A DNA stretch of 64,000 nt from Streptomyces sp. SLBN-31 (lineage in GTDB: Bacteria; Actinomycetota; Actinomycetes; Streptomycetales; Streptomycetaceae). Below, one piece after another: positions 1 through 64,000 of this stretch (its first letter is position 1; each line of letters opens with the position of its first letter). The stretch covers positions 2,108,001 through 2,172,000 of the forward strand of contig NZ_VFNC01000002.1 of assembly GCF_006715395.1 (NCBI RefSeq), given 5' to 3'. The position numbers were made by a program, and so were the translations under genes. The notes beneath the pieces are model-generated. The model was not told where the DNA came from and made no database searches. It was given only the letters and a program-made list of their open reading frames with translations.

Positions 1-4470
<4,470 letters not shown>

Positions 4471-4965
4471 ATGTTTTCCCGTAATCGGGATGAACACCAC
4501 GAGAGCGGAACAGTCAGGCGGAATGAGCCCGACCGTTCACAGCGTCCTCGCTGTGTTTTCTTCAAAGGAACCTCGCCACCAGGAAATCCCGGTGTCGGGG
4601 TATCAACATATCTGGCGTTGACTTTTGGCACGCTGTTGAGTTCTCAAGGAACGGTCGCTTCCTTCGTACTCACCCTCTCGGGCTTTCCTCCGGGCGCTTC
4701 CCTTCGGTCTTGCGTTTCCGACTCTATCAGATCCTTTCGGGCCTGATTCCCTGTCGGCGGGGCCTTTCGACATTCACTACGTTAGTCGATTCCCTTGAGA
4801 ACTCATAATCGAGTTCCGCGAGTTCGAATTCAGGCATGCGGACATGACGAATTCGACCCCGCCAGGGGTTGATCGAAGGTAGTGGTTTGGCCGCTTCCGG
4901 CTGCTGGCGAACGCCGTACCCGGTTCAAGCGGCTCGGGCTACATTACGCACCTCGCAAGGGCGCG
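4471..4965 (-). promoter_or_regulatory. rRNA operon leader and promoter region
   Basis: This 495-bp gap holds no credible protein gene. The minus strand at 4627-4650 reads TCCTTGAGAACTCAACAGCG then TGCC, the leader motif that commonly precedes actinomycete 16S genes. TAGAGT at 4721-4726 (context CTGATAGAGTCGG) is a good -10 candidate, and TAACGT at 4779-4784 is a second. No convincing -35 hexamer was assigned to either, so the number and position of promoters are inferred. The gap lies just downstream of the glycosylase gene, which points the same way. Confidence 0.6.
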
Positions 4966-5607
4966 TCAACTTCGGCGGCGCCTGGGCACATGGGCCCGGT
5001 AGGGGCTCACCGTGGGGTCGTCGGCGACCCAGAAGCGCCAGGGGTGGACGCCCCCTTCACCAGCGACTCCGGTGCGTGGGCCGTTGCATACCTGGTCGGA
5101 CGCGACCGCCCTGCCGGTCAGCATCCTCAGCGGGGTCTCGCCGGAGGCGCACGCGTCCGTGCCGTCCAGGGCGCGGTCGACGCCGAGGGCCGTGGCCAGG
5201 CGGGCCGGGCCTTTGGCCAGTTCCTTGTCGTTCCGGGCCGAGAGTCGACGCTTGCGGGCGTGTTCGGCGCCCTCGACGACCTCGCCGGCCCGCAGCAGGA
5301 CCGCGCTCGCCCTGCCCTCGGGACCGCACACCAGGTTCATGCAGAACCACATGCCGTAGGTGAAGTAGACGTACACATGGCCGGGCGGACCGAACATCAC
5401 GTCATTGCGGGCGCTCCGGCCACGATAGGCGTGGGAGCCGGGGTCGTTCGGGCCGTCGTAGGCCTCCACCTCCGTGAGGCGGACGGCTATCGGACCGTCG
5501 GGGGTCGTACGGACCAGGATGCGGCCGAGGAGGTCGGGGGCGACTTCCAGGACGGGGCGGTCGAAGAACTCCCTGGGGAGTGGCGTACGGTCCGTGGGCG
5601 CGATCAT
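4966..5607 (-). CDS. DNA-3-methyladenine glycosylase (AAG/MPG family)
   Basis: This 213-residue cytoplasmic base-excision repair enzyme removes alkylated purines such as 3-methyladenine. The active-site segment [20 protein letters not shown] (45-64) aligns with the human AAG signature. By that alignment Glu48 is the catalytic acid, with Tyr50 and His59 as pocket residues. The following run ([14 protein letters not shown], 78-91) is typical of the family, and the length is normal for bacterial members. The ATG start gives the expected N-terminus (LPREFFDRP). The gene stands alone and reads toward the rRNA operon, and I saw no clear operator. Confidence 0.93.
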
Positions 5608-5753
5608 GCCGTCCGAGGGTAGTGCAGGCGGGTCGATGCCAAGGGCTGGTCAAGGTTCCGTCTCCTTGCCAGGGTGTGGGGCGGAACCGGCCGTGCCCGG
5701 ATCGCGTTTACAGGGATCAAGGGTCCGCACGTACCGCACGTATAGGGAGAAAC

Positions 5754-6536
5754 ATGGGGTTCAAGAAGCTGCTCGCGAGTCTGGGGGCCGGTGGGGCTTC
5801 GGTCGAGACGGTGCTGACCGAGGTCAACACCGTTCCGGGCGGCGTCGTCCAGGGTGAGGTGCGGATCCAGGGCGGGTCCGTGAACCAGGAGATCGAGGGT
5901 CTGTCCGTCGGTCTGCAGGCCAAGGTCGAGGTCGAGAGCGGCGACGAGGAGTACAAGCAGAACATCGAGTTCACCAAGGTGCGGCTCGGTGGCGCTTTCG
6001 AGCTGCAGGCCGGGGCCGTGCACGCCGTGCCGTTCGGGCTGGAGATCCCGTGGGAGACGCCGATCACCATGATCGACGGGCAGGCGCTGCGCGGGATGAA
6101 CATCGGCGTGACGACCGAGCTGGCGATCGCCCGGGCCGTCGACTCCGGTGACCTGGACCCGATCAACGTGCACCCGCTGCCGGCGCAGAAGGCGATCCTG
6201 GACGCCTTCATCCAGCTGGGCTTCCGCTTCAAGAACGCGGACATGGAGCGCGGCCACATCCGCAACACGCGGCAGCGGCTGCCGTTCTACCAGGAGATCG
6301 AGTTCTACCCGCCGTCGCAGTACCGGGGGCTGAACCAGGTCGAGCTGAGCTTCGTGGCCGACGAGCACGCGATGGACGTCGTGCTGGAGATGGACAAGAA
6401 GCCGGGGCTGTTCAGCGAGGGCAGTGACACCTTCCGGTCGTTCCAGGTGGGGCTGAACGACTTCCACGGGACCGACTGGGCGGCCTACCTCAACCAGTGG
6501 CTGTCCGAGGTCGGCAGCAAGCGCAACTGGTTCTAG
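5754..6536 (+). CDS. SpoOM-like sporulation-control protein (arrestin fold)
   Basis: This 260-residue protein matches the Spo0M/SpoOM family of arrestin-like beta-sandwich proteins, which affect sporulation timing in Bacillus. Its exact job in Streptomyces is not established here. The opening MGFKKLLASLGAGGASVETV and the acidic central strands are characteristic. There is no signal peptide or membrane segment, so it is cytoplasmic. The ATG at 5754 follows a GGGAGAAAC ribosome site and fits the family N-terminus better than upstream in-frame starts. The PEBP gene follows 43 bp later on the same strand and may be co-transcribed. Confidence 0.88.
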   Translation: MGFKKLLASLGAGGASVETVLTEVNTVPGGVVQGEVRIQGGSVNQEIEGLSVGLQAKVEVESGDEEYKQNIEFTKVRLGGAFELQAGAVHAVPFGLEIPWETPITMIDGQALRGMNIGVTTELAIARAVDSGDLDPINVHPLPAQKAILDAFIQLGFRFKNADMERGHIRNTRQRLPFYQEIEFYPPSQYRGLNQVELSFVADEHAMDVVLEMDKKPGLFSEGSDTFRSFQVGLNDFHGTDWAAYLNQWLSEVGSKRNWF

Positions 6537-6579
6537 GCTCGGGAACCACTGATTCCGTAACCGATCAGGAGGTACCGAG

Positions 6580-7119
6580 GTGTCCGAGCTCAAGCGGCGG
6601 CCGCTCCCCCACGACTTCCACCCGCCCGTGCCGTCGTTCACGGTCACGAGTGAGGACGTGCGGGAAGGCGCCACGCTCAAGGACGCTCAGGTCTACGCGG
6701 CCGGCAACACCTCGCCGCAGCTGCGCTGGGAGGGCTTCCCCGCCGAGACCAGGAGCTTCGCCGTCACCTGCTACGACCCCGACGCGCCGACGGGCAGCGG
6801 GTTCTGGCACTGGGTGGTGTTCGACATCCCGGCCTCCGTGACGGAGCTGCCGGCCGGTGCGGGCAGCGGCAAGTTCGAGGGGCTGCCCGAGGGCGCGGTC
6901 CAGGCGCGCAACGACTACGGGTCCAAGGACTTCGGCGGTGCCGCTCCGCCCGCCGGGGACGGGCCGCACCGGTACGTGTTCACGGTGTACGCCGTGGACC
7001 AGGAGAAGCTCGGTCCGGACGCGGACGCGTCCCCGGCCGTCGTGGGCTTCAACCTGCGGTTCCACACGATCGCCCGTGCGCAGCTCGTCGGTGAGTACGA
7101 GGTGCCCGCCGAAGACTGA
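6580..7119 (+). CDS. YbhB/YbcL-type phosphatidylethanolamine-binding protein (PEBP)
   Basis: This 179-residue protein is a bacterial PEBP/Raf-kinase-inhibitor-like member. The signature [15 protein letters not shown] lies at 64-78, and the later [11 protein letters not shown] strand completes the ligand-pocket side. Bacterial relatives have poorly defined roles, so no substrate is claimed. No signal peptide is seen, so it is probably cytoplasmic. The GTG start at 6580 follows a strong AGGAGG at about 6567-6572. A rho-independent terminator ends the unit right after the gene. Confidence 0.92.
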
Positions 7120-7135
7120 CGTTCATGGAACGTTT

Positions 7136-7178
7136 GCCCGCCTCTGGTCTTGGAATTGATCAGAGGCGGGCAGTTTTT
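7136..7178 (+). terminator. Rho-independent terminator after the PEBP gene
   Basis: An 11-bp stem (GCCCGCCTCTG at 7136-7146 with CAGAGGCGGGC at 7161-7171) is followed by AGTTTTTATT. A T-tract like this is uncommon in Streptomyces and makes the call strong. It separates the SpoOM/PEBP unit from the HNH gene. Confidence 0.9.
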
Positions 7179-7262
7179 ATTGCGTTGTCCATCTCGGCGT
7201 GCCCGGCCAGAGTTGATCCAGCCCGCCAGGGGGTGGGCCGATTGCACGGGAGGTGGGCTGGA

Positions 7263-7769
7263 ATGCGGGACACGCTGGTTCTGAACGCGAGCTTCGAGCC
7301 GCTGTCGACGGTGACGTTGAACCGCGCCGTCGTGCTGGTGCTGCAGGACAAGGCCGTGGTCGAGCAGGCCCACCCCGAACTGCGCATGCGCGGTGCCGAT
7401 GTGGACATACCGGCGCCGCGGGTGATCCGGTTGTGCAGGTACGTGAGGGTGCCGTTCCGAAGACAAGCGCCGTGGTCGAGGCGGGGGGTGCTGGTCAGGG
7501 ACCGGCACCGGTGCGCGTACTGCGGGCGCAGGGCGACGACCGTGGACCATGTGGTGCCGCGGGCGCAGGGTGGTCAGGACTCCTGGCTGAACACGGTGGC
7601 CTCGTGCGCGGAGGACAATCACCGTAAGGCCGACCGGACTCCGGAGCAGGCGGGGATGCCGTTGCTGCGGCAGCCGTTCGAGCCGACTCCGGCCGATGCG
7701 ATGCTGTTGGCCCTGGGCACCGAGGACTTCGACGCGCTGCCCGACTGGCTGGCGCGGGAGGCCGCGTAG
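7263..7769 (+). CDS. HNH endonuclease family protein
   Basis: This 168-residue protein has a C-terminal zinc-finger HNH nuclease fold: CAYC at 84-87, DH at 95-96, C115 and NH at 119-120. The N-terminal half (RDTLVLNASFEPLSTVTLNR) is the conserved leader of an actinobacterial HNH family. It probably cleaves or nicks DNA with a divalent metal, but the biological substrate is unknown. The start at 7263 follows GGGAGGTGGGC. An upstream in-frame ATG at 7125 would add 46 residues that overlap the preceding terminator, so it was rejected. No methylase or restriction partner is adjacent. Confidence 0.88.
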   Translation: MRDTLVLNASFEPLSTVTLNRAVVLVLQDKAVVEQAHPELRMRGADVDIPAPRVIRLCRYVRVPFRRQAPWSRRGVLVRDRHRCAYCGRRATTVDHVVPRAQGGQDSWLNTVASCAEDNHRKADRTPEQAGMPLLRQPFEPTPADAMLLALGTEDFDALPDWLAREAA

Positions 7770-7781
7770 GGCACACGTGGA

Positions 7782-7817
7782 ACTGGGGCCCGTCTCCCGA
7801 GGGAGGGGGGCCCCAGT
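7782..7817. terminator. Bidirectional terminator between HNH and SPFH genes
   Basis: ACTGGGGCCC at 7782-7791 pairs with GGGCCCCAGT ending at 7817. The hairpin lies between two convergent genes and can serve both. Confidence 0.75.
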
Positions 7818-7836
7818 CACGTACACGGGACGGGCG

Positions 7837-8784
7837 TCAGTCGATCGACGGCTTCTCCCGGCGTTCGGTGGCCTTCTCCGAGCCGGCGCCTCCGCCCGAA
7901 CCACCGCCCATGGGGCCGAAGTTGCCCATGGCGCCGGACAGGCCCTTGAGGGCGTCGCCGATCTCGCTGGGCACGATCCAGAGCTTGTTGGCGTCTCCCT
8001 CGGCGATCTTCGGGAGCATCTGGAGGTACTGGTAGGAGAGGAGCTTCTGGTCCGGGTCGCCGGCGTGGATCGCCTCGAAGACCGTGCGGACGGCCTGGGC
8101 CTCGCCCTCGGCGCGCAGGGCGGCGGCCTTGGCCTCACCCTCGGCGCGCAGGATCTGGGACTGCTTCTCACCTTCGGCGGTGAGGATGGCGGCCTGGCGC
8201 GTACCTTCGGCGGTGAGGATCGCGGCGCGCTTGTCACGGTCGGCGCGCATCTGCTTCTCCATCGAGTCCTGGATGGAGGTGGGCGGTTCGATCGCCTTGA
8301 GTTCGACGCGGTTGACGCGGATGCCCCACTTGCCGGTGGCCTCGTCGAGGACGCCGCGCAGGGCCGCGTTGATCTCCTCGCGGGAGGTCAGGGTCCGCTC
8401 GAGGTCCATGCCACCGATGATGTTGCGGAGTGTGGTGACGGTGAGCTGCTCGATGGCCTGGATGTAGCTGGCGACCTCGTAGGTCGCGGCCCGCGCGTCG
8501 GTCACCTGGTAGTAGATGACCGTGTCGATGTTCACGACCAGGTTGTCCTGGGTGATCACCGGCTGCGGCGGGAACGGTACGACCTGTTCACGCAGGTCGA
8601 TGCGGTTGCGGATGGTGTCGATGAAGGGGACCACGATGTTGAGGCCCGCGTTGAGTGTCCGCGTGTAGCGGCCGAAGCGCTCGACGATGGCGGCGCTGGC
8701 CTGCGGGATGACTTGGATGGTCCTGATCAGGGCGATGAAGACCAACACCACCAGAATGATCAGGACGATGATGACCGGTTCCAT
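7837..8784 (-). CDS. SPFH/Band 7 (stomatin/prohibitin-like) membrane protein
   Basis: This 315-residue protein begins with one hydrophobic segment (about 3-22, VIIVLIILVVLVFIALI). A Band 7 domain follows (about 25-185, with RIDLREQVV and the SREEINAALRGVLDEATGKW block). Then comes an Ala/Glu-rich coiled coil (about 187-235) with AEGE-type repeats. Relatives such as QmcA and stomatins build membrane scaffolds and often pair with NfeD proteins, as here: an NfeD gene lies 131 bp upstream on the same strand. A role in membrane microdomain organisation is inferred from that pairing. Confidence 0.93.
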   Translation of the reverse strand: MEPVIIVLIILVVLVFIALIRTIQVIPQASAAIVERFGRYTRTLNAGLNIVVPFIDTIRNRIDLREQVVPFPPQPVITQDNLVVNIDTVIYYQVTDARAATYEVASYIQAIEQLTVTTLRNIIGGMDLERTLTSREEINAALRGVLDEATGKWGIRVNRVELKAIEPPTSIQDSMEKQMRADRDKRAAILTAEGTRQAAILTAEGEKQSQILRAEGEAKAAALRAEGEAQAVRTVFEAIHAGDPDQKLLSYQYLQMLPKIAEGDANKLWIVPSEIGDALKGLSGAMGNFGPMGGGSGGGAGSEKATERREKPSID

Positions 8785-8822
8785 CGTCGTTCCCCGTACC
8801 CTTCTCCGCCTCGGCGCTCTCG

Positions 8823-8869
8823 GAAGATCTTATGGTTGTTGAAGATCTTGCTGGTCGAGTCTGACAGAC
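8823..8869. repeat. Repeated AAGATCTT palindromes plus GTCTGACAGAC upstream of the SPFH gene
   Basis: GAAGATCTT occurs at 8823-8831 and again at 8841-8849, 18 bp apart; each contains the palindrome AAGATCTT. The perfect palindrome GTCTGACAGAC follows at 8859-8869. All lie in the 131-bp gap between the NfeD and SPFH genes, where an SPFH promoter would be. A regulatory role is inference only. Confidence 0.45.
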
Positions 8870-8915
8870 CGTCGTACAACTCGTGGGCTGTTCGTATCAG
8901 TTGAGTCCTACGAGG

Positions 8916-9368
8916 TCAGATGACGATGGCGGTCGCTCCCTCGATCTCCACGACATCTACTTCCTGGCCTACTTCGTAGGCCCGTTCGGTGTCGAGGGCG
9001 CGGGCCGACCAGACCTCGCCGGCGAGCTTGATCCGGCCACCGGAGCCGTCGACACGTTCCAGCACGACGGCTTGCTTGCCCTTCAAGGCGTCCACGCCGG
9101 TGGCGAGTTGGGGGCGCTGTGCGCTGTGCCGGAGCGCGATGGGCCGTACCACCGCGATCAGTGCGACGGAGACGACGACGAAGGCGAGGACCTGGGCCAC
9201 GACGTCGAAGCCCAGTCCGGCGAAGACGGCGGCGGCTACGGCGCCCACGGCGAGCATGCCGAACTCGGGCATCGCCGTGACCACGAGCGGGATTCCGAGC
9301 GCGGCCGCGCCGACGAGCCACCACACCCATGCGTCGATGTCGTTCACATGGTCATGGTATGACCGCAA
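8916..9368 (-). CDS. NfeD-like membrane protein with C-terminal OB fold
   Basis: This 150-residue protein has hydrophobic segments over roughly residues 12-75. A C-terminal OB-fold-like domain follows (about 88-150, from GKQAVVLERVDGSGGRIKLA to the EVDVVEIEG strand), the layout of short NfeD proteins. NfeD proteins act with SPFH/stomatin partners at the membrane. The partner lies just downstream on the same strand, although the 131-bp gap suggests the second gene has its own promoter. No protease domain is present, so it is the short form. Confidence 0.88.
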   Translation of the reverse strand: MRSYHDHVNDIDAWVWWLVGAAALGIPLVVTAMPEFGMLAVGAVAAAVFAGLGFDVVAQVLAFVVVSVALIAVVRPIALRHSAQRPQLATGVDALKGKQAVVLERVDGSGGRIKLAGEVWSARALDTERAYEVGQEVDVVEIEGATAIVI

Positions 9369-9396
9369 GTCCCTTTGCCGACAGGGCGCAAGGGCC

Positions 9397-10194
9397 TCAG
9401 GTCAGCGGCAGACCGCGGGCGGTCCAGCGGTCGCCGGCCTGTTCGACGACGAGCGGCAGGCCGAAGCAGAGGGAGAGGTTGCGGGAGGTGAGTTCGAGCT
9501 CCAGCGGGCCGGCGGCGAGGACCTTGCCCTGACGGATCATCAGGACGTGGGTGAAGCCGGGGGCGATCTCCTCGACGTGGTGGGTGACCATCAGCATGGA
9601 GGGGGCGATCGGGTCGCGGGCGAGGCGGCCGAGGCGGCGTACGAGGTCCTCGCGGCCGCCGAGGTCGAGGCCGGCGGCGGGCTCGTCGAGGAGGAGCAGC
9701 TCGGGGTCGGTCATCAGGGCGCGGGCGATGAGGGTGCGCTTGCGCTCGCCCTCGGAGAGGGTGCCGAACTTCCGGTCGAGGTAGTCGCTCATGCCGAGGC
9801 GGTCGAGGAAGGCGCGGGCGCGCTGCTCGTCGATGTCCTCGTACTCCTCCTGCCAGCCCGCGGTCATGCCGTACGCGGCGGTCAGGACGGTCTGCAGGAC
9901 GGTCTGGCGCTTGGGGAGCTTGTCGGCCATGGCGATGCCGGCCACGCCGATGCGGGGGCGCAGCTCGAAGACGTCGGTGCCGGGCTTGCCGAGGGTCTCG
10001 CCGAGGATGGTGGCGGTGCCCTTGCTGGGGTAGAGGTAGCTGGAGGCGACGTTGAGGAGGGTGGTCTTGCCCGCGCCGTTGGGACCGAGGATGACCCAGC
10101 GCTCGCCTTCCTTGACCGACCAGGAGACCTGGTCCACCAGAGCCCGGCCCTCCCGGACCACGGATACGTCCTGAAGCTCCAGAACATCGCTCAT
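9397..10194 (-). CDS. ABC transporter ATP-binding protein, stand-alone
   Basis: This 265-residue ATPase has Walker A GPNGAGKTT (37-45), signature LSEGE (146-150) and Walker B LLLLDE (167-172), so it should hydrolyse ATP. The ERWVILGPNGAGKTTLLN opening resembles the YlmA/ModF-like group of soluble ABC ATPases. No permease or binding protein is adjacent, so the partner and substrate cannot be named. The ATG at 10194 fits the standard N-terminus; the upstream open frame is not homologous-looking. It is divergent from the hypothetical gene at 10338. Confidence 0.85.
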   Translation of the reverse strand: MSDVLELQDVSVVREGRALVDQVSWSVKEGERWVILGPNGAGKTTLLNVASSYLYPSKGTATILGETLGKPGTDVFELRPRIGVAGIAMADKLPKRQTVLQTVLTAAYGMTAGWQEEYEDIDEQRARAFLDRLGMSDYLDRKFGTLSEGERKRTLIARALMTDPELLLLDEPAAGLDLGGREDLVRRLGRLARDPIAPSMLMVTHHVEEIAPGFTHVLMIRQGKVLAAGPLELELTSRNLSLCFGLPLVVEQAGDRWTARGLPLT

Positions 10195-10337
10195 GAGCGC
10201 GTTGTCTCCCCTTGCAGTGTGACCGGTCTCGGGTCGGCGTCTCGGCTGTCGCGTGCGCTTGTGGGCGCAGCCCTCGAAGAAATCTACGCCACTGGTCGGC
10301 AGGTCCATTCCATCGGTCCGGTCCTTAGGGTGGGGGC

Positions 10338-11126
10338 ATGTTCTCGGAACCGCGCTCTGGACGCCTTGCCGCTTGGGGAAACGCCCTTTTGGCCGGACTT
10401 GTCTCTCCGGACGACGCCGTCATCGCGATCGTCGGGGAGGACGCGGTGCACCGGATGGAGGGGCTGCCCGGCGAGTCGGGGCAGGTGGGGCTGTCGCTCG
10501 GGCTGGGGCGGCTGCGGGCGCTGGGGGTGGCCGGTCTGCGGGTCGCGCTGCCGGCCCCCGGGCATCCGCTGGGGCTGAGCGGGCCGCCGGAGTTCAACGC
10601 GCGGGCGATGGAGGCCGAGGAGGCCGTGGTCTGTCGCGGCGCCGCACTGGGGCTGGTGCCGGAGGTGTACGAGACCGGTCCCGACGGTGATGTGCATGTC
10701 GAGGTCGTCTGGCACTGTCTGCCGGTGCGGGAGGCGCCGCCGGCCGATGTGCCGTCGCTCGGTGAGGCGGAGCGGGAGCTGGCGGAGGCGCTTCGCGAGG
10801 CGACCGAGGTGTTGTCGCGGTTGGACGTAGCCGGGTCGGGGCCGGTGGCGGAGGCGGCGATCGACGCGTACCGGGCGCGGGCCGAGCGGGGCCGGGAGGT
10901 ACTGGCGCCGGGGTATCCGCCGCGGGCGGTCCGAGTGCTGGAGCTGGCGCAGCGGGTGGGGCTGCTGGTGTCCCTCGCCTACGACAACGGGCATGGGGGC
11001 GCGGTGAGTTCGGCCGAGATGGGAGCGCGGGCGCAGGCGTTGCGGCCGGTGGAGCGGACAGCTCGCCGGGCCCAGGTCGCCGCGTACAACGCGTATGTGG
11101 AGGAGCGGGAGCGGGGCATGAGGTGA
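10338..11126 (+). CDS. Conserved actinobacterial hypothetical protein
   Basis: This 262-residue protein does not belong to a family I can name. There is no signal peptide and no transmembrane segment. It is rich in Ala, Glu and Arg. A central basic/acidic helix region spans about 135-190 (EAERELAEALREATEVL), and the C-terminal helix ends RRAQVAAYNAYVEERERG. Its codon use matches its neighbours, so it is a real gene. It is divergent from the ABC ATPase gene (143-bp gap) and convergent with the chaplin gene. No function is assigned. Confidence 0.8.
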   Translation: MFSEPRSGRLAAWGNALLAGLVSPDDAVIAIVGEDAVHRMEGLPGESGQVGLSLGLGRLRALGVAGLRVALPAPGHPLGLSGPPEFNARAMEAEEAVVCRGAALGLVPEVYETGPDGDVHVEVVWHCLPVREAPPADVPSLGEAERELAEALREATEVLSRLDVAGSGPVAEAAIDAYRARAERGREVLAPGYPPRAVRVLELAQRVGLLVSLAYDNGHGGAVSSAEMGARAQALRPVERTARRAQVAAYNAYVEERERGMR

Positions 11127-11148
11127 GCTCCGCCCGCGGACGGCTGAA

Positions 11149-11176
11149 CGGCCTCCCGGACGGGGCCGGGAGGCCG
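11149..11176. terminator. Hairpin between convergent genes
   Basis: CGGCCTCCCGG at 11149-11159 pairs with CCGGGAGGCCG at 11166-11176, leaving a 6-nt loop. The hairpin lies between the convergent hypothetical and chaplin genes, as expected of a bidirectional terminator. Confidence 0.7.
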
Positions 11177-11204
11177 GAGATCACTGCACGCCGGGTGGCG
11201 GACG

Positions 11205-11453
11205 TCAGCCGTTGACGCCCAGGTTGCCGAAGGCGGGGTTCAGCACGCCGATGACGTTCACGCTGTTGCCCACGGCGTTGACCGGGACGTGGACCGGGGC
11301 CTGAACGAGGTTGCCCGACAGCACGCCGGGCGAGCCCACGGCCTGGCCGTCGGCGTGCGAGCCGCCGGTGGTGGCGGAGGCCATCCCGGCTCCCGCGGCG
11401 ATCAGACCGCCGGCCACCATCGTCACGGCCGCTGCCTTCTTCAGGTTCTTCAC
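11205..11453 (-). CDS. chpE: Short chaplin, cysteine-free (ChpE type)
   Basis: This 82-residue precursor has a Sec signal peptide (about 1-27, ending GAGMASA). A single chaplin domain follows (about 37-82), including GSPGVLSGNLVQAP and NVIGVLNPAFGN. Short chaplins are secreted, assemble into amyloid-like surface fibrils and help aerial hyphae leave the aqueous substrate. Most carry two cysteines. This one has none, which is the hallmark of ChpE. GTG start at 11453 with AGGAGGA just upstream. The gene is isolated from other chaplin genes. Confidence 0.95.
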   Translation of the reverse strand: MKNLKKAAAVTMVAGGLIAAGAGMASATTGGSHADGQAVGSPGVLSGNLVQAPVHVPVNAVGNSVNVIGVLNPAFGNLGVNG

Positions 11454-11622
11454 TTCTGAGTCCTCCTAGCGATCGCCGCGGCAGTCGCCGCAGCACGCAC
11501 TGGAGAACGGCGGAGATCCACGGAGGTTGCGCCATTCGGGGGACATTCCCACGACGGTATGAATCTCAGTCCGGAGCGGGACGCTCCGTGTTGCCGTGCC
11601 CTATCGGCGCGCGTGACGCGTT

Positions 11623-12264
11623 TCAGCCGGTCACGCCGTGTCGTACGGCCCACAGCGCGGCCTGCGTCCGGTCCGCCAGGTCCAGCTTCATCAGGATGTT
11701 CGACACATGGGTCTTGACCGTCTTCTCGGACAGGACGAGGGCGCGGGCGATCTCGCGGTTGGAACGGCCGTCGGCTATCAGGCCGAGCACCTCGCGCTCC
11801 CGCTCGGTGAGCGAACCGGCCCTTCCGGGTGTGGAGTTGGCCTCCTCCTGGGACAACAGGGCGATGGCCACCTCGGGTTGCAGGAGGATGTGTCCGGCGT
11901 GCACCGAGCGGATGGCGCCGGCGAGGGCGTCGGGGTCCACATCCTTGTAGACGTAGCCGGCGGCGCCCGCGCGCAGGGCCGGCACCACCGTGCGCTGTTC
12001 GGTGAAGCTGGTGACGATCAGCACGCGCGCGGGGTTGTCCAGTTCCCGGAGCCGGCGCAGGGCGTCCACGCCGTCGAGGCCCGGCATCTTGACGTCCATC
12101 AGCACGACGTCGGGCCTGAGTTCCTCGGCGCGGGCCACTCCCTCGGCGCCGTCGGCGGCCTCGCCCACGACCTCGATGTCGTCCTGCACCTCGAGAAAGG
12201 TGCGCAGGCCGCGGCGGACCACTTGGTGGTCGTCGACGAGCAGCACCCTGATTGCGTCAGCCAC
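11623..12264 (-). CDS. NarL/LuxR-family two-component response regulator
   Basis: This 213-residue regulator has a receiver domain with the acidic pair Asp11-Asp12, the phospho-acceptor Asp57 (VVLMDVKMPG) and Lys107. A C-terminal LuxR-type helix-turn-helix spans about 147-210 (SLTEREREVLGLIADGRSN, then SEKTVKTHVSNIL). It is translated after the histidine kinase, whose stop overlaps its start by 8 bp, so the two form a cognate pair. The target genes are unknown. A near-perfect 30-bp palindrome upstream of the kinase is a candidate autoregulatory site. Confidence 0.95.
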   Translation of the reverse strand: MADAIRVLLVDDHQVVRRGLRTFLEVQDDIEVVGEAADGAEGVARAEELRPDVVLMDVKMPGLDGVDALRRLRELDNPARVLIVTSFTEQRTVVPALRAGAAGYVYKDVDPDALAGAIRSVHAGHILLQPEVAIALLSQEEANSTPGRAGSLTEREREVLGLIADGRSNREIARALVLSEKTVKTHVSNILMKLDLADRTQAALWAVRHGVTG

Positions 12265-13402
12265 CGGGGACCTCCATCTCGATCACGGTGCCTTTGCCGG
12301 GCGCCGATTCCACCGTCAGTCTGCCGCCGACGCCGCTGGTGCGGTCACGCATGGACACCAGGCCGAGGTGGCGGCCGGCCCGCCGTATCGCCTTGGGGTC
12401 GAAGCCGTCGCCGTCGTCCGTCACCCGGAGGACCGCCGCCGAGCCGCGCCGGGTCAGGGTGACGTCCACGTGCTCGGCTCCGGAGTGCCTCAGGGCGTTG
12501 TGCAGGGCTTCCTGGGCGACGCGCAGGACCGCCTCCTCCTGGGCGGAGGGCAGGGCGCGCACCCCTTGGCTGTCGAAGGTCACGCGCGCGCTGTGGGCGC
12601 GGTCGAGGACCTGGACCTGGGTGCGCAGGGTGGCGACGAGTCCGTCCTCGTCCAGGGCCGCGGGGCGCAGCTCGACGACCGCGGCGCGCAGTTCGTCGGC
12701 CGCCTCGGCGGCGAGCGCGGCCACCTGCTGCAGTTCCCCCTTGGCGCGGGAGGGGTCGCGGTCCACCAGGGCGGCCGCGGCCTGGGCGGTCAGGCGCAGG
12801 GAGAAGAGTTTCTGACTGACCGCGTCGTGCAGTTCGTGCGCGAGGCGGGAGCGCTCCTCGGCGATGGTCAGTTCGCGGCTGCGCTCGTACAGGCGCGCGT
12901 TGGTGAGGGCGATCGCCGCGTGCTGGGCGAGGATGGCGAGCAGTTCCTCGTCCTCGGCGGTGAAGCCGCAGCCGCCGCTGGGCTTGGAGCAGTTCTTGTT
13001 GGCCAGGAACAGGGCGCCGATGACCTCGTCGCCGTCCCGGACGGGCAGGCCCAGGAAGTCGGACATGTCGGGGTGGGCGGAGGGCCAGCCCTCGAAGCGG
13101 GGGTCCTTGCGGACGTCGGCCAGGCGCTCGACCCTGGCCTCCTGGAGCATGGCGGCGAGGATGCCGTGCTGGCGCGGGAGCGGGCCGATGGCCGCCCACT
13201 GATCGGCGCTGACGCCGTCGACCACGAACTGGGCGAACCCGCCGTGGTCGTCGGGGACGCCCAGTGCGGCGTACTGGGCGTCGAGCAGCTCGCGGGCCGA
13301 GGCGACGATCGTCTTGAGGACGTCGCGCACCTCCAGATGCCTGCTCATGGCCAGCAGCGCGGCGCTCACCGCTGCCAGGCCGGACCGGGGGCCTTGACTC
13401 AT
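12257..13402 (-). CDS. GAF-domain sensor histidine kinase (HisKA_3)
   Basis: This 381-residue cytoplasmic kinase has no membrane segment. A GAF sensor domain spans about 28-165 and a HisKA_3 dimerisation helix follows (AEERSRLAHELHDAVSQKL, 181-199) with likely phospho-His192. An HATPase_c domain with ALHNALRHSG and the DDGDGFD glycine box completes it. The GAF domain carries Cys138 and Cys145 (NKNCSKPSGGC), which could bind a cofactor or sense redox state; this is speculative. The kinase is first in its operon, overlaps the regulator by 8 bp and is divergent from the SDR gene. Confidence 0.94.
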   Translation of the reverse strand: MSQGPRSGLAAVSAALLAMSRHLEVRDVLKTIVASARELLDAQYAALGVPDDHGGFAQFVVDGVSADQWAAIGPLPRQHGILAAMLQEARVERLADVRKDPRFEGWPSAHPDMSDFLGLPVRDGDEVIGALFLANKNCSKPSGGCGFTAEDEELLAILAQHAAIALTNARLYERSRELTIAEERSRLAHELHDAVSQKLFSLRLTAQAAAALVDRDPSRAKGELQQVAALAAEAADELRAAVVELRPAALDEDGLVATLRTQVQVLDRAHSARVTFDSQGVRALPSAQEEAVLRVAQEALHNALRHSGAEHVDVTLTRRGSAAVLRVTDDGDGFDPKAIRRAGRHLGLVSMRDRTSGVGGRLTVESAPGKGTVIEMEVPGG

Positions 13403-13466
13403 GACCTCACGGTACCGGCGGGGTGTGACAGCGCGGATCGGACCTGTGACGGCGGGAAGTGGGGCG

Positions 13467-13496
13467 GTGGGCCTAGGTCGGCCGACGTAGGCCCAC
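13467..13496. promoter_or_regulatory. 30-bp near-perfect palindrome between divergent operons
   Basis: GTGGGCCTA (13467-13475) and TAGGCCCAC (13488-13496) flank the palindromic core TCGGCCGA (13478-13485). Only the pairs at 13476 and 13487 fail to match. It sits 64 bp upstream of the kinase start and 132 bp upstream of the SDR start. The size and symmetry suit a dimeric regulator, possibly the neighbouring response regulator. That assignment is inference. Confidence 0.65.
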
Positions 13497-13628
13497 CTCC
13501 CCCGACCGGCGGCTTAGGGCGAAGGGCCCCGTCGCTTTGCGCCCCGCGTCCGAGGCGGGGCGGGGGGGCCGGTTCCTACGTTGAGGGCAGGCCGTCGCGG
13601 GACGGCGACGACGAGGGGACGTGGAGTC

Positions 13629-14327
13629 ATGCCGGTAGCGATCATCACGGGGGCGTCGAAGGGGCTGGGGCGTGCACTCTCCGGGGCCCTGGCCGCGCGG
13701 GGCTGGGATCTGGTGCTCGACGCCAGGACGCCGGAGGTCCTGCGGGAGACGGCGGCGGAGCTGGAGGCAGGGGGCACGCGGGTGACGGCGGTGGCCGGGG
13801 ACGTCACGGACGCCGGGCACCGGGCCGAGCTGGTGGCGGCGGCCGAAAAGCTGGGCGGCGTCGATCTGCTGGTGAGCAACGCGAGCGCGTTGGGCGCCGA
13901 GCCGCTCGTACGACTGGAGGCGCTGCCCCTGGAGGGGTTGCGGCGGGCGCTGGAGGTGAACGTGGTGGCCGCGCTGGGCCTGGTTCAGGAGGCGCTGCCG
14001 CTGCTGCGCGCGTCCGAGGCGGGCACGGTGATCACGGTGAGCTCCGACGCGGCCGCCGAGGCCTACGAGACGTGGGGCGGGTACGGGGCCTCCAAGGCGG
14101 CGCTGGACCACATGGCGGCCGTGCTCGGCGAGGAGGAGCCGGGGCTGCGGGTGTGGGCGGTGGACCCTGGGGACATGGCGACCGACCTGTACGCGGCCGC
14201 CGTACCGGACGACGACGATCCGCGTCCGGCGCCGGCCGGGGTGGTGCCGGCGTTCCTGCGGCTGCTGGACGAGCGGCCGGCGAGCGGGCGGTACGCGGCC
14301 GTCTCGCTGCTGGTGGAGGGGCGATGA
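13629..14327 (+). CDS. Short-chain dehydrogenase/reductase (SDR)
   Basis: This 232-residue classical SDR has the cofactor motif TGASKGLG (7-14), NAS (84-86), catalytic Ser138/139, Tyr152 and Lys156 (GYGASKAAL). It should catalyse NAD(P)-dependent oxidoreduction; the substrate is unknown. The ATG at 13629 precedes MPVAIITGAS, the expected beginning, and an earlier in-frame start was rejected. Its stop overlaps the start of the QueA-like gene (ATGA at 14324-14327), so the two are translationally coupled. A GC-rich hairpin lies in its 5' region at about 13541-13561. Confidence 0.92.
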   Translation: MPVAIITGASKGLGRALSGALAARGWDLVLDARTPEVLRETAAELEAGGTRVTAVAGDVTDAGHRAELVAAAEKLGGVDLLVSNASALGAEPLVRLEALPLEGLRRALEVNVVAALGLVQEALPLLRASEAGTVITVSSDAAAEAYETWGGYGASKAALDHMAAVLGEEEPGLRVWAVDPGDMATDLYAAAVPDDDDPRPAPAGVVPAFLRLLDERPASGRYAAVSLLVEGR

Positions 14328-15439
14328 CGCTCGCGGTGCACGTACCGGAGGAGCTGTCGGCGCGGGTCCCGGCCGAGCAGCGCGGGCCGGGGCTCGACCG
14401 GGATGCCGTCCGCCTGCTGGTGTCGCGTGGGACGGAGGTGTCGCACCACTCGTTCACGGAGCTGCCGCGGCTGCTGCGGGCCGGGGATCTGCTGGTGGTC
14501 AACACGTCGCCGACGCTGGCCGCCGCCGTGGACGGGCGGATCGGGCACACGCGCGTGGTGGTGCACTTCTCCACGCGCGGGGACGACGGGCGATGGGCGG
14601 TGGAGCTGCGGAAGCCGGACGGCAGGGGCACCACGCGCCCGCTGGAGCCGGGGTGGACCCGAAGCCGGAAGGACGGGGGCGGGCCGGCGGGGACGGAGGT
14701 GGGGCTGCCCGGCGGTGTGCGGCTGGTCCTGGAGGAGCCGCTGAGCGCGCGGAGCGAGCGCCTGTGGTGGGCTCGGGCGGCCGGCGCGGGGGTGCCGGGG
14801 ATGCTGCGGGAGCACGGTCGGCCGATCCGCTACTCCTATACGGAGCGGGATCAGCCGCTGTCCGTGTACCAGACGGTGTTCGCGCTGCCCGCGGCCGGCG
14901 GGGCGGGCAGTGCCGAGATGCCGAGCGCGGCGCGGCCCTTCACGGCGCGGCTGGTGGCGGAGCTGGTGAGCCGGGGCGTGCAGTTCGCCCCGGTCACGCT
15001 GCACACCGGGGTGGCGTCGGTGGAGGCGCACGAGCCGCCGTACCCGGAGCGGTTCTCGGTGCCGGAGGCGTCCGCGCGGCTCATCAACGCGGTGCGGGCC
15101 GGGGACGGACGGGTCGTCGCCGTGGGGACGACGGCCGTGCGGGCCGTGGAGTCGGCGGCCGACGCCGACGGTGTCGTACGCGCGCGTGAGGGGTGGACGG
15201 ATCTCGTGGTCACCCCGGAGCGCGGGGTACGGGTGGTGGACGGGCTGCTGACCGGGCTGCACGAGCCGGAGGCCTCGCATCTGCTGATGCTGCGGGCGGT
15301 GGCCGGACGGGAAGCGGTGGACCGCGCGTACGAGGAGGCGCTGCGCGGACGGTACCTGTGGCACGAGTTCGGCGACGTCCATCTCATCCTCCCGGATCAG
15401 GCTCCTCACACACAGCATTGCGCCAGCAACTGTTGGTGA
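14324..15439 (+). CDS. QueA-like S-adenosylmethionine:tRNA ribosyltransferase-isomerase
   Basis: This 371-residue protein matches the QueA family throughout. It has LLRAGDLLVVNTSPTLAA near the N-terminus, PIRYSYTERDQPLSVYQTVF in the middle and VAVGTTAVRAVES plus DGLLTGLHEPEASHLLML late. Classical QueA moves the ribosyl group of SAM onto 7-aminomethyl-7-deazaguanine in tRNA during queuosine synthesis. No tgt or other queuosine gene is in the window, and I recall Streptomyces as generally lacking that pathway, so the true substrate is open. It overlaps the SDR stop by 4 bp. Confidence 0.9.
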   Translation: MTLAVHVPEELSARVPAEQRGPGLDRDAVRLLVSRGTEVSHHSFTELPRLLRAGDLLVVNTSPTLAAAVDGRIGHTRVVVHFSTRGDDGRWAVELRKPDGRGTTRPLEPGWTRSRKDGGGPAGTEVGLPGGVRLVLEEPLSARSERLWWARAAGAGVPGMLREHGRPIRYSYTERDQPLSVYQTVFALPAAGGAGSAEMPSAARPFTARLVAELVSRGVQFAPVTLHTGVASVEAHEPPYPERFSVPEASARLINAVRAGDGRVVAVGTTAVRAVESAADADGVVRAREGWTDLVVTPERGVRVVDGLLTGLHEPEASHLLMLRAVAGREAVDRAYEEALRGRYLWHEFGDVHLILPDQAPHTQHCASNCW

Positions 15440-15738
15440 GGAAACCTCCGGGGGCATGTGAGCCCGCACATAGGGCGCAGGTCACTTACGAAGGTGGGTA
15501 GGAGATCAAGACTCACATGATGAGCGGGACATACAGTCCAGTCTGCCCCGATTTGCCCTTCCCCGATCCACTACCCGGGATCGTACGTCACATCTTTGCC
15601 TGTCGATTTTGCGGCCGCTAAGAATGGCAGCCGTCGCTCAGCGCCGCGGGTTCCGCCCGCGGCGTTCGTGCGGGAAGGACCCGTGTCCCCCGCAGCACGT
15701 GGAGCGACCTCCGCGCTATTCGAAGAGGTCCGTCTGCC
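15440..15738 (+). other. Long upstream region of the transglycosylase gene with hairpins
   Basis: This 299-bp gap holds no credible gene. Besides the promoter candidate at 15596-15624 it contains a strong hairpin, CGCCGCGGG (15642-15650) with CCCGCGGCG (15656-15664). A second stem, CGTGCGGG with CCCGCAGCACG, lies at about 15667-15699. Together they would make a structured 5' leader of roughly 100 nt. It lacks the conserved GGGTGAAT-type blocks expected of a ydaO (c-di-AMP) riboswitch, so no riboswitch class is assigned. Confidence 0.5.
15596..15624 (+). promoter_or_regulatory. Putative sigma70-type promoter of the transglycosylase gene
   Basis: TTGCCT (15596-15601) and TAAGAA (15619-15624, followed by T) are 17 bp apart, an ideal spacing for the principal sigma factor. 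The start point would be near 15631, leaving a leader of about 108 nt. It is called by eye from hexamer match and spacing. Confidence 0.45.
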
Positions 15739-16494
15739 ATGCTCAAGAACACCAACACCGGCGGTCACAGTCGTCAGCTGACCCGCCACCACAAGATCGC
15801 TCTCGCCGGTGTCACCACCCTCGGTGCCGCCGCCCTCGCCTTCTCCGCGGTGCCCAGCAACGCCGAGACCACCACGAGTGAGGCCGCTTCCCCGGCCAAG
15901 ATCGCCTACAGCTCCCAGCAGATCAAGGACGTCAAGGCCAGCGTCACCGACCGGCTCGCCGTCGACAGCATCAAGGCCGAGACCGCCAAGGCCAAGGCCG
16001 ACGCCCGCGCCAAGGCCGCCGCCGAGGCCACCGCGAAGAAGAAGGCGGCCGCCGCGGCCGCGGCCAAGAGGAAGGCCGCCGCCGAGCGCCGGGCCAAGGA
16101 GGCCGCGAGCCGCTCCGCCAAGCGCGCCGCGCTGAAGAAGGCCGCCGTGAAGAAGGCCGCCGTGAGGAGCTACGGCAACAACCTCAACGGCTGGATCAAC
16201 CACGCCCTGGACATCATGCACAGCAAGGGCATCCCGGGTTCGTACAACGGTCTGTACCGCAACATCATGCGTGAGTCCTCGGGCAACCCGAACGCCATCA
16301 ACGACTGGGACATCAACGCGATCAACGGCATCCCGTCGAAGGGCCTGCTGCAGGTCATCCCGCCGACGTTCACCGCCTACCACGTGGCCGGCACGTCCTG
16401 GAACATCTACGACCCGGTCGCCAACATCACCGCCGCCGCCAACTACGCGGCGGACAAGTACGGCTCGATCGACAACGTCAACAGCGCGTACTGA
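15739..16494 (+). CDS. Secreted lytic transglycosylase (SLT domain)
   Basis: This 251-residue exported protein has an N-terminal signal sequence (about 1-42, ending near VPSNAE). A long Ala/Lys/Arg-rich helical stretch (about 62-142) follows, then a C-terminal lytic transglycosylase domain (about 147-251). That domain has catalytic Glu179 in IMRESSGNPNAIN and the GLLQVIPPTF block. It should cleave peptidoglycan glycan strands at the cell surface. The basic helical spacer may bind the wall or act as a coiled-coil stalk (inference). The structured leader upstream suggests post-transcriptional control, as known for other Streptomyces wall hydrolases. Confidence 0.92.
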   Translation: MLKNTNTGGHSRQLTRHHKIALAGVTTLGAAALAFSAVPSNAETTTSEAASPAKIAYSSQQIKDVKASVTDRLAVDSIKAETAKAKADARAKAAAEATAKKKAAAAAAAKRKAAAERRAKEAASRSAKRAALKKAAVKKAAVRSYGNNLNGWINHALDIMHSKGIPGSYNGLYRNIMRESSGNPNAINDWDINAINGIPSKGLLQVIPPTFTAYHVAGTSWNIYDPVANITAAANYAADKYGSIDNVNSAY

Positions 16495-16523
16495 GGTCAG
16501 CGCGGACCTCGTACACCTGAACG

Positions 16524-16561
16524 CCGAAGGGCGGCACCTCCTGACGGGTGCCGCCCTTCGG
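16524..16561. terminator. Strong bidirectional terminator hairpin
   Basis: CCGAAGGGCGGCACC (16524-16538) pairs with GGTGCCGCCCTTCGG (16547-16561), a 15-bp perfect stem. It lies between the convergent transglycosylase and FHA-ABC genes. Confidence 0.9.
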
Positions 16562-16574
16562 GGTTCTTCGGAAC

Positions 16575-19103
16575 CTACTTGCGCATGACCTCGGGCTCGT
16601 GGCGGCGCAGGAAGCGGGCCACGAAGAAGGCGCAGATCACGCCGAGCACGATCAGGGCGACCATGTCCAGGGTCCAGGCGCCGGCGGTGTGCGCCCACAG
16701 CGGGTCGTCGGGCTTGCCCTTGCCCGGCGGGGCGATCCGGTTGAAGTCCAGCGTGGCGCCCGCGGCGCCGACGGCCCAGCGCGAGGGCATCAGGTAGGAG
16801 AACTGGTTGACGCCGATCGCGCCGTTCAGCGCGAAGAGGCAGCCGGTGAAGACGACCTGGACGATCGCGAACATGACCAGCAGCGGCATGGTCTTCTCGG
16901 AGGTCTTCACCAGGGCGGAGATGATCAGGCCGAACATCATCGAGGTGAAGCCCAGCGCCATGATCGGCAGGCAGAGCTCGACGAGCACCGCGTTGCCGAG
17001 GACCACACCCTTGTCCGGGACGGTGCGGCTGGCGAAGCCGATGACACCGACCATCAGACCCTGCAGGATCGTGATCAGGCCGAGCACGAACACCTTGGAC
17101 ATCAGGTACGCGGAGCGGGACAGGCCCGTGGCGCGCTCGCGCTCGTAGATGACCCGTTCCTTGATCAGCTCACGGACGGAGTTGGCGGCCCCGGCGAAGC
17201 AGGCGCCGACCGCGAGGATCAGCAGCACCGTGGTGGCCGTGCCGTTCGGCACGGGCTGCTGCGTGGTCGGGTTGATCTCCGTGTTGACCAGCAGGTCCTT
17301 GCCGGAGTCGATGAGCAGGCTCACCGAGCCAAGGACCAGCGGCAGGATCACCGTCAGCGCGAGGAAGCCCTTGTCGGAGGCGATGACGGAGATGTAGCGC
17401 CACACCAGCGTGCCGAACTGACTCATCCAGCCCTGCGGCTTCGGCGGCTTCATCGCCTGCATCGGAGGCATCTGTACGGACTGCGGCGCAACGGCGTCGA
17501 TGTCCGCGGCGTACATCTGGTAGTGCTGCGAGCCCTTCCAGCGTCCGGCCCAGTCGTAGTCGCGGTAGTTCTCGAAGGCGGAGAAGACGTCGGCCCAGGT
17601 GTCGTAGCCGAAGAAGTTCAGTGCCTCCTCGGGCGGGCCGAAGTAGGCGACCGCGCCGCCCGGGGCCATCACGAGCAGCTTGTCGCACAGGGCCAGCTCG
17701 GCCACGGAGTGGGTGACCACGAGGACCGTGCGGCCGTCGTCGGCGAGGCCGCGCAGCAGCTGCATGACATCGCGGTCCATACCCGGGTCGAGACCCGAGG
17801 TCGGCTCGTCCAGGAAGATCAGGGACGGCTTGGTGAGCAGCTCCAGGGCCACCGAGACGCGCTTGCGCTGGCCGCCCGAAAGGGAGGTGACCTTCTTCTC
17901 CTTGTGGATGTCGAGCTTCAGCTCGCGCAGCACCTCGTCTATGCGCGCCTCGCGCTCGGCCGCCGTGGTGTCGGCCGGGAAGCGGAGCTTGGCCGCGTAC
18001 TTGAGGGCCTTCTTGACCGTCAGTTCCTTGTGCAGGATGTCGTCCTGCGGGACCAGGCCGATGCGCTGGCGCAGCTCGGCGAACTGCTTGTACAGGTTGC
18101 GGTTGTCGTAGAGGACGTCGCCCTGGTTGGCGGGCCGGTAGCCGGTGAGCGCCTTGAGCAGGGTCGACTTGCCCGAACCGGACGGGCCGATGACCGCGAT
18201 CAGCGACTTCTCCGGGACGCCGAAGGAGACGTCCTTGAGGATCTGCTTGCCGCCGTCGACCGTCACGGTCAGATGGCGGGCCGAGAAGGAGACCTCACCG
18301 GTGTCGACGAACTCCTCCAGCCGGTCGCCGACGATCCGGAACGTGGAGTGGCCGACGCCGACGATGTCGGCGGGGCCGAGCAGTTGCGCACCGCCCTTGG
18401 CTATGGGCTGGCCGTTGACGTACGTGCCGTTGTGCGAGCCCAGGTCGCGGATCTCCATGCGGCCGTCGGGCGTCGAGTGGAACTCGGCGTGGTGCCGGGA
18501 CACCTGCAGGTCGGAGACGACCAGTTCGTTCTCCAGGGCACGGCCGATGCGCATCACGCGGCCGATGGAGAACTGGTGGAACGTGGTCGGGCTGCGGTCG
18601 CCGTAGACCGGCGGCGCCCCCGCGCCACCACCGGGGTTCTGCTGCTGCGGGATCTGCGGCGCGGCCTGCTGCGGCCAGGCGGGCTGCGGCTGCGGAGCCG
18701 GCTGTTGCGGGGCCTGCTGCGGCGGGGCCTGCTGTGCCCAGCCGGGGCCCGCGCTCTGGGCGGCGTACGGCTGCTGCTGCGGCTGGGCCTGCGGGGTCGC
18801 GACGGCCGCGGCGGCGCCGGAGACGGTCAGGCGCGGACCGTCGGTCGCGTTGCCGAGATGGACCGCCGTACCCGGGCCGATGTCCATGTGGTGGACGCGC
18901 TGCCCCTGCACGAACGTGCCGTTGGTGGAGCCCTTGTCCTCCAGGACCCAACCGCGGCCGCTCCAGCTGATCGTGGCGTGCCGCCAGGACACCCTGGCGT
19001 CGTCGACCACGACGTCCCCCTGCGGATCGCGTCCGAGGGTGTACGGCCTGGACGGGTCCAGCGTCCAGGTGCGCCCATTCAATTCCAGTACGAGTTCCGG
19101 CAC
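16575..19103 (-). CDS. Double-FHA-domain ABC transporter (ATPase fused to permease)
   Basis: This 842-residue fusion begins with an FHA domain (about 20-90, with the RDPQGDVVV and GSTNGTFV elements). A Gln/Pro-rich linker follows (about 104-165), then a second FHA domain (about 185-250; SRHHAEF, GSHNGTYVNG). The ABC ATPase has Walker A GPSGSGKST (306-314), signature LSGGQRKR and Walker B LIFLDEPTSGLD. The C-terminus is an ABC2-type permease with six or so helices (about 570-840). The layout resembles mycobacterial Rv1747, in which FHA domains bind phosphothreonine made by Ser/Thr kinases. Export under kinase control is therefore likely; the cargo is unknown. Confidence 0.94.
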   Translation of the reverse strand: MPELVLELNGRTWTLDPSRPYTLGRDPQGDVVVDDARVSWRHATISWSGRGWVLEDKGSTNGTFVQGQRVHHMDIGPGTAVHLGNATDGPRLTVSGAAAAVATPQAQPQQQPYAAQSAGPGWAQQAPPQQAPQQPAPQPQPAWPQQAAPQIPQQQNPGGGAGAPPVYGDRSPTTFHQFSIGRVMRIGRALENELVVSDLQVSRHHAEFHSTPDGRMEIRDLGSHNGTYVNGQPIAKGGAQLLGPADIVGVGHSTFRIVGDRLEEFVDTGEVSFSARHLTVTVDGGKQILKDVSFGVPEKSLIAVIGPSGSGKSTLLKALTGYRPANQGDVLYDNRNLYKQFAELRQRIGLVPQDDILHKELTVKKALKYAAKLRFPADTTAAEREARIDEVLRELKLDIHKEKKVTSLSGGQRKRVSVALELLTKPSLIFLDEPTSGLDPGMDRDVMQLLRGLADDGRTVLVVTHSVAELALCDKLLVMAPGGAVAYFGPPEEALNFFGYDTWADVFSAFENYRDYDWAGRWKGSQHYQMYAADIDAVAPQSVQMPPMQAMKPPKPQGWMSQFGTLVWRYISVIASDKGFLALTVILPLVLGSVSLLIDSGKDLLVNTEINPTTQQPVPNGTATTVLLILAVGACFAGAANSVRELIKERVIYERERATGLSRSAYLMSKVFVLGLITILQGLMVGVIGFASRTVPDKGVVLGNAVLVELCLPIMALGFTSMMFGLIISALVKTSEKTMPLLVMFAIVQVVFTGCLFALNGAIGVNQFSYLMPSRWAVGAAGATLDFNRIAPPGKGKPDDPLWAHTAGAWTLDMVALIVLGVICAFFVARFLRRHEPEVMRK

Positions 19104-19259
19104 TCCAGCCCCACTGAGTAGTCCCCCGAGATACCCCCGACACAGGGAGTCTAGGGATGTCGAACATCGTCGGGAACTATTTCAGGCTCGCCCCTCTGAC
19201 CGAAAGCCGGGCCTTGTGAACACCACGCACGGACGGGTCGTCCGGTTCCGTTGACGGGG

Positions 19260-19287
19260 TTGAAACCGACCCGGAGAGTGGTAATCC
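19260..19287 (+). promoter_or_regulatory. Possible promoter of the hydrophobic membrane protein gene
   Basis: TTGAAA (19260-19265) and TAATCC (19282-19287) are separated by 16 bp in the 238-bp divergent gap. The -10 match is partial. The call is tentative. Confidence 0.3.
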
Positions 19288-19341
19288 ACGCGAGGGGGAC
19301 ATGCGCGGCAACGGGCCGCGCCGCGGATCGGGGGGTCTGCC

Positions 19342-21357
19342 ATGAGCGCGTCGTCCGGCGTCGAGAGCGCGGAACACGGCACACGCGGCCCTGGGGTGCC
19401 GTGGGGAGACGTCGTGCTGTCCGCGATCGCCTCCGTGAGCTGGGCGTTGATCGGGATGGCGGGAACGGCGGCGCTCGGCCTGCATCTGCTGCGGGCGGAT
19501 GCCGCGGGCTCGCTGGGACCGATGACCGCGGCCGTGGTCGCCCTCGGGGCGGGTGGTTCGGTCACTCCGTCCGGCGATGTCTCCGCGTTCGGACTGAAGG
19601 GCGCCGAGGCCCACACGGCCGTCACGATCACGCCACTCGGGGTGAGCCTGGTCGGCGCGCTGCTGCTGTCGTGGTTCTTCCTACGGTCCCTGCGCGCGGC
19701 CAAAGTTGTGGTCGAGCCGGCCGAACTCCTCGCGCGCGCGGGCGCGGTGGTCGTGCTGTTCATGGCGATGCTGGGCGGGCTGGCCTGGGCGGGCCATGAC
19801 GTCATCACCATCGACGGCGGCTCGCTGGGCCTCGACAAGCTGCCCGGCGGATCGGGCGGTGGCGGCGGGATCAGCGTCCCGGGCCTCGGCGACCTCGGGG
19901 ACATCGGCGGGCTGCTCCCGGACAACGTCGGCAACCTCATCAAGGCCAAGGCGGGGGTCGGCTTCTCGGTCGACACCGCGCCCACCCTGCTCGGGGGACT
20001 CGGCTGGGCGGCCGGGGTCCTGCTGATCGCCCTGCTGGCCTCGCGCCGCACTCCCCTGCCGCGGGGCTGGGAAGCGGTGCACCGCGTCGTCCGGCCGGCG
20101 GCCTCGGCGATCGTCACGGTACTGCTGGTGACCGTGGCCGCGGGGCTCGCGGCGGCGGTGTACGCGGCGATCGGCGACGACCATCCCCGGCGGATCTTCG
20201 GCGCGGCGCTGCTCGGCGCCCCGAACGGCACCTGGCTCGGCATCCCGATCGGCCTGTTCGTCCCGTTCGACGGCAAGGCGACGGGCGCGCTGGCCAAGCT
20301 GCTGCCCAACCCCCTGGACGACCTCCTCACCGCGAAGACCGACCAGTCGGTGACGCTGGGCAGACTGGCCGAGCTGGACGGACGGGTGTGGCTCCTCGGC
20401 GTCGCGGCGGCGGTGACGATGCTGCTGGCCGGAGTGCTGACGGCGGTACGGACGCCGGTCGGGGGTGCGGCGGAGCAAGGGGCGGGCGGTCCGGGTGTAC
20501 GGGGTTCCGGTGCCCTCCGGTTCGCGGGGCAGTGCGCTCTACGACTCGGGGTCGTCACGGCGCTGACCCTGCCGTTGCTCGCCTGGCTGACCGAGGTGTC
20601 GGTGGACGCCTCCCTGTCGGTGCTGGGCTTCGACGCGTTCGGCGCCGGGATCAGCCTGCGGGGGAACCTCGGCATGGCCCTGCTGCTCGGCGCGGCGTGG
20701 GGCGCGGCGGCGGGCGCGGTCGGCGCGCTGCTGGCCCGGGCGACCGGAGCGGCGGGACGGGGGGCGGCTCCCCTGGCGCGGGCCTGGGTCACGGGCGGTG
20801 CGCGTCCGCGGTACCCAGCGGAAGCCGGGGTGCGCGCGGGGACGGCGGGGACGCACGAGGGCGGCTCGGGACCGTATGCGGGTGGCCCGGGACCGTATGC
20901 CGGTGACCCGGGACCGCATGCGGGTGGCCCGGGACCGTATGCCGGTGGCCAGGGGCCGTACACGCCCGGCGGGTCGTACCGGGCGCCGAACCCGGCCACC
21001 AATCCGTATCTGCGGGTGCCGGACGAGGCCGGGGAGTCGGAGGACGCGCGGCCGACCGACCGAGCCGGGTCCGGTGGGAACGCGCGACCGCCGGACCGGC
21101 CTGGAGCCGGTGCGTACGCGGAGCCGCCCGACCGGCCCGGACGGGGCGGGGACGCGCGGCCTCCCGACCGGCCCCGGGCCGGTGAGGGCGTGCCGCCGCC
21201 CGGCGCGGGTGACGGCGACGTGTACGGCGCCCCCACGGTGGTGCGGCCGATCGGGAACCCGCCGCCTCGCCGGCAGCCGCCCCGGCCGGGAGGCGACGGT
21301 CCTCCGCCGCCTCCGCCGCCCCCTCCGCCGCCCAGGAGGCCCAAGGGGGGTCGGTGA
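19342..21357 (+). CDS. Large hydrophobic membrane protein (streptophobe-like) with Gly/Pro-rich tail
   Basis: This 671-residue protein has many hydrophobic segments over about 25-480 (for example VVLFMAMLGGLAWAG and ASAIVTVLLVTVAAGLAAAV). A long polar tail follows (about 490-671), rich in Gly, Pro and Arg. The tail holds short tandem units of the type GPYAGGP/GPYAGDP at roughly residues 512-545 and ends in a polyproline run. It resembles the actinomycete streptophobe family, which has no assigned function. It diverges from the FHA-ABC gene. Whether the two work together is unknown. Confidence 0.78.
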   Translation: MSASSGVESAEHGTRGPGVPWGDVVLSAIASVSWALIGMAGTAALGLHLLRADAAGSLGPMTAAVVALGAGGSVTPSGDVSAFGLKGAEAHTAVTITPLGVSLVGALLLSWFFLRSLRAAKVVVEPAELLARAGAVVVLFMAMLGGLAWAGHDVITIDGGSLGLDKLPGGSGGGGGISVPGLGDLGDIGGLLPDNVGNLIKAKAGVGFSVDTAPTLLGGLGWAAGVLLIALLASRRTPLPRGWEAVHRVVRPAASAIVTVLLVTVAAGLAAAVYAAIGDDHPRRIFGAALLGAPNGTWLGIPIGLFVPFDGKATGALAKLLPNPLDDLLTAKTDQSVTLGRLAELDGRVWLLGVAAAVTMLLAGVLTAVRTPVGGAAEQGAGGPGVRGSGALRFAGQCALRLGVVTALTLPLLAWLTEVSVDASLSVLGFDAFGAGISLRGNLGMALLLGAAWGAAAGAVGALLARATGAAGRGAAPLARAWVTGGARPRYPAEAGVRAGTAGTHEGGSGPYAGGPGPYAGDPGPHAGGPGPYAGGQGPYTPGGSYRAPNPATNPYLRVPDEAGESEDARPTDRAGSGGNARPPDRPGAGAYAEPPDRPGRGGDARPPDRPRAGEGVPPPGAGDGDVYGAPTVVRPIGNPPPRRQPPRPGGDGPPPPPPPPPPPRRPKGGR

Positions 21358-21529
21358 GGGGCGGCATGCGCTACCGGAAGGGCCGTGGTGAAGGCCATGA
21401 CGTCGCCGGCGATAGGCACTGTCGTCGGTGCGGCCGTGGTCCGCGTGCAAGACGTCGGTCATCTGCTCGACACCCGATGTTCCGTGTCCGCCAGGCGGAC
21501 CGCGGCGGCGGGCGGCACTGGGTGCCGGA

Positions 21530-21544
21530 TACGGTGGGTACACC
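21530..21544 (+). promoter_or_regulatory. Putative -10 element giving a near-leaderless serB mRNA
   Basis: TACGGT at 21530-21535 lies 9 bp before the serB ATG, and no AGGAGG-type ribosome site is present. The predicted start point is within a few bases of the start codon. No good -35 is visible, so this rests on spacing alone. Confidence 0.35.
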
Positions 21545-22771
21545 ATGAGCGCTTCGCAGACCTCGCCCTCCGACGTGGCCCCTGACGTCCCCACTCTCCT
21601 CGTCAAGATCTTCGGCAAGGACAGGCCGGGCATCACGGCCGGACTCTTCGACACCCTCGCCGCCTACTCCGTCGACGTGGTCGACATCGAGCAGGTCGTC
21701 ACCCGTGGCCGTCTCACGCTGTGCGCGCTCGTGACCCAGCCGGTGCCCGGACTCGAGGGCGACCTGCGGGCGACCGTCCACAGCTGGGCGGAGTCGATGA
21801 AGATGCAGGCGGAGATCATCTCCGGCCACGGCGACAACCGCCCGCGCGGCCTCGGCCGCTCCCTGGTCACCGTCCTCGGTCACCCGCTCACGGCGGAGGC
21901 GACCGCCCGCATCGCGGCGAAGATCGCCCAGGCCGGCGGCAACATCGACCGCATCTTCCGGCTCGCCAAGTACCCGGTCACGGCGGTCGAGTTCGCGGTC
22001 TCCGGCGTCGAGACCGCTCCCCTGCGCACGGCTCTGGTGACGGACGCGGCGGCACTGGGTGTCGACGTGGCGGTCGTCGCCGCGGGGCTGCACCGGCGGG
22101 CGCAGCGGCTCGTCGTCATGGACGTCGACTCCACGCTCATCCAGGACGAGGTGATCGAGCTCTTCGCGGCGCACGCGGGCTGCGAGGACAAGGTCGCCGA
22201 GGTGACCGCGGCTGCGATGCGCGGGGAGCTGGACTTCGAGCAGTCGCTGCACGCGCGCGTGGCGCTGCTGGAGGGGCTGGACGCGTCGGTCGTCGACAAG
22301 GTGCGCAGCGAGGTGCGGCTGACACCCGGTGCCCGGACGCTGATCCGTACCCTGAAGCGGCTCGGCTACCAAGTGGGTGTGGTCTCCGGCGGCTTCACCC
22401 AGGTCACGGATGACCTCAAGGAGCGGCTCGGGCTGGACTTCGCCCAGGCCAACACCCTGGAGATCGTCGACGGGCGGCTGACCGGCCGGGTCACCGGCGA
22501 GATCGTGGACCGCGCGGGCAAGGCGCGGCTGCTGCGCCGGTTCGCCGCCGAGGCGGGCGTGCCGCTCGCCCAGACCGTGGCGATCGGCGACGGCGCCAAC
22601 GACCTGGACATGCTCAACGCGGCCGGTCTCGGGGTCGCCTTCAACGCCAAGCCGGTCGTCCGTCAGGCGGCGCACACCGCGGTGAACGTGCCGTTCCTGG
22701 ACACGGTCCTGTATCTGCTGGGCGTCACCCGCGAGGAGGTCGAGACCGCGGACATCCAGGACGAGCGGTGA
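21545..22771 (+). CDS. serB: Phosphoserine phosphatase with N-terminal ACT domains
   Basis: This 408-residue enzyme makes the last step of serine synthesis (phosphoserine to serine). An ACT domain (about 17-90; LLVKIFGKDRPGITAGLF) and a second ACT-like region (about 104-180) precede the HAD catalytic core. The core has DVDST at 193-197, SGGF later, and GDGANDLDML near the C-terminus. The ATG at 21545 has no Shine-Dalgarno. TACGGT ends about 9 bp before it, which suggests a nearly leaderless transcript. The long open frame upstream of 21545 has no homologous look. The ACT domains imply amino-acid feedback control (family knowledge). Confidence 0.95.
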   Translation: MSASQTSPSDVAPDVPTLLVKIFGKDRPGITAGLFDTLAAYSVDVVDIEQVVTRGRLTLCALVTQPVPGLEGDLRATVHSWAESMKMQAEIISGHGDNRPRGLGRSLVTVLGHPLTAEATARIAAKIAQAGGNIDRIFRLAKYPVTAVEFAVSGVETAPLRTALVTDAAALGVDVAVVAAGLHRRAQRLVVMDVDSTLIQDEVIELFAAHAGCEDKVAEVTAAAMRGELDFEQSLHARVALLEGLDASVVDKVRSEVRLTPGARTLIRTLKRLGYQVGVVSGGFTQVTDDLKERLGLDFAQANTLEIVDGRLTGRVTGEIVDRAGKARLLRRFAAEAGVPLAQTVAIGDGANDLDMLNAAGLGVAFNAKPVVRQAAHTAVNVPFLDTVLYLLGVTREEVETADIQDER

Positions 22772-22805
22772 GCCGTCCGGGCGAGGACCACGGCGAGGAC
22801 TACGG

Positions 22806-22842
22806 CGAGGGGCCCGGCACCGGGGTGGTGCCGGGCCCCTCG
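22806..22842. terminator. Bidirectional terminator after serB
   Basis: CGAGGGGCCCGGCACC at 22806-22821 pairs with GGTGCCGGGCCCCTCG ending at 22842. The 16-bp stem lies between convergent serB and the phosphatase gene. Confidence 0.9.
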
Positions 22843-22859
22843 GCCGTTGACCCCGGGTG

Positions 22860-23378
22860 CTACTCGCTGGGCGCCCAGTAGTCGGTCAGGGTGGCCACGG
22901 CCGGTTCCAGGGACTTCCAGGAGCCGTCGAAGGTCAGGACGGCGAAGGCGGCGGCCGGGAAGCCGCGGCCGTTCATCCGCTGCCGGGAGTCGCCCTCGGC
23001 CGAGCCGGCGAGGATGTCGGCGAGGCCCTGCACGCCCGGGTTGTGACCGATGAGGATGATGTTCTGCGCGTCGTCCGGGGTCTCGTTCAGCAGCGCGATC
23101 AGCTCGCCGGGCGAGGCCTCGTAGATCCGTTCCTCATAGACGGTTTTCGGCCGATGCGGAAGTTCGTGGACGGCGAGTTTCCAGGTCTCGCGGGTCCGGG
23201 TCGCGGTGGAGCAGAGGGCCAGATCGAAGGTGACTGCGGAGTCGGCCAGCTTGCGTCCGGCGACTGCGGCGTCCATTCGGCCCCGCTCGGCGAGGGGGCG
23301 CTCATGATCGGTCACCTGTGGCCAGTCGGCTTTCGCATGCCGGAAGAGGACGATCCTGCGGGGTTCTGCGACGCTCAT
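22860..23378 (-). CDS. SixA-type histidine phosphatase
   Basis: This 172-residue protein of the histidine phosphatase superfamily has the short SixA form. The catalytic motif is LFRHAKADWP with Arg13 and His14. The second histidine is in GHNPG (His112), the family signature, and there is a conserved STATRTRETW block. SixA removes phosphate from phosphohistidine domains in E. coli; the substrate here is unknown. The ATG at 23378 gives MSVAEPRRIVLFRHAK, a normal N-terminus, and the longer upstream frame is an artefact of high GC. The small membrane protein gene lies upstream on the same strand. Confidence 0.92.
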   Translation of the reverse strand: MSVAEPRRIVLFRHAKADWPQVTDHERPLAERGRMDAAVAGRKLADSAVTFDLALCSTATRTRETWKLAVHELPHRPKTVYEERIYEASPGELIALLNETPDDAQNIILIGHNPGVQGLADILAGSAEGDSRQRMNGRGFPAAAFAVLTFDGSWKSLEPAVATLTDYWAPSE

Positions 23379-23443
23379 GCCACCCAGCTTCGCATGAAAC
23401 AGGCCATCGGGCGCAGGGAGTTGACCGGCGGCTTCGACCGTGC

Positions 23444-23650
23444 TCAGCGGGCCATGAGCTGCTGTACGCGCTCGAAGAGGTGAGTGATCGCCGGATCGCC
23501 GGCCGCGGCCTGCGCGTCCGTCGGGTTCAGCATGAGCGCCAGGAGCACGACGAAGGCGAGGGTGGGCAGGGCGAGGGCCCACCAGGGCAACCGGATGTCG
23601 ACGCGGCCCGTGGTCGCCGCGTGGGGCCGGGGGTGCGACTGGGCCGACAT
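23444..23650 (-). CDS. Small single-pass membrane protein, hypothetical
   Basis: This 68-residue protein has one clear transmembrane helix (about 19-37; WWALALPTLAFVVLLALML) after a short His/Pro-containing N-terminus. It ends in a short amphipathic segment (ITHLFERVQQLMAR). I do not recognise a family. The ATG at 23650 follows GGAGGAACCC, a good ribosome site, so it was preferred over the longer frame starting at 23698. It is probably inserted in the plasma membrane; the function is unknown. Confidence 0.7.
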   Translation of the reverse strand: MSAQSHPRPHAATTGRVDIRLPWWALALPTLAFVVLLALMLNPTDAQAAAGDPAITHLFERVQQLMAR

Positions 23651-23816
23651 GGGTTCCTCCGTGGGTCTTCGGGCCGGTGGTCCGCCGCTCGCGGCCACAC
23701 TTCGAAGGTACGGAGTCCGGCGTCCTCAACCCATCCGGAGATCCACCCAGTTGACCCTGACACTCGCCCCCTAGGGGATGGGGGGCTAGCACCACCATCG
23801 GCCCTCCGGAGGGGCG

Positions 23817-23933
23817 TCAGGGGGAGGCGATCGTCGCGATGACGGCGATGATCACGAAGATGGCGAAGAAGGCGCCGAACACGATCAGCAATTTCTTCTG
23901 GCCGTTCTGGGGGTTCGGGTCGAGCACTGGCAT
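23817..23933 (-). CDS. SGM_5486-type transporter-associated microprotein
   Basis: This 38-residue protein has a polar start (PVLDPNPQNGQKK) followed by one transmembrane helix (about 15-35) ending ATIASP. It matches the short SGM_5486 family of actinomycetes, which is named for its repeated position beside transporter genes. Here it starts 47 bp after the MFS transporter gene ends, on the same strand. It may be a small subunit or stabiliser of the transporter (inference from context). It would be missed by most length cut-offs. Confidence 0.85.
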   Translation of the reverse strand: MPVLDPNPQNGQKKLLIVFGAFFAIFVIIAVIATIASP

Positions 23934-23980
23934 ACGGCAAGTCTCGCACCCCTCCCCCGCCCCGAATCCGGCGGGGTGAG

Positions 23981-25273
23981 TCAGCGGGCAGCCTCGTCCT
24001 CGACCGTGCGGTCGCGGCCCGCCAGCACGCCGACCACCATCTGCGGGATCATCAGGCCGGTCATGAGGGCGATCGGCAGTCCCCAGCCGCCGCTGTGCTG
24101 GTAGAGCACGCCCACCAGCAGCGGGCCGGGGATGGAGATCAGGTAACCGGTGCTCTGGGCGAAGGCCGAGAGCTGGGCGACGCCGGCGCCGGTCCTGGCC
24201 CGCATGCCGACCATGGTCAGGGCGAGCGGGAAGGCGCAGTTGGAGACGCCGAGCAGCAGGGCCCAGGCCCAGGCGCCGCCCGCCGGTGCGAGGTAGAGGC
24301 CGGCGTATCCGGCCAGTCCGCAGACGCCGAGCGCGAGCACGATCGGTCCCTGGTGCGGCAGCCTGGTGGCGACGCGCGGGATCACGAAGGCGAGCGGCAC
24401 GCCCATCACCATCGTGACGGCCAGCAGCAGTCCCGCCGTGCCGGCGGACACGCCCGCGTCCCGGAAGATCTGTGCCATCCAGCCCATCGTGATGTAGGCG
24501 GCGGTGGCCTGGAGCCCGAAGAAGACGGCGAGGGCCCAGGCGGTACGGCTCCGGGTGATGCGCAGCGCGGGCACAGCGTCGTGGGCGGACGGCTCCGGCA
24601 CGCGCGCGTGCCGCTCCTCGGCCGGGGCTGCCTGCCGGCGCCGTACGAACGGGATCCACGGCAGTACGGCCGCACCGGCGAGCGCCGCCCACACCGCGAG
24701 GCCGGTCTGCCAGCCGCCGCCCAGGGCGTCGGTCATGGGGACGGTGACCGCGGCGGCGGACGCGGTGCCGAGGGCGAGGGCCATCGAGTACAGGCCCGTC
24801 ATGGAGCCGACCCGGTCTGGGAACCAGCGCTTGACGATGACCGGCATCAGGACGTTGCTGACGGCGATGCCCATGAGGGCGAGCGCGCTGGCGGCCAGGA
24901 AGCCCGCCGTACCGCCCGCGTAAGGCCGTATGAGCAGGCCCGCGGTGATGGCGAGCATGCCCGCGCACACCACCGCGGCGGGGCCGAAGCGGCGGGCCAG
25001 GCGCGGGGCCATGACGCCGAAGACGGCGAAGCAGAGCGGGGGCACGGAGGTGAGCAGCCCGGCGACGCTGCCGCTCATGCCCAGCCCGTCGCGGACCTCC
25101 TTGAGGAGCGCGCCGAGGCTGGTGATGGCGGGGCGGAGGTTCAGCGCGGTCAGCACGATGCCGATCAGGAGCAGTCGTGTCGTCCACGCGTGCGTGGCGG
25201 TTCGCGGCGGCTCCTCGGCGGCCGGCCCGCGTACTGCGGTGGACGTCGTCGTGCTGATTTCCTCACGTGGCAT
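23981..25273 (-). CDS. MFS transporter, CynX/NimT type
   Basis: This 430-residue protein has about twelve hydrophobic helices and a central polar loop near 205-235. The segment LTALNLRPAITSLGALLKEV is typical of the CynX/NimT branch (cyanate and 2-nitroimidazole transporter relatives). It probably exports or imports a small organic anion or drug; the substrate cannot be read. The start at 25273 is preferred because a strong promoter (-10 TATGAT at 25281-25286) ends 7 bp before that ATG, giving a leaderless mRNA; ATG at 25285 would lie inside the promoter. A divergent GntR gene is the likely regulator. Confidence 0.88.
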   Translation of the reverse strand: MPREEISTTTSTAVRGPAAEEPPRTATHAWTTRLLLIGIVLTALNLRPAITSLGALLKEVRDGLGMSGSVAGLLTSVPPLCFAVFGVMAPRLARRFGPAAVVCAGMLAITAGLLIRPYAGGTAGFLAASALALMGIAVSNVLMPVIVKRWFPDRVGSMTGLYSMALALGTASAAAVTVPMTDALGGGWQTGLAVWAALAGAAVLPWIPFVRRRQAAPAEERHARVPEPSAHDAVPALRITRSRTAWALAVFFGLQATAAYITMGWMAQIFRDAGVSAGTAGLLLAVTMVMGVPLAFVIPRVATRLPHQGPIVLALGVCGLAGYAGLYLAPAGGAWAWALLLGVSNCAFPLALTMVGMRARTGAGVAQLSAFAQSTGYLISIPGPLLVGVLYQHSGGWGLPIALMTGLMIPQMVVGVLAGRDRTVEDEAAR

Positions 25274-25280
25274 GAGACCC

Positions 25281-25311
25281 ATCATAGAATCATGGGATGA
25301 TTGGTTGTCCA
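25281..25311 (-). promoter_or_regulatory. Promoter of the MFS gene, leaderless
   Basis: On the minus strand TGGACA (25306-25311) and TATGAT (25281-25286) are 19 bp apart, each one mismatch from consensus. The ATG of the MFS gene follows 7 bp after the -10, so transcription should begin at or next to the start codon. Confidence 0.6.
25288..25302. promoter_or_regulatory. Perfect palindromic operator, AATCATGGGATGATT
   Basis: AATCAT and ATGATT form a perfect 6-3-6 inverted repeat. It lies between the -35 and -10 of the MFS promoter and about 54 bp before the GntR start. A dimeric regulator bound here would block the MFS promoter. The adjacent GntR protein is the natural candidate (inference from position). 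TAGAAT (25285-25290) on the plus strand could be the -10 of the regulator gene, which would make it autoregulated. Confidence 0.7.
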
Positions 25312-25355
25312 TGCCCGGGTCCGCCGTACCCGGCCGCCGCGTGCGAAGGTGTGCC

Positions 25356-26045
25356 ATGCCCCTGAGCCATCCCCGTCGTTCGGCCCTGTCCGAGCAGGTC
25401 ATCGCCGCATTGCGGAACCAGATCACCTCCGGTGAGTGGCCGGTGGGCTCGCGCATCCCGACGGAGCCGGAGCTGGTCGAGCAGCTCGGCGTCGCCCGCA
25501 ACACAGTCCGTGAGGCCGTCCGCGCACTCGCTCACAACGGCCTGCTGGACATCCGCCAGGGCTCGGGTACCTATGTCGTCGCCACCAGCGAGCTGGCCGG
25601 CGTGATGCACCGCCGGTTCGCCGACGCCGACCCCCGGCACATCGCCGAGCTTCGCTCCACGCTGGAGTCCTCCGCGGCGCGGCTGGCCGCCCGGCGGCGC
25701 ACGGAGAAGGACCTCAAACAGCTCGACGCGCTGCTGGTGCGGCGCGAGGAGGCGTGGGAGTCGGGCGACACGGAGGCGTTCGTGACGGCCGACACCACCT
25801 TCCATCTGGCGGTGGTCTCCGCGTCCCACAACGACGTGATGAGCGAGGTGTACGCCGACCTCGGCGAGGTGCTGCGGGACTGGCTGCGCGAGGACGTCGG
25901 CGACGAGCTGACGCCGGAGACGTACATGGACCACACGCGGCTGGTCGACGCGATCCGCGCGGGCGACGCCGAGGCGGCGGGCAGGGAGGCAGCGAGCTAT
26001 CCGTTCCTGTGCCGTCCGGGGCGCCTCACCCCTTCTGGTGACTGA
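25356..26045 (+). CDS. GntR/FadR-family transcriptional regulator
   Basis: This 229-residue regulator has an N-terminal winged helix-turn-helix (about 8-75; RIPTEPELVEQLGVARNTVR and LLDIRQGSGTYV) and a C-terminal all-helical FCD effector domain (about 92-215). That domain has the usual metal or ligand residues around DTTFHLAVVSASHN and YMDHTRLVDAI. It is divergent from the MFS transporter gene and probably represses it until a carboxylate-like ligand binds (family-based inference). The 3' end overlaps the convergent secreted-protein gene by 20 bp. Confidence 0.93.
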   Translation: MPLSHPRRSALSEQVIAALRNQITSGEWPVGSRIPTEPELVEQLGVARNTVREAVRALAHNGLLDIRQGSGTYVVATSELAGVMHRRFADADPRHIAELRSTLESSAARLAARRRTEKDLKQLDALLVRREEAWESGDTEAFVTADTTFHLAVVSASHNDVMSEVYADLGEVLRDWLREDVGDELTPETYMDHTRLVDAIRAGDAEAAGREAASYPFLCRPGRLTPSGD

Positions 26046-26367
26046 TCCACGCCGTGCGCACGTCCTCCCAGCAGCGCCCGGTGAGCCGTACCGTCATCGC
26101 CGGATCCGCGTCGACCGGGGTGCCGTCGCTGTCGAGGTCCCACCACTGGTCGCACTCGATGTGCAGGCTGACGCGGTCGGTCTGCGGATAGGGGTTGTGG
26201 CAGTACGCGGTCACATGGGAGCCGGTGACCCTGGTGCGGCACTCGGCCCCGAAGGGCTCGGCGGAGGCGGACCCCGGCACCCGCGCGTGCGGCACCGCCT
26301 CGAACGGCAGGGACATCACGAGAGCGACGGCGGCGGTCACTGAGGCCAGGCTGCGGGACAGGCGCAC
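26026..26367 (-). CDS. Small secreted protein, hypothetical
   Basis: This 113-residue precursor has a Sec-type signal (about 1-35, MRLSRSLASVTAAVALVMSL). The short mature part has four cysteines (in GAECR, AYCHN, IECDQ, GRCWE) that could form two disulfides. A DLDSDGTPVDADP segment resembles a calcium-binding loop only loosely. No family is recognised. The first codons lie just after a GAGGTCC ribosome site. It is convergent with, and overlaps, the 3' end of the GntR gene. Confidence 0.75.
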   Translation of the reverse strand: MRLSRSLASVTAAVALVMSLPFEAVPHARVPGSASAEPFGAECRTRVTGSHVTAYCHNPYPQTDRVSLHIECDQWWDLDSDGTPVDADPAMTVRLTGRCWEDVRTAWISHQKG

Positions 26368-26473
26368 AACGGGGACCTCCTCGGCCGGGCTGGGGAGGGG
26401 AGCGTGTGGTGAACGCCCCTCCAGCGTGCCCGGTCACCGTCCGCCCGCGCCCGGCCGGATAGGCCGAACGGGC

Positions 26474-26505
26474 GACGCCCCGCTGCCTTGCGGAAGCGGG
26501 GCGTC
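26474..26505 (-). terminator. Terminator after fabI
   Basis: GACGCCCCGC (26474-26483) pairs with GCGGGGCGTC (26496-26505). It lies 36 bp downstream of the fabI stop on the minus strand. Confidence 0.8.
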
Positions 26506-26540
26506 GACGGCGCGGGGGCCGTCAGACGGCGCGGGGGCGA

Positions 26541-27308
26541 TCAGGCGCCGATGGCGTGCAGACCGCCGTCCACGTGGACGATCTCGCCGGTGGTCTTCGG
26601 GAACCAGTCGCTCAGCAGGGCGACGATGCCCTTGCCGGCCGGCTCCGGGTCCTTCAGGTCCCACTCCAGCGGGGAGCGGCTGTCCCAGACGGCCGCCAGG
26701 TCGCTGAAGCCCGGGATGGACTTGGCGGCCATGGAGCCGATCGGGCCCGCGGAGATCAGGTTGCAGCGGATGTTCTGCTTGCCCAGGTCGCGGGCGATGT
26801 AGCGGCTGGTGGCCTCCAGGGCGGCCTTCGCCGGACCCATCCAGTCGTACTGCGGCCACGCGTACTGCGCGTCGAAGGTCAGGCCGACGACCGAGCCGCC
26901 GTTCTGCATCAGCGGCAGGCAGGCCATGGTCAGCGACTTCAGGGAGTACGCCGAGACGTGCATGGCCGTGGCGACCGACTCGAACGGCGTGTTGAGGAAG
27001 TTGCCGCCGAGCGCGTCCTGCGGCGCGAAGCCGATGGAGTGCACGACGCCGTCGAGGCCGCCGAGCTCCTCGCCGACCACGTCGGCCAGGCGGCCCAGGT
27101 GCTCGTCGTTGGTGACGTCGAGCTCGATGACCTTGGTGGGCTTGGGGAGCTTCCTGGCGATGCGCTCGGTCAGCGTGGGCCGCGGGAACGCGGTCAGGAT
27201 GATCTCGGCGCCCTGCTCCTGGGCCAGCTTGGCGGCGTGGAAGGCGATGGAGGACTCCATCAGCACACCGGTGATCAGGACGCGCTTGCCCTCGAGAATT
27301 CCGCTCAT
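26541..27308 (-). CDS. fabI: Enoyl-[acyl-carrier-protein] reductase (NADH), FabI/InhA type
   Basis: This 255-residue cytoplasmic enzyme does the last reductive step of each fatty-acid elongation cycle, reducing trans-2-enoyl-ACP with NADH. The InhA-like active site QYDWMGPAKAALE has Tyr154 and Lys161, and the N-terminal VLITGVLMESSIAFHAA loop is typical of the family. The length matches FabI/InhA. It starts 5 bp after the fabG stop, so the two form an operon; the conserved fabG-fabI order supports a primary-metabolism role. A terminator follows. Confidence 0.97.
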   Translation of the reverse strand: MSGILEGKRVLITGVLMESSIAFHAAKLAQEQGAEIILTAFPRPTLTERIARKLPKPTKVIELDVTNDEHLGRLADVVGEELGGLDGVVHSIGFAPQDALGGNFLNTPFESVATAMHVSAYSLKSLTMACLPLMQNGGSVVGLTFDAQYAWPQYDWMGPAKAALEATSRYIARDLGKQNIRCNLISAGPIGSMAAKSIPGFSDLAAVWDSRSPLEWDLKDPEPAGKGIVALLSDWFPKTTGEIVHVDGGLHAIGA

Positions 27309-27313
27309 GGTGT

Positions 27314-28018
27314 TCAGTGACCCATTCCCAGTCCGCCGTCAACGGGGATGACGGCTCCAGTGATGTACGAGGCGTCGTCCGAGGCGAGGAACCGCACCGT
27401 CGCGGCGATCTCCTTGGGCTGCGCGTAACGGCCGAGCGGCACCTGGGACACGATGTTCTCGCGCTGCTGGTCGGTGAGCGCCTTGGTCATGTCGGTGTCG
27501 ACGAAGCCGGGCGCGACGACGTTGAAGGTGATGTTGCGCGAGCCCAGCTCACGGGCGAGGGAGCGCGCGAAGCCGACCAGGCCGGCCTTGGAGGCGGCGT
27601 AGTTGGCCTGGCCGGGGCCGCCGAACAGGCCGACGACCGAGGAGATCAGGACCACGCGGCCCTTCTTGGCGCGCAGCATGCCGCGGTTGGCCCGCTTGAC
27701 CACACGGAAGGTGCCGGTGAGGTTGGTGTCGAGGACGGACGTGAAGTCCTCCTCCGACATGCGCATCAGGAGCTGGTCCTTGGTGATGCCGGCGTTGGCG
27801 ATCAGGACCTCGACGGGGCCGTGGGCCTCCTCGATCTCCTTGTAGGCCTGCTCCACCTGCTCGGTGTCGGTGATGTCGCACTTGACGGCCAGGAAGCCGG
27901 CCGGCGGCTCACCCGAACGGTATGTGATCGCGACCTTGTCGCCGGCATCGGCGAACGCGCGGGCGATGGCGAGGCCGATGCCCCGGTTGCCTCCGGTGAC
28001 GAGAACCGAGCGGCTCAA
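27314..28018 (-). CDS. fabG: 3-oxoacyl-[acyl-carrier-protein] reductase FabG
   Basis: This 234-residue SDR has TGGNRGIG (8-15), NAG (75-77), catalytic Ser126/127, Tyr140 and Lys144 (NYAASKAG), and the FabG-like end ITGAVIPVDGGLGMGH. It reduces 3-oxoacyl-ACP with NADPH in fatty-acid elongation. TTG at 28018 is the likely start: it gives MSRSVLVTGGNRGIG and is preceded by AAAGGGTGATC as ribosome site. Longer upstream starts would add a cysteine- and arginine-rich tail with no homology look. It is first in the operon with fabI and divergent from tldD. Confidence 0.95.
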   Translation of the reverse strand: MSRSVLVTGGNRGIGLAIARAFADAGDKVAITYRSGEPPAGFLAVKCDITDTEQVEQAYKEIEEAHGPVEVLIANAGITKDQLLMRMSEEDFTSVLDTNLTGTFRVVKRANRGMLRAKKGRVVLISSVVGLFGGPGQANYAASKAGLVGFARSLARELGSRNITFNVVAPGFVDTDMTKALTDQQRENIVSQVPLGRYAQPKEIAATVRFLASDDASYITGAVIPVDGGLGMGH

Positions 28019-28269
28019 CGGATCACCCTTTCGATAGGGGTCTGACACATCCGCCCGAACACCTCGATGACAGGCGGCTTCCCTCGAAAACCTATCGGGC
28101 CCGGCCGTCCCGCGGACAATCGGGCACCGACAGTGGCTCGGGGGACTCGCTGTCGGGTCCCTACAGAAAGTTGCCGAGCACGCCCGCAAACGTGTGGTCC
28201 GCCACCCGGTCGCCGCGAAATGATCGGGGCAACCGCCGGTCACTGTCGGGTCAACAGGAAGAGACGCAG

Positions 28270-29793
28270 GTGCCTCATACCATCGACGAAGCCTTCACGG
28301 CACTCCCGCTACGCGCCCTCGCGGACGCCGCGCTCGCACGCGCGCGTGCGCTGGGCGCCGAGCACGCCGACTTCCGCCTCGAACGGGTGCGCAGCGCTTC
28401 CTGGCGCCTGCGGGACGCCAAGCTCGCCGGGTCGTCGGACACCACCGACCTCGGGTACGCGGTGCGCGTCGTGCACGGCGGTACCTGGGGCTTCGCCTCG
28501 GGCGTCGACCTGACCCTGGACGCGGCGGCCAAGGTCGCCTCGCAGGCGGTGGCGATGGCGAAGCTCTCCGCCCAGGTGATCAAGGCGGCCGGCTCGGACG
28601 AGCGCGTGGAGCTCGCCGACGAGCCCGTGCACGCCGACCGGACATGGGTGTCGTCGTACGAGATCGATCCGTTCGGCGTCCCGGACGAGGAGAAGTCGGC
28701 GCTGCTGGCCGACTGGAGCGCACGGCTGCTCGCGGCGAACGGCGTCAACCACGTCGACGCCTCCCTGCTCACCGTGCACGAGAACAAGTTCTACGCCGAC
28801 ACGGCCGGGACCGTGACGACGCAGCAGCGTGTCCGGCTGCACCCGTCGCTGACCGCCGTGTCGGTCGACGAGTCGAGCGGCGAGTTCGACTCGATGCGGA
28901 CCATCGCGCCGCCGGTCGGGCGGGGCTGGGAGTACCTGACCGGCACCGGCTGGGACTGGGAGGGCGAGCTGGAGCAGATCCCCGAGCTGCTCGCCGAGAA
29001 GATGCGGGCGCCGAGCGTCGAGGCGGGCCTGTACGACCTGGTCGTCGACCCGTCCAACCTGTGGCTGACCATCCACGAGTCCATCGGCCACGCCACCGAG
29101 CTGGACCGCGCGCTCGGCTACGAGGCCGCGTACGCCGGCACCTCCTTCGCCACGTTCGACCAGCTCGGCAAGCTCCGCTACGGCTCCGAGCTGATGAACG
29201 TCACCGGCGACCGCACCGCAGAGCACGGCCTCGCGACCGTCGGCTACGACGACGAGGGCGTCGAGGGCCAGTCCTGGGACCTGGTCAAGGACGGCACGCT
29301 CGTCGGTTACCAGCTCGACCGCCGCATCGCGAAGCTGACCGGCTTCGAGCGCTCCAACGGCTGCGCCTTCGCCGACTCCCCCGGCCACGTGCCCGTGCAG
29401 CGCATGGCCAACGTCTCGCTCCGGCCGGACCCGGCCGGAATGTCGACGGAGGACCTGATCGGCGGGGTCGACCGCGGGATCTACGTCGTCGGGGACCGGT
29501 CGTGGTCCATCGACATGCAGCGCTACAACTTCCAGTTCACCGGCCAGCGATTCTTCCGGATCGAGAACGGGCGGATCACCGGGCAGCTGCGGGACGTCGC
29601 CTACCAGGCGACGACGACGGACTTCTGGGGCTCGATGGCCGCGGTGGGCGGCCCGCAGACCTACGTCCTGGGCGGCGCCTTCAACTGCGGCAAGGCCCAG
29701 CCGGGCCAGGTCGCCGCCGTGTCCCACGGCTGCCCCTCGGCGCTCTTCCGCGGCGTCAACATCCTCAACACCACGCAGGAGGCCGGTCGATGA
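28270..29793 (+). CDS. tldD: TldD metalloprotease subunit
   Basis: This 507-residue protein is the catalytic half of the TldD/TldE (PmbA) heterodimer, which degrades unfolded peptides and trims some modified-peptide precursors. The metal motif HESIGH (His269, Glu270, His274) is the HExxxH signature of the family, and the SHGCPS segment near the C-terminus is also conserved. The GTG at 28270 follows AGGAAGAG. Its stop overlaps an ATG (ATGA, 29790-29793). The next 172 bp are an 86-bp tandem repeat that separates it from the real pmbA start, an unusual arrangement described separately. Confidence 0.96.
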   Translation: MPHTIDEAFTALPLRALADAALARARALGAEHADFRLERVRSASWRLRDAKLAGSSDTTDLGYAVRVVHGGTWGFASGVDLTLDAAAKVASQAVAMAKLSAQVIKAAGSDERVELADEPVHADRTWVSSYEIDPFGVPDEEKSALLADWSARLLAANGVNHVDASLLTVHENKFYADTAGTVTTQQRVRLHPSLTAVSVDESSGEFDSMRTIAPPVGRGWEYLTGTGWDWEGELEQIPELLAEKMRAPSVEAGLYDLVVDPSNLWLTIHESIGHATELDRALGYEAAYAGTSFATFDQLGKLRYGSELMNVTGDRTAEHGLATVGYDDEGVEGQSWDLVKDGTLVGYQLDRRIAKLTGFERSNGCAFADSPGHVPVQRMANVSLRPDPAGMSTEDLIGGVDRGIYVVGDRSWSIDMQRYNFQFTGQRFFRIENGRITGQLRDVAYQATTTDFWGSMAAVGGPQTYVLGGAFNCGKAQPGQVAAVSHGCPSALFRGVNILNTTQEAGR

Positions 29794-29879
29794 GCGCCCG
29801 TGCAGGTCTCGGCTGGGGGTCCGGGGGTTATCCCCCGGAAAAGCACAGTCTCAACACCACGCAGGAGGCCGGTCGATGA
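29790..29879 (+). CDS. 29-codon ORF created by repeat copy 1
   Basis: This ORF starts at the ATG that overlaps the tldD stop and ends in the matching ATGA of copy 2. It has its own GGAGG ribosome site from the repeat. The product would be MSARAGLGWGSGGYPPEKHS plus nine residues identical to the TldD C-terminus (LNTTQEAGR). It probably has no function of its own and may only pass ribosomes on to pmbA (inference). Confidence 0.4.
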   Translation: MSARAGLGWGSGGYPPEKHSLNTTQEAGR

Positions 29880-29965
29880 GCGCCCGTGCAGGTCTCGGCT
29901 GGGGGTCCGGGGGTTATCCCCCGGAAAAGCACAGTCTCAACACCACGCAGGAGGCCGGTCGATGA
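29876..29965 (+). CDS. 29-codon ORF created by repeat copy 2
   Basis: It encodes exactly the same 29 residues as the ORF from copy 1, in a different frame relative to tldD. It begins in the ATGA overlap at 29876 and ends in the ATGA overlap with pmbA at 29962. With copy 1 it forms a chain of four overlapping stop/start pairs from tldD to pmbA. A coupling or spacer role is conjecture. Confidence 0.4.
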   Translation: MSARAGLGWGSGGYPPEKHSLNTTQEAGR

Positions 29966-31356
29966 GCGCCCGCAGCAACAAGCCGCACGAGATCGTCGAG
30001 CGGGCGCTGGAGCTGTCCACCGCCGACGGCTGTGTCGTCATCGCCGACGAGCAGTCCACCGCGAACCTGCGCTGGGCGGGCAACGCCCTCACCACGAACG
30101 GTGTCACCCGGGGCCGTACGCTCACGGTGATCGCGTCCGTCGACGGCAAGGAGGGCACGGCCTCCGGTGTCGTCTCGCGCTCGGCCGTCACCGTGGCCGA
30201 GCTGGAGCCCCTGGTGCGGGCCGCGGAGGCCGCGGCGCGGGCCGCCGGACCCGCCGAGGACGCGCAGCCGCTGGTCACGAACGTACCGGCCTCCCCCGAC
30301 TTCACGGACGCGCCCGCTGAGACCGGCTCCGCCGTGTTCGCCGACTTCGCGCCGGCGCTGGGCGAGGCTTTCGCACGCGCGCGTGCCGGCGGCCGCGAAC
30401 TGTACGGCTTCGCCAACCACGAACTCGTCTCGAGCTACGTGGGTACGTCGACGGGGCTGCGCCTGCGTCACGACCAGCCCAACGGCACGCTGGAGATCAA
30501 CGCCAAGTCGCCCGACCGCAAGCGCTCGGCGTGGGCCGGACGCTCCACGCGGGACTTCAAGGACGTCGACCCGGCGGCCCTGGACGCCGAGCTCGCCGTA
30601 CGCCTCGGCTGGGCCGAGCGGCGGATCGAGCTGCCCGCCGGACGGTACGAGACGCTGCTGCCGCCGACCGCGGTGGCGGATCTGCTGATCTACCAGCTGT
30701 GGTCGGCGTCGGGGCGGGACGCGGTCGAGGGGCGCACGGTGTTCTCCAAGCCCGGCGGCGGCACCCGCGTGGGCGACCGGCTCACCGAGCTGCCGCTGAC
30801 CCTGCGCAGCGACCCGAACGAACCCGGACTGGAGTCGGCGCCCTTCGTGATCGCCCACTCCTCCGGGGGTGATCAGTCGGTGTTCGACAACGGTCTGCCG
30901 CTCGCGGCCACCGAGTGGGTGCGCGAGGGGGTGCTGACGAACCTCGCCACCACCCGGCACAGCGCCGGTCTGACCGGCCTGCCGGTGGCCCCGGCGATCG
31001 ACAACCTGATCCTGACCGGCGGCGAGGACCGCTCCCTGGAGGAGATGGTCGCGAGCACCGAACGCGGGCTGCTGCTGACCTGCCTGTGGTACATCCGCGA
31101 GGTCGACCCGGCCACGCTGCTGCTGACCGGCCTGACCAGGGACGGCGTCTATCTCGTGGAGAACGGCGAGGTGACCGGCGAGGTGAACAACTTCCGGTTC
31201 AACGAGTCGCCGGTGGACCTGCTGGGCCGGGCCACCGAGGCCGGGCGTACCGAAAAGACGCTGCCCAGGGAGTGGAGCGACTGGTTCACTAGGACCGCGA
31301 TGCCGGCCCTGCGGGTGCCCGACTTCAACATGAGCTCTGTCAGTCAGGGCGTATAA
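29962..31356 (+). CDS. pmbA: PmbA/TldE metalloprotease subunit
   Basis: This 464-residue protein is the partner subunit of TldD. It shares the fold but lacks the HExxxH motif, as expected for TldE. The C-terminal part (LTGLTRDGVYLVENGEVTGE and NNFRFNESPVDLLG) is typical. The ATG at 29962 in repeat copy 3 gives MSARSNKPHEIVERALEL, a normal start. An open frame from 29800 would add 54 repeat-derived residues and is not credible. Translation is probably coupled through the upstream overlaps. Confidence 0.95.
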   Translation: MSARSNKPHEIVERALELSTADGCVVIADEQSTANLRWAGNALTTNGVTRGRTLTVIASVDGKEGTASGVVSRSAVTVAELEPLVRAAEAAARAAGPAEDAQPLVTNVPASPDFTDAPAETGSAVFADFAPALGEAFARARAGGRELYGFANHELVSSYVGTSTGLRLRHDQPNGTLEINAKSPDRKRSAWAGRSTRDFKDVDPAALDAELAVRLGWAERRIELPAGRYETLLPPTAVADLLIYQLWSASGRDAVEGRTVFSKPGGGTRVGDRLTELPLTLRSDPNEPGLESAPFVIAHSSGGDQSVFDNGLPLAATEWVREGVLTNLATTRHSAGLTGLPVAPAIDNLILTGGEDRSLEEMVASTERGLLLTCLWYIREVDPATLLLTGLTRDGVYLVENGEVTGEVNNFRFNESPVDLLGRATEAGRTEKTLPREWSDWFTRTAMPALRVPDFNMSSVSQGV

Positions 31357-31413
31357 CCTCGTAGGCGGCTGTCGCTCGACTGCCCGAGGATCATCCAAGG
31401 AGATACGAGAACC

Positions 31414-32682
31414 GTGACGGACATCGTCGACGAGCTGAAGTGGCGGGGGCTGTGGGCCCTGTCCACTGACGAGGACGCTTTGCGCAAGGCGCTCGCGGAC
31501 GGTCCCGTCACGTTCTATTGCGGTTTCGACCCCACCGCGGCCAGTCTGCACGTCGGTCACCTGGTGCAGGTCCTCACCATGCGCCGGCTCCAGCAGGCGG
31601 GGCTGCGCCCGCTGGCGCTGGTGGGCGGGGCGACCGGCCAGATCGGCGACCCGCGGCCCACGGCCGAGCGCACGTTGAACGACCCGGAGACGGTCGCGAA
31701 CTGGGTGACCCGGCTGCGCGCGCAGATCGAGCCGTTCCTGTCCTTCGAGGGCGAGAACGCCGCGGTGATGGTGAACAACCTGGACTGGACGGCCGGCATG
31801 TCGGCCATCGAGTTCCTGCGGGACATCGGCAAGCACTTCCGCGTCAACAAGATGCTCACCAAGGACTCGGTCGCCCGGCGGCTGGAGTCGCAGGAGGGCA
31901 TCAGCTACACGGAGTTCAGCTACCAGCTGCTCCAGGGCATGGACTTCCTGGAGCTGTACCGGCGCTACGGCTGCACGCTCCAGCAGGGCGGCAGCGACCA
32001 GTGGGGCAACCTCACCGCGGGCCTCGACCTCATCCATAGGCTGGAGCCCGCCGCCGAGGTGCACTGCCTGGCGACACCGCTCATGGTCAAGGCGGACGGC
32101 ACCAAGTTCGGCAAGACCGAGGGCGGCGCCATCTGGCTCGACGCCGAGATGACCACGCCGTACGCGTTCTACCAGTTCTGGCTGAATGTCGACGACCGGG
32201 ACATCTCCACGTACATGCGCATCCTGTCCTTCAGGTCCCGCGAGGAGCTGGAGGAGCTGGAGAAGCAGACCGAGGAGCGCCCGCAGGCCCGCGCCGCCCA
32301 GCGCGCGCTGGCCGAGGAGCTGACGACCCTGGTACACGGGGCCGATCAGACGGCCGCGGTGATCGCCGCGTCCAAGGCGCTGTTCGGGCAGGGCGAGCTG
32401 GCGGAGCTCGACGAGAAGACGCTGGCCGCGGCCCTGTCCGAGGTCCCGCACGTCCAGGTCGCCGAGCTCGGCCCGGTCGTGGACCTGTTCGCCGAGGTGG
32501 GCCTGGTGGCCAGCAAGTCGGCCGCGCGGCGCACGGTCAAGGAGGGCGGCGCGTACGTGAACAACGTCAAGGTCGCCGGTGAGGACGCCGTCCCCGCCAA
32601 GGAGGACCTGATCCACGGCCGGTGGCTGGTGCTGCGCCGGGGCAAGAAGAACCTGGCGGCGGTCGAGGTCGCGTCCGCCTAG
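31414..32682 (+). CDS. tyrS: Tyrosyl-tRNA synthetase
   Basis: This 422-residue class I aminoacyl-tRNA synthetase charges tRNA-Tyr. The HIGH-type motif HVGH is at 46-49 and the KMSKS-type motif KFGKT at 231-235. The TyrRS specificity segment [14 protein letters not shown] lies between them. A C-terminal S4-like RNA-binding domain covers about 355-422. The GTG start follows AAGGAGA. No T-box leader is evident in the 57-bp gap after pmbA, so regulation is not visible. A strong terminator follows. Confidence 0.98.
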
Positions 32683-32690
32683 AGCCACGT

Positions 32691-32728
32691 CGAAAGGGGC
32701 CGGCTCCCAGGGGAGCCGGCCCCTTTCG
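32691..32728. terminator. Terminator after tyrS
   Basis: CGAAAGGGGCCGGCTCCC (32691-32708) pairs with GGGAGCCGGCCCCTTTCG (32711-32728), a perfect 18-bp stem that can serve both convergent genes. Confidence 0.93.
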
Positions 32729-32733
32729 CATGC

Positions 32734-33012
32734 TCAGGCGGTCTGTTTGCGCTTGCCCAGAGTCGCCATGTACAGCATGTCGACCACGAAGACGATGACG
32801 ATCGCGGCCACGAGCTGGAAGGCGTGCCGGCTCCAGTCGATGCCGGAGGTCGACTCCACCCCGACCGCCCGCGCGATCGCGTTGCCGACGATGGCGCCGA
32901 GCATGCCGCAGATGGTGGTCAGCCAGAGGGGGCTGTGCTGTTTGCCCGGGATGATCGCCTTGGCGATCAGGCCGAGCACGAATCCCACGATGATCGCCCA
33001 CAACCAGCCCAT
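32734..33012 (-). CDS. GlsB/YeaQ/YmgE-family membrane protein
   Basis: This 92-residue protein has three hydrophobic helices (about 2-20, 28-50 and 64-85) with the family pattern GFVLGLIAKAIIPGKQ and GMLGAIVGNAIAR. Members are small stress-associated (transglycosylase-associated) membrane proteins whose mechanism is unclear. AGGAGG lies just upstream of the ATG at 33012. It faces tyrS across a shared terminator. Confidence 0.93.
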   Translation of the reverse strand: MGWLWAIIVGFVLGLIAKAIIPGKQHSPLWLTTICGMLGAIVGNAIARAVGVESTSGIDWSRHAFQLVAAIVIVFVVDMLYMATLGKRKQTA

Positions 33013-33252
33013 TGCTGCCTCCTTGTACGGCTCGACGCGAGCATTGGGTCAAGCCTCGGCCGGTACGCCGTACGCCGCATGTCGGGTGCGGCCATACGTG
33101 CTCCGGCCGAGGGTGTTCGCCCAGCGTGGAGGTGACCCGGTCTCGTAGGCGGCGCAGGCGCGGCGTAACGTGGAAACAGTCCGGACCCCCACCCCGGCCG
33201 GGGTGGACCGGGCACGGGGGGAGGCAGGGCCGATGCGGGCGGATGGTGAAAT

Positions 33253-33654
33253 GTGATGCGGAAGCAGCACGGCGACGGCAACGGCCAGGTGTTCCGGATC
33301 ACCGGCGCCCGGACGGGTCTGCAGGAGGACGTGCGCGGCCGGCAGCGCCGGTACGTCATCTCCATGTCGATCCGTACGGTGTCGGTCATTCTCGCGGCGT
33401 CGCTGTGGAACGTCGAACGGCCCGTCGCGATCGTGGCGTTGGTGCTCGGCGCCGTCCTGCCGTACATCGCGGTGGTGGTCGCGAACGCCGGGCGGGAGAA
33501 CGCGCCGTCTCTGCCGTCGACGTTCGTGTCGGTGCCGATGCGCCCGATGATCGCGCCGTCGCGGACGAACGACGGTTTCACGGAACCGGTTCCGGAAGAT
33601 GTCGCGGCGGAGCCCGCGGCGGGCGTACGAAGCGAGCCGCGCGACCCGGCGTGA
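33253..33654 (+). CDS. DUF3099-type membrane protein
   Basis: This 133-residue protein fits the actinobacterial DUF3099 family. A conserved VFRITGARTGLQEDVRGRQR segment precedes two transmembrane helices (about 38-52 and 60-78), and an acidic C-terminal tail follows. The function is unknown. Either GTG at 33253 or ATG at 33256 is possible, one codon apart. No strong ribosome site is seen. The 240-bp gap before it has no other gene. Confidence 0.8.
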   Translation: MMRKQHGDGNGQVFRITGARTGLQEDVRGRQRRYVISMSIRTVSVILAASLWNVERPVAIVALVLGAVLPYIAVVVANAGRENAPSLPSTFVSVPMRPMIAPSRTNDGFTEPVPEDVAAEPAAGVRSEPRDPA

Positions 33655-33800
33655 CCCGCATCCGGGCGCGACAAACGGAAGGCGGCTTCGCGCCAAGCTC
33701 AAGAAAAGCTCAGATCAATCATGTTGTTCAGGTGCCGGGCGACGGGTGACCCGTGACATACTTCGTAGGCGCTCCGCATCCCCCGTCGGAGCGACGGACC

Positions 33801-33836
33801 GACGCCGGGCAGCTCCCCCCGTGGCTGCTCGGCGTC
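33801..33836 (+). promoter_or_regulatory. Strong hairpin before the small Cys/His protein gene
   Basis: GACGCCGGGCAGC (33801-33813) pairs with GCTGCTCGGCGTC (33824-33836), 12 of 13 pairs, and is followed by GCCTTGTTT. A smaller stem CCGTC/GACGG lies just upstream (33783-33797). It could be the terminator of the DUF3099 gene or a leader structure or attenuator of the next gene. Confidence 0.5.
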
Positions 33837-33867
33837 GCCTTGTTTCCAGCGGTTGTGAGACATACCT

Positions 33868-34116
33868 GTGAGTGACACCCCCATCTGCTCCGCCAAGGGC
33901 TGCCGTGTCGACGCCGTCTGGGTGCTGGCGTGGAACAACCCGAAGATCCATACGCCGGAGCGGCGCAAGACGTGGCTCGCCTGCGACGAGCACCGGGAGC
34001 ATCTGTCGAAGTTCCTCGGGGTGCGGGGGATGCTCAAGGACGTCGTGACCCTGCGGGAGTGGGAGTCCACGAGGCCCACCGACGCCCCGGGCACGGACGG
34101 GGTGCGCGACCGCTGA
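33868..34116 (+). CDS. Small Cys/His-containing hypothetical protein
   Basis: This 82-residue protein has CSAKGC near the N-terminus and a later CDEHREHLSKFLG segment. These could together bind one zinc ion. The conserved-looking core WNNPKIHTPERRKTWLACDE suggests a defined actinomycete family that I cannot name. GTG at 33868 is the start in frame, without a clear ribosome site next to it. There is no membrane or signal segment. It precedes the convergent LacI gene by 25 bp. Confidence 0.75.
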   Translation: MSDTPICSAKGCRVDAVWVLAWNNPKIHTPERRKTWLACDEHREHLSKFLGVRGMLKDVVTLREWESTRPTDAPGTDGVRDR

Positions 34117-34141
34117 CGCCGGCGCGCGAGCCGGCCACCCG

Positions 34142-35176
34142 TCAGTCGGCGGACGGCCCCCCGGACGACTCGCGTACGACCAACCGGGTCGGCAGGACGA
34201 CGTGCCGGCGCGGGGTTCGCGGATCGTCGATCTCCTCCAGGAGCAGCCGCGCGATGGTGCTGCCGATCTTCTCGACGGGCTGGCTGACGCTGGTCAGCGG
34301 TGGATTGCTGTGCCGGGCGAGGATCGAGTCGTCGAAACCGACCACGGCCACGTCGTCGGGGACACGGCGCCCCGACCGGCGCAGCTCCAGCAGCGCGCCG
34401 ACCGCCATGACGTCGGAGGCGGCGAACACGGCGTCCAGGTCCGGGAGTTGTTCGAGAAGTGAACGCATGGCGGCTCGACCGCCCTCCTCGGTGAAGTCGC
34501 CCCTGGCGACCAGCTCCGGACCGGCCGGCAGGCCCGCCTTCTCCAGCGCCTCCCGCCATCCCTGGAGCCTGCTGCGGGCCACGTCCATGTCGAGCGGCCC
34601 GGTGATGGTGGCGACCTTGGAGCGTCCCTGGTCCAGCAGGTGCCGTACCGCTGCCGCGGCCCCGCCCTCGTTGTCCGAGTGGACGTGGCTCAGCGGCTCC
34701 TGCCGGCCACGCCGGCCGGCGAGCACGGTGGGCAGGCCCATCTCCTCCAGCATGCCCGGCAGCGGATCGCGCTCGTGGACGGAGACGAGGAGCACGCCGT
34801 CGACCCGCCGCTCCGCCACCGACGCGGTGAGCTGGTCGCGCTCGCCCTGGTCGCGGACCAGCATGAGCTGGAGCTGGGTGCGGGTCTCGGTGAGGACCGT
34901 GCTGACCCCGCGGATGACGGCCGAGAAGTACGGTTCCGAGCCGAGCCGGCTCTCGGACTCCGGGATGACCAGGGCCACGGAGTTGGTCTTGCTGGTGACC
35001 AGTCCGCGGGCCACAGAGTTCGGGACGTAGTTCAGTTCGGCGATGGCGGCCAGGACGGCGGCCTTCGCCTTGTCGCTGACGAGTTCCGAGCCGTTGATGA
35101 CTCGTGAAACCGTGGTCCGCCCGACACCGGCGCGCGCGGCGACGGTCTTGATCGTCGGCCGCTGCCTCTCCCCCAT
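34142..35176 (-). CDS. LacI-family repressor of the beta-glucoside operon (CebR-like)
   Basis: This 344-residue regulator has an N-terminal LacI helix-turn-helix (about 8-28; IKTVAARAGVGRTTVSRVIN) and hinge (SVARGLVTSKTNSVALVIPE). The periplasmic-binding-like effector domain ends near VVLPTRLVVRESSG. It is divergent from the sugar ABC and beta-glucosidase genes, the same layout as cebR. It should repress them by binding the paired boxes at 35348-35383 and be released by an oligo-beta-glucoside (inference from homology and position). ATG at 35176 follows AGGAGGGG; a start at 35215 is less likely. Confidence 0.92.
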   Translation of the reverse strand: MGERQRPTIKTVAARAGVGRTTVSRVINGSELVSDKAKAAVLAAIAELNYVPNSVARGLVTSKTNSVALVIPESESRLGSEPYFSAVIRGVSTVLTETRTQLQLMLVRDQGERDQLTASVAERRVDGVLLVSVHERDPLPGMLEEMGLPTVLAGRRGRQEPLSHVHSDNEGGAAAAVRHLLDQGRSKVATITGPLDMDVARSRLQGWREALEKAGLPAGPELVARGDFTEEGGRAAMRSLLEQLPDLDAVFAASDVMAVGALLELRRSGRRVPDDVAVVGFDDSILARHSNPPLTSVSQPVEKIGSTIARLLLEEIDDPRTPRRHVVLPTRLVVRESSGGPSAD

Positions 35177-35304
35177 GGCCCCTCCTTGCCTGACGCGCCG
35201 CCGGACGCGCTCCACCTGCGCATTGTGCCAGAGCCCCGCGGGCGCCGGGCCCGCCGCCGAGGGGCCGATCCGACATCGCCCCGTAACCGACCGCGTTCAC
35301 CTTC

Positions 35305-35333
35305 TTGACATGACTGCGGCCGCACGGTCAGTC
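35305..35333 (+). promoter_or_regulatory. Possible promoter of the beta-glucoside operon
   Basis: A perfect TTGACA (35305-35310) is followed at 17-18 bp by a poor -10 (TCAGTC/CAGTCT at about 35328-35334). The two operators lie directly downstream, where a bound repressor would block initiation or elongation. The -10 is weak, so the call is tentative. Confidence 0.35.
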
Positions 35334-35347
35334 TTCACCCACCTTGG

Positions 35348-35383
35348 TGGGCACGTTCCCACCATCGATTGGGAACGTACCCA
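35348..35383. promoter_or_regulatory. Two LacI-type operators, 22 bp centre to centre
   Basis: Box 1 is TGGGCACGTTCCCA (35348-35361) and box 2 is TGGGAACGTACCCA (35370-35383). Each is a partial palindrome of form TGGGnACGTnCCCA, and the two are mirror images of each other, so the whole 36 bp is also an inverted repeat. The CebR box I recall is TGGGAGCGCTCCCA. These boxes keep the arms but have ACGT instead of GCGC in the centre. The spacing is two helical turns, which favours cooperative binding on one DNA face. Confidence 0.85.
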
Positions 35384-35462
35384 CCAGACTAATCCGGACA
35401 AAAAGCTGTCCTGTTTCGGCTGGTGTCCCGGTGCGTCGGCAGCCACTGCTAGGGAGACGGAA

Positions 35463-36776
35463 ATGAGCAGCACCCGCACGAAGTTGCGTACAAGAATCGC
35501 GGCCGCGATATCGGCCGCGACTGTCCTCGGGCTGGTCGCGGGTTGCGGTTCGGGCGGTGGCTCCGGGACCGGCGGGGGCCACAAGGACGGCAAGACCGTG
35601 ATCACCATGGGGCTCTTCGGCGTCATGGGCTTCAAGGAGACCGGCCTGCTGGAGAAGTACATGAAGCTGCACCCCGACGTCGTCATCAAGGCGGACGTCG
35701 CCGGCGACGAGCAGACGTACTACACCGCTCTGCAGACCCATCTCGCCGCGGGCAGTGGCCTGAAGGACATCCAGGGCATCGAGGTGGGCCGCGCCAAGGA
35801 GCTGGTCGACACGCAGAAGGACAAGTTCGCCGACCTCGCGGACGTCCCCGGCACGGACCACTTCCTGCCCTGGAAGCTCAGCCAGGTCACCGCCCCCGAC
35901 AAGAAGGTCATCGGGCTCGGCACGGACATCGGCCCGATGGCGGTCTGCTACCGCAAGGACTTCTTCGAGAAGGCCGGGCTGCCCACCGACCGGGACGAGG
36001 TGGCTCAGCTGTGGGCGGGCGACTGGTCGAAGTACGTCAGCGTGGGCAAGCGCTTCAAGGCCAACCTCAAGGGCTCCAAGGCCGCCTTCATGGACAGCTC
36101 CAGCGGCCTGTTCAACGCCATGATCTACGGCAACTCCGAGCAGTTCTACGACAAGAGCGGCAAGCTGATCTACGCCAAGAACCCGGTCGTCAAGGACGCC
36201 TGGAAGCTGGCCTCGCAGGCCGCGACCTCGGGACTCACCGCGAAGCTCCGGCAGTTCCAGCCGGGCTGGGATCCCGGTCTGGCGAACAGCACCTTCGCCA
36301 CCACGGTCTGTCCCGCGTGGATGCTCGCCCACATCAGCGAGAAGGCCGGGCCCGCGAACAAGGGCAAGTGGGACGTCGCCAAGGCGCCCAAGGGCGCGAA
36401 CTGGGGCGGGTCCTTCCTCGGGGTCATGGACAACAGCCCCGTCAAGAAGGAGGCGAAGGAGCTCGTCGCCTGGCTCACGGCTCCCGAGCAGCAGTCCTAC
36501 CTCTTCGAGAAGATCGGCAACTTCCCGTCGTCCGAGACGGCTCTGAAGTCGCCCGCGGTGACCGGGGCGAAGTCGGACTACTTCAGCGGCGCTCCCATCG
36601 GCAAGATCTTCGGTGAGGCCGCCACGGAGATCCCCGACGAGCAGGTGCTCGGCCGCAAGGACGGCACGATCAAGGACATCTTCTCGCAGGGGCTGACGCT
36701 GATCGAGTCGCAGAACAAGAGCCCCGACGCCGCCTGGAAGACCACGGACGAGCGCATCAAGAAGGCCACCGGCTGA
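35463..36776 (+). CDS. Sugar ABC transporter substrate-binding lipoprotein (CebE-like)
   Basis: This 437-residue lipoprotein has a twin-basic N-terminus, a hydrophobic segment and lipobox LVAGC with acylated Cys28, then a Gly/Ser linker. The family-1 solute-binding domain includes TDIGPMAVCYRKDFFEKAGL and the late GKIFGEAATEIP segment. It should sit on the outer face of the membrane and present oligosaccharides, probably cello- or other beta-glucosides, to the two permeases downstream. ATG at 35463 follows GGGAGACGGAA. No ATPase gene is in the operon, so the shared ATPase MsiK encoded elsewhere is likely used. Confidence 0.92.
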   Translation: MSSTRTKLRTRIAAAISAATVLGLVAGCGSGGGSGTGGGHKDGKTVITMGLFGVMGFKETGLLEKYMKLHPDVVIKADVAGDEQTYYTALQTHLAAGSGLKDIQGIEVGRAKELVDTQKDKFADLADVPGTDHFLPWKLSQVTAPDKKVIGLGTDIGPMAVCYRKDFFEKAGLPTDRDEVAQLWAGDWSKYVSVGKRFKANLKGSKAAFMDSSSGLFNAMIYGNSEQFYDKSGKLIYAKNPVVKDAWKLASQAATSGLTAKLRQFQPGWDPGLANSTFATTVCPAWMLAHISEKAGPANKGKWDVAKAPKGANWGGSFLGVMDNSPVKKEAKELVAWLTAPEQQSYLFEKIGNFPSSETALKSPAVTGAKSDYFSGAPIGKIFGEAATEIPDEQVLGRKDGTIKDIFSQGLTLIESQNKSPDAAWKTTDERIKKATG

Positions 36777-36865
36777 GCCGTCCGTCCCGCCACACCAGCC
36801 CGGCGGCCCGGTTTCGGGCCGCCGGGTCCTCAAGCCGTCACCCTTCGAAGGAAGGAAGCCTCCCG

Positions 36866-37861
36866 GTGGCCACCTCCACCCCGATCAGCCAGGGTGGTGC
36901 TCCAGGCACCGCTCCCCCGCCCGCCAAGCGCGCACGCGAAGACCGTCAGGGCCTGCGCAACCTGCTGCACCGTCTCGACCTGCGGGGAGCGCCGTACGCG
37001 TTCGTCGCCCCGTTCTTCGTGGTCTTCGCGGCCTTCAGCTTCTACCCGCTCGTCTACACGGCCTGGATCTCGCTCCACCACGTCGAACTGTCGTCGCTGA
37101 ACCTGATGGAGTGGGTCGGCTTCGACAACTACACGGCCCTGTGGAACGACGACCGCTTCTGGAACGCGCTGGCCAACACCTTCACCATCGGCGTGATCTC
37201 CACGGTCCCGCAGCTGCTGATGGCCCTGGGCCTGGCGCACCTGCTCAACTACCGGATGCGTGGGTCGACGTTCTTCCGTGTCGCCTCCCTGACGCCGTAC
37301 GCCACCTCGGTCGGTGCGGCCGCCCTGGTGTTCACGATGCTCTTCGAGCGGGACTTCGGCATGATCAACTGGATGCTGAGCCTGGTCGGGGTGGACCACA
37401 TCGACTTCGAGAACAACAAGTGGGCGGCCCAGATCGCGATCTCCACCATCGTCATCTGGCGCTGGACCGGCTACAACGCCCTGCTCTACCTCGCGGCGAT
37501 GCAGGCCGTCCCGCGCGACCGCTACGAGGCCGCGGCCATCGACGGTGCCTCCCGCTGGCAGCAGTTCCTCAAGGTCACGGTGCCGGGCATCCGGGCCACC
37601 ATCGTCTTCACCATCGTGCTGTCCACGATCGGTGCCACCCAGCTCTTCGGAGAGCCGCTGATCTTCGGGCAGGGTCCCAACGGCATCACCGGCGGCGCCG
37701 ACAACCAGTACCAGACGCTGGGCCTGCTGCTGTACGAGGAGGGCTGGAAGAACTACCAGATGGGCCGCGCCGCCACCGTCGCCTGGGCGATGTTCCTGCT
37801 GCTCATCCTCGTCTTCGTCGTCCAGCGAGTCCTCAAGCGCGCGCTGGCGCGCAGGTCCTGA
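36866..37861 (+). CDS. Sugar ABC transporter permease (CebF-like)
   Basis: This 331-residue permease has six predicted helices after a polar N-terminal 45 residues. The EAA loop that contacts the ATPase reads DRYEAAAIDGASRWQQFLKV (about 213-232), as in MalF-type permeases. GTG at 36866 follows GGAAGGAAG. It lies 89 bp after the binding-protein gene and 16 bp before the second permease gene, consistent with one operon. The substrate is inferred to be a beta-glucoside from the neighbours. Confidence 0.93.
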   Translation: MATSTPISQGGAPGTAPPPAKRAREDRQGLRNLLHRLDLRGAPYAFVAPFFVVFAAFSFYPLVYTAWISLHHVELSSLNLMEWVGFDNYTALWNDDRFWNALANTFTIGVISTVPQLLMALGLAHLLNYRMRGSTFFRVASLTPYATSVGAAALVFTMLFERDFGMINWMLSLVGVDHIDFENNKWAAQIAISTIVIWRWTGYNALLYLAAMQAVPRDRYEAAAIDGASRWQQFLKVTVPGIRATIVFTIVLSTIGATQLFGEPLIFGQGPNGITGGADNQYQTLGLLLYEEGWKNYQMGRAATVAWAMFLLLILVFVVQRVLKRALARRS

Positions 37862-37877
37862 CCAGGAGTGCTTTCCC

Positions 37878-38810
37878 ATGACCACTGACAGTCTCCCGGT
37901 CCGGACGGCGGACCCGCGGCCCCGCACCGGCACCCCTGAAGGGTCCACCCGCCGCCGCCGGACGCGCCTTTGGCTGCGCCCGCGCGCCGGACGCCAGCAC
38001 CACGCCGGCCCCCTGGCCTACGTACTGCTCGGCTTCGCCGCTCTGGTGTCGCTCTTCCCGCTGTACTGGACGATGGTGGCCGCCTCCAGCGACAACACCC
38101 GTGTGACGCAGAGCCCGCCGCCCTTCCTGCCCGGCCCGCACCTGCTGGAGAACCTGGGCAAGGCCTGGCGCGACGCGGCGCTGGGCAAGGCCATGGTCAA
38201 CAGCCTGATCGTGGCCGGGGTGATCGCGCTGTCCACGGTGCTGTTCGCCACCCTGGCCGGGTTCGCCTTCGCCAAGCTGCGCTTCAAGGGCCGCAACGCA
38301 CTGCTGATGCTGGTCATCGGGACGATGATGGTGCCGCCCCAGCTGGGCGTGGTGCCCCTGTTCATGATGATGACGGACCTCGGCTGGGGGCAGCAGCTGC
38401 CCGCCGTCATCTTCCCCACTCTGGTGAGCGCCGTCGGCGTGTTCTTCATGCGGCAGTACCTCGCCGAGGCCCTTCCCGACGAACTGGTCGAGGCGGGCCG
38501 GGTGGACGGCGCGCACTCTCTGCGCATCTTCTGGAGCATCGTGCTGCCCGTCGCGCGCCCGGCCATGGCGGTGCTGTTCATGATCACGTTCGTGCACGCC
38601 TGGAACGACTTCTTCTGGCCGTTCATCGTGCTCGACATGACCAACCCGACGGTTCCCGTCGCCCTCACCCAGCTCAGCGCGGGCTATGTGCGCGACCAGT
38701 CGCTGATCATGGCCGGCGCCCTGCTGGGCACGCTGCCGCTGCTCGCCCTCTTCGTCGTCTTCGGCCGCCAGATCGTCGGCGGCATCATGCAGGGCGCGGT
38801 CAAGGGCTGA
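37878..38810 (+). CDS. Sugar ABC transporter permease (CebG-like)
   Basis: This 310-residue MalG-type permease has six helices and an EAA loop [20 protein letters not shown] (about 203-222). A polar Arg-rich N-terminus (about 1-45) precedes the first helix. ATG at 37878 follows AGGAG. It forms the transmembrane channel with the upstream permease. The next gene is the beta-glucosidase, 71 bp downstream. Confidence 0.93.
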
Positions 38811-38881
38811 GCCCTGTACTCCCTCCGCCGAGCCCCGAAATCCCCTTGCGCGTTCTTGCCGCCTCCTCCGAAAGGATCTCC

Positions 38882-40342
38882 GTGAGCACCGCTACCCGAC
38901 GTGTCGCACCCGGGCCGCAGCACACCTCCGCCCTGGTCTTCCCCACCGGCTTCCGGTGGGGCACCGCGACCGCCGCCTACCAGATCGAGGGCGCCGCCAC
39001 CGAGGACGGCCGCACCCCCTCCATCTGGGACACCTACTCGCACACGCCCGGACGGGTACGCAACGGGGACACCGGTGACGTGGCCTGCGACCACTACCAC
39101 CGGTGGCGCGAGGACGTCGAGATCATGGCCGACCTCGGCGTGGACACCTACCGCTTCTCGATCTCGTGGCCGCGGGTGCAGCCGACCGGTCGCGGCCCCG
39201 CGGTCGAGAAGGGCCTGGACTTCTACCGGCGGCTCACCGACGCCCTGCTGGAGAAGGGCATCGAGCCGGTGGTCACCCTCTACCACTGGGATCTGCCGCA
39301 GGAGCTGGAGGACGCCGGCGGCTGGCCCGAACGGGGCACCGCGGACCGCTTCGCCGAGTACGCCTCGCTCGCGGCCCGTGCGCTGGGCGACCGGGTGAAG
39401 ATCTGGACCACGCTCAACGAGCCCTGGTGCAGCGCCTTTCTGGGGTACGGCTCCGGGGTGCACGCCCCCGGGCGCACCGACCCGGTGGCGGCGCTGCGGG
39501 CCGCCCATCATCTCAACCTGGCGCACGGCAAGGCGGTTCAGGCGCTGCGGGCCGAACTGCCCCATCACGCCCAGACGTCGGTCACCCTGAACATCCACCA
39601 CGTCAGGGCCCTGACCGAGCGCGCGGAGGACGTCGACGCCGCTCGCCGGATCGACGCGCTGGCCAATCGCGTCTTCACCGGCCCCCAGTTGCTCGGCGCT
39701 TACCCGGAGGACCTCATCGAGGACACCTCCCGGCTGACGGACTGGAGTTTCGTGGAGGACGGCGACCTCTCCGCCATCCACCAGCCGCTGGACTTCCTCG
39801 GCGTCAACTACTACACGCCCACCCTGGTCTCGGCCTCGGACGGGCGGGGCACCCACAACTCGGACGGTCACGGCCGCAGCGACCACAGCCCGTGGCCCGC
39901 CGCGGAAGACGTGGCCTTCCACCTGCCGCCGGGTGACACGACGGCGATGGGCTGGGCGGTCGACCCGAGCGGTCTGTACGACCTGCTGCTGCGGCTGAAG
40001 GCGGACTTCCCCGGACTGCCGTTGATGATCACGGAGAACGGAGCGGCCTTCGACGACTACGTGGACCCGCACGGCCGTGTCGTCGACCCCGACCGCATCG
40101 CCTACCTGCGCGGGCACCTGAGCGCGGTACACCGGGCGATCGAGGCGGGCGTCGACGTCCGCGGGTACTTCCTGTGGTCGCTGCTGGACAACTTCGAGTG
40201 GGGCTACGGCTACAGCAAGCGGTTCGGCGCGGTGTACGTGGACTACCCCACCGGTCGGCGCATCCCGAAGGAGAGCGCACGGTGGTACGCCGAGGTGGCT
40301 CGTACCGGTGCGGTTCCCCCGCGGGACGGGGGCGACGCGTGA
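38882..40342 (+). CDS. GH1 beta-glucosidase (BglC-like)
   Basis: This 486-residue family 1 glycoside hydrolase has acid/base Glu180 in TLNEPW and nucleophile Glu385 in ITENGAA. The N-terminal [16 protein letters not shown] and late [17 protein letters not shown] blocks are also diagnostic. It has no signal peptide, so it acts in the cytoplasm on the sugar brought in by the ABC system, releasing glucose. GTG at 38882 follows AAAGGATC. Gene order and the divergent LacI gene mirror the cebEFG-bglC layout, though the operators differ from the CebR box. Confidence 0.95.
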
Positions 40343-40382
40343 GCTGAGCGCTGGGGGCGGGACGGCGGCCGGCCGGGGTCGG

Positions 40383-41372
40383 TCAGCCGCCGATGGCCGA
40401 CATCGGCCGGTCCGGCTGGACGAACGACGGGTCGTCCAGGCCGGCTCCCGCCTTCTTGCCCCACATGGCCAGCCGCCAGATGCGGGCGATCTCCTCGTCC
40501 GGGGAACCGTCGCGCAGGGCGGTGCGCAGGTCCGTTTCCTCCCGGGCGAACAGGCAGGTGCGTATCTGGCCGTCGGCCGTGAGGCGGGTGCGGTCGCAGG
40601 CGGCGCAGAAGGGGCGGGTCACCGAGGCGATGACGCCCACCCGGTGCGGGCCGCCGTCGACCAGCCAGCGCTCCGCCGGGGCCGAGCCGCGCGCGGCGGC
40701 CCCTTCGGGGGTGAGGTCGAAGCGGGTGCGCAGGGAGGCCAGGATGTCACCGGCCGTGACCATGCCCTCGCGCTTCCAGCCGTGCTGGGCGTCCAGGGGC
40801 ATCTGCTCGATGAACCGCAGTTCGTAGTCGTGCTCGACGGCCCAGGCCAGCAGGTCGGGGGCCTCATCGGCATTCAGGTCAGGCATCAGGACCGTGTTGA
40901 CCTTCACCGGGGTCAGACCCGCCTCGCGGGCGGCCCGCAGGCCTTCGAGGACGTCCTTGTGGCGGTCCCGGCGGGTGAGGGTCTTGAAGACGTCCGGGCG
41001 CAGGGTGTCCAGGGAGACGTTGACCCGGTCCAGACCCGCGTCCTTCAGGGCCTTCGCCGTGCGCCCCAGGCCGATGCCGTTGGTGGTCAGGGACATCTGG
41101 GGGCGGGGGTCGAGCCGCGCGACCCGCTCGACGATGCCGACCAGGCCGGGGCGCAGCAGGGGTTCTCCGCCGGTGAAGCGGATCTCCTCGATGCCCAGGG
41201 AGGTGACGGCGATGTCGATCAGGCGGACGATCTCGTCGTCCGTGAGCAGATCAGGCTTGGCCAGCCACTGCAGGCCTTCCTCGGGCATGCAGTAGGTGCA
41301 GCGAAGATTGCACCGGTCGGTCAGCGAGACCCTCAGGTCGGTGGCCACCCGGCCGTAGGTGTCGATGAGCAC
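40383..41372 (-). CDS. moaA: GTP 3',8-cyclase MoaA (molybdenum cofactor synthesis)
   Basis: This 329-residue radical-SAM enzyme catalyses the first step of molybdopterin synthesis, converting GTP to 3',8-cyclo-dihydro-GTP. The radical-SAM cluster motif is CNLRCTYC (Cys21, 25, 28). The second 4Fe-4S cluster uses the C-terminal CAACDRTRL and CLFA cysteines. The protein ends in the Gly-Gly tail (SAIGG) essential in the family. No other moa gene is adjacent. It converges with the beta-glucosidase gene, and no Moco riboswitch was recognised upstream. Confidence 0.97.
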   Translation of the reverse strand: MLIDTYGRVATDLRVSLTDRCNLRCTYCMPEEGLQWLAKPDLLTDDEIVRLIDIAVTSLGIEEIRFTGGEPLLRPGLVGIVERVARLDPRPQMSLTTNGIGLGRTAKALKDAGLDRVNVSLDTLRPDVFKTLTRRDRHKDVLEGLRAAREAGLTPVKVNTVLMPDLNADEAPDLLAWAVEHDYELRFIEQMPLDAQHGWKREGMVTAGDILASLRTRFDLTPEGAAARGSAPAERWLVDGGPHRVGVIASVTRPFCAACDRTRLTADGQIRTCLFAREETDLRTALRDGSPDEEIARIWRLAMWGKKAGAGLDDPSFVQPDRPMSAIGG

Positions 41373-41481
41373 GTGGGCCCCCTCCCTCGTAGCGGATCAG
41401 TGCGGGTCGTCATTTCCGTCACTTGCGAGCCTACGTGACGTCACTGACAACGACAGCGGCCCGGATCCCACGAGGTACGGC

Positions 41482-41515
41482 GCGGCCGCGTCGTAGGGAT
41501 CTACGACGCGGCCGC
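41482..41515 (-). terminator. Terminator after the symporter gene
   Basis: GCGGCCGCGTCGTAG (41482-41496) pairs with CTACGACGCGGCCGC (41501-41515), a perfect 15-bp stem with a 4-nt loop, 20 bp downstream of the symporter stop. Confidence 0.9.
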
Positions 41516-41535
41516 TCAGGGGGCGTACCGGGGTG

Positions 41536-43161
41536 TCAGTGGGCGCCGGTTCCGGTGAGTGAACGGACCTCCAGCTCGGCGTATTTGCCGGCGTCCGGCT
41601 CCTCCTTGGAGAGATAGGTGCCGAGGATGCCGAGCAGGAAGCCGACGGGGATCGAGATGATGCCCGGGTTCTCCAGCGGGAACCAGTGGAAGTCGGCGTC
41701 CGGGAACATCGAGGTCGGCTTGCCCGAGACGACCGGCGAGAACAGCACCAGGCCCACGGCGGTGACCAGGCCGCCGTAGATCGACCACAGGGCGCCGGAG
41801 GTGGTGAACCGCTTCCAGAAGAGGCTGTAGATGATCGTCGGGAGGTTGGCGGAGGCGGCGACCGCGAAGGCGAGGGCGACCAGGCCGGCGACGTTCAGGT
41901 CGCGGGCGAGGGCGCCCAGGACGATGGAGACGGCGCCGATGCCGACCGTGGCCCAGCGGGCCGCGCCGAGCTCCTGCTTCTCGGTGGCCGTGCCCTTCTT
42001 GATGACGTTGGCGTAGATGTCGTGGGCGAAGGACGACGAGGAGGCCAGGGTGAGGCCCGCCACGACCGCGAGGATGGTGGCGAAGGCGACCGCCGAGATC
42101 GTGGCGAGCAGGATCGCGCCCCAGTTGGAGTCGACGCCGCCGAGGTGGAGGGCGAGGAGTGGCGCGGCGGTGTTGCCCGCCTTGTTGGAGGCGATGATCT
42201 CGTCCGGCTTGATCAGGGCCGCGGCGCCGAAGCCGAGGGCGAGGGTCATCAGGTAGAAGGCGCCGATCAGGCCGATCGCCCAGATCACGGACTTACGGGC
42301 GGCCTTGGCGGTGGGCACCGTGTAGAAGCGGATCAGGATGTGCGGCAGGCCGGCGGTGCCCAGCACCAGGGCGATGCCGAGGGAGATGAAGTCCAGCTTG
42401 GTGGTGCCCGTGGCGCCGTACTTCAGGCCGGGCTCCAGGAAGGCCGAACCCTTGGCGCTGTTGTCGGCGGCCGAGCCGAGCAGGTCGGAGATGTTGAAGT
42501 GGAACTTCAGCAGCACCAGGAAGGTCAGCAGCAGGGCGCCGACGATGAGCAGGACGGCCTTGACCATCTGCACCCAGGTGGTGCCCTTCATGCCGCCGAT
42601 GGTGACGTAGACGATCATCAGGACGCCGACCAGGGCGACGATGCCGATCTTGCCGGCGTCGCTGGTGATGCCGAGCAGCAGGGAGACCAGAACGCCGGCG
42701 CCCGCCATCTGGGCCAGCAGGTAGAAGATCGACACGACGATGGTGGAGGTGCCGGCCGCCGTGCGGACGGGGCGCTGGCGCATCCGGTAGGCGAGGACGT
42801 CGCCCATGGTGTAGCGGCCGGAGTTGCGCAGTGGCTCGGCCACCAGGAGCAGGGCGACCAGCCAGGCGACCAGGAAGCCGATGGAGTACAGGAAGCCGTC
42901 GTAGCCGAAGAGGGCGATGGCGCCCGCGATGCCGAGGAAGGACGCGGCGGACATGTAGTCGCCGGAGACGGCGAGGCCGTTCTGGAAGCCGGTGAACTGG
43001 CGGCCGCCCGCGTAGAAGTCGGCCGCGTCCTTGGTCTGGCGGCCGGCCCAGATGGTGATCACGAGGGTCGCGGCGACGAACACCGAGAACAGCGTGATGA
43101 TCAGCGGCCGGTGCTGGCTCGCCTCGCCGGCCGCGAGCAGGGTGTGCTGTGCGGGGCTCAT
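41536..43161 (-). CDS. Sodium:solute symporter, acetate/monocarboxylate type (ActP-like)
   Basis: This 541-residue protein has about thirteen helices of the SSS family. Typical segments are FYAGGRQFTGFQNGLAVSGD, SAASFLGIAGAIALFGYDG and GTAGLPHILIRFYTVPTAKA. The last two are hallmarks of ActP-like acetate and short monocarboxylate permeases. The ATG at 43161 overlaps the stop of the DUF485 gene (ATGA, 43158-43161), the classic YjcH-ActP pairing. Sodium-driven uptake of a small carboxylate is inferred from family. A strong terminator follows. Confidence 0.93.
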   Translation of the reverse strand: MSPAQHTLLAAGEASQHRPLIITLFSVFVAATLVITIWAGRQTKDAADFYAGGRQFTGFQNGLAVSGDYMSAASFLGIAGAIALFGYDGFLYSIGFLVAWLVALLLVAEPLRNSGRYTMGDVLAYRMRQRPVRTAAGTSTIVVSIFYLLAQMAGAGVLVSLLLGITSDAGKIGIVALVGVLMIVYVTIGGMKGTTWVQMVKAVLLIVGALLLTFLVLLKFHFNISDLLGSAADNSAKGSAFLEPGLKYGATGTTKLDFISLGIALVLGTAGLPHILIRFYTVPTAKAARKSVIWAIGLIGAFYLMTLALGFGAAALIKPDEIIASNKAGNTAAPLLALHLGGVDSNWGAILLATISAVAFATILAVVAGLTLASSSSFAHDIYANVIKKGTATEKQELGAARWATVGIGAVSIVLGALARDLNVAGLVALAFAVAASANLPTIIYSLFWKRFTTSGALWSIYGGLVTAVGLVLFSPVVSGKPTSMFPDADFHWFPLENPGIISIPVGFLLGILGTYLSKEEPDAGKYAELEVRSLTGTGAH

Positions 43162-43514
43162 GCGCCGCCCTCCATCCGGGACTTGATCGCCTCGGCCTTG
43201 GGGTCGAGCTTGGCGGCGGCGTGCCGCGAGTACCACCAGGCGATGAGGAACGTGGTCAGGAACTGGGCGAGGCCGAGGACGAGGGCCACGTTGATGTTGC
43301 CGAACAGCTGGGTGCCCATGAAGTCGCCCGCGTAGTTCGACAGCAGGACGTACAGCAGGTACCAGGCGATGAAGCCGACGGTCAGCGGGAAGGCGAACGA
43401 GCGGTAGGAGCGGCGCAGTTCACCGAATTCCGCGCTCTCCTGCTCCGCGAGGAACTCCTCTGTCGGGGGGAGTTGGGTGGGGGTCTTCGAGGGGGGCGGT
43501 GTCTCGGTGGCCAC
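43158..43514 (-). CDS. DUF485 (YjcH-like) membrane protein
   Basis: This 118-residue protein has two transmembrane helices (about 43-62 and 77-97) typical of DUF485. A cytoplasmic N-terminal region contains FGELRRSYRSFAFPLTVGF. It regularly precedes ActP-type symporters and is translated in overlap with one here, so it is probably an accessory subunit. The gene is first in the operon, and the 253-bp gap on its right separates it from the divergent protease. Confidence 0.92.
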   Translation of the reverse strand: MATETPPPSKTPTQLPPTEEFLAEQESAEFGELRRSYRSFAFPLTVGFIAWYLLYVLLSNYAGDFMGTQLFGNINVALVLGLAQFLTTFLIAWWYSRHAAAKLDPKAEAIKSRMEGGA

Positions 43515-43711
43515 GTAGTCTCCTCGCGTTGCGGATGCGTTCGTCTCGGGGATCGGGGGCGCGTGTCCTGGTGCTCCCTGCCCAAGGTCACGGCGCGATG
43601 CGGGGACGGGTTCAACTCACTTGACCGATTTCCGAACTCGCCTTGGGCAACTCATTGCTGACCAGCGACTTCGGGAGATAGTTTTCGGCCTGGACCGCCC
43701 GTCATGTACCT

Positions 43712-43737
43712 GCCCGAGCACCACCTGTGTCTCGGGC
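43712..43737. other. Short hairpin upstream of the first protease gene
   Basis: GCCCGAG (43712-43718) pairs with CTCGGGC (43731-43737) and is followed by GGTTTCGTTT. It lies 31 bp before the protease start in the divergent gap. It could be a weak terminator or a leader hairpin. Confidence 0.4.
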
Positions 43738-43767
43738 GGTTTCGTTTCCGGATGATGTGGAGACCCC

Positions 43768-45297
43768 ATGGTTCATCTGCGTTCCAGACGTCGGCTCGCG
43801 CTCGCGGTGCCGGTCGTGCTGTCGCTGACCGCCTCGCTCGGCTTCCTGCCGGCGGCGGCTCAGGCCGCTCCCCGCGTGGAGTCCGCCTCTCCGGCGGCCG
43901 CCGCCGCGGACACGTACGCATACCTCGTCAACACGAAGACGGACCCCTACACGATCAAGTCGGTCAAGGCGGCGATCAAGGCGGCCGGCGGTTCGATCGT
44001 GGTGTCGTACGACAAGATCGGTGTCATCGTGGTCCATTCCACGGACCTCGACTTCGCCAAGAAGATACGCACCGTACGTGGCGTGCAGTCCGCGGGTGCC
44101 TCGCGCACCTCGCCGGTACAGGCGGCGGGGACCACGGACGAGGGTGCGGCGCAGTACCTGTCCGAGGCCGAGGCCGCGAAGGTCGAGAAGGGCTCGGCGG
44201 CCGGTGAGGAGCCGCTGGAGGCCGACCAGTGGGACCTCAGGGCGATCGGCGCCGACAAGGCCGCCGCGATCGACCCGGGCAGCAGGAAGGTGACGGTCGC
44301 CGTGATCGACGTGGGCGTCGACGACACCCACCCCGACCTCGCCCCGAACTTCTCCCCCTCGCAGTCCGCGAACTGCGTCAGCGGCAAGGCGGACACGACC
44401 TACGGCTCCTGGCGGCCGGTGGACGCCGAGCACTACCACGGCACGCACGTGGCGGGTGAGATCGCCGCGGCCCGCAACGGCATCGGTGTCGCGGGCGTCG
44501 CGCCCGGCGTGCGGGTCGCCGGCATCACGGTGGCCCAGCCGGACGAGAACCAGCTGTTCTTCCCCGAGAGCGTCGTGTGCGCGTTCGTGTTCGCCGCCGA
44601 CCACGGCGTCGAGGTCACCAACAACAGCTACTACGTTGATCCATGGCAGTACAACTGCATGGACGACCCCGATCAGCGCGCCATCGTTGATTCGGTCAAC
44701 AGGGCCCAGCTGTACGCACAGAGCAAGGGCACGCTCAATGTGGCCGCCGCGGGCAACGCCAACGACGACCTCGACTCGGACGCCCTCGTCGACGACTCCA
44801 GCCCCGACGACTCGACTCCGGTGACCCGGACGGTCGACCCGCACGAGTGCTTCGACGTGCCGACCCAGCTGCCGGGCGTCGTCACGGTCAGCGCGGTGGG
44901 CGTCAAGGGCACCAAGTCGTACTACTCCAGCTACGGCTACGGAGTCGTCGACGTCGCGGCGCCCGGTGGCGACAAGTACCAGATCCCGGACACGCCGTCG
45001 AAGAACGGCCGCATCCTGTCCACCATGCCGAACAACCAGTACGGCTTCCTGCAGGGCACGTCGATGGCCACGCCGCACGTGGCCGGCGTCGCCGCGCTGC
45101 TGAAGTCGACGCATCCGTTCGCGACCCCGGCCCAACTGCAGGCCCTGCTCAAGGCGGAGGCCGTCAACCCGGGCTGCCCGAGCGGCCCCTACGACGGGGA
45201 CGGCGACGGCGTCGTCGACGCGACCTGCGTCGGCGGCAAGCGGGTCAACGGCTTCTACGGCTTCGGCGTCGTCGACGCGCTGCGCGCGGTGAAGTGA
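43768..45297 (+). CDS. Secreted S8 (subtilisin-type) serine protease, copy 1
   Basis: This 509-residue exported protease has a Sec signal (about 1-33). An inhibitor-like pro-region follows (about 47-95, YAYLVNTKTDPYTIKSVKAA). The catalytic domain has Asp181 (AVIDVGVDDTHPD), His224 (HGTHVAGE) and Ser432 (GTSMATPHVAG). The residue after the catalytic Asp is Val where Thr or Ser is usual; the triad is otherwise intact. A DGDGDGVVD segment near the end could bind calcium. It is followed 101 bp later by a close paralogue. GGAGA precedes the ATG. Confidence 0.95.
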   Translation: MVHLRSRRRLALAVPVVLSLTASLGFLPAAAQAAPRVESASPAAAAADTYAYLVNTKTDPYTIKSVKAAIKAAGGSIVVSYDKIGVIVVHSTDLDFAKKIRTVRGVQSAGASRTSPVQAAGTTDEGAAQYLSEAEAAKVEKGSAAGEEPLEADQWDLRAIGADKAAAIDPGSRKVTVAVIDVGVDDTHPDLAPNFSPSQSANCVSGKADTTYGSWRPVDAEHYHGTHVAGEIAAARNGIGVAGVAPGVRVAGITVAQPDENQLFFPESVVCAFVFAADHGVEVTNNSYYVDPWQYNCMDDPDQRAIVDSVNRAQLYAQSKGTLNVAAAGNANDDLDSDALVDDSSPDDSTPVTRTVDPHECFDVPTQLPGVVTVSAVGVKGTKSYYSSYGYGVVDVAAPGGDKYQIPDTPSKNGRILSTMPNNQYGFLQGTSMATPHVAGVAALLKSTHPFATPAQLQALLKAEAVNPGCPSGPYDGDGDGVVDATCVGGKRVNGFYGFGVVDALRAVK

Positions 45298-45398
45298 CCG
45301 CGGCCGATCCACCATCCACTCGCTCCGGGGGACGCCACCGTCCCCCGGGGCTCCCGCACGGCCCCTTCGTACCGCGAACGAACTGGAGACCCCGACAC

Positions 45399-46931
45399 AT
45401 GACAGCGCCTCACCCGCGCTCGCGCCGCGTGCTCGCCCTTCCGCTGGGGATGGCGATGGCGACGGCCCTCGCGTTCCTGCCGAACATCACGGCCTCGGCG
45501 GCGGAGGCCGCGCCGACGGCCACGGCCACGACCACGGCCGGTGACGCCACCTCGCTCAGCTACGTCGTCAACGTCCGCCCGGGGCACGGCCCTTCGGCGC
45601 GTGTGAAGAAGGCGATCGCCGAGGCAGACGGCACGATCGTGACGTCGTACGACCAGATAGGCGTGATCGTCGTCCACTCGTCGAACGCCGACTTCGCCAA
45701 GATCCTGCGCGCGGTGCCCGGCGTGGAGTCGGCGGGCAACACCCGCAACGCGCCGCTGCCCGCCCAGTCGACCGACGACATGGGCACGCCGAAGGTGCTC
45801 TCCGCACGGGAGGTCGCCGCCGCGCAGGCCGCCGACGGGCAGGATCCGCTCGAACCCCAGCAGTGGGACCTGGCCGCCATCAAGGCGGACAAGGCGCACG
45901 AGGTGTCGCTGGGCAGTCCCAAGGTGACGGTCGCCGTCATCGACACCGGCGTCGACGACACCCACCCCGACATCGCGCCCAACTTCGACCGCGCGGCGTC
46001 GGTCAACTGCGTGGCGGGCAAGCCGGACACGGCGGACGGCGCCTGGCGGCCGAGCGCCTCGGAGAGCCCGCACGGCACCCACGTGGCGGGCGAGATCGCG
46101 GCCGCGAAGAACGGCGTCGGCATGACGGGCGTGGCGCCCGGGGTGAAGGTCGCCGGCATCAAGGTGGCCAACCCCGACGGCTACTTCTACACCGAGGCCG
46201 TGGTCTGCGGCTTCGTGTGGGCGGCCGAGCACGGCGTCGACGTGACGAACAACAGCTATTACACCGACCCGTGGTACTTCAACTGCACCGACGACCCGGA
46301 CCAGAAGGCACTGGTGGACGCCGTCACCCGGGCCTCGCGGTACGCGGAGAAGCGGGGTGCCGTCAATGTCGCGGCGGCCGGCAACGAGAACTACGACCTC
46401 GCCGCCGACACGATCACGGACCCGGTGTCGCCGAACGACGGCACGCCCTCGGACCGGGTGATCGACCCGACCAAGTGCTTCGACATACCGACCCAGTTGC
46501 CGGGTGTGGTGACGGTCGCGGCCACGGGCGCCAAGGGCCTGAAGTCGTCCTTCTCCAACCACGGCCTGGGCGTCATCGACGTCGCCGCGCCGGGCGGCGA
46601 CTCGACCCGCTACCAGACCCCGGCCCCGCCGGCCACCAGCGGCCTGATCCTGGGCACGCTGCCCGGCGGCAAGTGGGGCTACATGGCGGGGACGTCGATG
46701 GCCTCGCCGCACGTCGCGGCGGTCGCCGCATTGATCAAGTCAACGCACCCGCACGCTACGCCGGCCCTGGTGAAGGCGCTGCTCTACGCGGAGGCCGACG
46801 CCACGCCGTGCACGGACCCGTACGACATCGACGGCGACGGCAAGGTCGACGCGGTGTGCGAGGGGACGAAGAACCGCAACGGCTTCTACGGCTGGGGCAC
46901 GGTTGACGCGTTGGCCGCGGTGACCAAGTGA
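45399..46931 (+). CDS. Secreted S8 (subtilisin-type) serine protease, copy 2
   Basis: This 510-residue paralogue of the preceding protease is alike in length and motif order, so the pair arose by tandem duplication. It has a signal peptide (about 1-35) and pro-region (about 54-100). The triad is Asp182 (AVIDTGVDDTHPD, the canonical DTG), His225 (HGTHVAGE) and Ser433 (GTSMASPHVA). It ends in the same C-terminal DIDGDGKVDAVCEG segment with paired cysteines. ATG at 45399 follows GGAGACC. It is probably co-transcribed with copy 1. Confidence 0.95.
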   Translation: MTAPHPRSRRVLALPLGMAMATALAFLPNITASAAEAAPTATATTTAGDATSLSYVVNVRPGHGPSARVKKAIAEADGTIVTSYDQIGVIVVHSSNADFAKILRAVPGVESAGNTRNAPLPAQSTDDMGTPKVLSAREVAAAQAADGQDPLEPQQWDLAAIKADKAHEVSLGSPKVTVAVIDTGVDDTHPDIAPNFDRAASVNCVAGKPDTADGAWRPSASESPHGTHVAGEIAAAKNGVGMTGVAPGVKVAGIKVANPDGYFYTEAVVCGFVWAAEHGVDVTNNSYYTDPWYFNCTDDPDQKALVDAVTRASRYAEKRGAVNVAAAGNENYDLAADTITDPVSPNDGTPSDRVIDPTKCFDIPTQLPGVVTVAATGAKGLKSSFSNHGLGVIDVAAPGGDSTRYQTPAPPATSGLILGTLPGGKWGYMAGTSMASPHVAAVAALIKSTHPHATPALVKALLYAEADATPCTDPYDIDGDGKVDAVCEGTKNRNGFYGWGTVDALAAVTK

Positions 46932-46934
46932 TAT

Positions 46935-46974
46935 ATTGATTCAGTCAATACTGCATAGTGCAGTCATGACTGCA
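46935..46974. promoter_or_regulatory. Nested palindromes over the CoA-transferase start codon
   Basis: Three inverted repeats lie in 40 bp: ATTGATTCAGTCAAT (46935-46949, arms ATTGA/TCAAT), ACTGCATAGTGCAGT (46950-46964, perfect 6-3-6) and TGCAGTCATGACTGCA (46959-46974, perfect 16-mer). The last two overlap and the last contains the start codon at 46966. The stretch is far more AT-rich than its surroundings. Two regulator dimers could bind here and block both transcription and access to a leaderless start. Confidence 0.75.
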
Positions 46975-48330
46975 ATCAAGTTCGCATGGGCCGAGCTGGG
47001 CGGCGATCCCGCCCTGCTCTCCAGGATGTCGACCTCCGCACGGGAGGGCGCTCTCCAAGGGCGCCTTCCCGTACGGGAGCTGGCGCGGGCCTGTGTCGGT
47101 GCCTGTGCGCTGGCCGCCGCCGAGCTGGGGGCGCGGCGGGCCGGGCTCGCGCAGATGCCCCGGGTGCGGGTCGACGACGGGGCGGTCGCCACCGCGTTCC
47201 ACAGTGAGCGGCATCTGCAGGTCGACGGGCGGGCGCCGGTCGTCTTCGCGCCGCTGTCGCGGTTCTGGCGGACCGCGGACGGGTGGGTGCGCACCCACGC
47301 CAACTACCCCCACCACCGGGCCCGGCTGCTGGACGTGCTGCGGGTGCCCGAGGACGTGGCCGCCGTCGAGGCGGCGCTGGCGCGGCGGTCCTCGCTGGAG
47401 GTCGAGGAGGCTGTGTACGAGGCCGGCGGCCTCGCGGTGGCGCTGCGGACACCGAAGGAGTGGGCCGCCCACGAGCAGGCCGCCGAGGTGGGCCGGCGTC
47501 GGCTCGTCGAGCGCGAGCGGCTCGACTCCGCACCCGCGCGCGTGCTGCGGCCTCTCGACGGACCCGCGCTGCTGCCCGCCGCCGGGCTGCGCGTCCTGGA
47601 CCTGACCCGGGTGCTCGCCGGACCGGTCGCCACGCGCACGCTCGCCCTGCTCGGCGCGGACGTCCTGCGCCTCGACCCCCCGCACCTGCCCGAACTGCCC
47701 GACCAGCACACGGACACGGGCTTCGGGAAGCGGTCGGCGCTGCTGGACCTCACGGCCGACCGGCGTGCGTTCGAGGACCTGCTCGCGCGCGCGGACGTCG
47801 TCGTCACCGGCTACCGGCCGGGCGCCCTGGACCGGTTCGGGCTGTCGCCCGAGGCGCTGGCCGAGCGGCGGCCGGGACTGGTCGTGGCACAGGTGTCGGC
47901 GTGGGGCGCGTACGGGCCGTGGCGCGGGCGGCGGGGCTTCGACAGCCTGGTGCAGGTCGCGACCGGCATCGCCGCCCTGGAGGGCTCGGCGGGACAGCCG
48001 GGCGCGCTGCCGGCGCAGGCCCTGGACCACGGGACGGGGTATCTGCTGGCGGCCGCGGTACTGCGGGCGCTGACCGAGCAGTCGTACGACGGCGGCGGCC
48101 GGTCCGTGCGGCTGGCGCTGGCCCGGACGGCCGCGTGGCTCGTGAACGACGTCGAGGCGGAGGGTCCGGGCGACGCCGAGTACGACGGTCCGGGGCCCTG
48201 GCTGACCGAGACGGACAGCGCCCTGGGCCGACTGCGGCACGCCCTGCCGCCGGTGTCCTTCGACGGTGGGCCGGCCGACTGGGCGCGCCCGCCGGAGCCG
48301 TGGGGGTCCGGCACCGCGCGTTGGGTCTGA
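46966..48330 (+). CDS. CaiB/BaiF-type (family III) CoA-transferase
   Basis: This 454-residue family III CoA-transferase moves CoA between carboxylic acids. The conserved RVLAGPVATRTLALLGADVLR-type block is present, and VVVTGYRPGALDRFGLSPEA follows. GFDSLVQVATGIA comes next. Then comes ALDHGTGYLLAA, in which Asp354 matches the nucleophilic aspartate of the family. The N-terminal 200 residues are a less conserved extension, also seen in two-domain members. ATG at 46966 has no ribosome site, sits inside a palindrome and may be leaderless. The substrate is unknown. Confidence 0.88.
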   Translation: MTAIKFAWAELGGDPALLSRMSTSAREGALQGRLPVRELARACVGACALAAAELGARRAGLAQMPRVRVDDGAVATAFHSERHLQVDGRAPVVFAPLSRFWRTADGWVRTHANYPHHRARLLDVLRVPEDVAAVEAALARRSSLEVEEAVYEAGGLAVALRTPKEWAAHEQAAEVGRRRLVERERLDSAPARVLRPLDGPALLPAAGLRVLDLTRVLAGPVATRTLALLGADVLRLDPPHLPELPDQHTDTGFGKRSALLDLTADRRAFEDLLARADVVVTGYRPGALDRFGLSPEALAERRPGLVVAQVSAWGAYGPWRGRRGFDSLVQVATGIAALEGSAGQPGALPAQALDHGTGYLLAAAVLRALTEQSYDGGGRSVRLALARTAAWLVNDVEAEGPGDAEYDGPGPWLTETDSALGRLRHALPPVSFDGGPADWARPPEPWGSGTARWV

Positions 48331-48430
48331 GCCAAGGGACGGCCAAAAACGTCTCTACGGGCGGAATGGCGTACCGCCAGTTGTTTTACTGCAGTTGCCC
48401 TGTTCTGCGACGGCTGGTGAAGTCTTCGAG

Positions 48431-49441
48431 GTGACGTTGATACGACCCCCCGCCGGGGTGGCGGACGCGAGTGGGCCCGTACGGCGCCCCGGTGCCGGCC
48501 GGGCCGTCGGCGTCCTCGTCCTGGTGGCACTGGCCGCGCTGATACCCCTGCTGGGCCAGTCGGCCGCCCTGCACGGCACCGGGGAGGCCGCCGCGCCCGG
48601 CGTCGGGGGCATCGCGCTGCTGCGGGCGGTGCTGTTCGCCGCGCTGTGCGTCCCGGTCGGCGAGGCGTTCGTGAACCGTCTGGCGCGCTCGCTGCCCGGG
48701 GCCCCCGGGCAGGCGCCCCGCAGTTGGGCCCCGTACACGGCGCTCGCCGGTTTCGTGGCCGCCGTGGGGCTGGCGTCGGTCGTGTCGACGGGCAACCTGC
48801 TGCCGCACGACCTGGACCAGGTCGACGTCGGCGGCCTGTACGACTCCCCGGACGGCAGGCTCGCCCTGGTCGAGGTCAACGCCTTCCTCGCGGCCGCCCT
48901 GTGCGCCCGCGCGCGCCGTCCGGCCGCCCGGCTCTGGCCGGTGGCCGCGGTGATCGTGGCGGAGGCCCTGCGCGCGCACCCCACCACCGAGCACGCCCCG
49001 CTCCTCGGATCCGGGCTGACGCTGGTGCACCTGACGTGCGCGGCGCTGTGGGCGGGCGGTCTGCTGCACGTGCTGCGCACACTCGGCCGCTGGGGCCGTA
49101 CCGAGGCCGGCCCCGCCCTGCTGGGGCTCTACGCGCGCGTGGCGGCTGTGCTGCTCGCCGCCATCACCGCGACGGGCGTGTGGAGTTCGCTGCGCCGCAT
49201 GCCGTCGGCCACGGTCCTGGACCAGCTGACGACGACGGCCTACGGGCGCACCCTGCTGGCCAAGGTGCTCCTGGTGGCCGCCGTCGCACTGCTCGCCGTG
49301 TGGGCGCGGCTGAGGCTGCGCCGCGCCGCCGACCCGCTGACCGCCTGCGCTCCCGCCCGCGCGGAGGTCGTCGCCCTGGGCGTGGTGGTCGTGGTGTCGG
49401 GTCTGCTGACGGCGCTGCCGCTGCCGATCCGCTGGTCGTGA
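48431..49441 (+). CDS. CopD-like copper resistance/transport membrane protein
   Basis: This 336-residue protein has about eight hydrophobic helices. The segment LTLVHLTCAALWAGGLLHVL is typical of CopD domains, and a following VLLAAITATGVWSSLRR block completes the match. CopD proteins are linked to copper uptake in some bacteria, but no CopC or copper chaperone gene is adjacent, so the metal is inferred. The GTG at 48431 has only a weak ribosome site. A palindrome ACTGCAGT lies 35 bp upstream (48388-48395). Confidence 0.78.
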   Translation: MTLIRPPAGVADASGPVRRPGAGRAVGVLVLVALAALIPLLGQSAALHGTGEAAAPGVGGIALLRAVLFAALCVPVGEAFVNRLARSLPGAPGQAPRSWAPYTALAGFVAAVGLASVVSTGNLLPHDLDQVDVGGLYDSPDGRLALVEVNAFLAAALCARARRPAARLWPVAAVIVAEALRAHPTTEHAPLLGSGLTLVHLTCAALWAGGLLHVLRTLGRWGRTEAGPALLGLYARVAAVLLAAITATGVWSSLRRMPSATVLDQLTTTAYGRTLLAKVLLVAAVALLAVWARLRLRRAADPLTACAPARAEVVALGVVVVVSGLLTALPLPIRWS

Positions 49442-49455
49442 CGTTGATCCGTTGA

Positions 49456-50502
49456 TCAACCGTTGGTGACGAGCACCTTGAGGGCGGTGCGCTCGTCCAT
49501 CGCCTTGTAGCCGTCGGGCACGCCCTCGATGTCGACGGTCATGTCGAAGACGGGCGAGGGGTCCACGGTGCCGTCGAGGACGTCGGGCAGCAGCTGCGGG
49601 ATGTACGCGCGCACGGGTGCGACTCCCCCGCGCAGCGCGATGTTCCGGTCGAACATGACGCCCAGGTCGAGACCGGTGCCGCTGCCGTGCGGCACCCCGA
49701 CGAAGCCGATGGCGCCGCCGTCGCGGGTGATCTCGACCGCCGTGCGCATGGACTGCTCGGTGCCGACGGCCTCGACCACGGCGTGCGCGCCCTGGCCGCG
49801 GGTGAGTTCGCGTACGGCCTCGACGGCCGCCTCCCCGCGCTCGGCGACGACGTCGGTGGCGCCGAAGCGGCGGGCGATGTCCGTGCGGACCTCGTGCCGG
49901 CCGAGGGCGATGATCCGTTCGGCGCCGAGCCGCTTGGCGGCGAGGACCGCGCACAGGCCGACGGCTCCGTCGCCGACGACGGCGACCGTGGCGCCCGGGC
50001 GGACGCCCGCGCCGAGGGCAGCGTGGTGGCCCGTGCCCAGGACGTCGGAGAGGGTCAGCAGGGCGGACAGCAGGTGCTCGTCGGACGCGGCCTCCTTGGG
50101 CAGCCGCACGAGGGTGCCGTCGGCGAAGGGGACGCGGACCGCCTCGCCCTGGCCGCCGTCGTAGCCGACGGAGCCCCAGAATCCGCCGTGCTCGCAGGAG
50201 GTGGTCAGGCCCTCCCGGCAGTAGTCGCAGACGCCGTCGGACCACATGAACGGGGCGACCACGAGGTCACCCCGCCTGAAGCCCGAGACCTCGCTGCCCG
50301 TCTCCTCGACGACACCGAGGAACTCGTGCCCGATCCGCTGCCCCGGCTGCCGCGCGGCCTCGCCGCGGTACGCCCACAGGTCGCTGCCGCAGATGCAGGC
50401 GCGCAGGACCCGCACGACGGCGTCGGTGGGCAGCTGCACCACGGGCTCGGGGACGTCCTCCACGCGCATGTCGTACGGGGCGTGGATGGTGGTGGCGCGC
50501 AT
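49456..50502 (-). CDS. Zinc-dependent alcohol dehydrogenase family protein
   Basis: This 348-residue medium-chain dehydrogenase has a catalytic zinc site region CICGSDLWAYRG (36-47) and GHEFLG with His59-Glu60. A reduced structural-zinc loop (CDYCREGLTTSC) and a Rossmann fold (VAVVGDGAVGLCAVLAAKRL) complete it. It should interconvert an alcohol and an aldehyde with NAD(P). It lies 36 bp after the lysoplasmalogenase-like gene on the same strand, so it may act on aldehydes released by the two upstream enzymes (inference). Confidence 0.9.
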   Translation of the reverse strand: MRATTIHAPYDMRVEDVPEPVVQLPTDAVVRVLRACICGSDLWAYRGEAARQPGQRIGHEFLGVVEETGSEVSGFRRGDLVVAPFMWSDGVCDYCREGLTTSCEHGGFWGSVGYDGGQGEAVRVPFADGTLVRLPKEAASDEHLLSALLTLSDVLGTGHHAALGAGVRPGATVAVVGDGAVGLCAVLAAKRLGAERIIALGRHEVRTDIARRFGATDVVAERGEAAVEAVRELTRGQGAHAVVEAVGTEQSMRTAVEITRDGGAIGFVGVPHGSGTGLDLGVMFDRNIALRGGVAPVRAYIPQLLPDVLDGTVDPSPVFDMTVDIEGVPDGYKAMDERTALKVLVTNG

Positions 50503-50538
50503 GGCGAGGATCCTTCTCGTGCGGTGTCGTGGGCGCGC

Positions 50539-51420
50539 TCAGGGGGTGGTCGAGCGCACTTCACGGTACGTCGCCGCCGGCGCGGGCCGCTCGTCGAGGG
50601 CGCCCTGGACCAGCAGGAACTGGGCGGCGGCGTAGGTGAGCATGATCCACAGGTCGGGCCGTGGCGGCTGCGGCCAGTTCGCGACGCCGGTCGCGATCAG
50701 GGTGTCGGAGAGCATGAAGAGCGCGCCACCGGCGGCGGCCCGGGGGCCGAGCCGGGTGGCGGCGCCGTACGCCATCGCCGTGAGCAGGGTGCTGTAGCAG
50801 GCGACCGGGACACGCAGGCCCGCCGGGAGGTCCGGCCACAGCAGGGCGACCGTGGCGGCGAGGGCGACGGCGTAGGCCGGGGCGAGGAGACGGCCACGCG
50901 CGTGTGGAGCGCCGTGGCGCAGGAACAGCGCGATGTAGCAGACGTGTCCCGCCGCGAAGGAGGCCATCCCGGCGAGGAACGCCGGGTCGGCGTCGGACAG
51001 GAGCAGGATGTCGCCACCCCAGCCGAACAGCAGGGCGGCGAGCAGGAGCCGCGGGGCGCCGCGAACGCCGGCGTAGGCGGCGAGGAGCGGCATGAGAAGC
51101 GTCTTGGCGACGGTGTGACCGGCGTCGAATCCCACGGCGAGGGACCCGAGGTCGGCGAGGGTGGCCACACCGAAGAGGGCGAACAGCCGGGCGCCCCAGG
51201 GAGTTTCGGCCCGCGGCTCACCGGGGCGGGTCGCGTGGGGGCAGGGCGCGACGGCGGGCGGCTCGGCCAGGGGCTCTTCGGGAGCGCGCGCGGCGGCCGT
51301 CGACCCGGCCTCGGGCACGCCGGGGCCGGGTGCGGCGGAGGTCGGCTCGGGCGCGGGCGGCTGTGGAGCGGCCGTGTGCGACGCCCGTGGGCGGGCGCGG
51401 CTGTCGTCGTCCGGGCTCAC
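50539..51420 (-). CDS. Lysoplasmalogenase-like YhhN/TMEM86 family protein
   Basis: This 293-residue protein has about eight transmembrane helices after a long Pro/Ala-rich N-terminal tail (about 1-75). The family's conserved aspartate motifs LLFGWGGDILLLSD and FMLSDTLIA are present. Members hydrolyse the vinyl-ether bond of lysoplasmalogen, giving a fatty aldehyde and a glycerophospholipid. GTG at 51420 overlaps the stop of the upstream hydroxylase gene (GTGA, 51417-51420), so the two are translationally coupled. The long N-terminal tail is unusual for the family. Confidence 0.88.
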   Translation of the reverse strand: MSPDDDSRARPRASHTAAPQPPAPEPTSAAPGPGVPEAGSTAAARAPEEPLAEPPAVAPCPHATRPGEPRAETPWGARLFALFGVATLADLGSLAVGFDAGHTVAKTLLMPLLAAYAGVRGAPRLLLAALLFGWGGDILLLSDADPAFLAGMASFAAGHVCYIALFLRHGAPHARGRLLAPAYAVALAATVALLWPDLPAGLRVPVACYSTLLTAMAYGAATRLGPRAAAGGALFMLSDTLIATGVANWPQPPRPDLWIMLTYAAAQFLLVQGALDERPAPAATYREVRSTTP

Positions 51421-52307
51421 GCGGCCGCGGTCCCCTCGGCCGGGGCCGGTTCGGCCACCGGGCCCGGCTGGGCGAGGCGGGCCGGCCGCCAGCCCGGGCC
51501 CCGGAAGACGCGCCCGGCGCGCTCGCCCCAGCTCTCCGCCGCCCTCACGTCCCTGATGATCGCGGCGTACTCGTGCGTCGCCACCTTGATCGGGTTGAAC
51601 GTGTTGATGTTCTTGGTCAACCCGTAGACCGGTCGCTCGACCTCCGCCACGAACGAGCCGAACATCCGGTCCCAGACGATCAGGATGCCGCCGAAGTTGC
51701 GGTCCAGGTAGCCGCCCTGGGAGGCGTGGTGGACACGGTGGTGGGAGGGGGTGTTCAGGACGGACTCGAACCAGCGGGGCATCTTGTCGATGCGTTCGGT
51801 GTGGATCCAGAACTGGTAGACGAGGCCGGCCGAGGAGCAGAAGGCGACGGCGGCCGGGTGCACCCCGGCGGCCACGAGGGGGACGTAGAACGGCCAGGCG
51901 GTCCACGACGTGCAGGGCTGGCGCAGCGCGGTGGTGAGGTTGAACTTCTTGCTGGAGTGGTGGACGACGTGGCAGGCCCACAGGATGCGGATGACGTGGT
52001 GGCCGCGGTGCGACCAGTAGTAGAAGAAGTCCTGCGCGAGGAGCATCAGCGGGACGGTCCACCACAGCACCGGCACGCGCGGGGGCGTGAGTTCGTAGAC
52101 CGCCGAGTAGACGGCGACGATCGGGATCTTCCACAGGAAGTCGAAGACGAGGCTGCCGAGTCCCATGCCGACGCTCGTCGCGGCGTCCTTCGCCTCGTAT
52201 CCCGCGGCGTCCTCGTCGGGATGGAGACGGACGCTGATCATCTCGACCACGGTGAGCAGGACGAAGGCGGGTATCGAGCACAGCACGACATCGGGCAGGT
52301 TCGGCAT
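51417..52307 (-). CDS. Sterol desaturase/fatty acid hydroxylase family protein (AGMO-like)
   Basis: This 296-residue integral membrane di-iron oxygenase has the histidine clusters HRGHH, HVVHHS and HRVHH spread over four or so helices. The family includes alkylglycerol monooxygenase (TMEM195/AGMO), which cleaves ether lipids, as well as sterol and carotenoid hydroxylases. Coupling to a lysoplasmalogenase-like gene favours an ether-lipid substrate, but this is inference. ATG at 52307 begins MPNLPDVVLCSIPAFVLLT. It is first in a likely three-gene operon with the lysoplasmalogenase and alcohol dehydrogenase. Confidence 0.9.
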   Translation of the reverse strand: MPNLPDVVLCSIPAFVLLTVVEMISVRLHPDEDAAGYEAKDAATSVGMGLGSLVFDFLWKIPIVAVYSAVYELTPPRVPVLWWTVPLMLLAQDFFYYWSHRGHHVIRILWACHVVHHSSKKFNLTTALRQPCTSWTAWPFYVPLVAAGVHPAAVAFCSSAGLVYQFWIHTERIDKMPRWFESVLNTPSHHRVHHASQGGYLDRNFGGILIVWDRMFGSFVAEVERPVYGLTKNINTFNPIKVATHEYAAIIRDVRAAESWGERAGRVFRGPGWRPARLAQPGPVAEPAPAEGTAAA

Positions 52308-52414
52308 GTGGGCACCGTAGAACCGCTGGTCGGTGAGGGATAGACGTTGTTACCCACAAGTATCGCCCGGGGTACGCGCTTGCTTCTTGGTGATCTCCGC
52401 CAACGCGCCCGCGG

Positions 52415-53128
52415 CTACACCCCGACCGCTCCCAGCAGCGCCCCCGCCGCGTACGTGATCCCCATGGCCAGCGCCCCGCCCACCACGTTCCGCAGCAACG
52501 CGCGTCCCGGCTCGGCCGCGCCCAGGCGCGCGCTGCTCCACCCGGTCAGGACGAGGGCCGCGAGCACCGACACCACGGTGATCCAGAGCCGCCAGCCCGC
52601 GGGCGGCAGCACGATCGCGAGCAGCGGCAGCAGCGCGCCGACCGTGAACGCCAGGAAGCTCGCCCACGCCGCGTGCCAGGGGTTGGTCAGCTCGTCGGGG
52701 TCGATACCGAGCTCCACGCGCGCGTGCGCCCTGAGCGCGTCACGTTCCGTCAGCTGCTCGGCCGCCTCCCGTGCGACGTCGTGGGACAGGCCGCGTTCCT
52801 GGAGCAGCTGGGTCAGCTCCTCCAGCTCGGCCTCGGGCTGTTCGCGCAACTCCCGTTTCTCCAGGGCGAGGGCCGCCATCTCCGAGTCGCGCTGGGTGGA
52901 CACGGAGACGTACTCGCCGGCGGCCATCGACATCGACCCGGCGAGCAGCCCGGCGAGTCCGGCGGTGAGCAGCGCGGAGCGGCTGTCGGTCGCGCCGGCC
53001 ACGCCGACGACGAGACCGGCGGTGGAGACGATGCCGTCGTTCGCGCCGAGCACGGCCGCGCGCAGCCAGTTCAGCCGCTGTCCCAGTGCGCCCCCGTGGG
53101 CTTCGCCGCCGTGCGTTGGTTGGGTCAC
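52415..53128 (-). CDS. VIT1/CCC1-family iron or manganese transporter
   Basis: This 237-residue protein has five hydrophobic helices. The family opening is WLRAAVLGANDGIVSTAGLV, and MAAGEYVSVSTQRDSE leads into a cytoplasmic Glu-rich helical insert (about 85-140), the usual metal-binding domain. The C-terminal helices end GITYAAGALLGAVGV. Transport of ferrous iron or manganese out of the cytoplasm is expected. GTG at 53128 gives the shortest family-like N-terminus but lacks a Shine-Dalgarno sequence; longer starts up to 53266 are possible. Confidence 0.88.
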   Translation of the reverse strand: MTQPTHGGEAHGGALGQRLNWLRAAVLGANDGIVSTAGLVVGVAGATDSRSALLTAGLAGLLAGSMSMAAGEYVSVSTQRDSEMAALALEKRELREQPEAELEELTQLLQERGLSHDVAREAAEQLTERDALRAHARVELGIDPDELTNPWHAAWASFLAFTVGALLPLLAIVLPPAGWRLWITVVSVLAALVLTGWSSARLGAAEPGRALLRNVVGGALAMGITYAAGALLGAVGV

Positions 53129-53326
53129 ACGGGGAGGATGCCACCCGCACACCGCTCCCATGCGCACCGACGCTCCCCCGGACCTCACCGGCGTCGCACG
53201 GGGCTCGGTCAACGAGCGGGGTGCGCCCGGGGATTGGGAGGGGTCCATTGCCGCAAGGCCGGACATTCCGTACGCGGAGCCCCTGTTGGAGGAGACTGTC
53301 AGTCGTGGCCCGTATCCTCAGGGACC

Positions 53327-54307
53327 ATGCTCGAAGACCCCACGACCGCAGCGTCCTTCCCCACCGGGTGGCCGACCGCGTATCCCCCTGGATACGCGGT
53401 CGTTGACGTGGAGACGACCGGCCTGGCCCGGGACGACCGGATAATCTCCGCGGCCGTCTACCGGCTGGACGCGCGCGGTGAGGTCGAGGACCACTGGTAC
53501 ACGCTGGTCAACCCGGAGCGGGACCCGGGCCCGGTGTGGATCCACGGTCTGACGAGCGAGGTGCTGGAGAGCGCGCCCCTTTTCACGGACATCGCCGAGG
53601 AGTTCGCGACCCGCCTGGAGGGCCGGGTGCTCGTGGCGCACAACGCGGTCTTCGACTGGCAGATGATCGCACGGGAGTACGCGCGCGCCCGGCGCGAGGC
53701 GCCGGTGCGCCAGCGGCTGTGCACCATCGCGCTCTCCAAGGAGCTGGGGCTGCCGCTGCCCAACCACAAGCTGGAGTCGCTGGCCGCCCACTTCGGCGTC
53801 GTGCAGCGGCGCGCGCATCACGCGCTGGACGACGCGCGCGTGCTCGCGGAGGCGTTCCGGCCGAGCCTGAGGGCCGCGGCGGCGGGCGGCGTACGGCTGC
53901 CTCTGCTGGAGTGCCGGCCGCTGACGGAGTTCACCGACCGGCCGGTGCCCCGCCAGGCGGGCGGCTACGGCGGCTACCGGCCGACGAGTTGGCGCCCCTC
54001 TCGCAAGAGGCCCGCATGCCCCCATCCCAACCCCGGTCGTTACGAGGACGGCAAACCGCTCAAGCAGGGCATGCGGGTCGCCTTCTCCGGGGACACCTCC
54101 GTCGAGCGGGAGCTGCTGGAGGACCGCGCGGCCGAGGCCGGCCTGCATGTCGCCACCAGCCTGTCCCGGCTGACCAGCCTGCTGGTCACCAACGACCCCG
54201 ACTCCGGCACGTCGAAAGTGGTCAAGGCCCGGCAGTACGGGACGCCGGTGGTGGACGAGGCGGCGTTCGGACAGCTGCTCAGGGACGTCGAACCGGCGGA
54301 CGAGTGA
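53327..54307 (+). CDS. DEDDh 3'-5' exonuclease fused to a BRCT domain
   Basis: This 326-residue protein has an epsilon-type exonuclease domain (about 22-190): Asp27 and Glu29 in VVDVETTGL, the LVAHNAVFDW motif and HHALDDARVLAEAF, completing a DEDDh set. A linker with Arg/Pro-rich sequence leads to a C-terminal BRCT-like domain (about 243-325; MRVAFSGDTSVERELLEDRA). It is probably a DNA repair or processing nuclease. ATG at 53327 has TATCCT 8 bp upstream and only a weak ribosome site. The divergent VIT gene lies 198 bp to the left. Confidence 0.9.
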   Translation: MLEDPTTAASFPTGWPTAYPPGYAVVDVETTGLARDDRIISAAVYRLDARGEVEDHWYTLVNPERDPGPVWIHGLTSEVLESAPLFTDIAEEFATRLEGRVLVAHNAVFDWQMIAREYARARREAPVRQRLCTIALSKELGLPLPNHKLESLAAHFGVVQRRAHHALDDARVLAEAFRPSLRAAAAGGVRLPLLECRPLTEFTDRPVPRQAGGYGGYRPTSWRPSRKRPACPHPNPGRYEDGKPLKQGMRVAFSGDTSVERELLEDRAAEAGLHVATSLSRLTSLLVTNDPDSGTSKVVKARQYGTPVVDEAAFGQLLRDVEPADE

Positions 54308-54387
54308 CCCGTACGGACGGGTGATTGCCGCGCGACTCGCCCGGCGCCCGCTCGCCCGCGCGGCGCCGACGGCCCACGCTGAGGCCC

Positions 54388-54621
54388 ATGGCGAGATGCG
54401 AAGTTTGCGGCAATGACTACGGAATGAGCTTTGAGGTGCACGCGCAGGGCGCGGTGCACGTCTTCGACTGCTTCTCCTGTGCGATCCATCGCATGGCACC
54501 CATCTGCGAGCACTGCCGGGTGCAGATCATCGGTCAGGGCGTCGAGGCCGACGGCCAGTGGTACTGCGGTGCCCACTGCGCCCGCGCGGCCGGGAAGGCC
54601 GGCATCGTCGACCGCGTCTGA
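54388..54621 (+). CDS. Small double zinc-knuckle protein
   Basis: This 77-residue protein has two CxxC-type pairs in each half: Cys4, Cys7, Cys28 and Cys31 (with His24 and His34 nearby), then Cys40, Cys43, Cys60 and Cys64. The spacing resembles a LIM-like double zinc site. There are no catalytic motifs, so binding of a protein or nucleic acid is possible. ATG at 54388 begins MARCEVCGNDYG; GAGGCCC precedes it. It lies between the exonuclease and SURF1 genes on the same strand. Confidence 0.85.
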   Translation: MARCEVCGNDYGMSFEVHAQGAVHVFDCFSCAIHRMAPICEHCRVQIIGQGVEADGQWYCGAHCARAAGKAGIVDRV

Positions 54622-54659
54622 GACGCACCCCTGGCGCAGGCACCCCACGGCCCGAGAGG

Positions 54660-54671
54660 TACGGTCGTGGG
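54660..54671 (+). promoter_or_regulatory. Putative -10 element of a leaderless SURF1 mRNA
   Basis: TACGGT (54660-54665) ends 6 bp before the GTG start, and no ribosome site is present. The same hexamer precedes serB at a similar distance. It is tentative because no -35 was identified. Confidence 0.35.
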
Positions 54672-55463
54672 GTGTACCGCTTCCTGTTGACCCGGCAGTG
54701 GGTGATCCTCACGCTGGTCGCCCTGCTGCTCATCCCCACGATGATCAGGCTGGGCATCTGGCAGATGCACCGCTACGAGATGCGCTCCGCGCGCAACCAG
54801 CTGGTGTCGGACGCGCTGCACGCCAAGCCCGTACCGGTGGAGAAGCTGACCTCCCCTGGGCACACCGTCACCACCCACGACCGGTACCGCACGGTGAGCG
54901 CGAAGGGGCACTTCGACACCGCGCACGAGGTCGTCGTGCGCCGCCGCACCAACTCCGACGACGAGGTCGGCTACCACGTCCTGACCCCCTTCGTGCTGTC
55001 GGACGGCAGGGTGCTGCTGGTCAACCGGGGCTGGATCCCCTCCGACGGCCCGAGCCAGACCACCTTCCCCCGGGTTCCCGCGCCGCCGAGCGGCCAGGTC
55101 ACCGTCCAGGGCCGGCTGATGCCCGACGAAACGACCGCGGCGAGCGGCATCAAGGACCTCCAGGGGCTCCCGGCCCGGCAGATCATGCTGATCAACAGCG
55201 AGGAGCAGGCCCGGCGCCTGCACGCCGAGGTCCTCGGCGGCTACATCCAGCAGACGGCGCCCGAGCCGAAGGGCGACAGCCCGGAGCAGATCTCCGACCC
55301 GGGCAAGGAGGACGCCCCGCTGAACTACGCGTACATGATCCAGTGGTGGCTGTTCGCGGCGGGTGTGCCGTACGGCTGGTGGATCCTGGTGCGCCGGGAG
55401 CGCCGCGACCGGGCGGCTGCGGCCAAGGACACGGATCAGGAAGCGGAACCGGCGTCGGTATGA
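54672..55463 (+). CDS. SURF1-family cytochrome oxidase assembly protein
   Basis: This 263-residue membrane protein has the SURF1 layout: helix 1 (about 10-30; WVILTLVALLLIPTMIRLGIW), a large extracytoplasmic domain (about 35-215) with HVLTPFVLSDGRVLLVNRGW, and helix 2 (about 221-242; YMIQWWLFAAGVPYGWWILV). It helps assemble cytochrome c oxidase. GTG at 54672 gives MYRFLLTRQW, the normal start. Convergent with the TPR-like hypothetical gene with only 3 bp between stops. Confidence 0.92.
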   Translation: MYRFLLTRQWVILTLVALLLIPTMIRLGIWQMHRYEMRSARNQLVSDALHAKPVPVEKLTSPGHTVTTHDRYRTVSAKGHFDTAHEVVVRRRTNSDDEVGYHVLTPFVLSDGRVLLVNRGWIPSDGPSQTTFPRVPAPPSGQVTVQGRLMPDETTAASGIKDLQGLPARQIMLINSEEQARRLHAEVLGGYIQQTAPEPKGDSPEQISDPGKEDAPLNYAYMIQWWLFAAGVPYGWWILVRRERRDRAAAAKDTDQEAEPASV

Positions 55464-55466
55464 CGC

Positions 55467-56399
55467 TCACCGTCCGAGACGGTCGCGCCAGTACAGGAAC
55501 GTGCGCTGCGGCTCTGGCAGCAGTTCCCACGGGTGGGGTGTCATGTGGCGGCCCATGCGCCGGAAGACGGCGGCGGCCTCGTCCGGGCGGTGCATCCGGA
55601 TCAGGGCAAAGGCGAGGACGTTGAGGTCGGCGACGCCCTCGGCGTGCGGCGCGGCCGCGGCGGCGAACCAGTCGGTCAGGGCCACGGCCACCTCGTCTGC
55701 GGCCCGGGGTTCGCGCCAGTGGGCGTCGGTCCCGAGGGACATCTGCCGCTGCCGGTGGGTGACGAGTTCCACGCGGGCCGCGACGGGGAGCAGGGCGAGC
55801 GGTGATCCGTGTGGTGCGCGGGCCGCGGCCTGCCGGGCGAACTCCAGCATGTCGTCGACCGTGCCGTGCCCGCGCGGGGACAGGTAGCGCAGCAGCTGGT
55901 GGTAGGCGGTGCGGTGCCAGGGGGCACGGGTGACGGCCTCGCTCCACACCGGGACCGCGTCACGGACAGGGACGGCGAAGGAGTGCATCAACTCCAGCAA
56001 CGCCAGCCACGGGGTCGGGTCCTCGGGGCAGCACTCGGCTGCCCGCAGACACGCCCGCTCGGCCGCCCGAGCCTCGTCCCGCCCCCCGGCGACGGCCCGG
56101 ACCGAGCGCACCCATGCCTCGAGCACCAGGGCGTCCCCGTCGCCGGGCCGGTCGGCGGACCACCGCTCACTGACCGAGGGCGGTAGGGCGCGCGCCAGCA
56201 CGGAGACCCGGTGCGCCCTGCGGTCCCAGTCCCGTCCGGTCCTGCCCAGCAGTTCCGCGACCGGTTCCCAGAGCGGACGGGTGCGCCCGGCGCCGAGGCC
56301 GTGGAGCTGCGGCGCGGGGCGGAGTTCGGTCAGGGTCGCGTGCAGGGCGTGGTCGTCCAGCGCGGGGCGGACGACCAGGGAGGGGCGGCGTCTCAGCAT
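55467..56399 (-). CDS. Hypothetical helical protein with TPR-like repeats
   Basis: This 310-residue protein has helix pairs rich in Ala and Arg and resembles tetratricopeptide folds, for example ACLRAAECCPEDPTPWLALLEL and VWSEAVTRAPWHRTAYHQLL. It has no catalytic motif, signal or membrane segment. ATG at 56399 begins MLRRRPSLVVRPALDDHAL; longer in-frame starts lack support. I do not recognise a named family. It probably mediates protein contacts (inference from fold). Confidence 0.75.
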   Translation of the reverse strand: MLRRRPSLVVRPALDDHALHATLTELRPAPQLHGLGAGRTRPLWEPVAELLGRTGRDWDRRAHRVSVLARALPPSVSERWSADRPGDGDALVLEAWVRSVRAVAGGRDEARAAERACLRAAECCPEDPTPWLALLELMHSFAVPVRDAVPVWSEAVTRAPWHRTAYHQLLRYLSPRGHGTVDDMLEFARQAAARAPHGSPLALLPVAARVELVTHRQRQMSLGTDAHWREPRAADEVAVALTDWFAAAAAPHAEGVADLNVLAFALIRMHRPDEAAAVFRRMGRHMTPHPWELLPEPQRTFLYWRDRLGR

Positions 56400-56498
56400 C
56401 TCGTTCCCGGGGAGAAGGGTAGAGGTCGACGAGGTCGCGCGTGGCGGCCCACCCCGGTGCCGGGAGGGAGCCGCCACGGCGCCGACGGCGACAGGGAG

Positions 56499-56681
56499 TC
56501 AGCAGCACCTGCTCTGCGGACGGTTCTCGTGATGCAGCGTGCGCAGCACCTGGTACTCCCGCCGGGTCGGCAGCGGAGCCTGCGGGTGATGACGGGCGTG
56601 CCGTTCGCAGTAGCGGTCGTACTCCGCCTCGCCGGTCAGCTCCCGCAGATACCAGCGCACCGCTCGCACCCAGGTCCTCAC
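56499..56681 (-). CDS. YbdD/YjiX-family small protein
   Basis: This 60-residue protein of the short DUF466 family has the conserved YLRELTGEAEYDRYCERH core. Its GTG start at 56681 overlaps the cstA stop (GTGA, 56678-56681), the same cstA-ybdD pairing known in enterobacteria. It is likely an accessory factor of the CstA transporter. It is short enough to be missed by many gene finders. Confidence 0.9.
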   Translation of the reverse strand: MRTWVRAVRWYLRELTGEAEYDRYCERHARHHPQAPLPTRREYQVLRTLHHENRPQSRCC

Positions 56682-58819
56682 GGCCCCACCTCCACCAGTT
56701 CCGGCGCCGTGCCGATGCGGGACTCCACGTACGGCGCCTCGGCCGTGGGCAGCGCGCCCGGCGACCGCACGGCCCGGACGCACACCACCGCCGCGTTGAC
56801 GATCACGACCGCGACGAGCAGCAGGAACAGGGCGATCAGGACGCCGTCGACGGTGGAGTTGGTGACCACGGTGTGCATGTCGTCGAGGGACTTGGCGGGC
56901 GGCAGGACATGGCCGGCGCCGAGGGCGTCGGCGTACTTCGCTCGCTGGGCGAAGAAGCCGACCCGGGGGTCGTCGGAGAAGATCTTCTGCCAGCCCGCGG
57001 TGAAGGTGACCGCGGTGACCCAGGCGAGCGGGAGCCCGGTGACCCAGGCCCAGCGCAGGCGGCCGGACTTCACCAGGATCGTGGTGCACACGGTCAGGGC
57101 CACCGCCGCCAGCAGCTGGTTGGCGATGCCGAACAGCGGGAAGAGCTGGTTGATTCCGCCGAGCGGGTCGGTGGCCCCGGTGTAGAGGAAGTAGCCCCAG
57201 GCGGCCACGACCAGCCCGCTGCACAGCCAGATGCCGGGCTTCCAGTTGACCCGGCCGACCGGCTTGAAGACGTTGCCGAGCATGTCCTGGAGCATGAAGC
57301 GTCCGACCCGGGTGCCCGCGTCGACCGTGGTCAGGATGAACAGCGCCTCGAACATGATCGCGAAGTGGTACCAGAAGGCCTTGAGCGCGCTGCCGCCGAA
57401 GATGCCGGAGAAGATCTCCGACATGCCGACGGCGAGGGTCGGGGCGCCGCCGGAGCGGGCGATCAGGGTCTGTTCCTCGACCGCCCTGGCCGCGTGGGTC
57501 AGCTGGTCGGGGGTGATGGTGAAGCCGAGGCCGGCGACCGCGTGGGAGGCGGACTGGGCCGTCGTGCCGAGGAGGCCCGCGGGGGCGTTCATGGCGTAGT
57601 ACAGACCCGGCTCCAGGGTGGCCGCGGCGATCAGCGCCATGATCGCGACGAACGACTCCATCAGCATGGCGCCGTAGCCGATCAGCCGGACCTGGGACTC
57701 CTTCTCGATCAGCTTCGGCGTCGTGCCGGAGGAGACCAGGGCGTGGAATCCGGACAGGGCGCCGCAGGCGATCGTGATGAACAGGAAGGGGAAGAGGGAC
57801 CCGGCGAAGACCGGCCCCGCCCCCGAGGTCGCGAACTCGCTGACCGCGTCCGCGTGCAGCACCGGTGCGGCGATCACGACCCCGACCGCGAGCAGCGCGA
57901 TGGTGCCGATCTTCATGAAGGTGGAGAGGTAGTCGCGCGGGGCCAGGAGCATCCACACCGGGAGCACGGAGGCGACGAAGCCGTAGCCGATCAGGCAGAA
58001 GACCAGGGTCGTGGGGCTGAGGGTGAAGGCGGACGCCAGCGAGGAGTCCTGCACCCAGCTGCCGCCGGCGATCGCCATCAGGAGCAGGGTCACGCCGATG
58101 AGGCTGGTCTCCACGACCCGGCCGGGTCGGACGCGGTGCAGCCAGAAGCCCATGAACAGGGCGATGGGGACGGTCATCGCGACGGAGAAGGTGCCCCACG
58201 GGGAGTGCGCGAGGGCGTTGACGACGACCAGGGCCAGCACGCCCAGGAGGATGATCATGATGGCGAACACGGCGATCAGTGCCGCCGCCCCGCCCGCCCG
58301 GCCGATCTCGTCCCGTGCCATCTGGCCGAGCGAGGTGCCGTCCCGGCGCATGGACAGGAACAGGACGACCATGTCCTGTACCGCGCCCGCGAAGATCACG
58401 CCGGCGACGATCCAGAGGGTGCCCGGCAGGTAGCCCATCTGGGCCGCGAGGACCGGGCCCACGAGCGGTCCGGCCCCGGCGATCGCGGCGAAGTGGTGGC
58501 CGAGCAGCACGCGCCGGTCGGTGGGATGGAAGTCGACACCGTCCTCCAGCCGCTCGGCGGGCGTGGCCCGGCGGTCGTCGGGCCGCAGGACGCGTCGGGC
58601 GATGAAGCGGGAGTAGAAGCGGTAGGCGACGGCGTACGAGCCGAGGGCGGCGACGACCAGCCAGACCGCGGAGATCTTCTCGCCGCGGGCCAGGGCGAGG
58701 ACACCCCAGGCGACGGCGCCGAGCAGGGAGACGGTGGTCCAGAGCAGGACCGACCTCAGTGACATACGTGACTTTTCGGGCGCCTTGGTGTCGGCTTCGG
58801 GCAGGGCTGTCGCGGGCAT
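56678..58819 (-). CDS. cstA: CstA-family carbon starvation/pyruvate transporter
   Basis: This 713-residue protein has about sixteen helices and long matches to CstA, including GHHFAAIAGAGPLVGPVLAAQMGYLPGTLW (written here only as a known family block), SGTTPKL and VDAGTRVGRFM. CstA and BtsT take up pyruvate or peptides during carbon starvation. A short N-terminal cytoplasmic tail (about 1-20) precedes the first helix. ATG at 58819 follows GGAGCCGCC. It is co-translated with the YbdD-like gene. A possible leader ORF lies 82 bp upstream. Confidence 0.94.
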   Translation of the reverse strand: MPATALPEADTKAPEKSRMSLRSVLLWTTVSLLGAVAWGVLALARGEKISAVWLVVAALGSYAVAYRFYSRFIARRVLRPDDRRATPAERLEDGVDFHPTDRRVLLGHHFAAIAGAGPLVGPVLAAQMGYLPGTLWIVAGVIFAGAVQDMVVLFLSMRRDGTSLGQMARDEIGRAGGAAALIAVFAIMIILLGVLALVVVNALAHSPWGTFSVAMTVPIALFMGFWLHRVRPGRVVETSLIGVTLLLMAIAGGSWVQDSSLASAFTLSPTTLVFCLIGYGFVASVLPVWMLLAPRDYLSTFMKIGTIALLAVGVVIAAPVLHADAVSEFATSGAGPVFAGSLFPFLFITIACGALSGFHALVSSGTTPKLIEKESQVRLIGYGAMLMESFVAIMALIAAATLEPGLYYAMNAPAGLLGTTAQSASHAVAGLGFTITPDQLTHAARAVEEQTLIARSGGAPTLAVGMSEIFSGIFGGSALKAFWYHFAIMFEALFILTTVDAGTRVGRFMLQDMLGNVFKPVGRVNWKPGIWLCSGLVVAAWGYFLYTGATDPLGGINQLFPLFGIANQLLAAVALTVCTTILVKSGRLRWAWVTGLPLAWVTAVTFTAGWQKIFSDDPRVGFFAQRAKYADALGAGHVLPPAKSLDDMHTVVTNSTVDGVLIALFLLLVAVVIVNAAVVCVRAVRSPGALPTAEAPYVESRIGTAPELVEVGP

Positions 58820-59162
58820 GGCGGCTCCTCACCGGAGAACGGTGTGACGACGTACGGGTCGGAAAAGGGAATTCAGCTCGGCCGACGGACCGGCCGGGCG
58901 GTCACGAGGGGACCGACGGCGGGCCTGCGACGGGCGCGAGGAGCGGTACGGCGATCGCGACGCGCCGTAGCCGGTGATGACCGTGGGGTGCCATGACCTG
59001 CGCTCCTCTCCCGCTCGCTGTCGGTCTGTGCAAGAGTTGCCCACCCCCCGGGACCGGTTGACAGCGCATGTCCAGAAGATTTCCCGCCGGTTTCCTGTCC
59101 TCCGTTCCGGCCGCTCGCGCAACTCCCGCACGAGGGTTCAGGCACACCAAGGACGGTGACCC
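58820..59162. promoter_or_regulatory. Divergent intergenic region between cstA and the symporter operon
   Basis: This 343-bp gap should hold the promoters of both divergent operons. Besides the 30-codon minus-strand ORF at 58902-58994 I see no gene, terminator or clear palindrome. No hexamer pair stands out enough to call a promoter. Confidence 0.5.
58902..58994 (-). CDS. Possible 30-codon leader ORF upstream of cstA
   Basis: A minus-strand ATG at 58994 follows GAGAGGAGCGCAGGTC, a strong ribosome site, and opens a 30-residue frame. It begins MAPHGHHRLRRVAIAV and is followed by a hydrophobic Pro-rich end. It stops 82 bp before cstA. The good ribosome site and the His/Arg-rich start resemble regulatory leader peptides of actinomycetes, but no known leader signature is matched. 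It could instead be a chance frame. Confidence 0.35.
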   Translation of the reverse strand: MAPHGHHRLRRVAIAVPLLAPVAGPPSVPS

Positions 59163-60704
59163 ATGGCCGACGGCGCCATGACCGCGACGTTCCTCGCCGT
59201 GATCGGCGGGGCGTCGCTGCTCGCCGTGACCGCACGGCGCCTGCGTCCCAGCGACCGCCTGCCGTCCCTGGAGGGCTGGGCGCTGGCCGACCGCAGTCTG
59301 GGCCCGGTCTGGACGTGGTTCTTGCTGGGCGGCACGATCTTCACGGCGTACACCTTCACCGCCGTACCCGGACTGGCGTACGGCAACGGCGCGCCCGCCT
59401 TCTTCGCGGTGCCGTACACGATCATCGTCTGCCCCATCGCCTTCGTGCTGCTCAGCCGCCTGTGGACCGTGGCCCGCGCGCACGGCTACGTCACCGCGGC
59501 GGACTTCGTGCGCGGACGGTACGGCTCGCCGTCGCTGGCCCTGGTCGTCGCGCTCACCGGGATCCTCGCGACCATGCCGTACCTGGCGCTCCAACTGCTG
59601 GGCATACGGGCGGTGCTGACCGCCGGGGGCGTGTATCCGCGCGGTGCGGCCGGGGACCTGGCGATGGTGGCGCTGTTCGCGGGGCTCGCGGTGGCCACCT
59701 ACCGGCACGGATTGCGGGCGCCGACGGTCATCTCGGCGCTGAAGGCGGTCGCCGTGTTCGTGTCGCTGACCGCGGTGACCTGGCTGGTCTTCGAGCGGCT
59801 CGGCGGGCCGGGCAGGGTCTTCGACGGCGCGGCGCGCCGGCTGGGCAGCCCGGCACTGGTCCTGACACCTCAGCAGCAGCCCGCGTACGCGACCCTCGCC
59901 CTGGGCTCGGCACTGGCGCTGCTGATGTACCCGCACGTGCTGACGGCGGGGTTCGCCGCCGACGGGCCGCGCACCCTGCGCAAGGTCTCCGCGGCACTGC
60001 CCGCCTGGACAGGGCTGCTCGCCCTGTTCGGCTTCCTCGGCATCGCGGCGCTGGCCGCGGGCGTGCGCGCGCCCGGGGGCGCCGCGGAGGCCGCCGTTCC
60101 GATGCTGGTGGACCGGCTGATGCCGGGGCCGCTGGCCGGGCTGGTGTTCGGCGCGATCACCGTGGGCGCCCTGGTCCCGGCGGCCGTGATGTCCATCGCG
60201 GCGGCCACCGCCTTCGTACGCAATGTGTACGTCGAGTACGTGCACCCCACGGCCACGCCCAAGCGGCAGGTCCGCATCGCCAAGGCCGTCTCGCTGACCG
60301 CGAAGGTGGGAGCGGTGGCGTTCGTGTTCGGGCTGCGCGACCAGGACGCGGTCAACCTCCAGCTGCTCGGCGGGGTCTGGATCCTGCAGATCTTCCCGGC
60401 CGTGGCCGTCGGCCTGTTCACCGGGCGGCTGCATCCGCGTGCCCTGCTCGCCGGCTGGGGCGCGGGCATGCTCGCCGGGACGTTCCTGGTCGTGCGCGAG
60501 GGGTTCTCGTCCATCGTGTCCCTCGGCTTCGGACCGCTCCGGATCTACGCCGGCCTCGCCGCCCTGGTGCTGAACCTGGCCGTCGCGGTGGCCGGCACCG
60601 CCCTCCTCGAACGTCTCGGCGTCCCGCGCGGCGCCGACCTGACCGACCTGCCGTCGCGCCTGAGAGTCAGGCGACGCCCGGAGACGGGAGCGAACCAGCC
60701 GTGA
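59163..60704 (+). CDS. Sodium:solute symporter family protein
   Basis: This 513-residue SSS-type transporter has about thirteen helices. Blocks such as LADRSLGPVWTWFLLGGTIF, VTAADFVRGRYG and LVPAAVMSIAAATAFVRNVY match the family. The usual small DUF3311 partner gene is absent upstream. Its stop overlaps the start of the ECF sigma gene (GTGA, 60701-60704), so it heads an operon with regulatory and carbohydrate genes. The substrate is unknown. It differs clearly from the ActP-like symporter at 41.5 kb. Confidence 0.9.
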   Translation: MADGAMTATFLAVIGGASLLAVTARRLRPSDRLPSLEGWALADRSLGPVWTWFLLGGTIFTAYTFTAVPGLAYGNGAPAFFAVPYTIIVCPIAFVLLSRLWTVARAHGYVTAADFVRGRYGSPSLALVVALTGILATMPYLALQLLGIRAVLTAGGVYPRGAAGDLAMVALFAGLAVATYRHGLRAPTVISALKAVAVFVSLTAVTWLVFERLGGPGRVFDGAARRLGSPALVLTPQQQPAYATLALGSALALLMYPHVLTAGFAADGPRTLRKVSAALPAWTGLLALFGFLGIAALAAGVRAPGGAAEAAVPMLVDRLMPGPLAGLVFGAITVGALVPAAVMSIAAATAFVRNVYVEYVHPTATPKRQVRIAKAVSLTAKVGAVAFVFGLRDQDAVNLQLLGGVWILQIFPAVAVGLFTGRLHPRALLAGWGAGMLAGTFLVVREGFSSIVSLGFGPLRIYAGLAALVLNLAVAVAGTALLERLGVPRGADLTDLPSRLRVRRRPETGANQP

Positions 60705-61267
60705 GACGCAAGTACCCGACACCTGTGCCCGAGCCGCGCGTCGAGCCGCTCGCGCCGACGCCGGCCGACCCGGCCGACCTGGAGCGCGAGGCCGGGCTCG
60801 CGCGCCTCTTCGAGCTGCACTACTCCTCGATGCTGCGCCTTGCCGCACTGCTCGGCGCCGACGACCCGGAGAACGTGGTGGCCGAGGCGTACTACCAGAT
60901 CTACCGCAAGTGGCGGCGCCTGCGTGACGTCGAGGCGGCGGAGGCCTATCTGCGCTCCACGGTGTGCAATCTGACCCGGATGCGGATACGCCATCTCCAG
61001 GTCGCCCGCAGACACGTGGAGAACCCGCCCGAGGAGACCGTCGTCTCCGCCGAGAGCGCCGCGCTGCTCCGCGACGACCAGCGCGTCCTCATCGACGCGC
61101 TCCAGCAACTGCCCGCCCGGCAGCGCGAGGCACTGGTGCTGCGGCACTGGCTCGGGCTGAAGGAGGGTGAGATCGCCGCCGCGATGGGCATCTCCGGCGG
61201 CTCGGTGAAGACCCACACCTCCCGCGGCCTGGCCGCACTCACCCAGGCGATGGAGGCCCGGCGATGA
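60701..61267 (+). CDS. SigE-family ECF RNA polymerase sigma factor
   Basis: This 188-residue ECF factor has sigma region 2 (about 30-100; LFELHYSSMLRLAALLGADD, then AYLRSTVCNLTRMRIRH) and region 4 (about 128-182; LPARQREALVLRHWLGLKEG and GGSVKTHTSRGLAALTQ). It has the short form of the SigE-type family. GTG at 60701 overlaps the symporter stop, and its own stop overlaps the next ATG (61264-61267). The following single-pass protein may hold it at the membrane. The promoters it recognises are unknown. Confidence 0.92.
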   Translation: MRRKYPTPVPEPRVEPLAPTPADPADLEREAGLARLFELHYSSMLRLAALLGADDPENVVAEAYYQIYRKWRRLRDVEAAEAYLRSTVCNLTRMRIRHLQVARRHVENPPEETVVSAESAALLRDDQRVLIDALQQLPARQREALVLRHWLGLKEGEIAAAMGISGGSVKTHTSRGLAALTQAMEARR

Positions 61268-61563
61268 CGCACCGAGACGCGACCGGGTCGCGTGGCACCG
61301 GACCGGACCGCACCGAGCGGGAGTTGAGCGAGGCGCTGGCCGCGCTGGCCGAAGGGGTGCGCGCCGCCCCCGACGCGTACCGCACGGCGCGCGGCGAATG
61401 GCTGCGGCGGGAGCGCAGGCGACGCCTGGTGCTCGCCGTACTGATCGCCGTCGTCTTCACCCTCGCCACCCTGATCGGGCTGTGGGTGCTCAACCAGACG
61501 CCCTCCCATCAGGGCGTCGTCTTCTCGGGCATGGCGCACTCACTCCCCCGGCCCACCCGCTGA
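61264..61563 (+). CDS. Single-pass membrane protein, candidate anti-sigma factor
   Basis: This 99-residue protein has a helical cytoplasmic half (about 18-50; RELSEALAALAEGVRAAPDA) and one transmembrane helix (about 55-75; LVLAVLIAVVFTLATLIGLW), then a short outer tail. It lacks the HxxxCxxC motif of zinc anti-sigma factors. Position directly after an ECF gene, with a 4-bp overlap, is the typical place for the cognate anti-sigma. That role is inference. No family was recognised. Confidence 0.75.
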   Translation: MTHRDATGSRGTGPDRTERELSEALAALAEGVRAAPDAYRTARGEWLRRERRRRLVLAVLIAVVFTLATLIGLWVLNQTPSHQGVVFSGMAHSLPRPTR

Positions 61564-61596
61564 TTGTCATCTCGGCAGGCCGGGAACCCGCAACTC

Positions 61597-63384
61597 GTGC
61601 ATCCCCGTATCGAGGACTACGCGCTCATCGGCGACGAGCAGACCGCGGCCCTGGTCGGCCGCGACGGCTCCGTCGACTGGCTGTGCCTGCCCCGCTTCGA
61701 CTCGGCGGCCTGTTTCGCCCGGCTGCTCGGCGACGAGGAGAACGGCCACTGGCGCATCGCCCCCAAGGGCGTCGACGGGCCCTGCAGCCGCCGCGCCTAC
61801 CGCCAGGACACCCTCGTACTGGACACGGAGTGGGAGACCGACGAGGGCGCGATCCGCGTCACCGACCTGATGCCGCAGCGCGACCGCGCCCCCGACCTGG
61901 TGCGCGTCGTCAAGGGCCTCACCGGCAGGGTGACCGTGCGCAGCACCCTGCGGCTGCGCTTCGACTACGGCTCGATCGTGCCGTGGATGCGCAAGTCCGA
62001 CGGGCACCGGGTGGCGATCGCCGGGCCGGACTCGGTGTGGCTGCGCAGCGAGCCGTCCGTGCACACCTGGGGCGAGGACCTGAGCACGTACTCGGAGTTC
62101 ACCGTGGAAGAGGGCGAGAAGGTCGCGTTCGTGCTGACCTGGCACCCCTCGCACGAGCCGCGGCCCCCGCTCGTCGACCCGCACAAGGCGGTGCACGCCA
62201 GCGTCAAGGACTGGCGCAAGTGGGTGCGGCGGTGCCGCTACTACGGCCCCTACCGCGACACCGTCGTGCGCTCCCTGATCACCCTCAAGGCCCTCACCTA
62301 CCGGCCGACCGGCGGCATCGTCGCCGCCGCCACCACCTCCCTGCCCGAGGAGCCGGGCGGCGTCCGCAACTGGGACTACCGCTACTGCTGGCTGCGCGAC
62401 TCCACCCTCACCCTGAACGCCGGCCTGGCCGCGGGCTACCGCAAGGAGGCGGAGAACTGGCGGAACTGGCTGCTGCGCGCGGTCGCCGGCGACCCGGCCG
62501 ACCTGCAGATCATGTACGGCCTCGCGGGTGAGCGGCGGCTGCCGGAGACCGAGCTGCCGTGGCTGTCGGGTTTCGCGGGGTCGGCGCCCGTACGGATCGG
62601 CAACGACGCCGTCAACCAGCTCCAGCTCGACGTCTACGGCGAAGTCATGGACTCGCTGGCGCTGGCCCGCAGTTCGGGCCTGCCCCCGCGGCCGCACATG
62701 TGGTCGATCCAGCGGGCGCTGATGGACTGGCTGTGCGCGGAGTGGCGGCAGCCCGACGAGGGACTGTGGGAGGTGCGCGGCGGCAGGCGCCACTTCGTCC
62801 ACTCCAAGATCATGGTGTGGGTGGCCGCGGACCGTGCGGTGCGGACGCTGGAGGAGGAACCGGAGCTCGGCGGCGACCTCGACCGCTGGCGCGCGCTGCG
62901 CGAGGAGGTGCACCGGGAGGTGTGCGAGAAGGGCTACGACGCCGAACGGAACACCTTCACGCAGTCCTACGGCTCCCGCGAACTCGACGCCGCGCTGCTG
63001 CTCATTCCCCGCCTGGGCTTCCTGCCCCCGGACGATCCACGGGTCACGGGCACCATCGAGGCGATCCGCGGCGAGCTGGGGCACCACGGTCTGCTGCGCC
63101 GTTACAGCACGGACGGCACGACCGTCGACGGGCTGCCCGGGGACGAGGGCACCTTCGTCGTGTGCTCGTTCTGGCTCGCGGACGCGCTGCACATGACGGG
63201 CCGCCACAAGGAGGCACGGGAGTTGTTCGAACGGCTGGTGGGCCTGTGCAACGACGTGGGGCTGCTGTCCGAGGAGTACGACCCCGTGAGCGGACGTCAG
63301 CTGGGCAACTTCCCGCAGGCCTTCAGTCACGTCGGTCTGGTGAACACCGCCCTCGCCCTGTTCGGGGACGGAGAGGCAGGATAG
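61597..63384 (+). CDS. GH15-family glucoamylase/trehalase-like hydrolase
   Basis: This 595-residue protein matches the bacterial GH15 group. Family blocks are RIEDYALIGDEQTAALVGRD, VDWLCLPRFDSAACFARLLG, NWDYRYCWLRDS, GLWEVRGGRRHFVHSK and the late GLLSEEYDP with a likely catalytic Glu. It has no signal peptide, so it acts on an internal alpha-glucan or trehalose. GTG at 61597 gives the usual N-terminus (HPRIEDYALIG); TTG at 61564, right after the previous stop, would add 11 residues. It follows the ECF/anti-sigma pair in the same operon. Confidence 0.92.
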   Translation: MHPRIEDYALIGDEQTAALVGRDGSVDWLCLPRFDSAACFARLLGDEENGHWRIAPKGVDGPCSRRAYRQDTLVLDTEWETDEGAIRVTDLMPQRDRAPDLVRVVKGLTGRVTVRSTLRLRFDYGSIVPWMRKSDGHRVAIAGPDSVWLRSEPSVHTWGEDLSTYSEFTVEEGEKVAFVLTWHPSHEPRPPLVDPHKAVHASVKDWRKWVRRCRYYGPYRDTVVRSLITLKALTYRPTGGIVAAATTSLPEEPGGVRNWDYRYCWLRDSTLTLNAGLAAGYRKEAENWRNWLLRAVAGDPADLQIMYGLAGERRLPETELPWLSGFAGSAPVRIGNDAVNQLQLDVYGEVMDSLALARSSGLPPRPHMWSIQRALMDWLCAEWRQPDEGLWEVRGGRRHFVHSKIMVWVAADRAVRTLEEEPELGGDLDRWRALREEVHREVCEKGYDAERNTFTQSYGSRELDAALLLIPRLGFLPPDDPRVTGTIEAIRGELGHHGLLRRYSTDGTTVDGLPGDEGTFVVCSFWLADALHMTGRHKEARELFERLVGLCNDVGLLSEEYDPVSGRQLGNFPQAFSHVGLVNTALALFGDGEAG

Positions 63385-63389
63385 GGGCC

Positions 63390-64000
63390 ATGGATCTTGG
63401 ACTGAAGGACCGGGTGTACGTCGTCACCGGGGCCACGCGCGGCCTCGGCAACGCGGCGGCACGGGAGCTGGTGGCCGACGGCGCGAAGGTCGTCGTGACC
63501 GGCCGGGACGAGAAGCGGGTGGCCGACGCCGCGAACGAGTTGGGGCCGAGCGCCCTCGGGCTGGCCGTCGACAACGCCGACCCGCAGGCGCCGGCCCGGC
63601 TGATCGCCGCCGCGCGGGAGAGGTTCGGCGGCTTCCACGGCATCCTCGTGAGCGTGGGCGGACCCGCGCCGGGGTTCGTCGCCGACAACACCGACGAGCA
63701 GTGGGGGGCCGCCTTCGAGTCGGTGTTCCTCGGCGCGGTGCGGCTGGCCCGGGCGGCGGCGGAGGAGCTGGACGCGGGGGGTGTCATCGGGTTCGTGCTG
63801 TCGGGCTCGGTGCACGAGCCGATTCCGGGGCTGACGATCTCCAACGGCCTGCGGCCGGGGCTCGCCGGGTTCGCGAAGTCGATCGCCGACGAACTGGGGC
63901 CGCGCGGTATTCGGGTCGTCGGGCTGCTGCCGGCCCGCATCGACACCGACCGGGTCCGCGAGCTCGACGGAATGTCCGCGGACCCGGAGGCGACGCGGGC
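63390..64000 (+). CDS. SDR-family oxidoreductase, 3' end beyond the window
   Basis: The first 203 or so codons of an SDR are present. It has VVTGATRGLG near the N-terminus, an altered SVGGPAPGF in place of the NAG motif, SGSVHEP with the catalytic Ser, and a late GLRPGLAGFAKSIADELGPR. A canonical YxxxK is not obvious: the expected tyrosine appears replaced in SNGLRPGLAGFAK, which keeps only the lysine position. The gene starts 6 bp after the GH15 stop, so it belongs to the same operon. GGGGCC precedes the ATG. The function is unknown. Confidence 0.85.
   Translation, partial: MDLGLKDRVYVVTGATRGLGNAAARELVADGAKVVVTGRDEKRVADAANELGPSALGLAVDNADPQAPARLIAAARERFGGFHGILVSVGGPAPGFVADNTDEQWGAAFESVFLGAVRLARAAAEELDAGGVIGFVLSGSVHEPIPGLTISNGLRPGLAGFAKSIADELGPRGIRVVGLLPARIDTDRVRELDGMSADPEATR

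Follow-up and report, generated by a model that had tools for sequence, protein, structure and literature searches.

The tldD-pmbA junction of Streptomyces sp. SLBN-31 lies within a stretch of 64,000 nt on contig NZ_VFNC01000002.1 (positions 2,108,001 to 2,172,000 of the forward strand), which is hereafter termed the window and to which all coordinates refer. Between the two genes are found two small ORFs and two copies of an inserted element, interleaved with copies of the tldD gene end. The features, all on the forward strand, are as follows, with the boundaries of the inserted element drawn from direct repeats and copy comparisons:

28270..29793, + strand: tldD, the upstream gene, encoding Pfam PmbA_TldD domains; its 3' end is the duplicated segment, and its GTG start codon is taken from the translation
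29764..29800, + strand: gene-end copy 1, containing the end of tldD, GGAGG at 29778-29782 and ATGA
29790..29879, + strand: small ORF 1, 29 codons, MSARAGLGWGSGGYPPEKHSLNTTQEAGR
29794..29848, + strand: inserted element copy 1, from the family alignment and a covariance-model match, consisting of a variable left part (29794-29814), the palindrome GGGGGTCCGGGGGTTATCCCCCGG (29815-29838) and the tail AAAAGCACAG (29839-29848)
29850..29886, + strand: gene-end copy 2, with GGAGG at 29864-29868 and ATGA
29876..29965, + strand: small ORF 2, whose peptide is identical to that of small ORF 1
29880..29934, + strand: inserted element copy 2, a covariance-model match
29936..29972, + strand: gene-end copy 3, with GGAGG at 29950-29954, joined to the native pmbA start
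29962..31356, + strand: pmbA (tldE), 464 codons, encoding Pfam PmbA/TldD domains

TRF analysis of 29764-29972 yields a period of 86 with 2.4 copies, 100% matches and a score of 418, and the copies stand in register at 29759, 29845 and 29931, in agreement with the initial annotation, which had described an 86-bp repeat over this junction. Its account of tldD, two identical 29-codon ORFs and pmbA as one overlapping series also holds: the TldD C-terminus (...LNTTQEAGR*) is followed by two ATG-initiated 29-codon ORFs and then by PmbA, each start codon sits upon the preceding stop in an ATGA overlap (29790, 29876 and 29962), and GGAGG is located upstream of all three starts. The same annotation divided the unit into a 49-bp hairpin element and a 37-bp part carrying the tldD end, GGAGG and ATGA. 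The hairpin element stands, and its extent is better drawn at 55 bp (29794-29848): 21 nt of variable left part, a palindrome of 24 nt and a tail of 10 nt that closes with CACAG; the remaining 31 bp are the duplicated gene end. The insert and pmbA share their first bases after ATGA, which carries the identity on to 37 bp. The contents assigned to the 37-bp part are all present, and it is in essence a duplicated host gene end, which differs from locus to locus. To restore the overlap, the ATGA-to-ATGA distance must be 2 mod 3, and the 86-bp unit obeys this rule.

Rfam yielded no match in this stretch of the window (E up to 1) or in eight loci (at gathering scores), and no fold of unusual stability was apparent from RNA folding (z-scores of -0.70 and -0.60). 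Two further candidates were rejected. A conserved bioactive peptide is not indicated, as codons 2-8 of the small ORF exhibit no third-position excess (entropy 1.02, 1.20, 0.89) and the peptide has no Pfam match. A decayed pmbA start as the source of the part between ATGA and the palindrome likewise found little support: this part is identical to its own pmbA start at 7.5/20 positions vs 6.9 to those of others (a similarity reached in 12 of 10000 permutations), and left parts are alike at 11.4/20 positions between genomes.

Extra units at this junction are not confined to SLBN-31. In a scan of 392 Streptomyces genomes for the TldD C-terminal codon pattern, with one mismatch allowed and the matches tallied by hand, 39 genomes contained no match, 285 contained one, 59 two and 9 three. 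In one of the 59 two-match genomes (G217), the matches reside on different contigs, which leaves 67 genomes with extra tandem units, one in at least 58 and two in 9; these counts are lower bounds, since two genomes without a pattern match (G060 and G241) and one with a single match (G274) also carry a unit. The junction was further found on 96 named contigs, all from Streptomyces, one of which (L047) contains three extra units. The copy number at the junction of related Streptomyces thus ranges over 0, 1, 2 and 3 extra units, which is the variation that had been proposed as a check. With at least 67/392 public genomes carrying one or two extra tandem units at this position, an assembly error at the SLBN-31 junction is unlikely. 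On a tree of 88 tldD-pmbA sequences, at least 20 changes are needed to account for copy number, at least 15 to account for presence and at least 8 to reach the two-unit state, although the 22 rows with empty tldD sites were chosen from near matches, so the sample is uneven and gains are indistinguishable from losses.

Throughout these genomes, the stop/start chain is almost invariably retained. Among the 70 junctions read (67 genomes from the scan and three found otherwise), 69 have, in sequence, an unbroken ORF chain leading from tldD into pmbA; the sole break (L043) occurs in an assembly of 55% completeness whose pmbA carries a frameshift as well. Automatic reading of 75 units from 66 genomes gave small ORFs of 27 to 41 codons and ATGA-to-ATGA distances of 80 to 122 (the ORF length minus 4), with GGAGG present in 74/75. 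The nine length classes beyond the usual one all keep the frame, for which the chance under random indels is about 5e-5, leaving out L043 (distance 85, out of frame). Of the named tldD loci, 91 of the 93 that are readable chain to the pmbA start (three of the 96 lack the motif), bearing in mind that pmbA runs off the fetched piece in 11 of the 91 and that many named loci are genomes already counted. The two that do not chain are L121, whose small ORF forms an in-frame fusion with pmbA, and L108, which is again the assembly of L043. Units in L289, L301 and L309 have a degraded palindrome yet remain part of an unbroken ORF chain. Outside of tldD, 11/11 rows at coupled genes chain to the downstream gene; these represent three gene pairs (sugar permease, ABC ATPase and FecCD permease) in several species, with irregular units in L251 and L178. 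As a control, 24 rows having no overlapping coding neighbor distribute 4, 6 and 14 among the unit-length classes 0, 1 and 2 mod 3. Class 2 is in excess here too, and consequently the frame rule carries weight chiefly where no row departs from it. That such units can multiply inside an operon without breaking the stop/start chain is borne out by the tldD junctions and by the coupled genes elsewhere, and from the arrangement of the reading frames translation can probably pass from tldD to pmbA through the small ORFs; the tuning of the TldD:PmbA ratio suggested by the initial annotation is a hypothesis. Two of these junctions have unusual forms. The locus L133 (NZ_JFCB01000026.1) contains three units, the middle one having shortened G runs and a shifted frame, and its chain still gets to pmbA via a 57-codon ORF. 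In L121 (NZ_LIXJ01000019.1), the fusion creates a single ORF of 493 codons.

The 86-bp unit is best seen as one site of a palindromic element, non-coding and non-autonomous, that is dispersed among Streptomyces genomes. Members of the family share a core and right end of the form GGGGGTCCGGGGG-loop-CCCCCGG, followed by about 10 nt ending in CACAG. The palindrome pattern was detected in 25/37 genomes of the genus and 0/24 others, and a reversed-pattern control gave 0. A covariance model built from 37 copies matches 52/61 genus genomes, with up to 20 matches per genome, compared with weak matches in 4/39 others; across the order, 83/119 genomes match, all of them in one of five genera. In the SLBN-31 genome the model finds 8 matches, two of which are the tldD-pmbA units, and the hairpin is accordingly an interspersed palindromic element, as had been suspected from the window alone. 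At tldD the palindrome is perfect in 58/75 units and exhibits a mean pairwise identity of 0.918 vs 0.568 for the adjoining flank (47 genomes), a comparison that for the non-tldD groups is biased, since these were found by that same palindrome. Searches by sequence letters or by topic returned no description of the element in the open-licence literature searched, and the phage and plasmid collections contained no strong match to it. Several copies depart from the usual arrangement. Four tandem 80-bp units are located 3' of an ectoine hydroxylase gene (L143, in G009), whereas three copies at G467:C112:3327-4052 are spaced by 342 bp, longer than other arrays. Four loci (L171, L187, L196 and L272, with L187 and L272 being one locus) share 58-65 nt directly 5' of the palindrome and have no near direct repeats, which is perhaps a longer form of the element.

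Another key feature of the family is a direct repeat surrounding many of its copies. A repeat scoring at least 20 was found around 45/91 examined copies vs 0/91 in a shuffled control (maximum score 12), these 91 rows including tandem copies and one locus recurring in several species. In 39/45 the repeat starts 0-3 nt after the CAG of the tail, and its length is about 31-118 bp. The repeat contains the stop codon of a sense ORF in 32 rows and there copies the upstream gene end, usually beginning at a TTC codon and reaching roughly as far as the stop. Among the upstream genes tested are those for a sugar permease, ectoine hydroxylase, ABC ATPase, FecCD permease, HemQ, DnaJ and Der, as well as an acyl-CoA thioesterase, acyl-CoA ligase, MurA, a small multidrug-resistance family protein and proline dehydrogenase; by gene name, the copied ends include murA, der, dnaJ, hemQ and thpD. 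At three loci (L147, L188 and L274) the repeated gene is tRNA-Lys(CTT), with the repeat extending beyond the tRNA in L147 and L188 and ending with it in L274. The architecture is found also at genes having no coupled neighbor and at a tRNA. In two antisense cases (L190 and L264), it is the start codon that lies inside the repeat, as read by eye. The repeat begins at the third base of a codon in 29/32 coding rows and at TT^C in 23/32. When tallied by distinct coding locus, 10/14 begin at TTC and the rest at ATC or TAC (two read by eye), which corresponds to P of about 4e-12 against a TTC frequency of 3.7% of codons. Empty sites are seen at tldD (the 22 empty rows of the tree) and at der, where all 30 other genomes compared (12 from the order, 18 from the genus) read straight across the insertion point and the carrier's repeat matches at 118/118 positions. 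In G018, a palindrome is located just 3' of der with no second gene end (L142), which implies that the der insertion may be older than it appears. At score 20 no repeat was detected for 46/91 copies, three of which score 16-19, and at 20 repeat-less loci none adjoining the tail was found within about 9-12 kb upstream, there being a few weak matches elsewhere. Therefore, the duplication is either not universal or it decays.

In 23/26 single-insert rows, agreement over the 24 bases that follow the stop codon does not exceed 10, the exceptions being L178 (24), L224 (14) and L179 (13); in L153 the first four agree, and six tandem rows agree past the stop by construction. The repeat identity thus often ends at the stop codon, which is not predicted by a target duplication of random length. 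At non-tldD loci, comparison of copy with copy revealed 38 synonymous and 23 non-synonymous differences, a tally that includes tandem rows and repeated loci and leaves out L152, L158, L165, L229, L240, L269 and L279 as well as rows over 30% different. Of the non-synonymous differences, 22 of 23 fall in two proline-dehydrogenase rows, outside of which there are 30 synonymous differences and 1 non-synonymous; the tldD copies contain 60 and 18, respectively. The second copy shows protein-level constraint even at loci where its translation is not apparent, which requires either exchange between the copies or another role. The proline-dehydrogenase copies have decayed, indicating that the second copy is not always kept. 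Within genomes, tldD gene ends differ by 0.91 per 28 nt vs 3.24 between genomes, a value as low as which was reached in 0 of 10000 permutations, in a test that ignores relatedness. From these patterns we infer that repeated gene ends exchange sequence, with each copy at times serving as the functional end.

Based upon these features, the reading we consider reasonably probable is that of a dispersed element inserted with target duplication, creating a relay ORF and followed by exchange between the repeated gene ends. The element would enter by an insertion that duplicates its target from a TTC codon (less often ATC or TAC) past the gene end, with the upstream copy keeping the host gene whole. 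Where the next gene starts in an ATGA or GTGA overlap, the downstream copy would restore both the Shine-Dalgarno sequence and the start codon, and the insert would then be read as a short relay ORF handing ribosomes on, as the sequence suggests. Exchange between gene ends would subsequently gain, lose and homogenize units, consistent with the tree and the concerted evolution of the copies, and the SLBN-31 window would represent the two-unit state. The presence of Y1 transposase does not follow that of the family, nor does that of RVT_1 reverse transcriptase, and a longer autonomous copy was not found at the 20 repeat-less loci. As a tentative extension that we hold to be possible, if on balance doubtful, the family may be a still active mobile or recombining module that inserts close to gene ends, at the third base of a TTC codon, and copies the remainder of the gene, such that insertions would be silent for the gene and its coupled neighbor, using an enzyme of a kind not yet known.

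The main rival to exchange between gene ends is a cassette resembling an attachment site, in which the mobile unit would consist of gene end, left part, palindrome and tail, and its own functional gene end would replace the native one, much as some phages integrate at gene 3' ends and replace the native end by their own copy. Such a cassette would account for repeat identity that runs to the stop codon or barely beyond it (to the start codon in the antisense L190 and L264), and the overwhelmingly synonymous differences outside the proline-dehydrogenase rows look as if each copy had once been functional. Nevertheless, the same palindrome and tail occur at many different gene ends, which leaves no single att core, and the search for distant repeats at the 20 loci revealed no longer version; we therefore regard the cassette as unlikely. 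An ordinary VNTR is quite improbable, in which a functional mRNA hairpin after tldD would be selected to set the TldD:PmbA ratio. The conservation of the tldD palindrome relative to its flank would fit such a role, but most sampled Streptomyces are without an extra unit (285/392 have one gene end only), the same element is present at unrelated genes, and in L289, L301 and L309 the ORF chain has outlasted an eroded palindrome.

A retroposon, whose RNA with a 3' hairpin would be copied into a TT^C nick by a reverse transcriptase through target priming, leaving variable target duplications, could explain why the right end is constant, why the left part varies and why the repeats measure about 31-118 bp. 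However, RVT_1 was not found in 6/12 genomes with at least 8 copies, SLBN-31 included, and we consider this origin very unlikely. Least credible of all, to the point of being close to dismissal, is a REP-like element moved by a Y1 (RAYT) transposase: the family does consist of short interspersed palindromes with several copies per genome, but Y1_Tnp was not found in 8/12 genus genomes with at least 8 copies, including one with 19, and we know of no REP insertion that produces long direct repeats.

Mycobacterial MIRUs, reportedly the subject of a 1997 paper by Supply et al., are the closest known kind; judged by published descriptions of MIRUs, the Streptomyces family seems to act alike at coupled genes but to insert differently, and it is not classed here as a MIRU. 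MIRUs are described as short interspersed, tandemly variable repeats of 40-100 bp having an ORF coupled by -4 nt to the next gene and presumed to insert with little effect on that gene (PMC12548453, PMC2734929), and a review portrays them as apparently mobile, inserting at start codons with -4 nt coupling (PMC12548453). The Streptomyces family is likewise a short interspersed repeat (52/61 genus genomes) with a variable tandem number (0-3 extra tldD units), and its ORF also joins the next gene by a 4-nt overlap (69/70 and 11/11), with L121 fusing instead. Unlike MIRUs, for which insertion is at start codons (NTGA sites), the Streptomyces tail joins TT^C (AT^C, TA^C) inside the upstream gene, the insert adjoins a copy of the upstream gene end, and many loci are without a coupled neighbor, one being a tRNA. 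There is a partial likeness in that the left end of the Streptomyces element often abuts the stop codon. REP/BIME sequences with RAYT are similarly short, GC-rich, interspersed palindromes near gene ends, from which the Streptomyces element differs by its host gene-end direct repeats and in-frame relay ORFs as well as by the eight high-copy carriers in which Y1 transposase was not found. Phage and ICE attachment sites occur at gene or tRNA 3' ends, and in both cases a gene-end direct repeat keeps the host gene whole while the copies differ synonymously. In contrast to these integrated elements, only a short insert lies between the Streptomyces gene-end repeats, about 40-60 bp or slightly more and non-coding bar the relay ORF, and its core is the same at many different genes.

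These features suggest how a repeat can persist inside an operon or where an important gene ends (murA, der, dnaJ and tldD-pmbA) while leaving the genes unbroken, as the duplicated gene end would preserve both the gene and a putative translational relay. The family also supplies natural variants with 0 to 3 relay ORFs, on which translational coupling could be measured, and offers a mobilizer to be discovered. Elsewhere in the window, 20859-20960 and 21040-21202 contain tandem repeats of 21 bp and 36/72 bp located in long overlapping ORFs on both strands.
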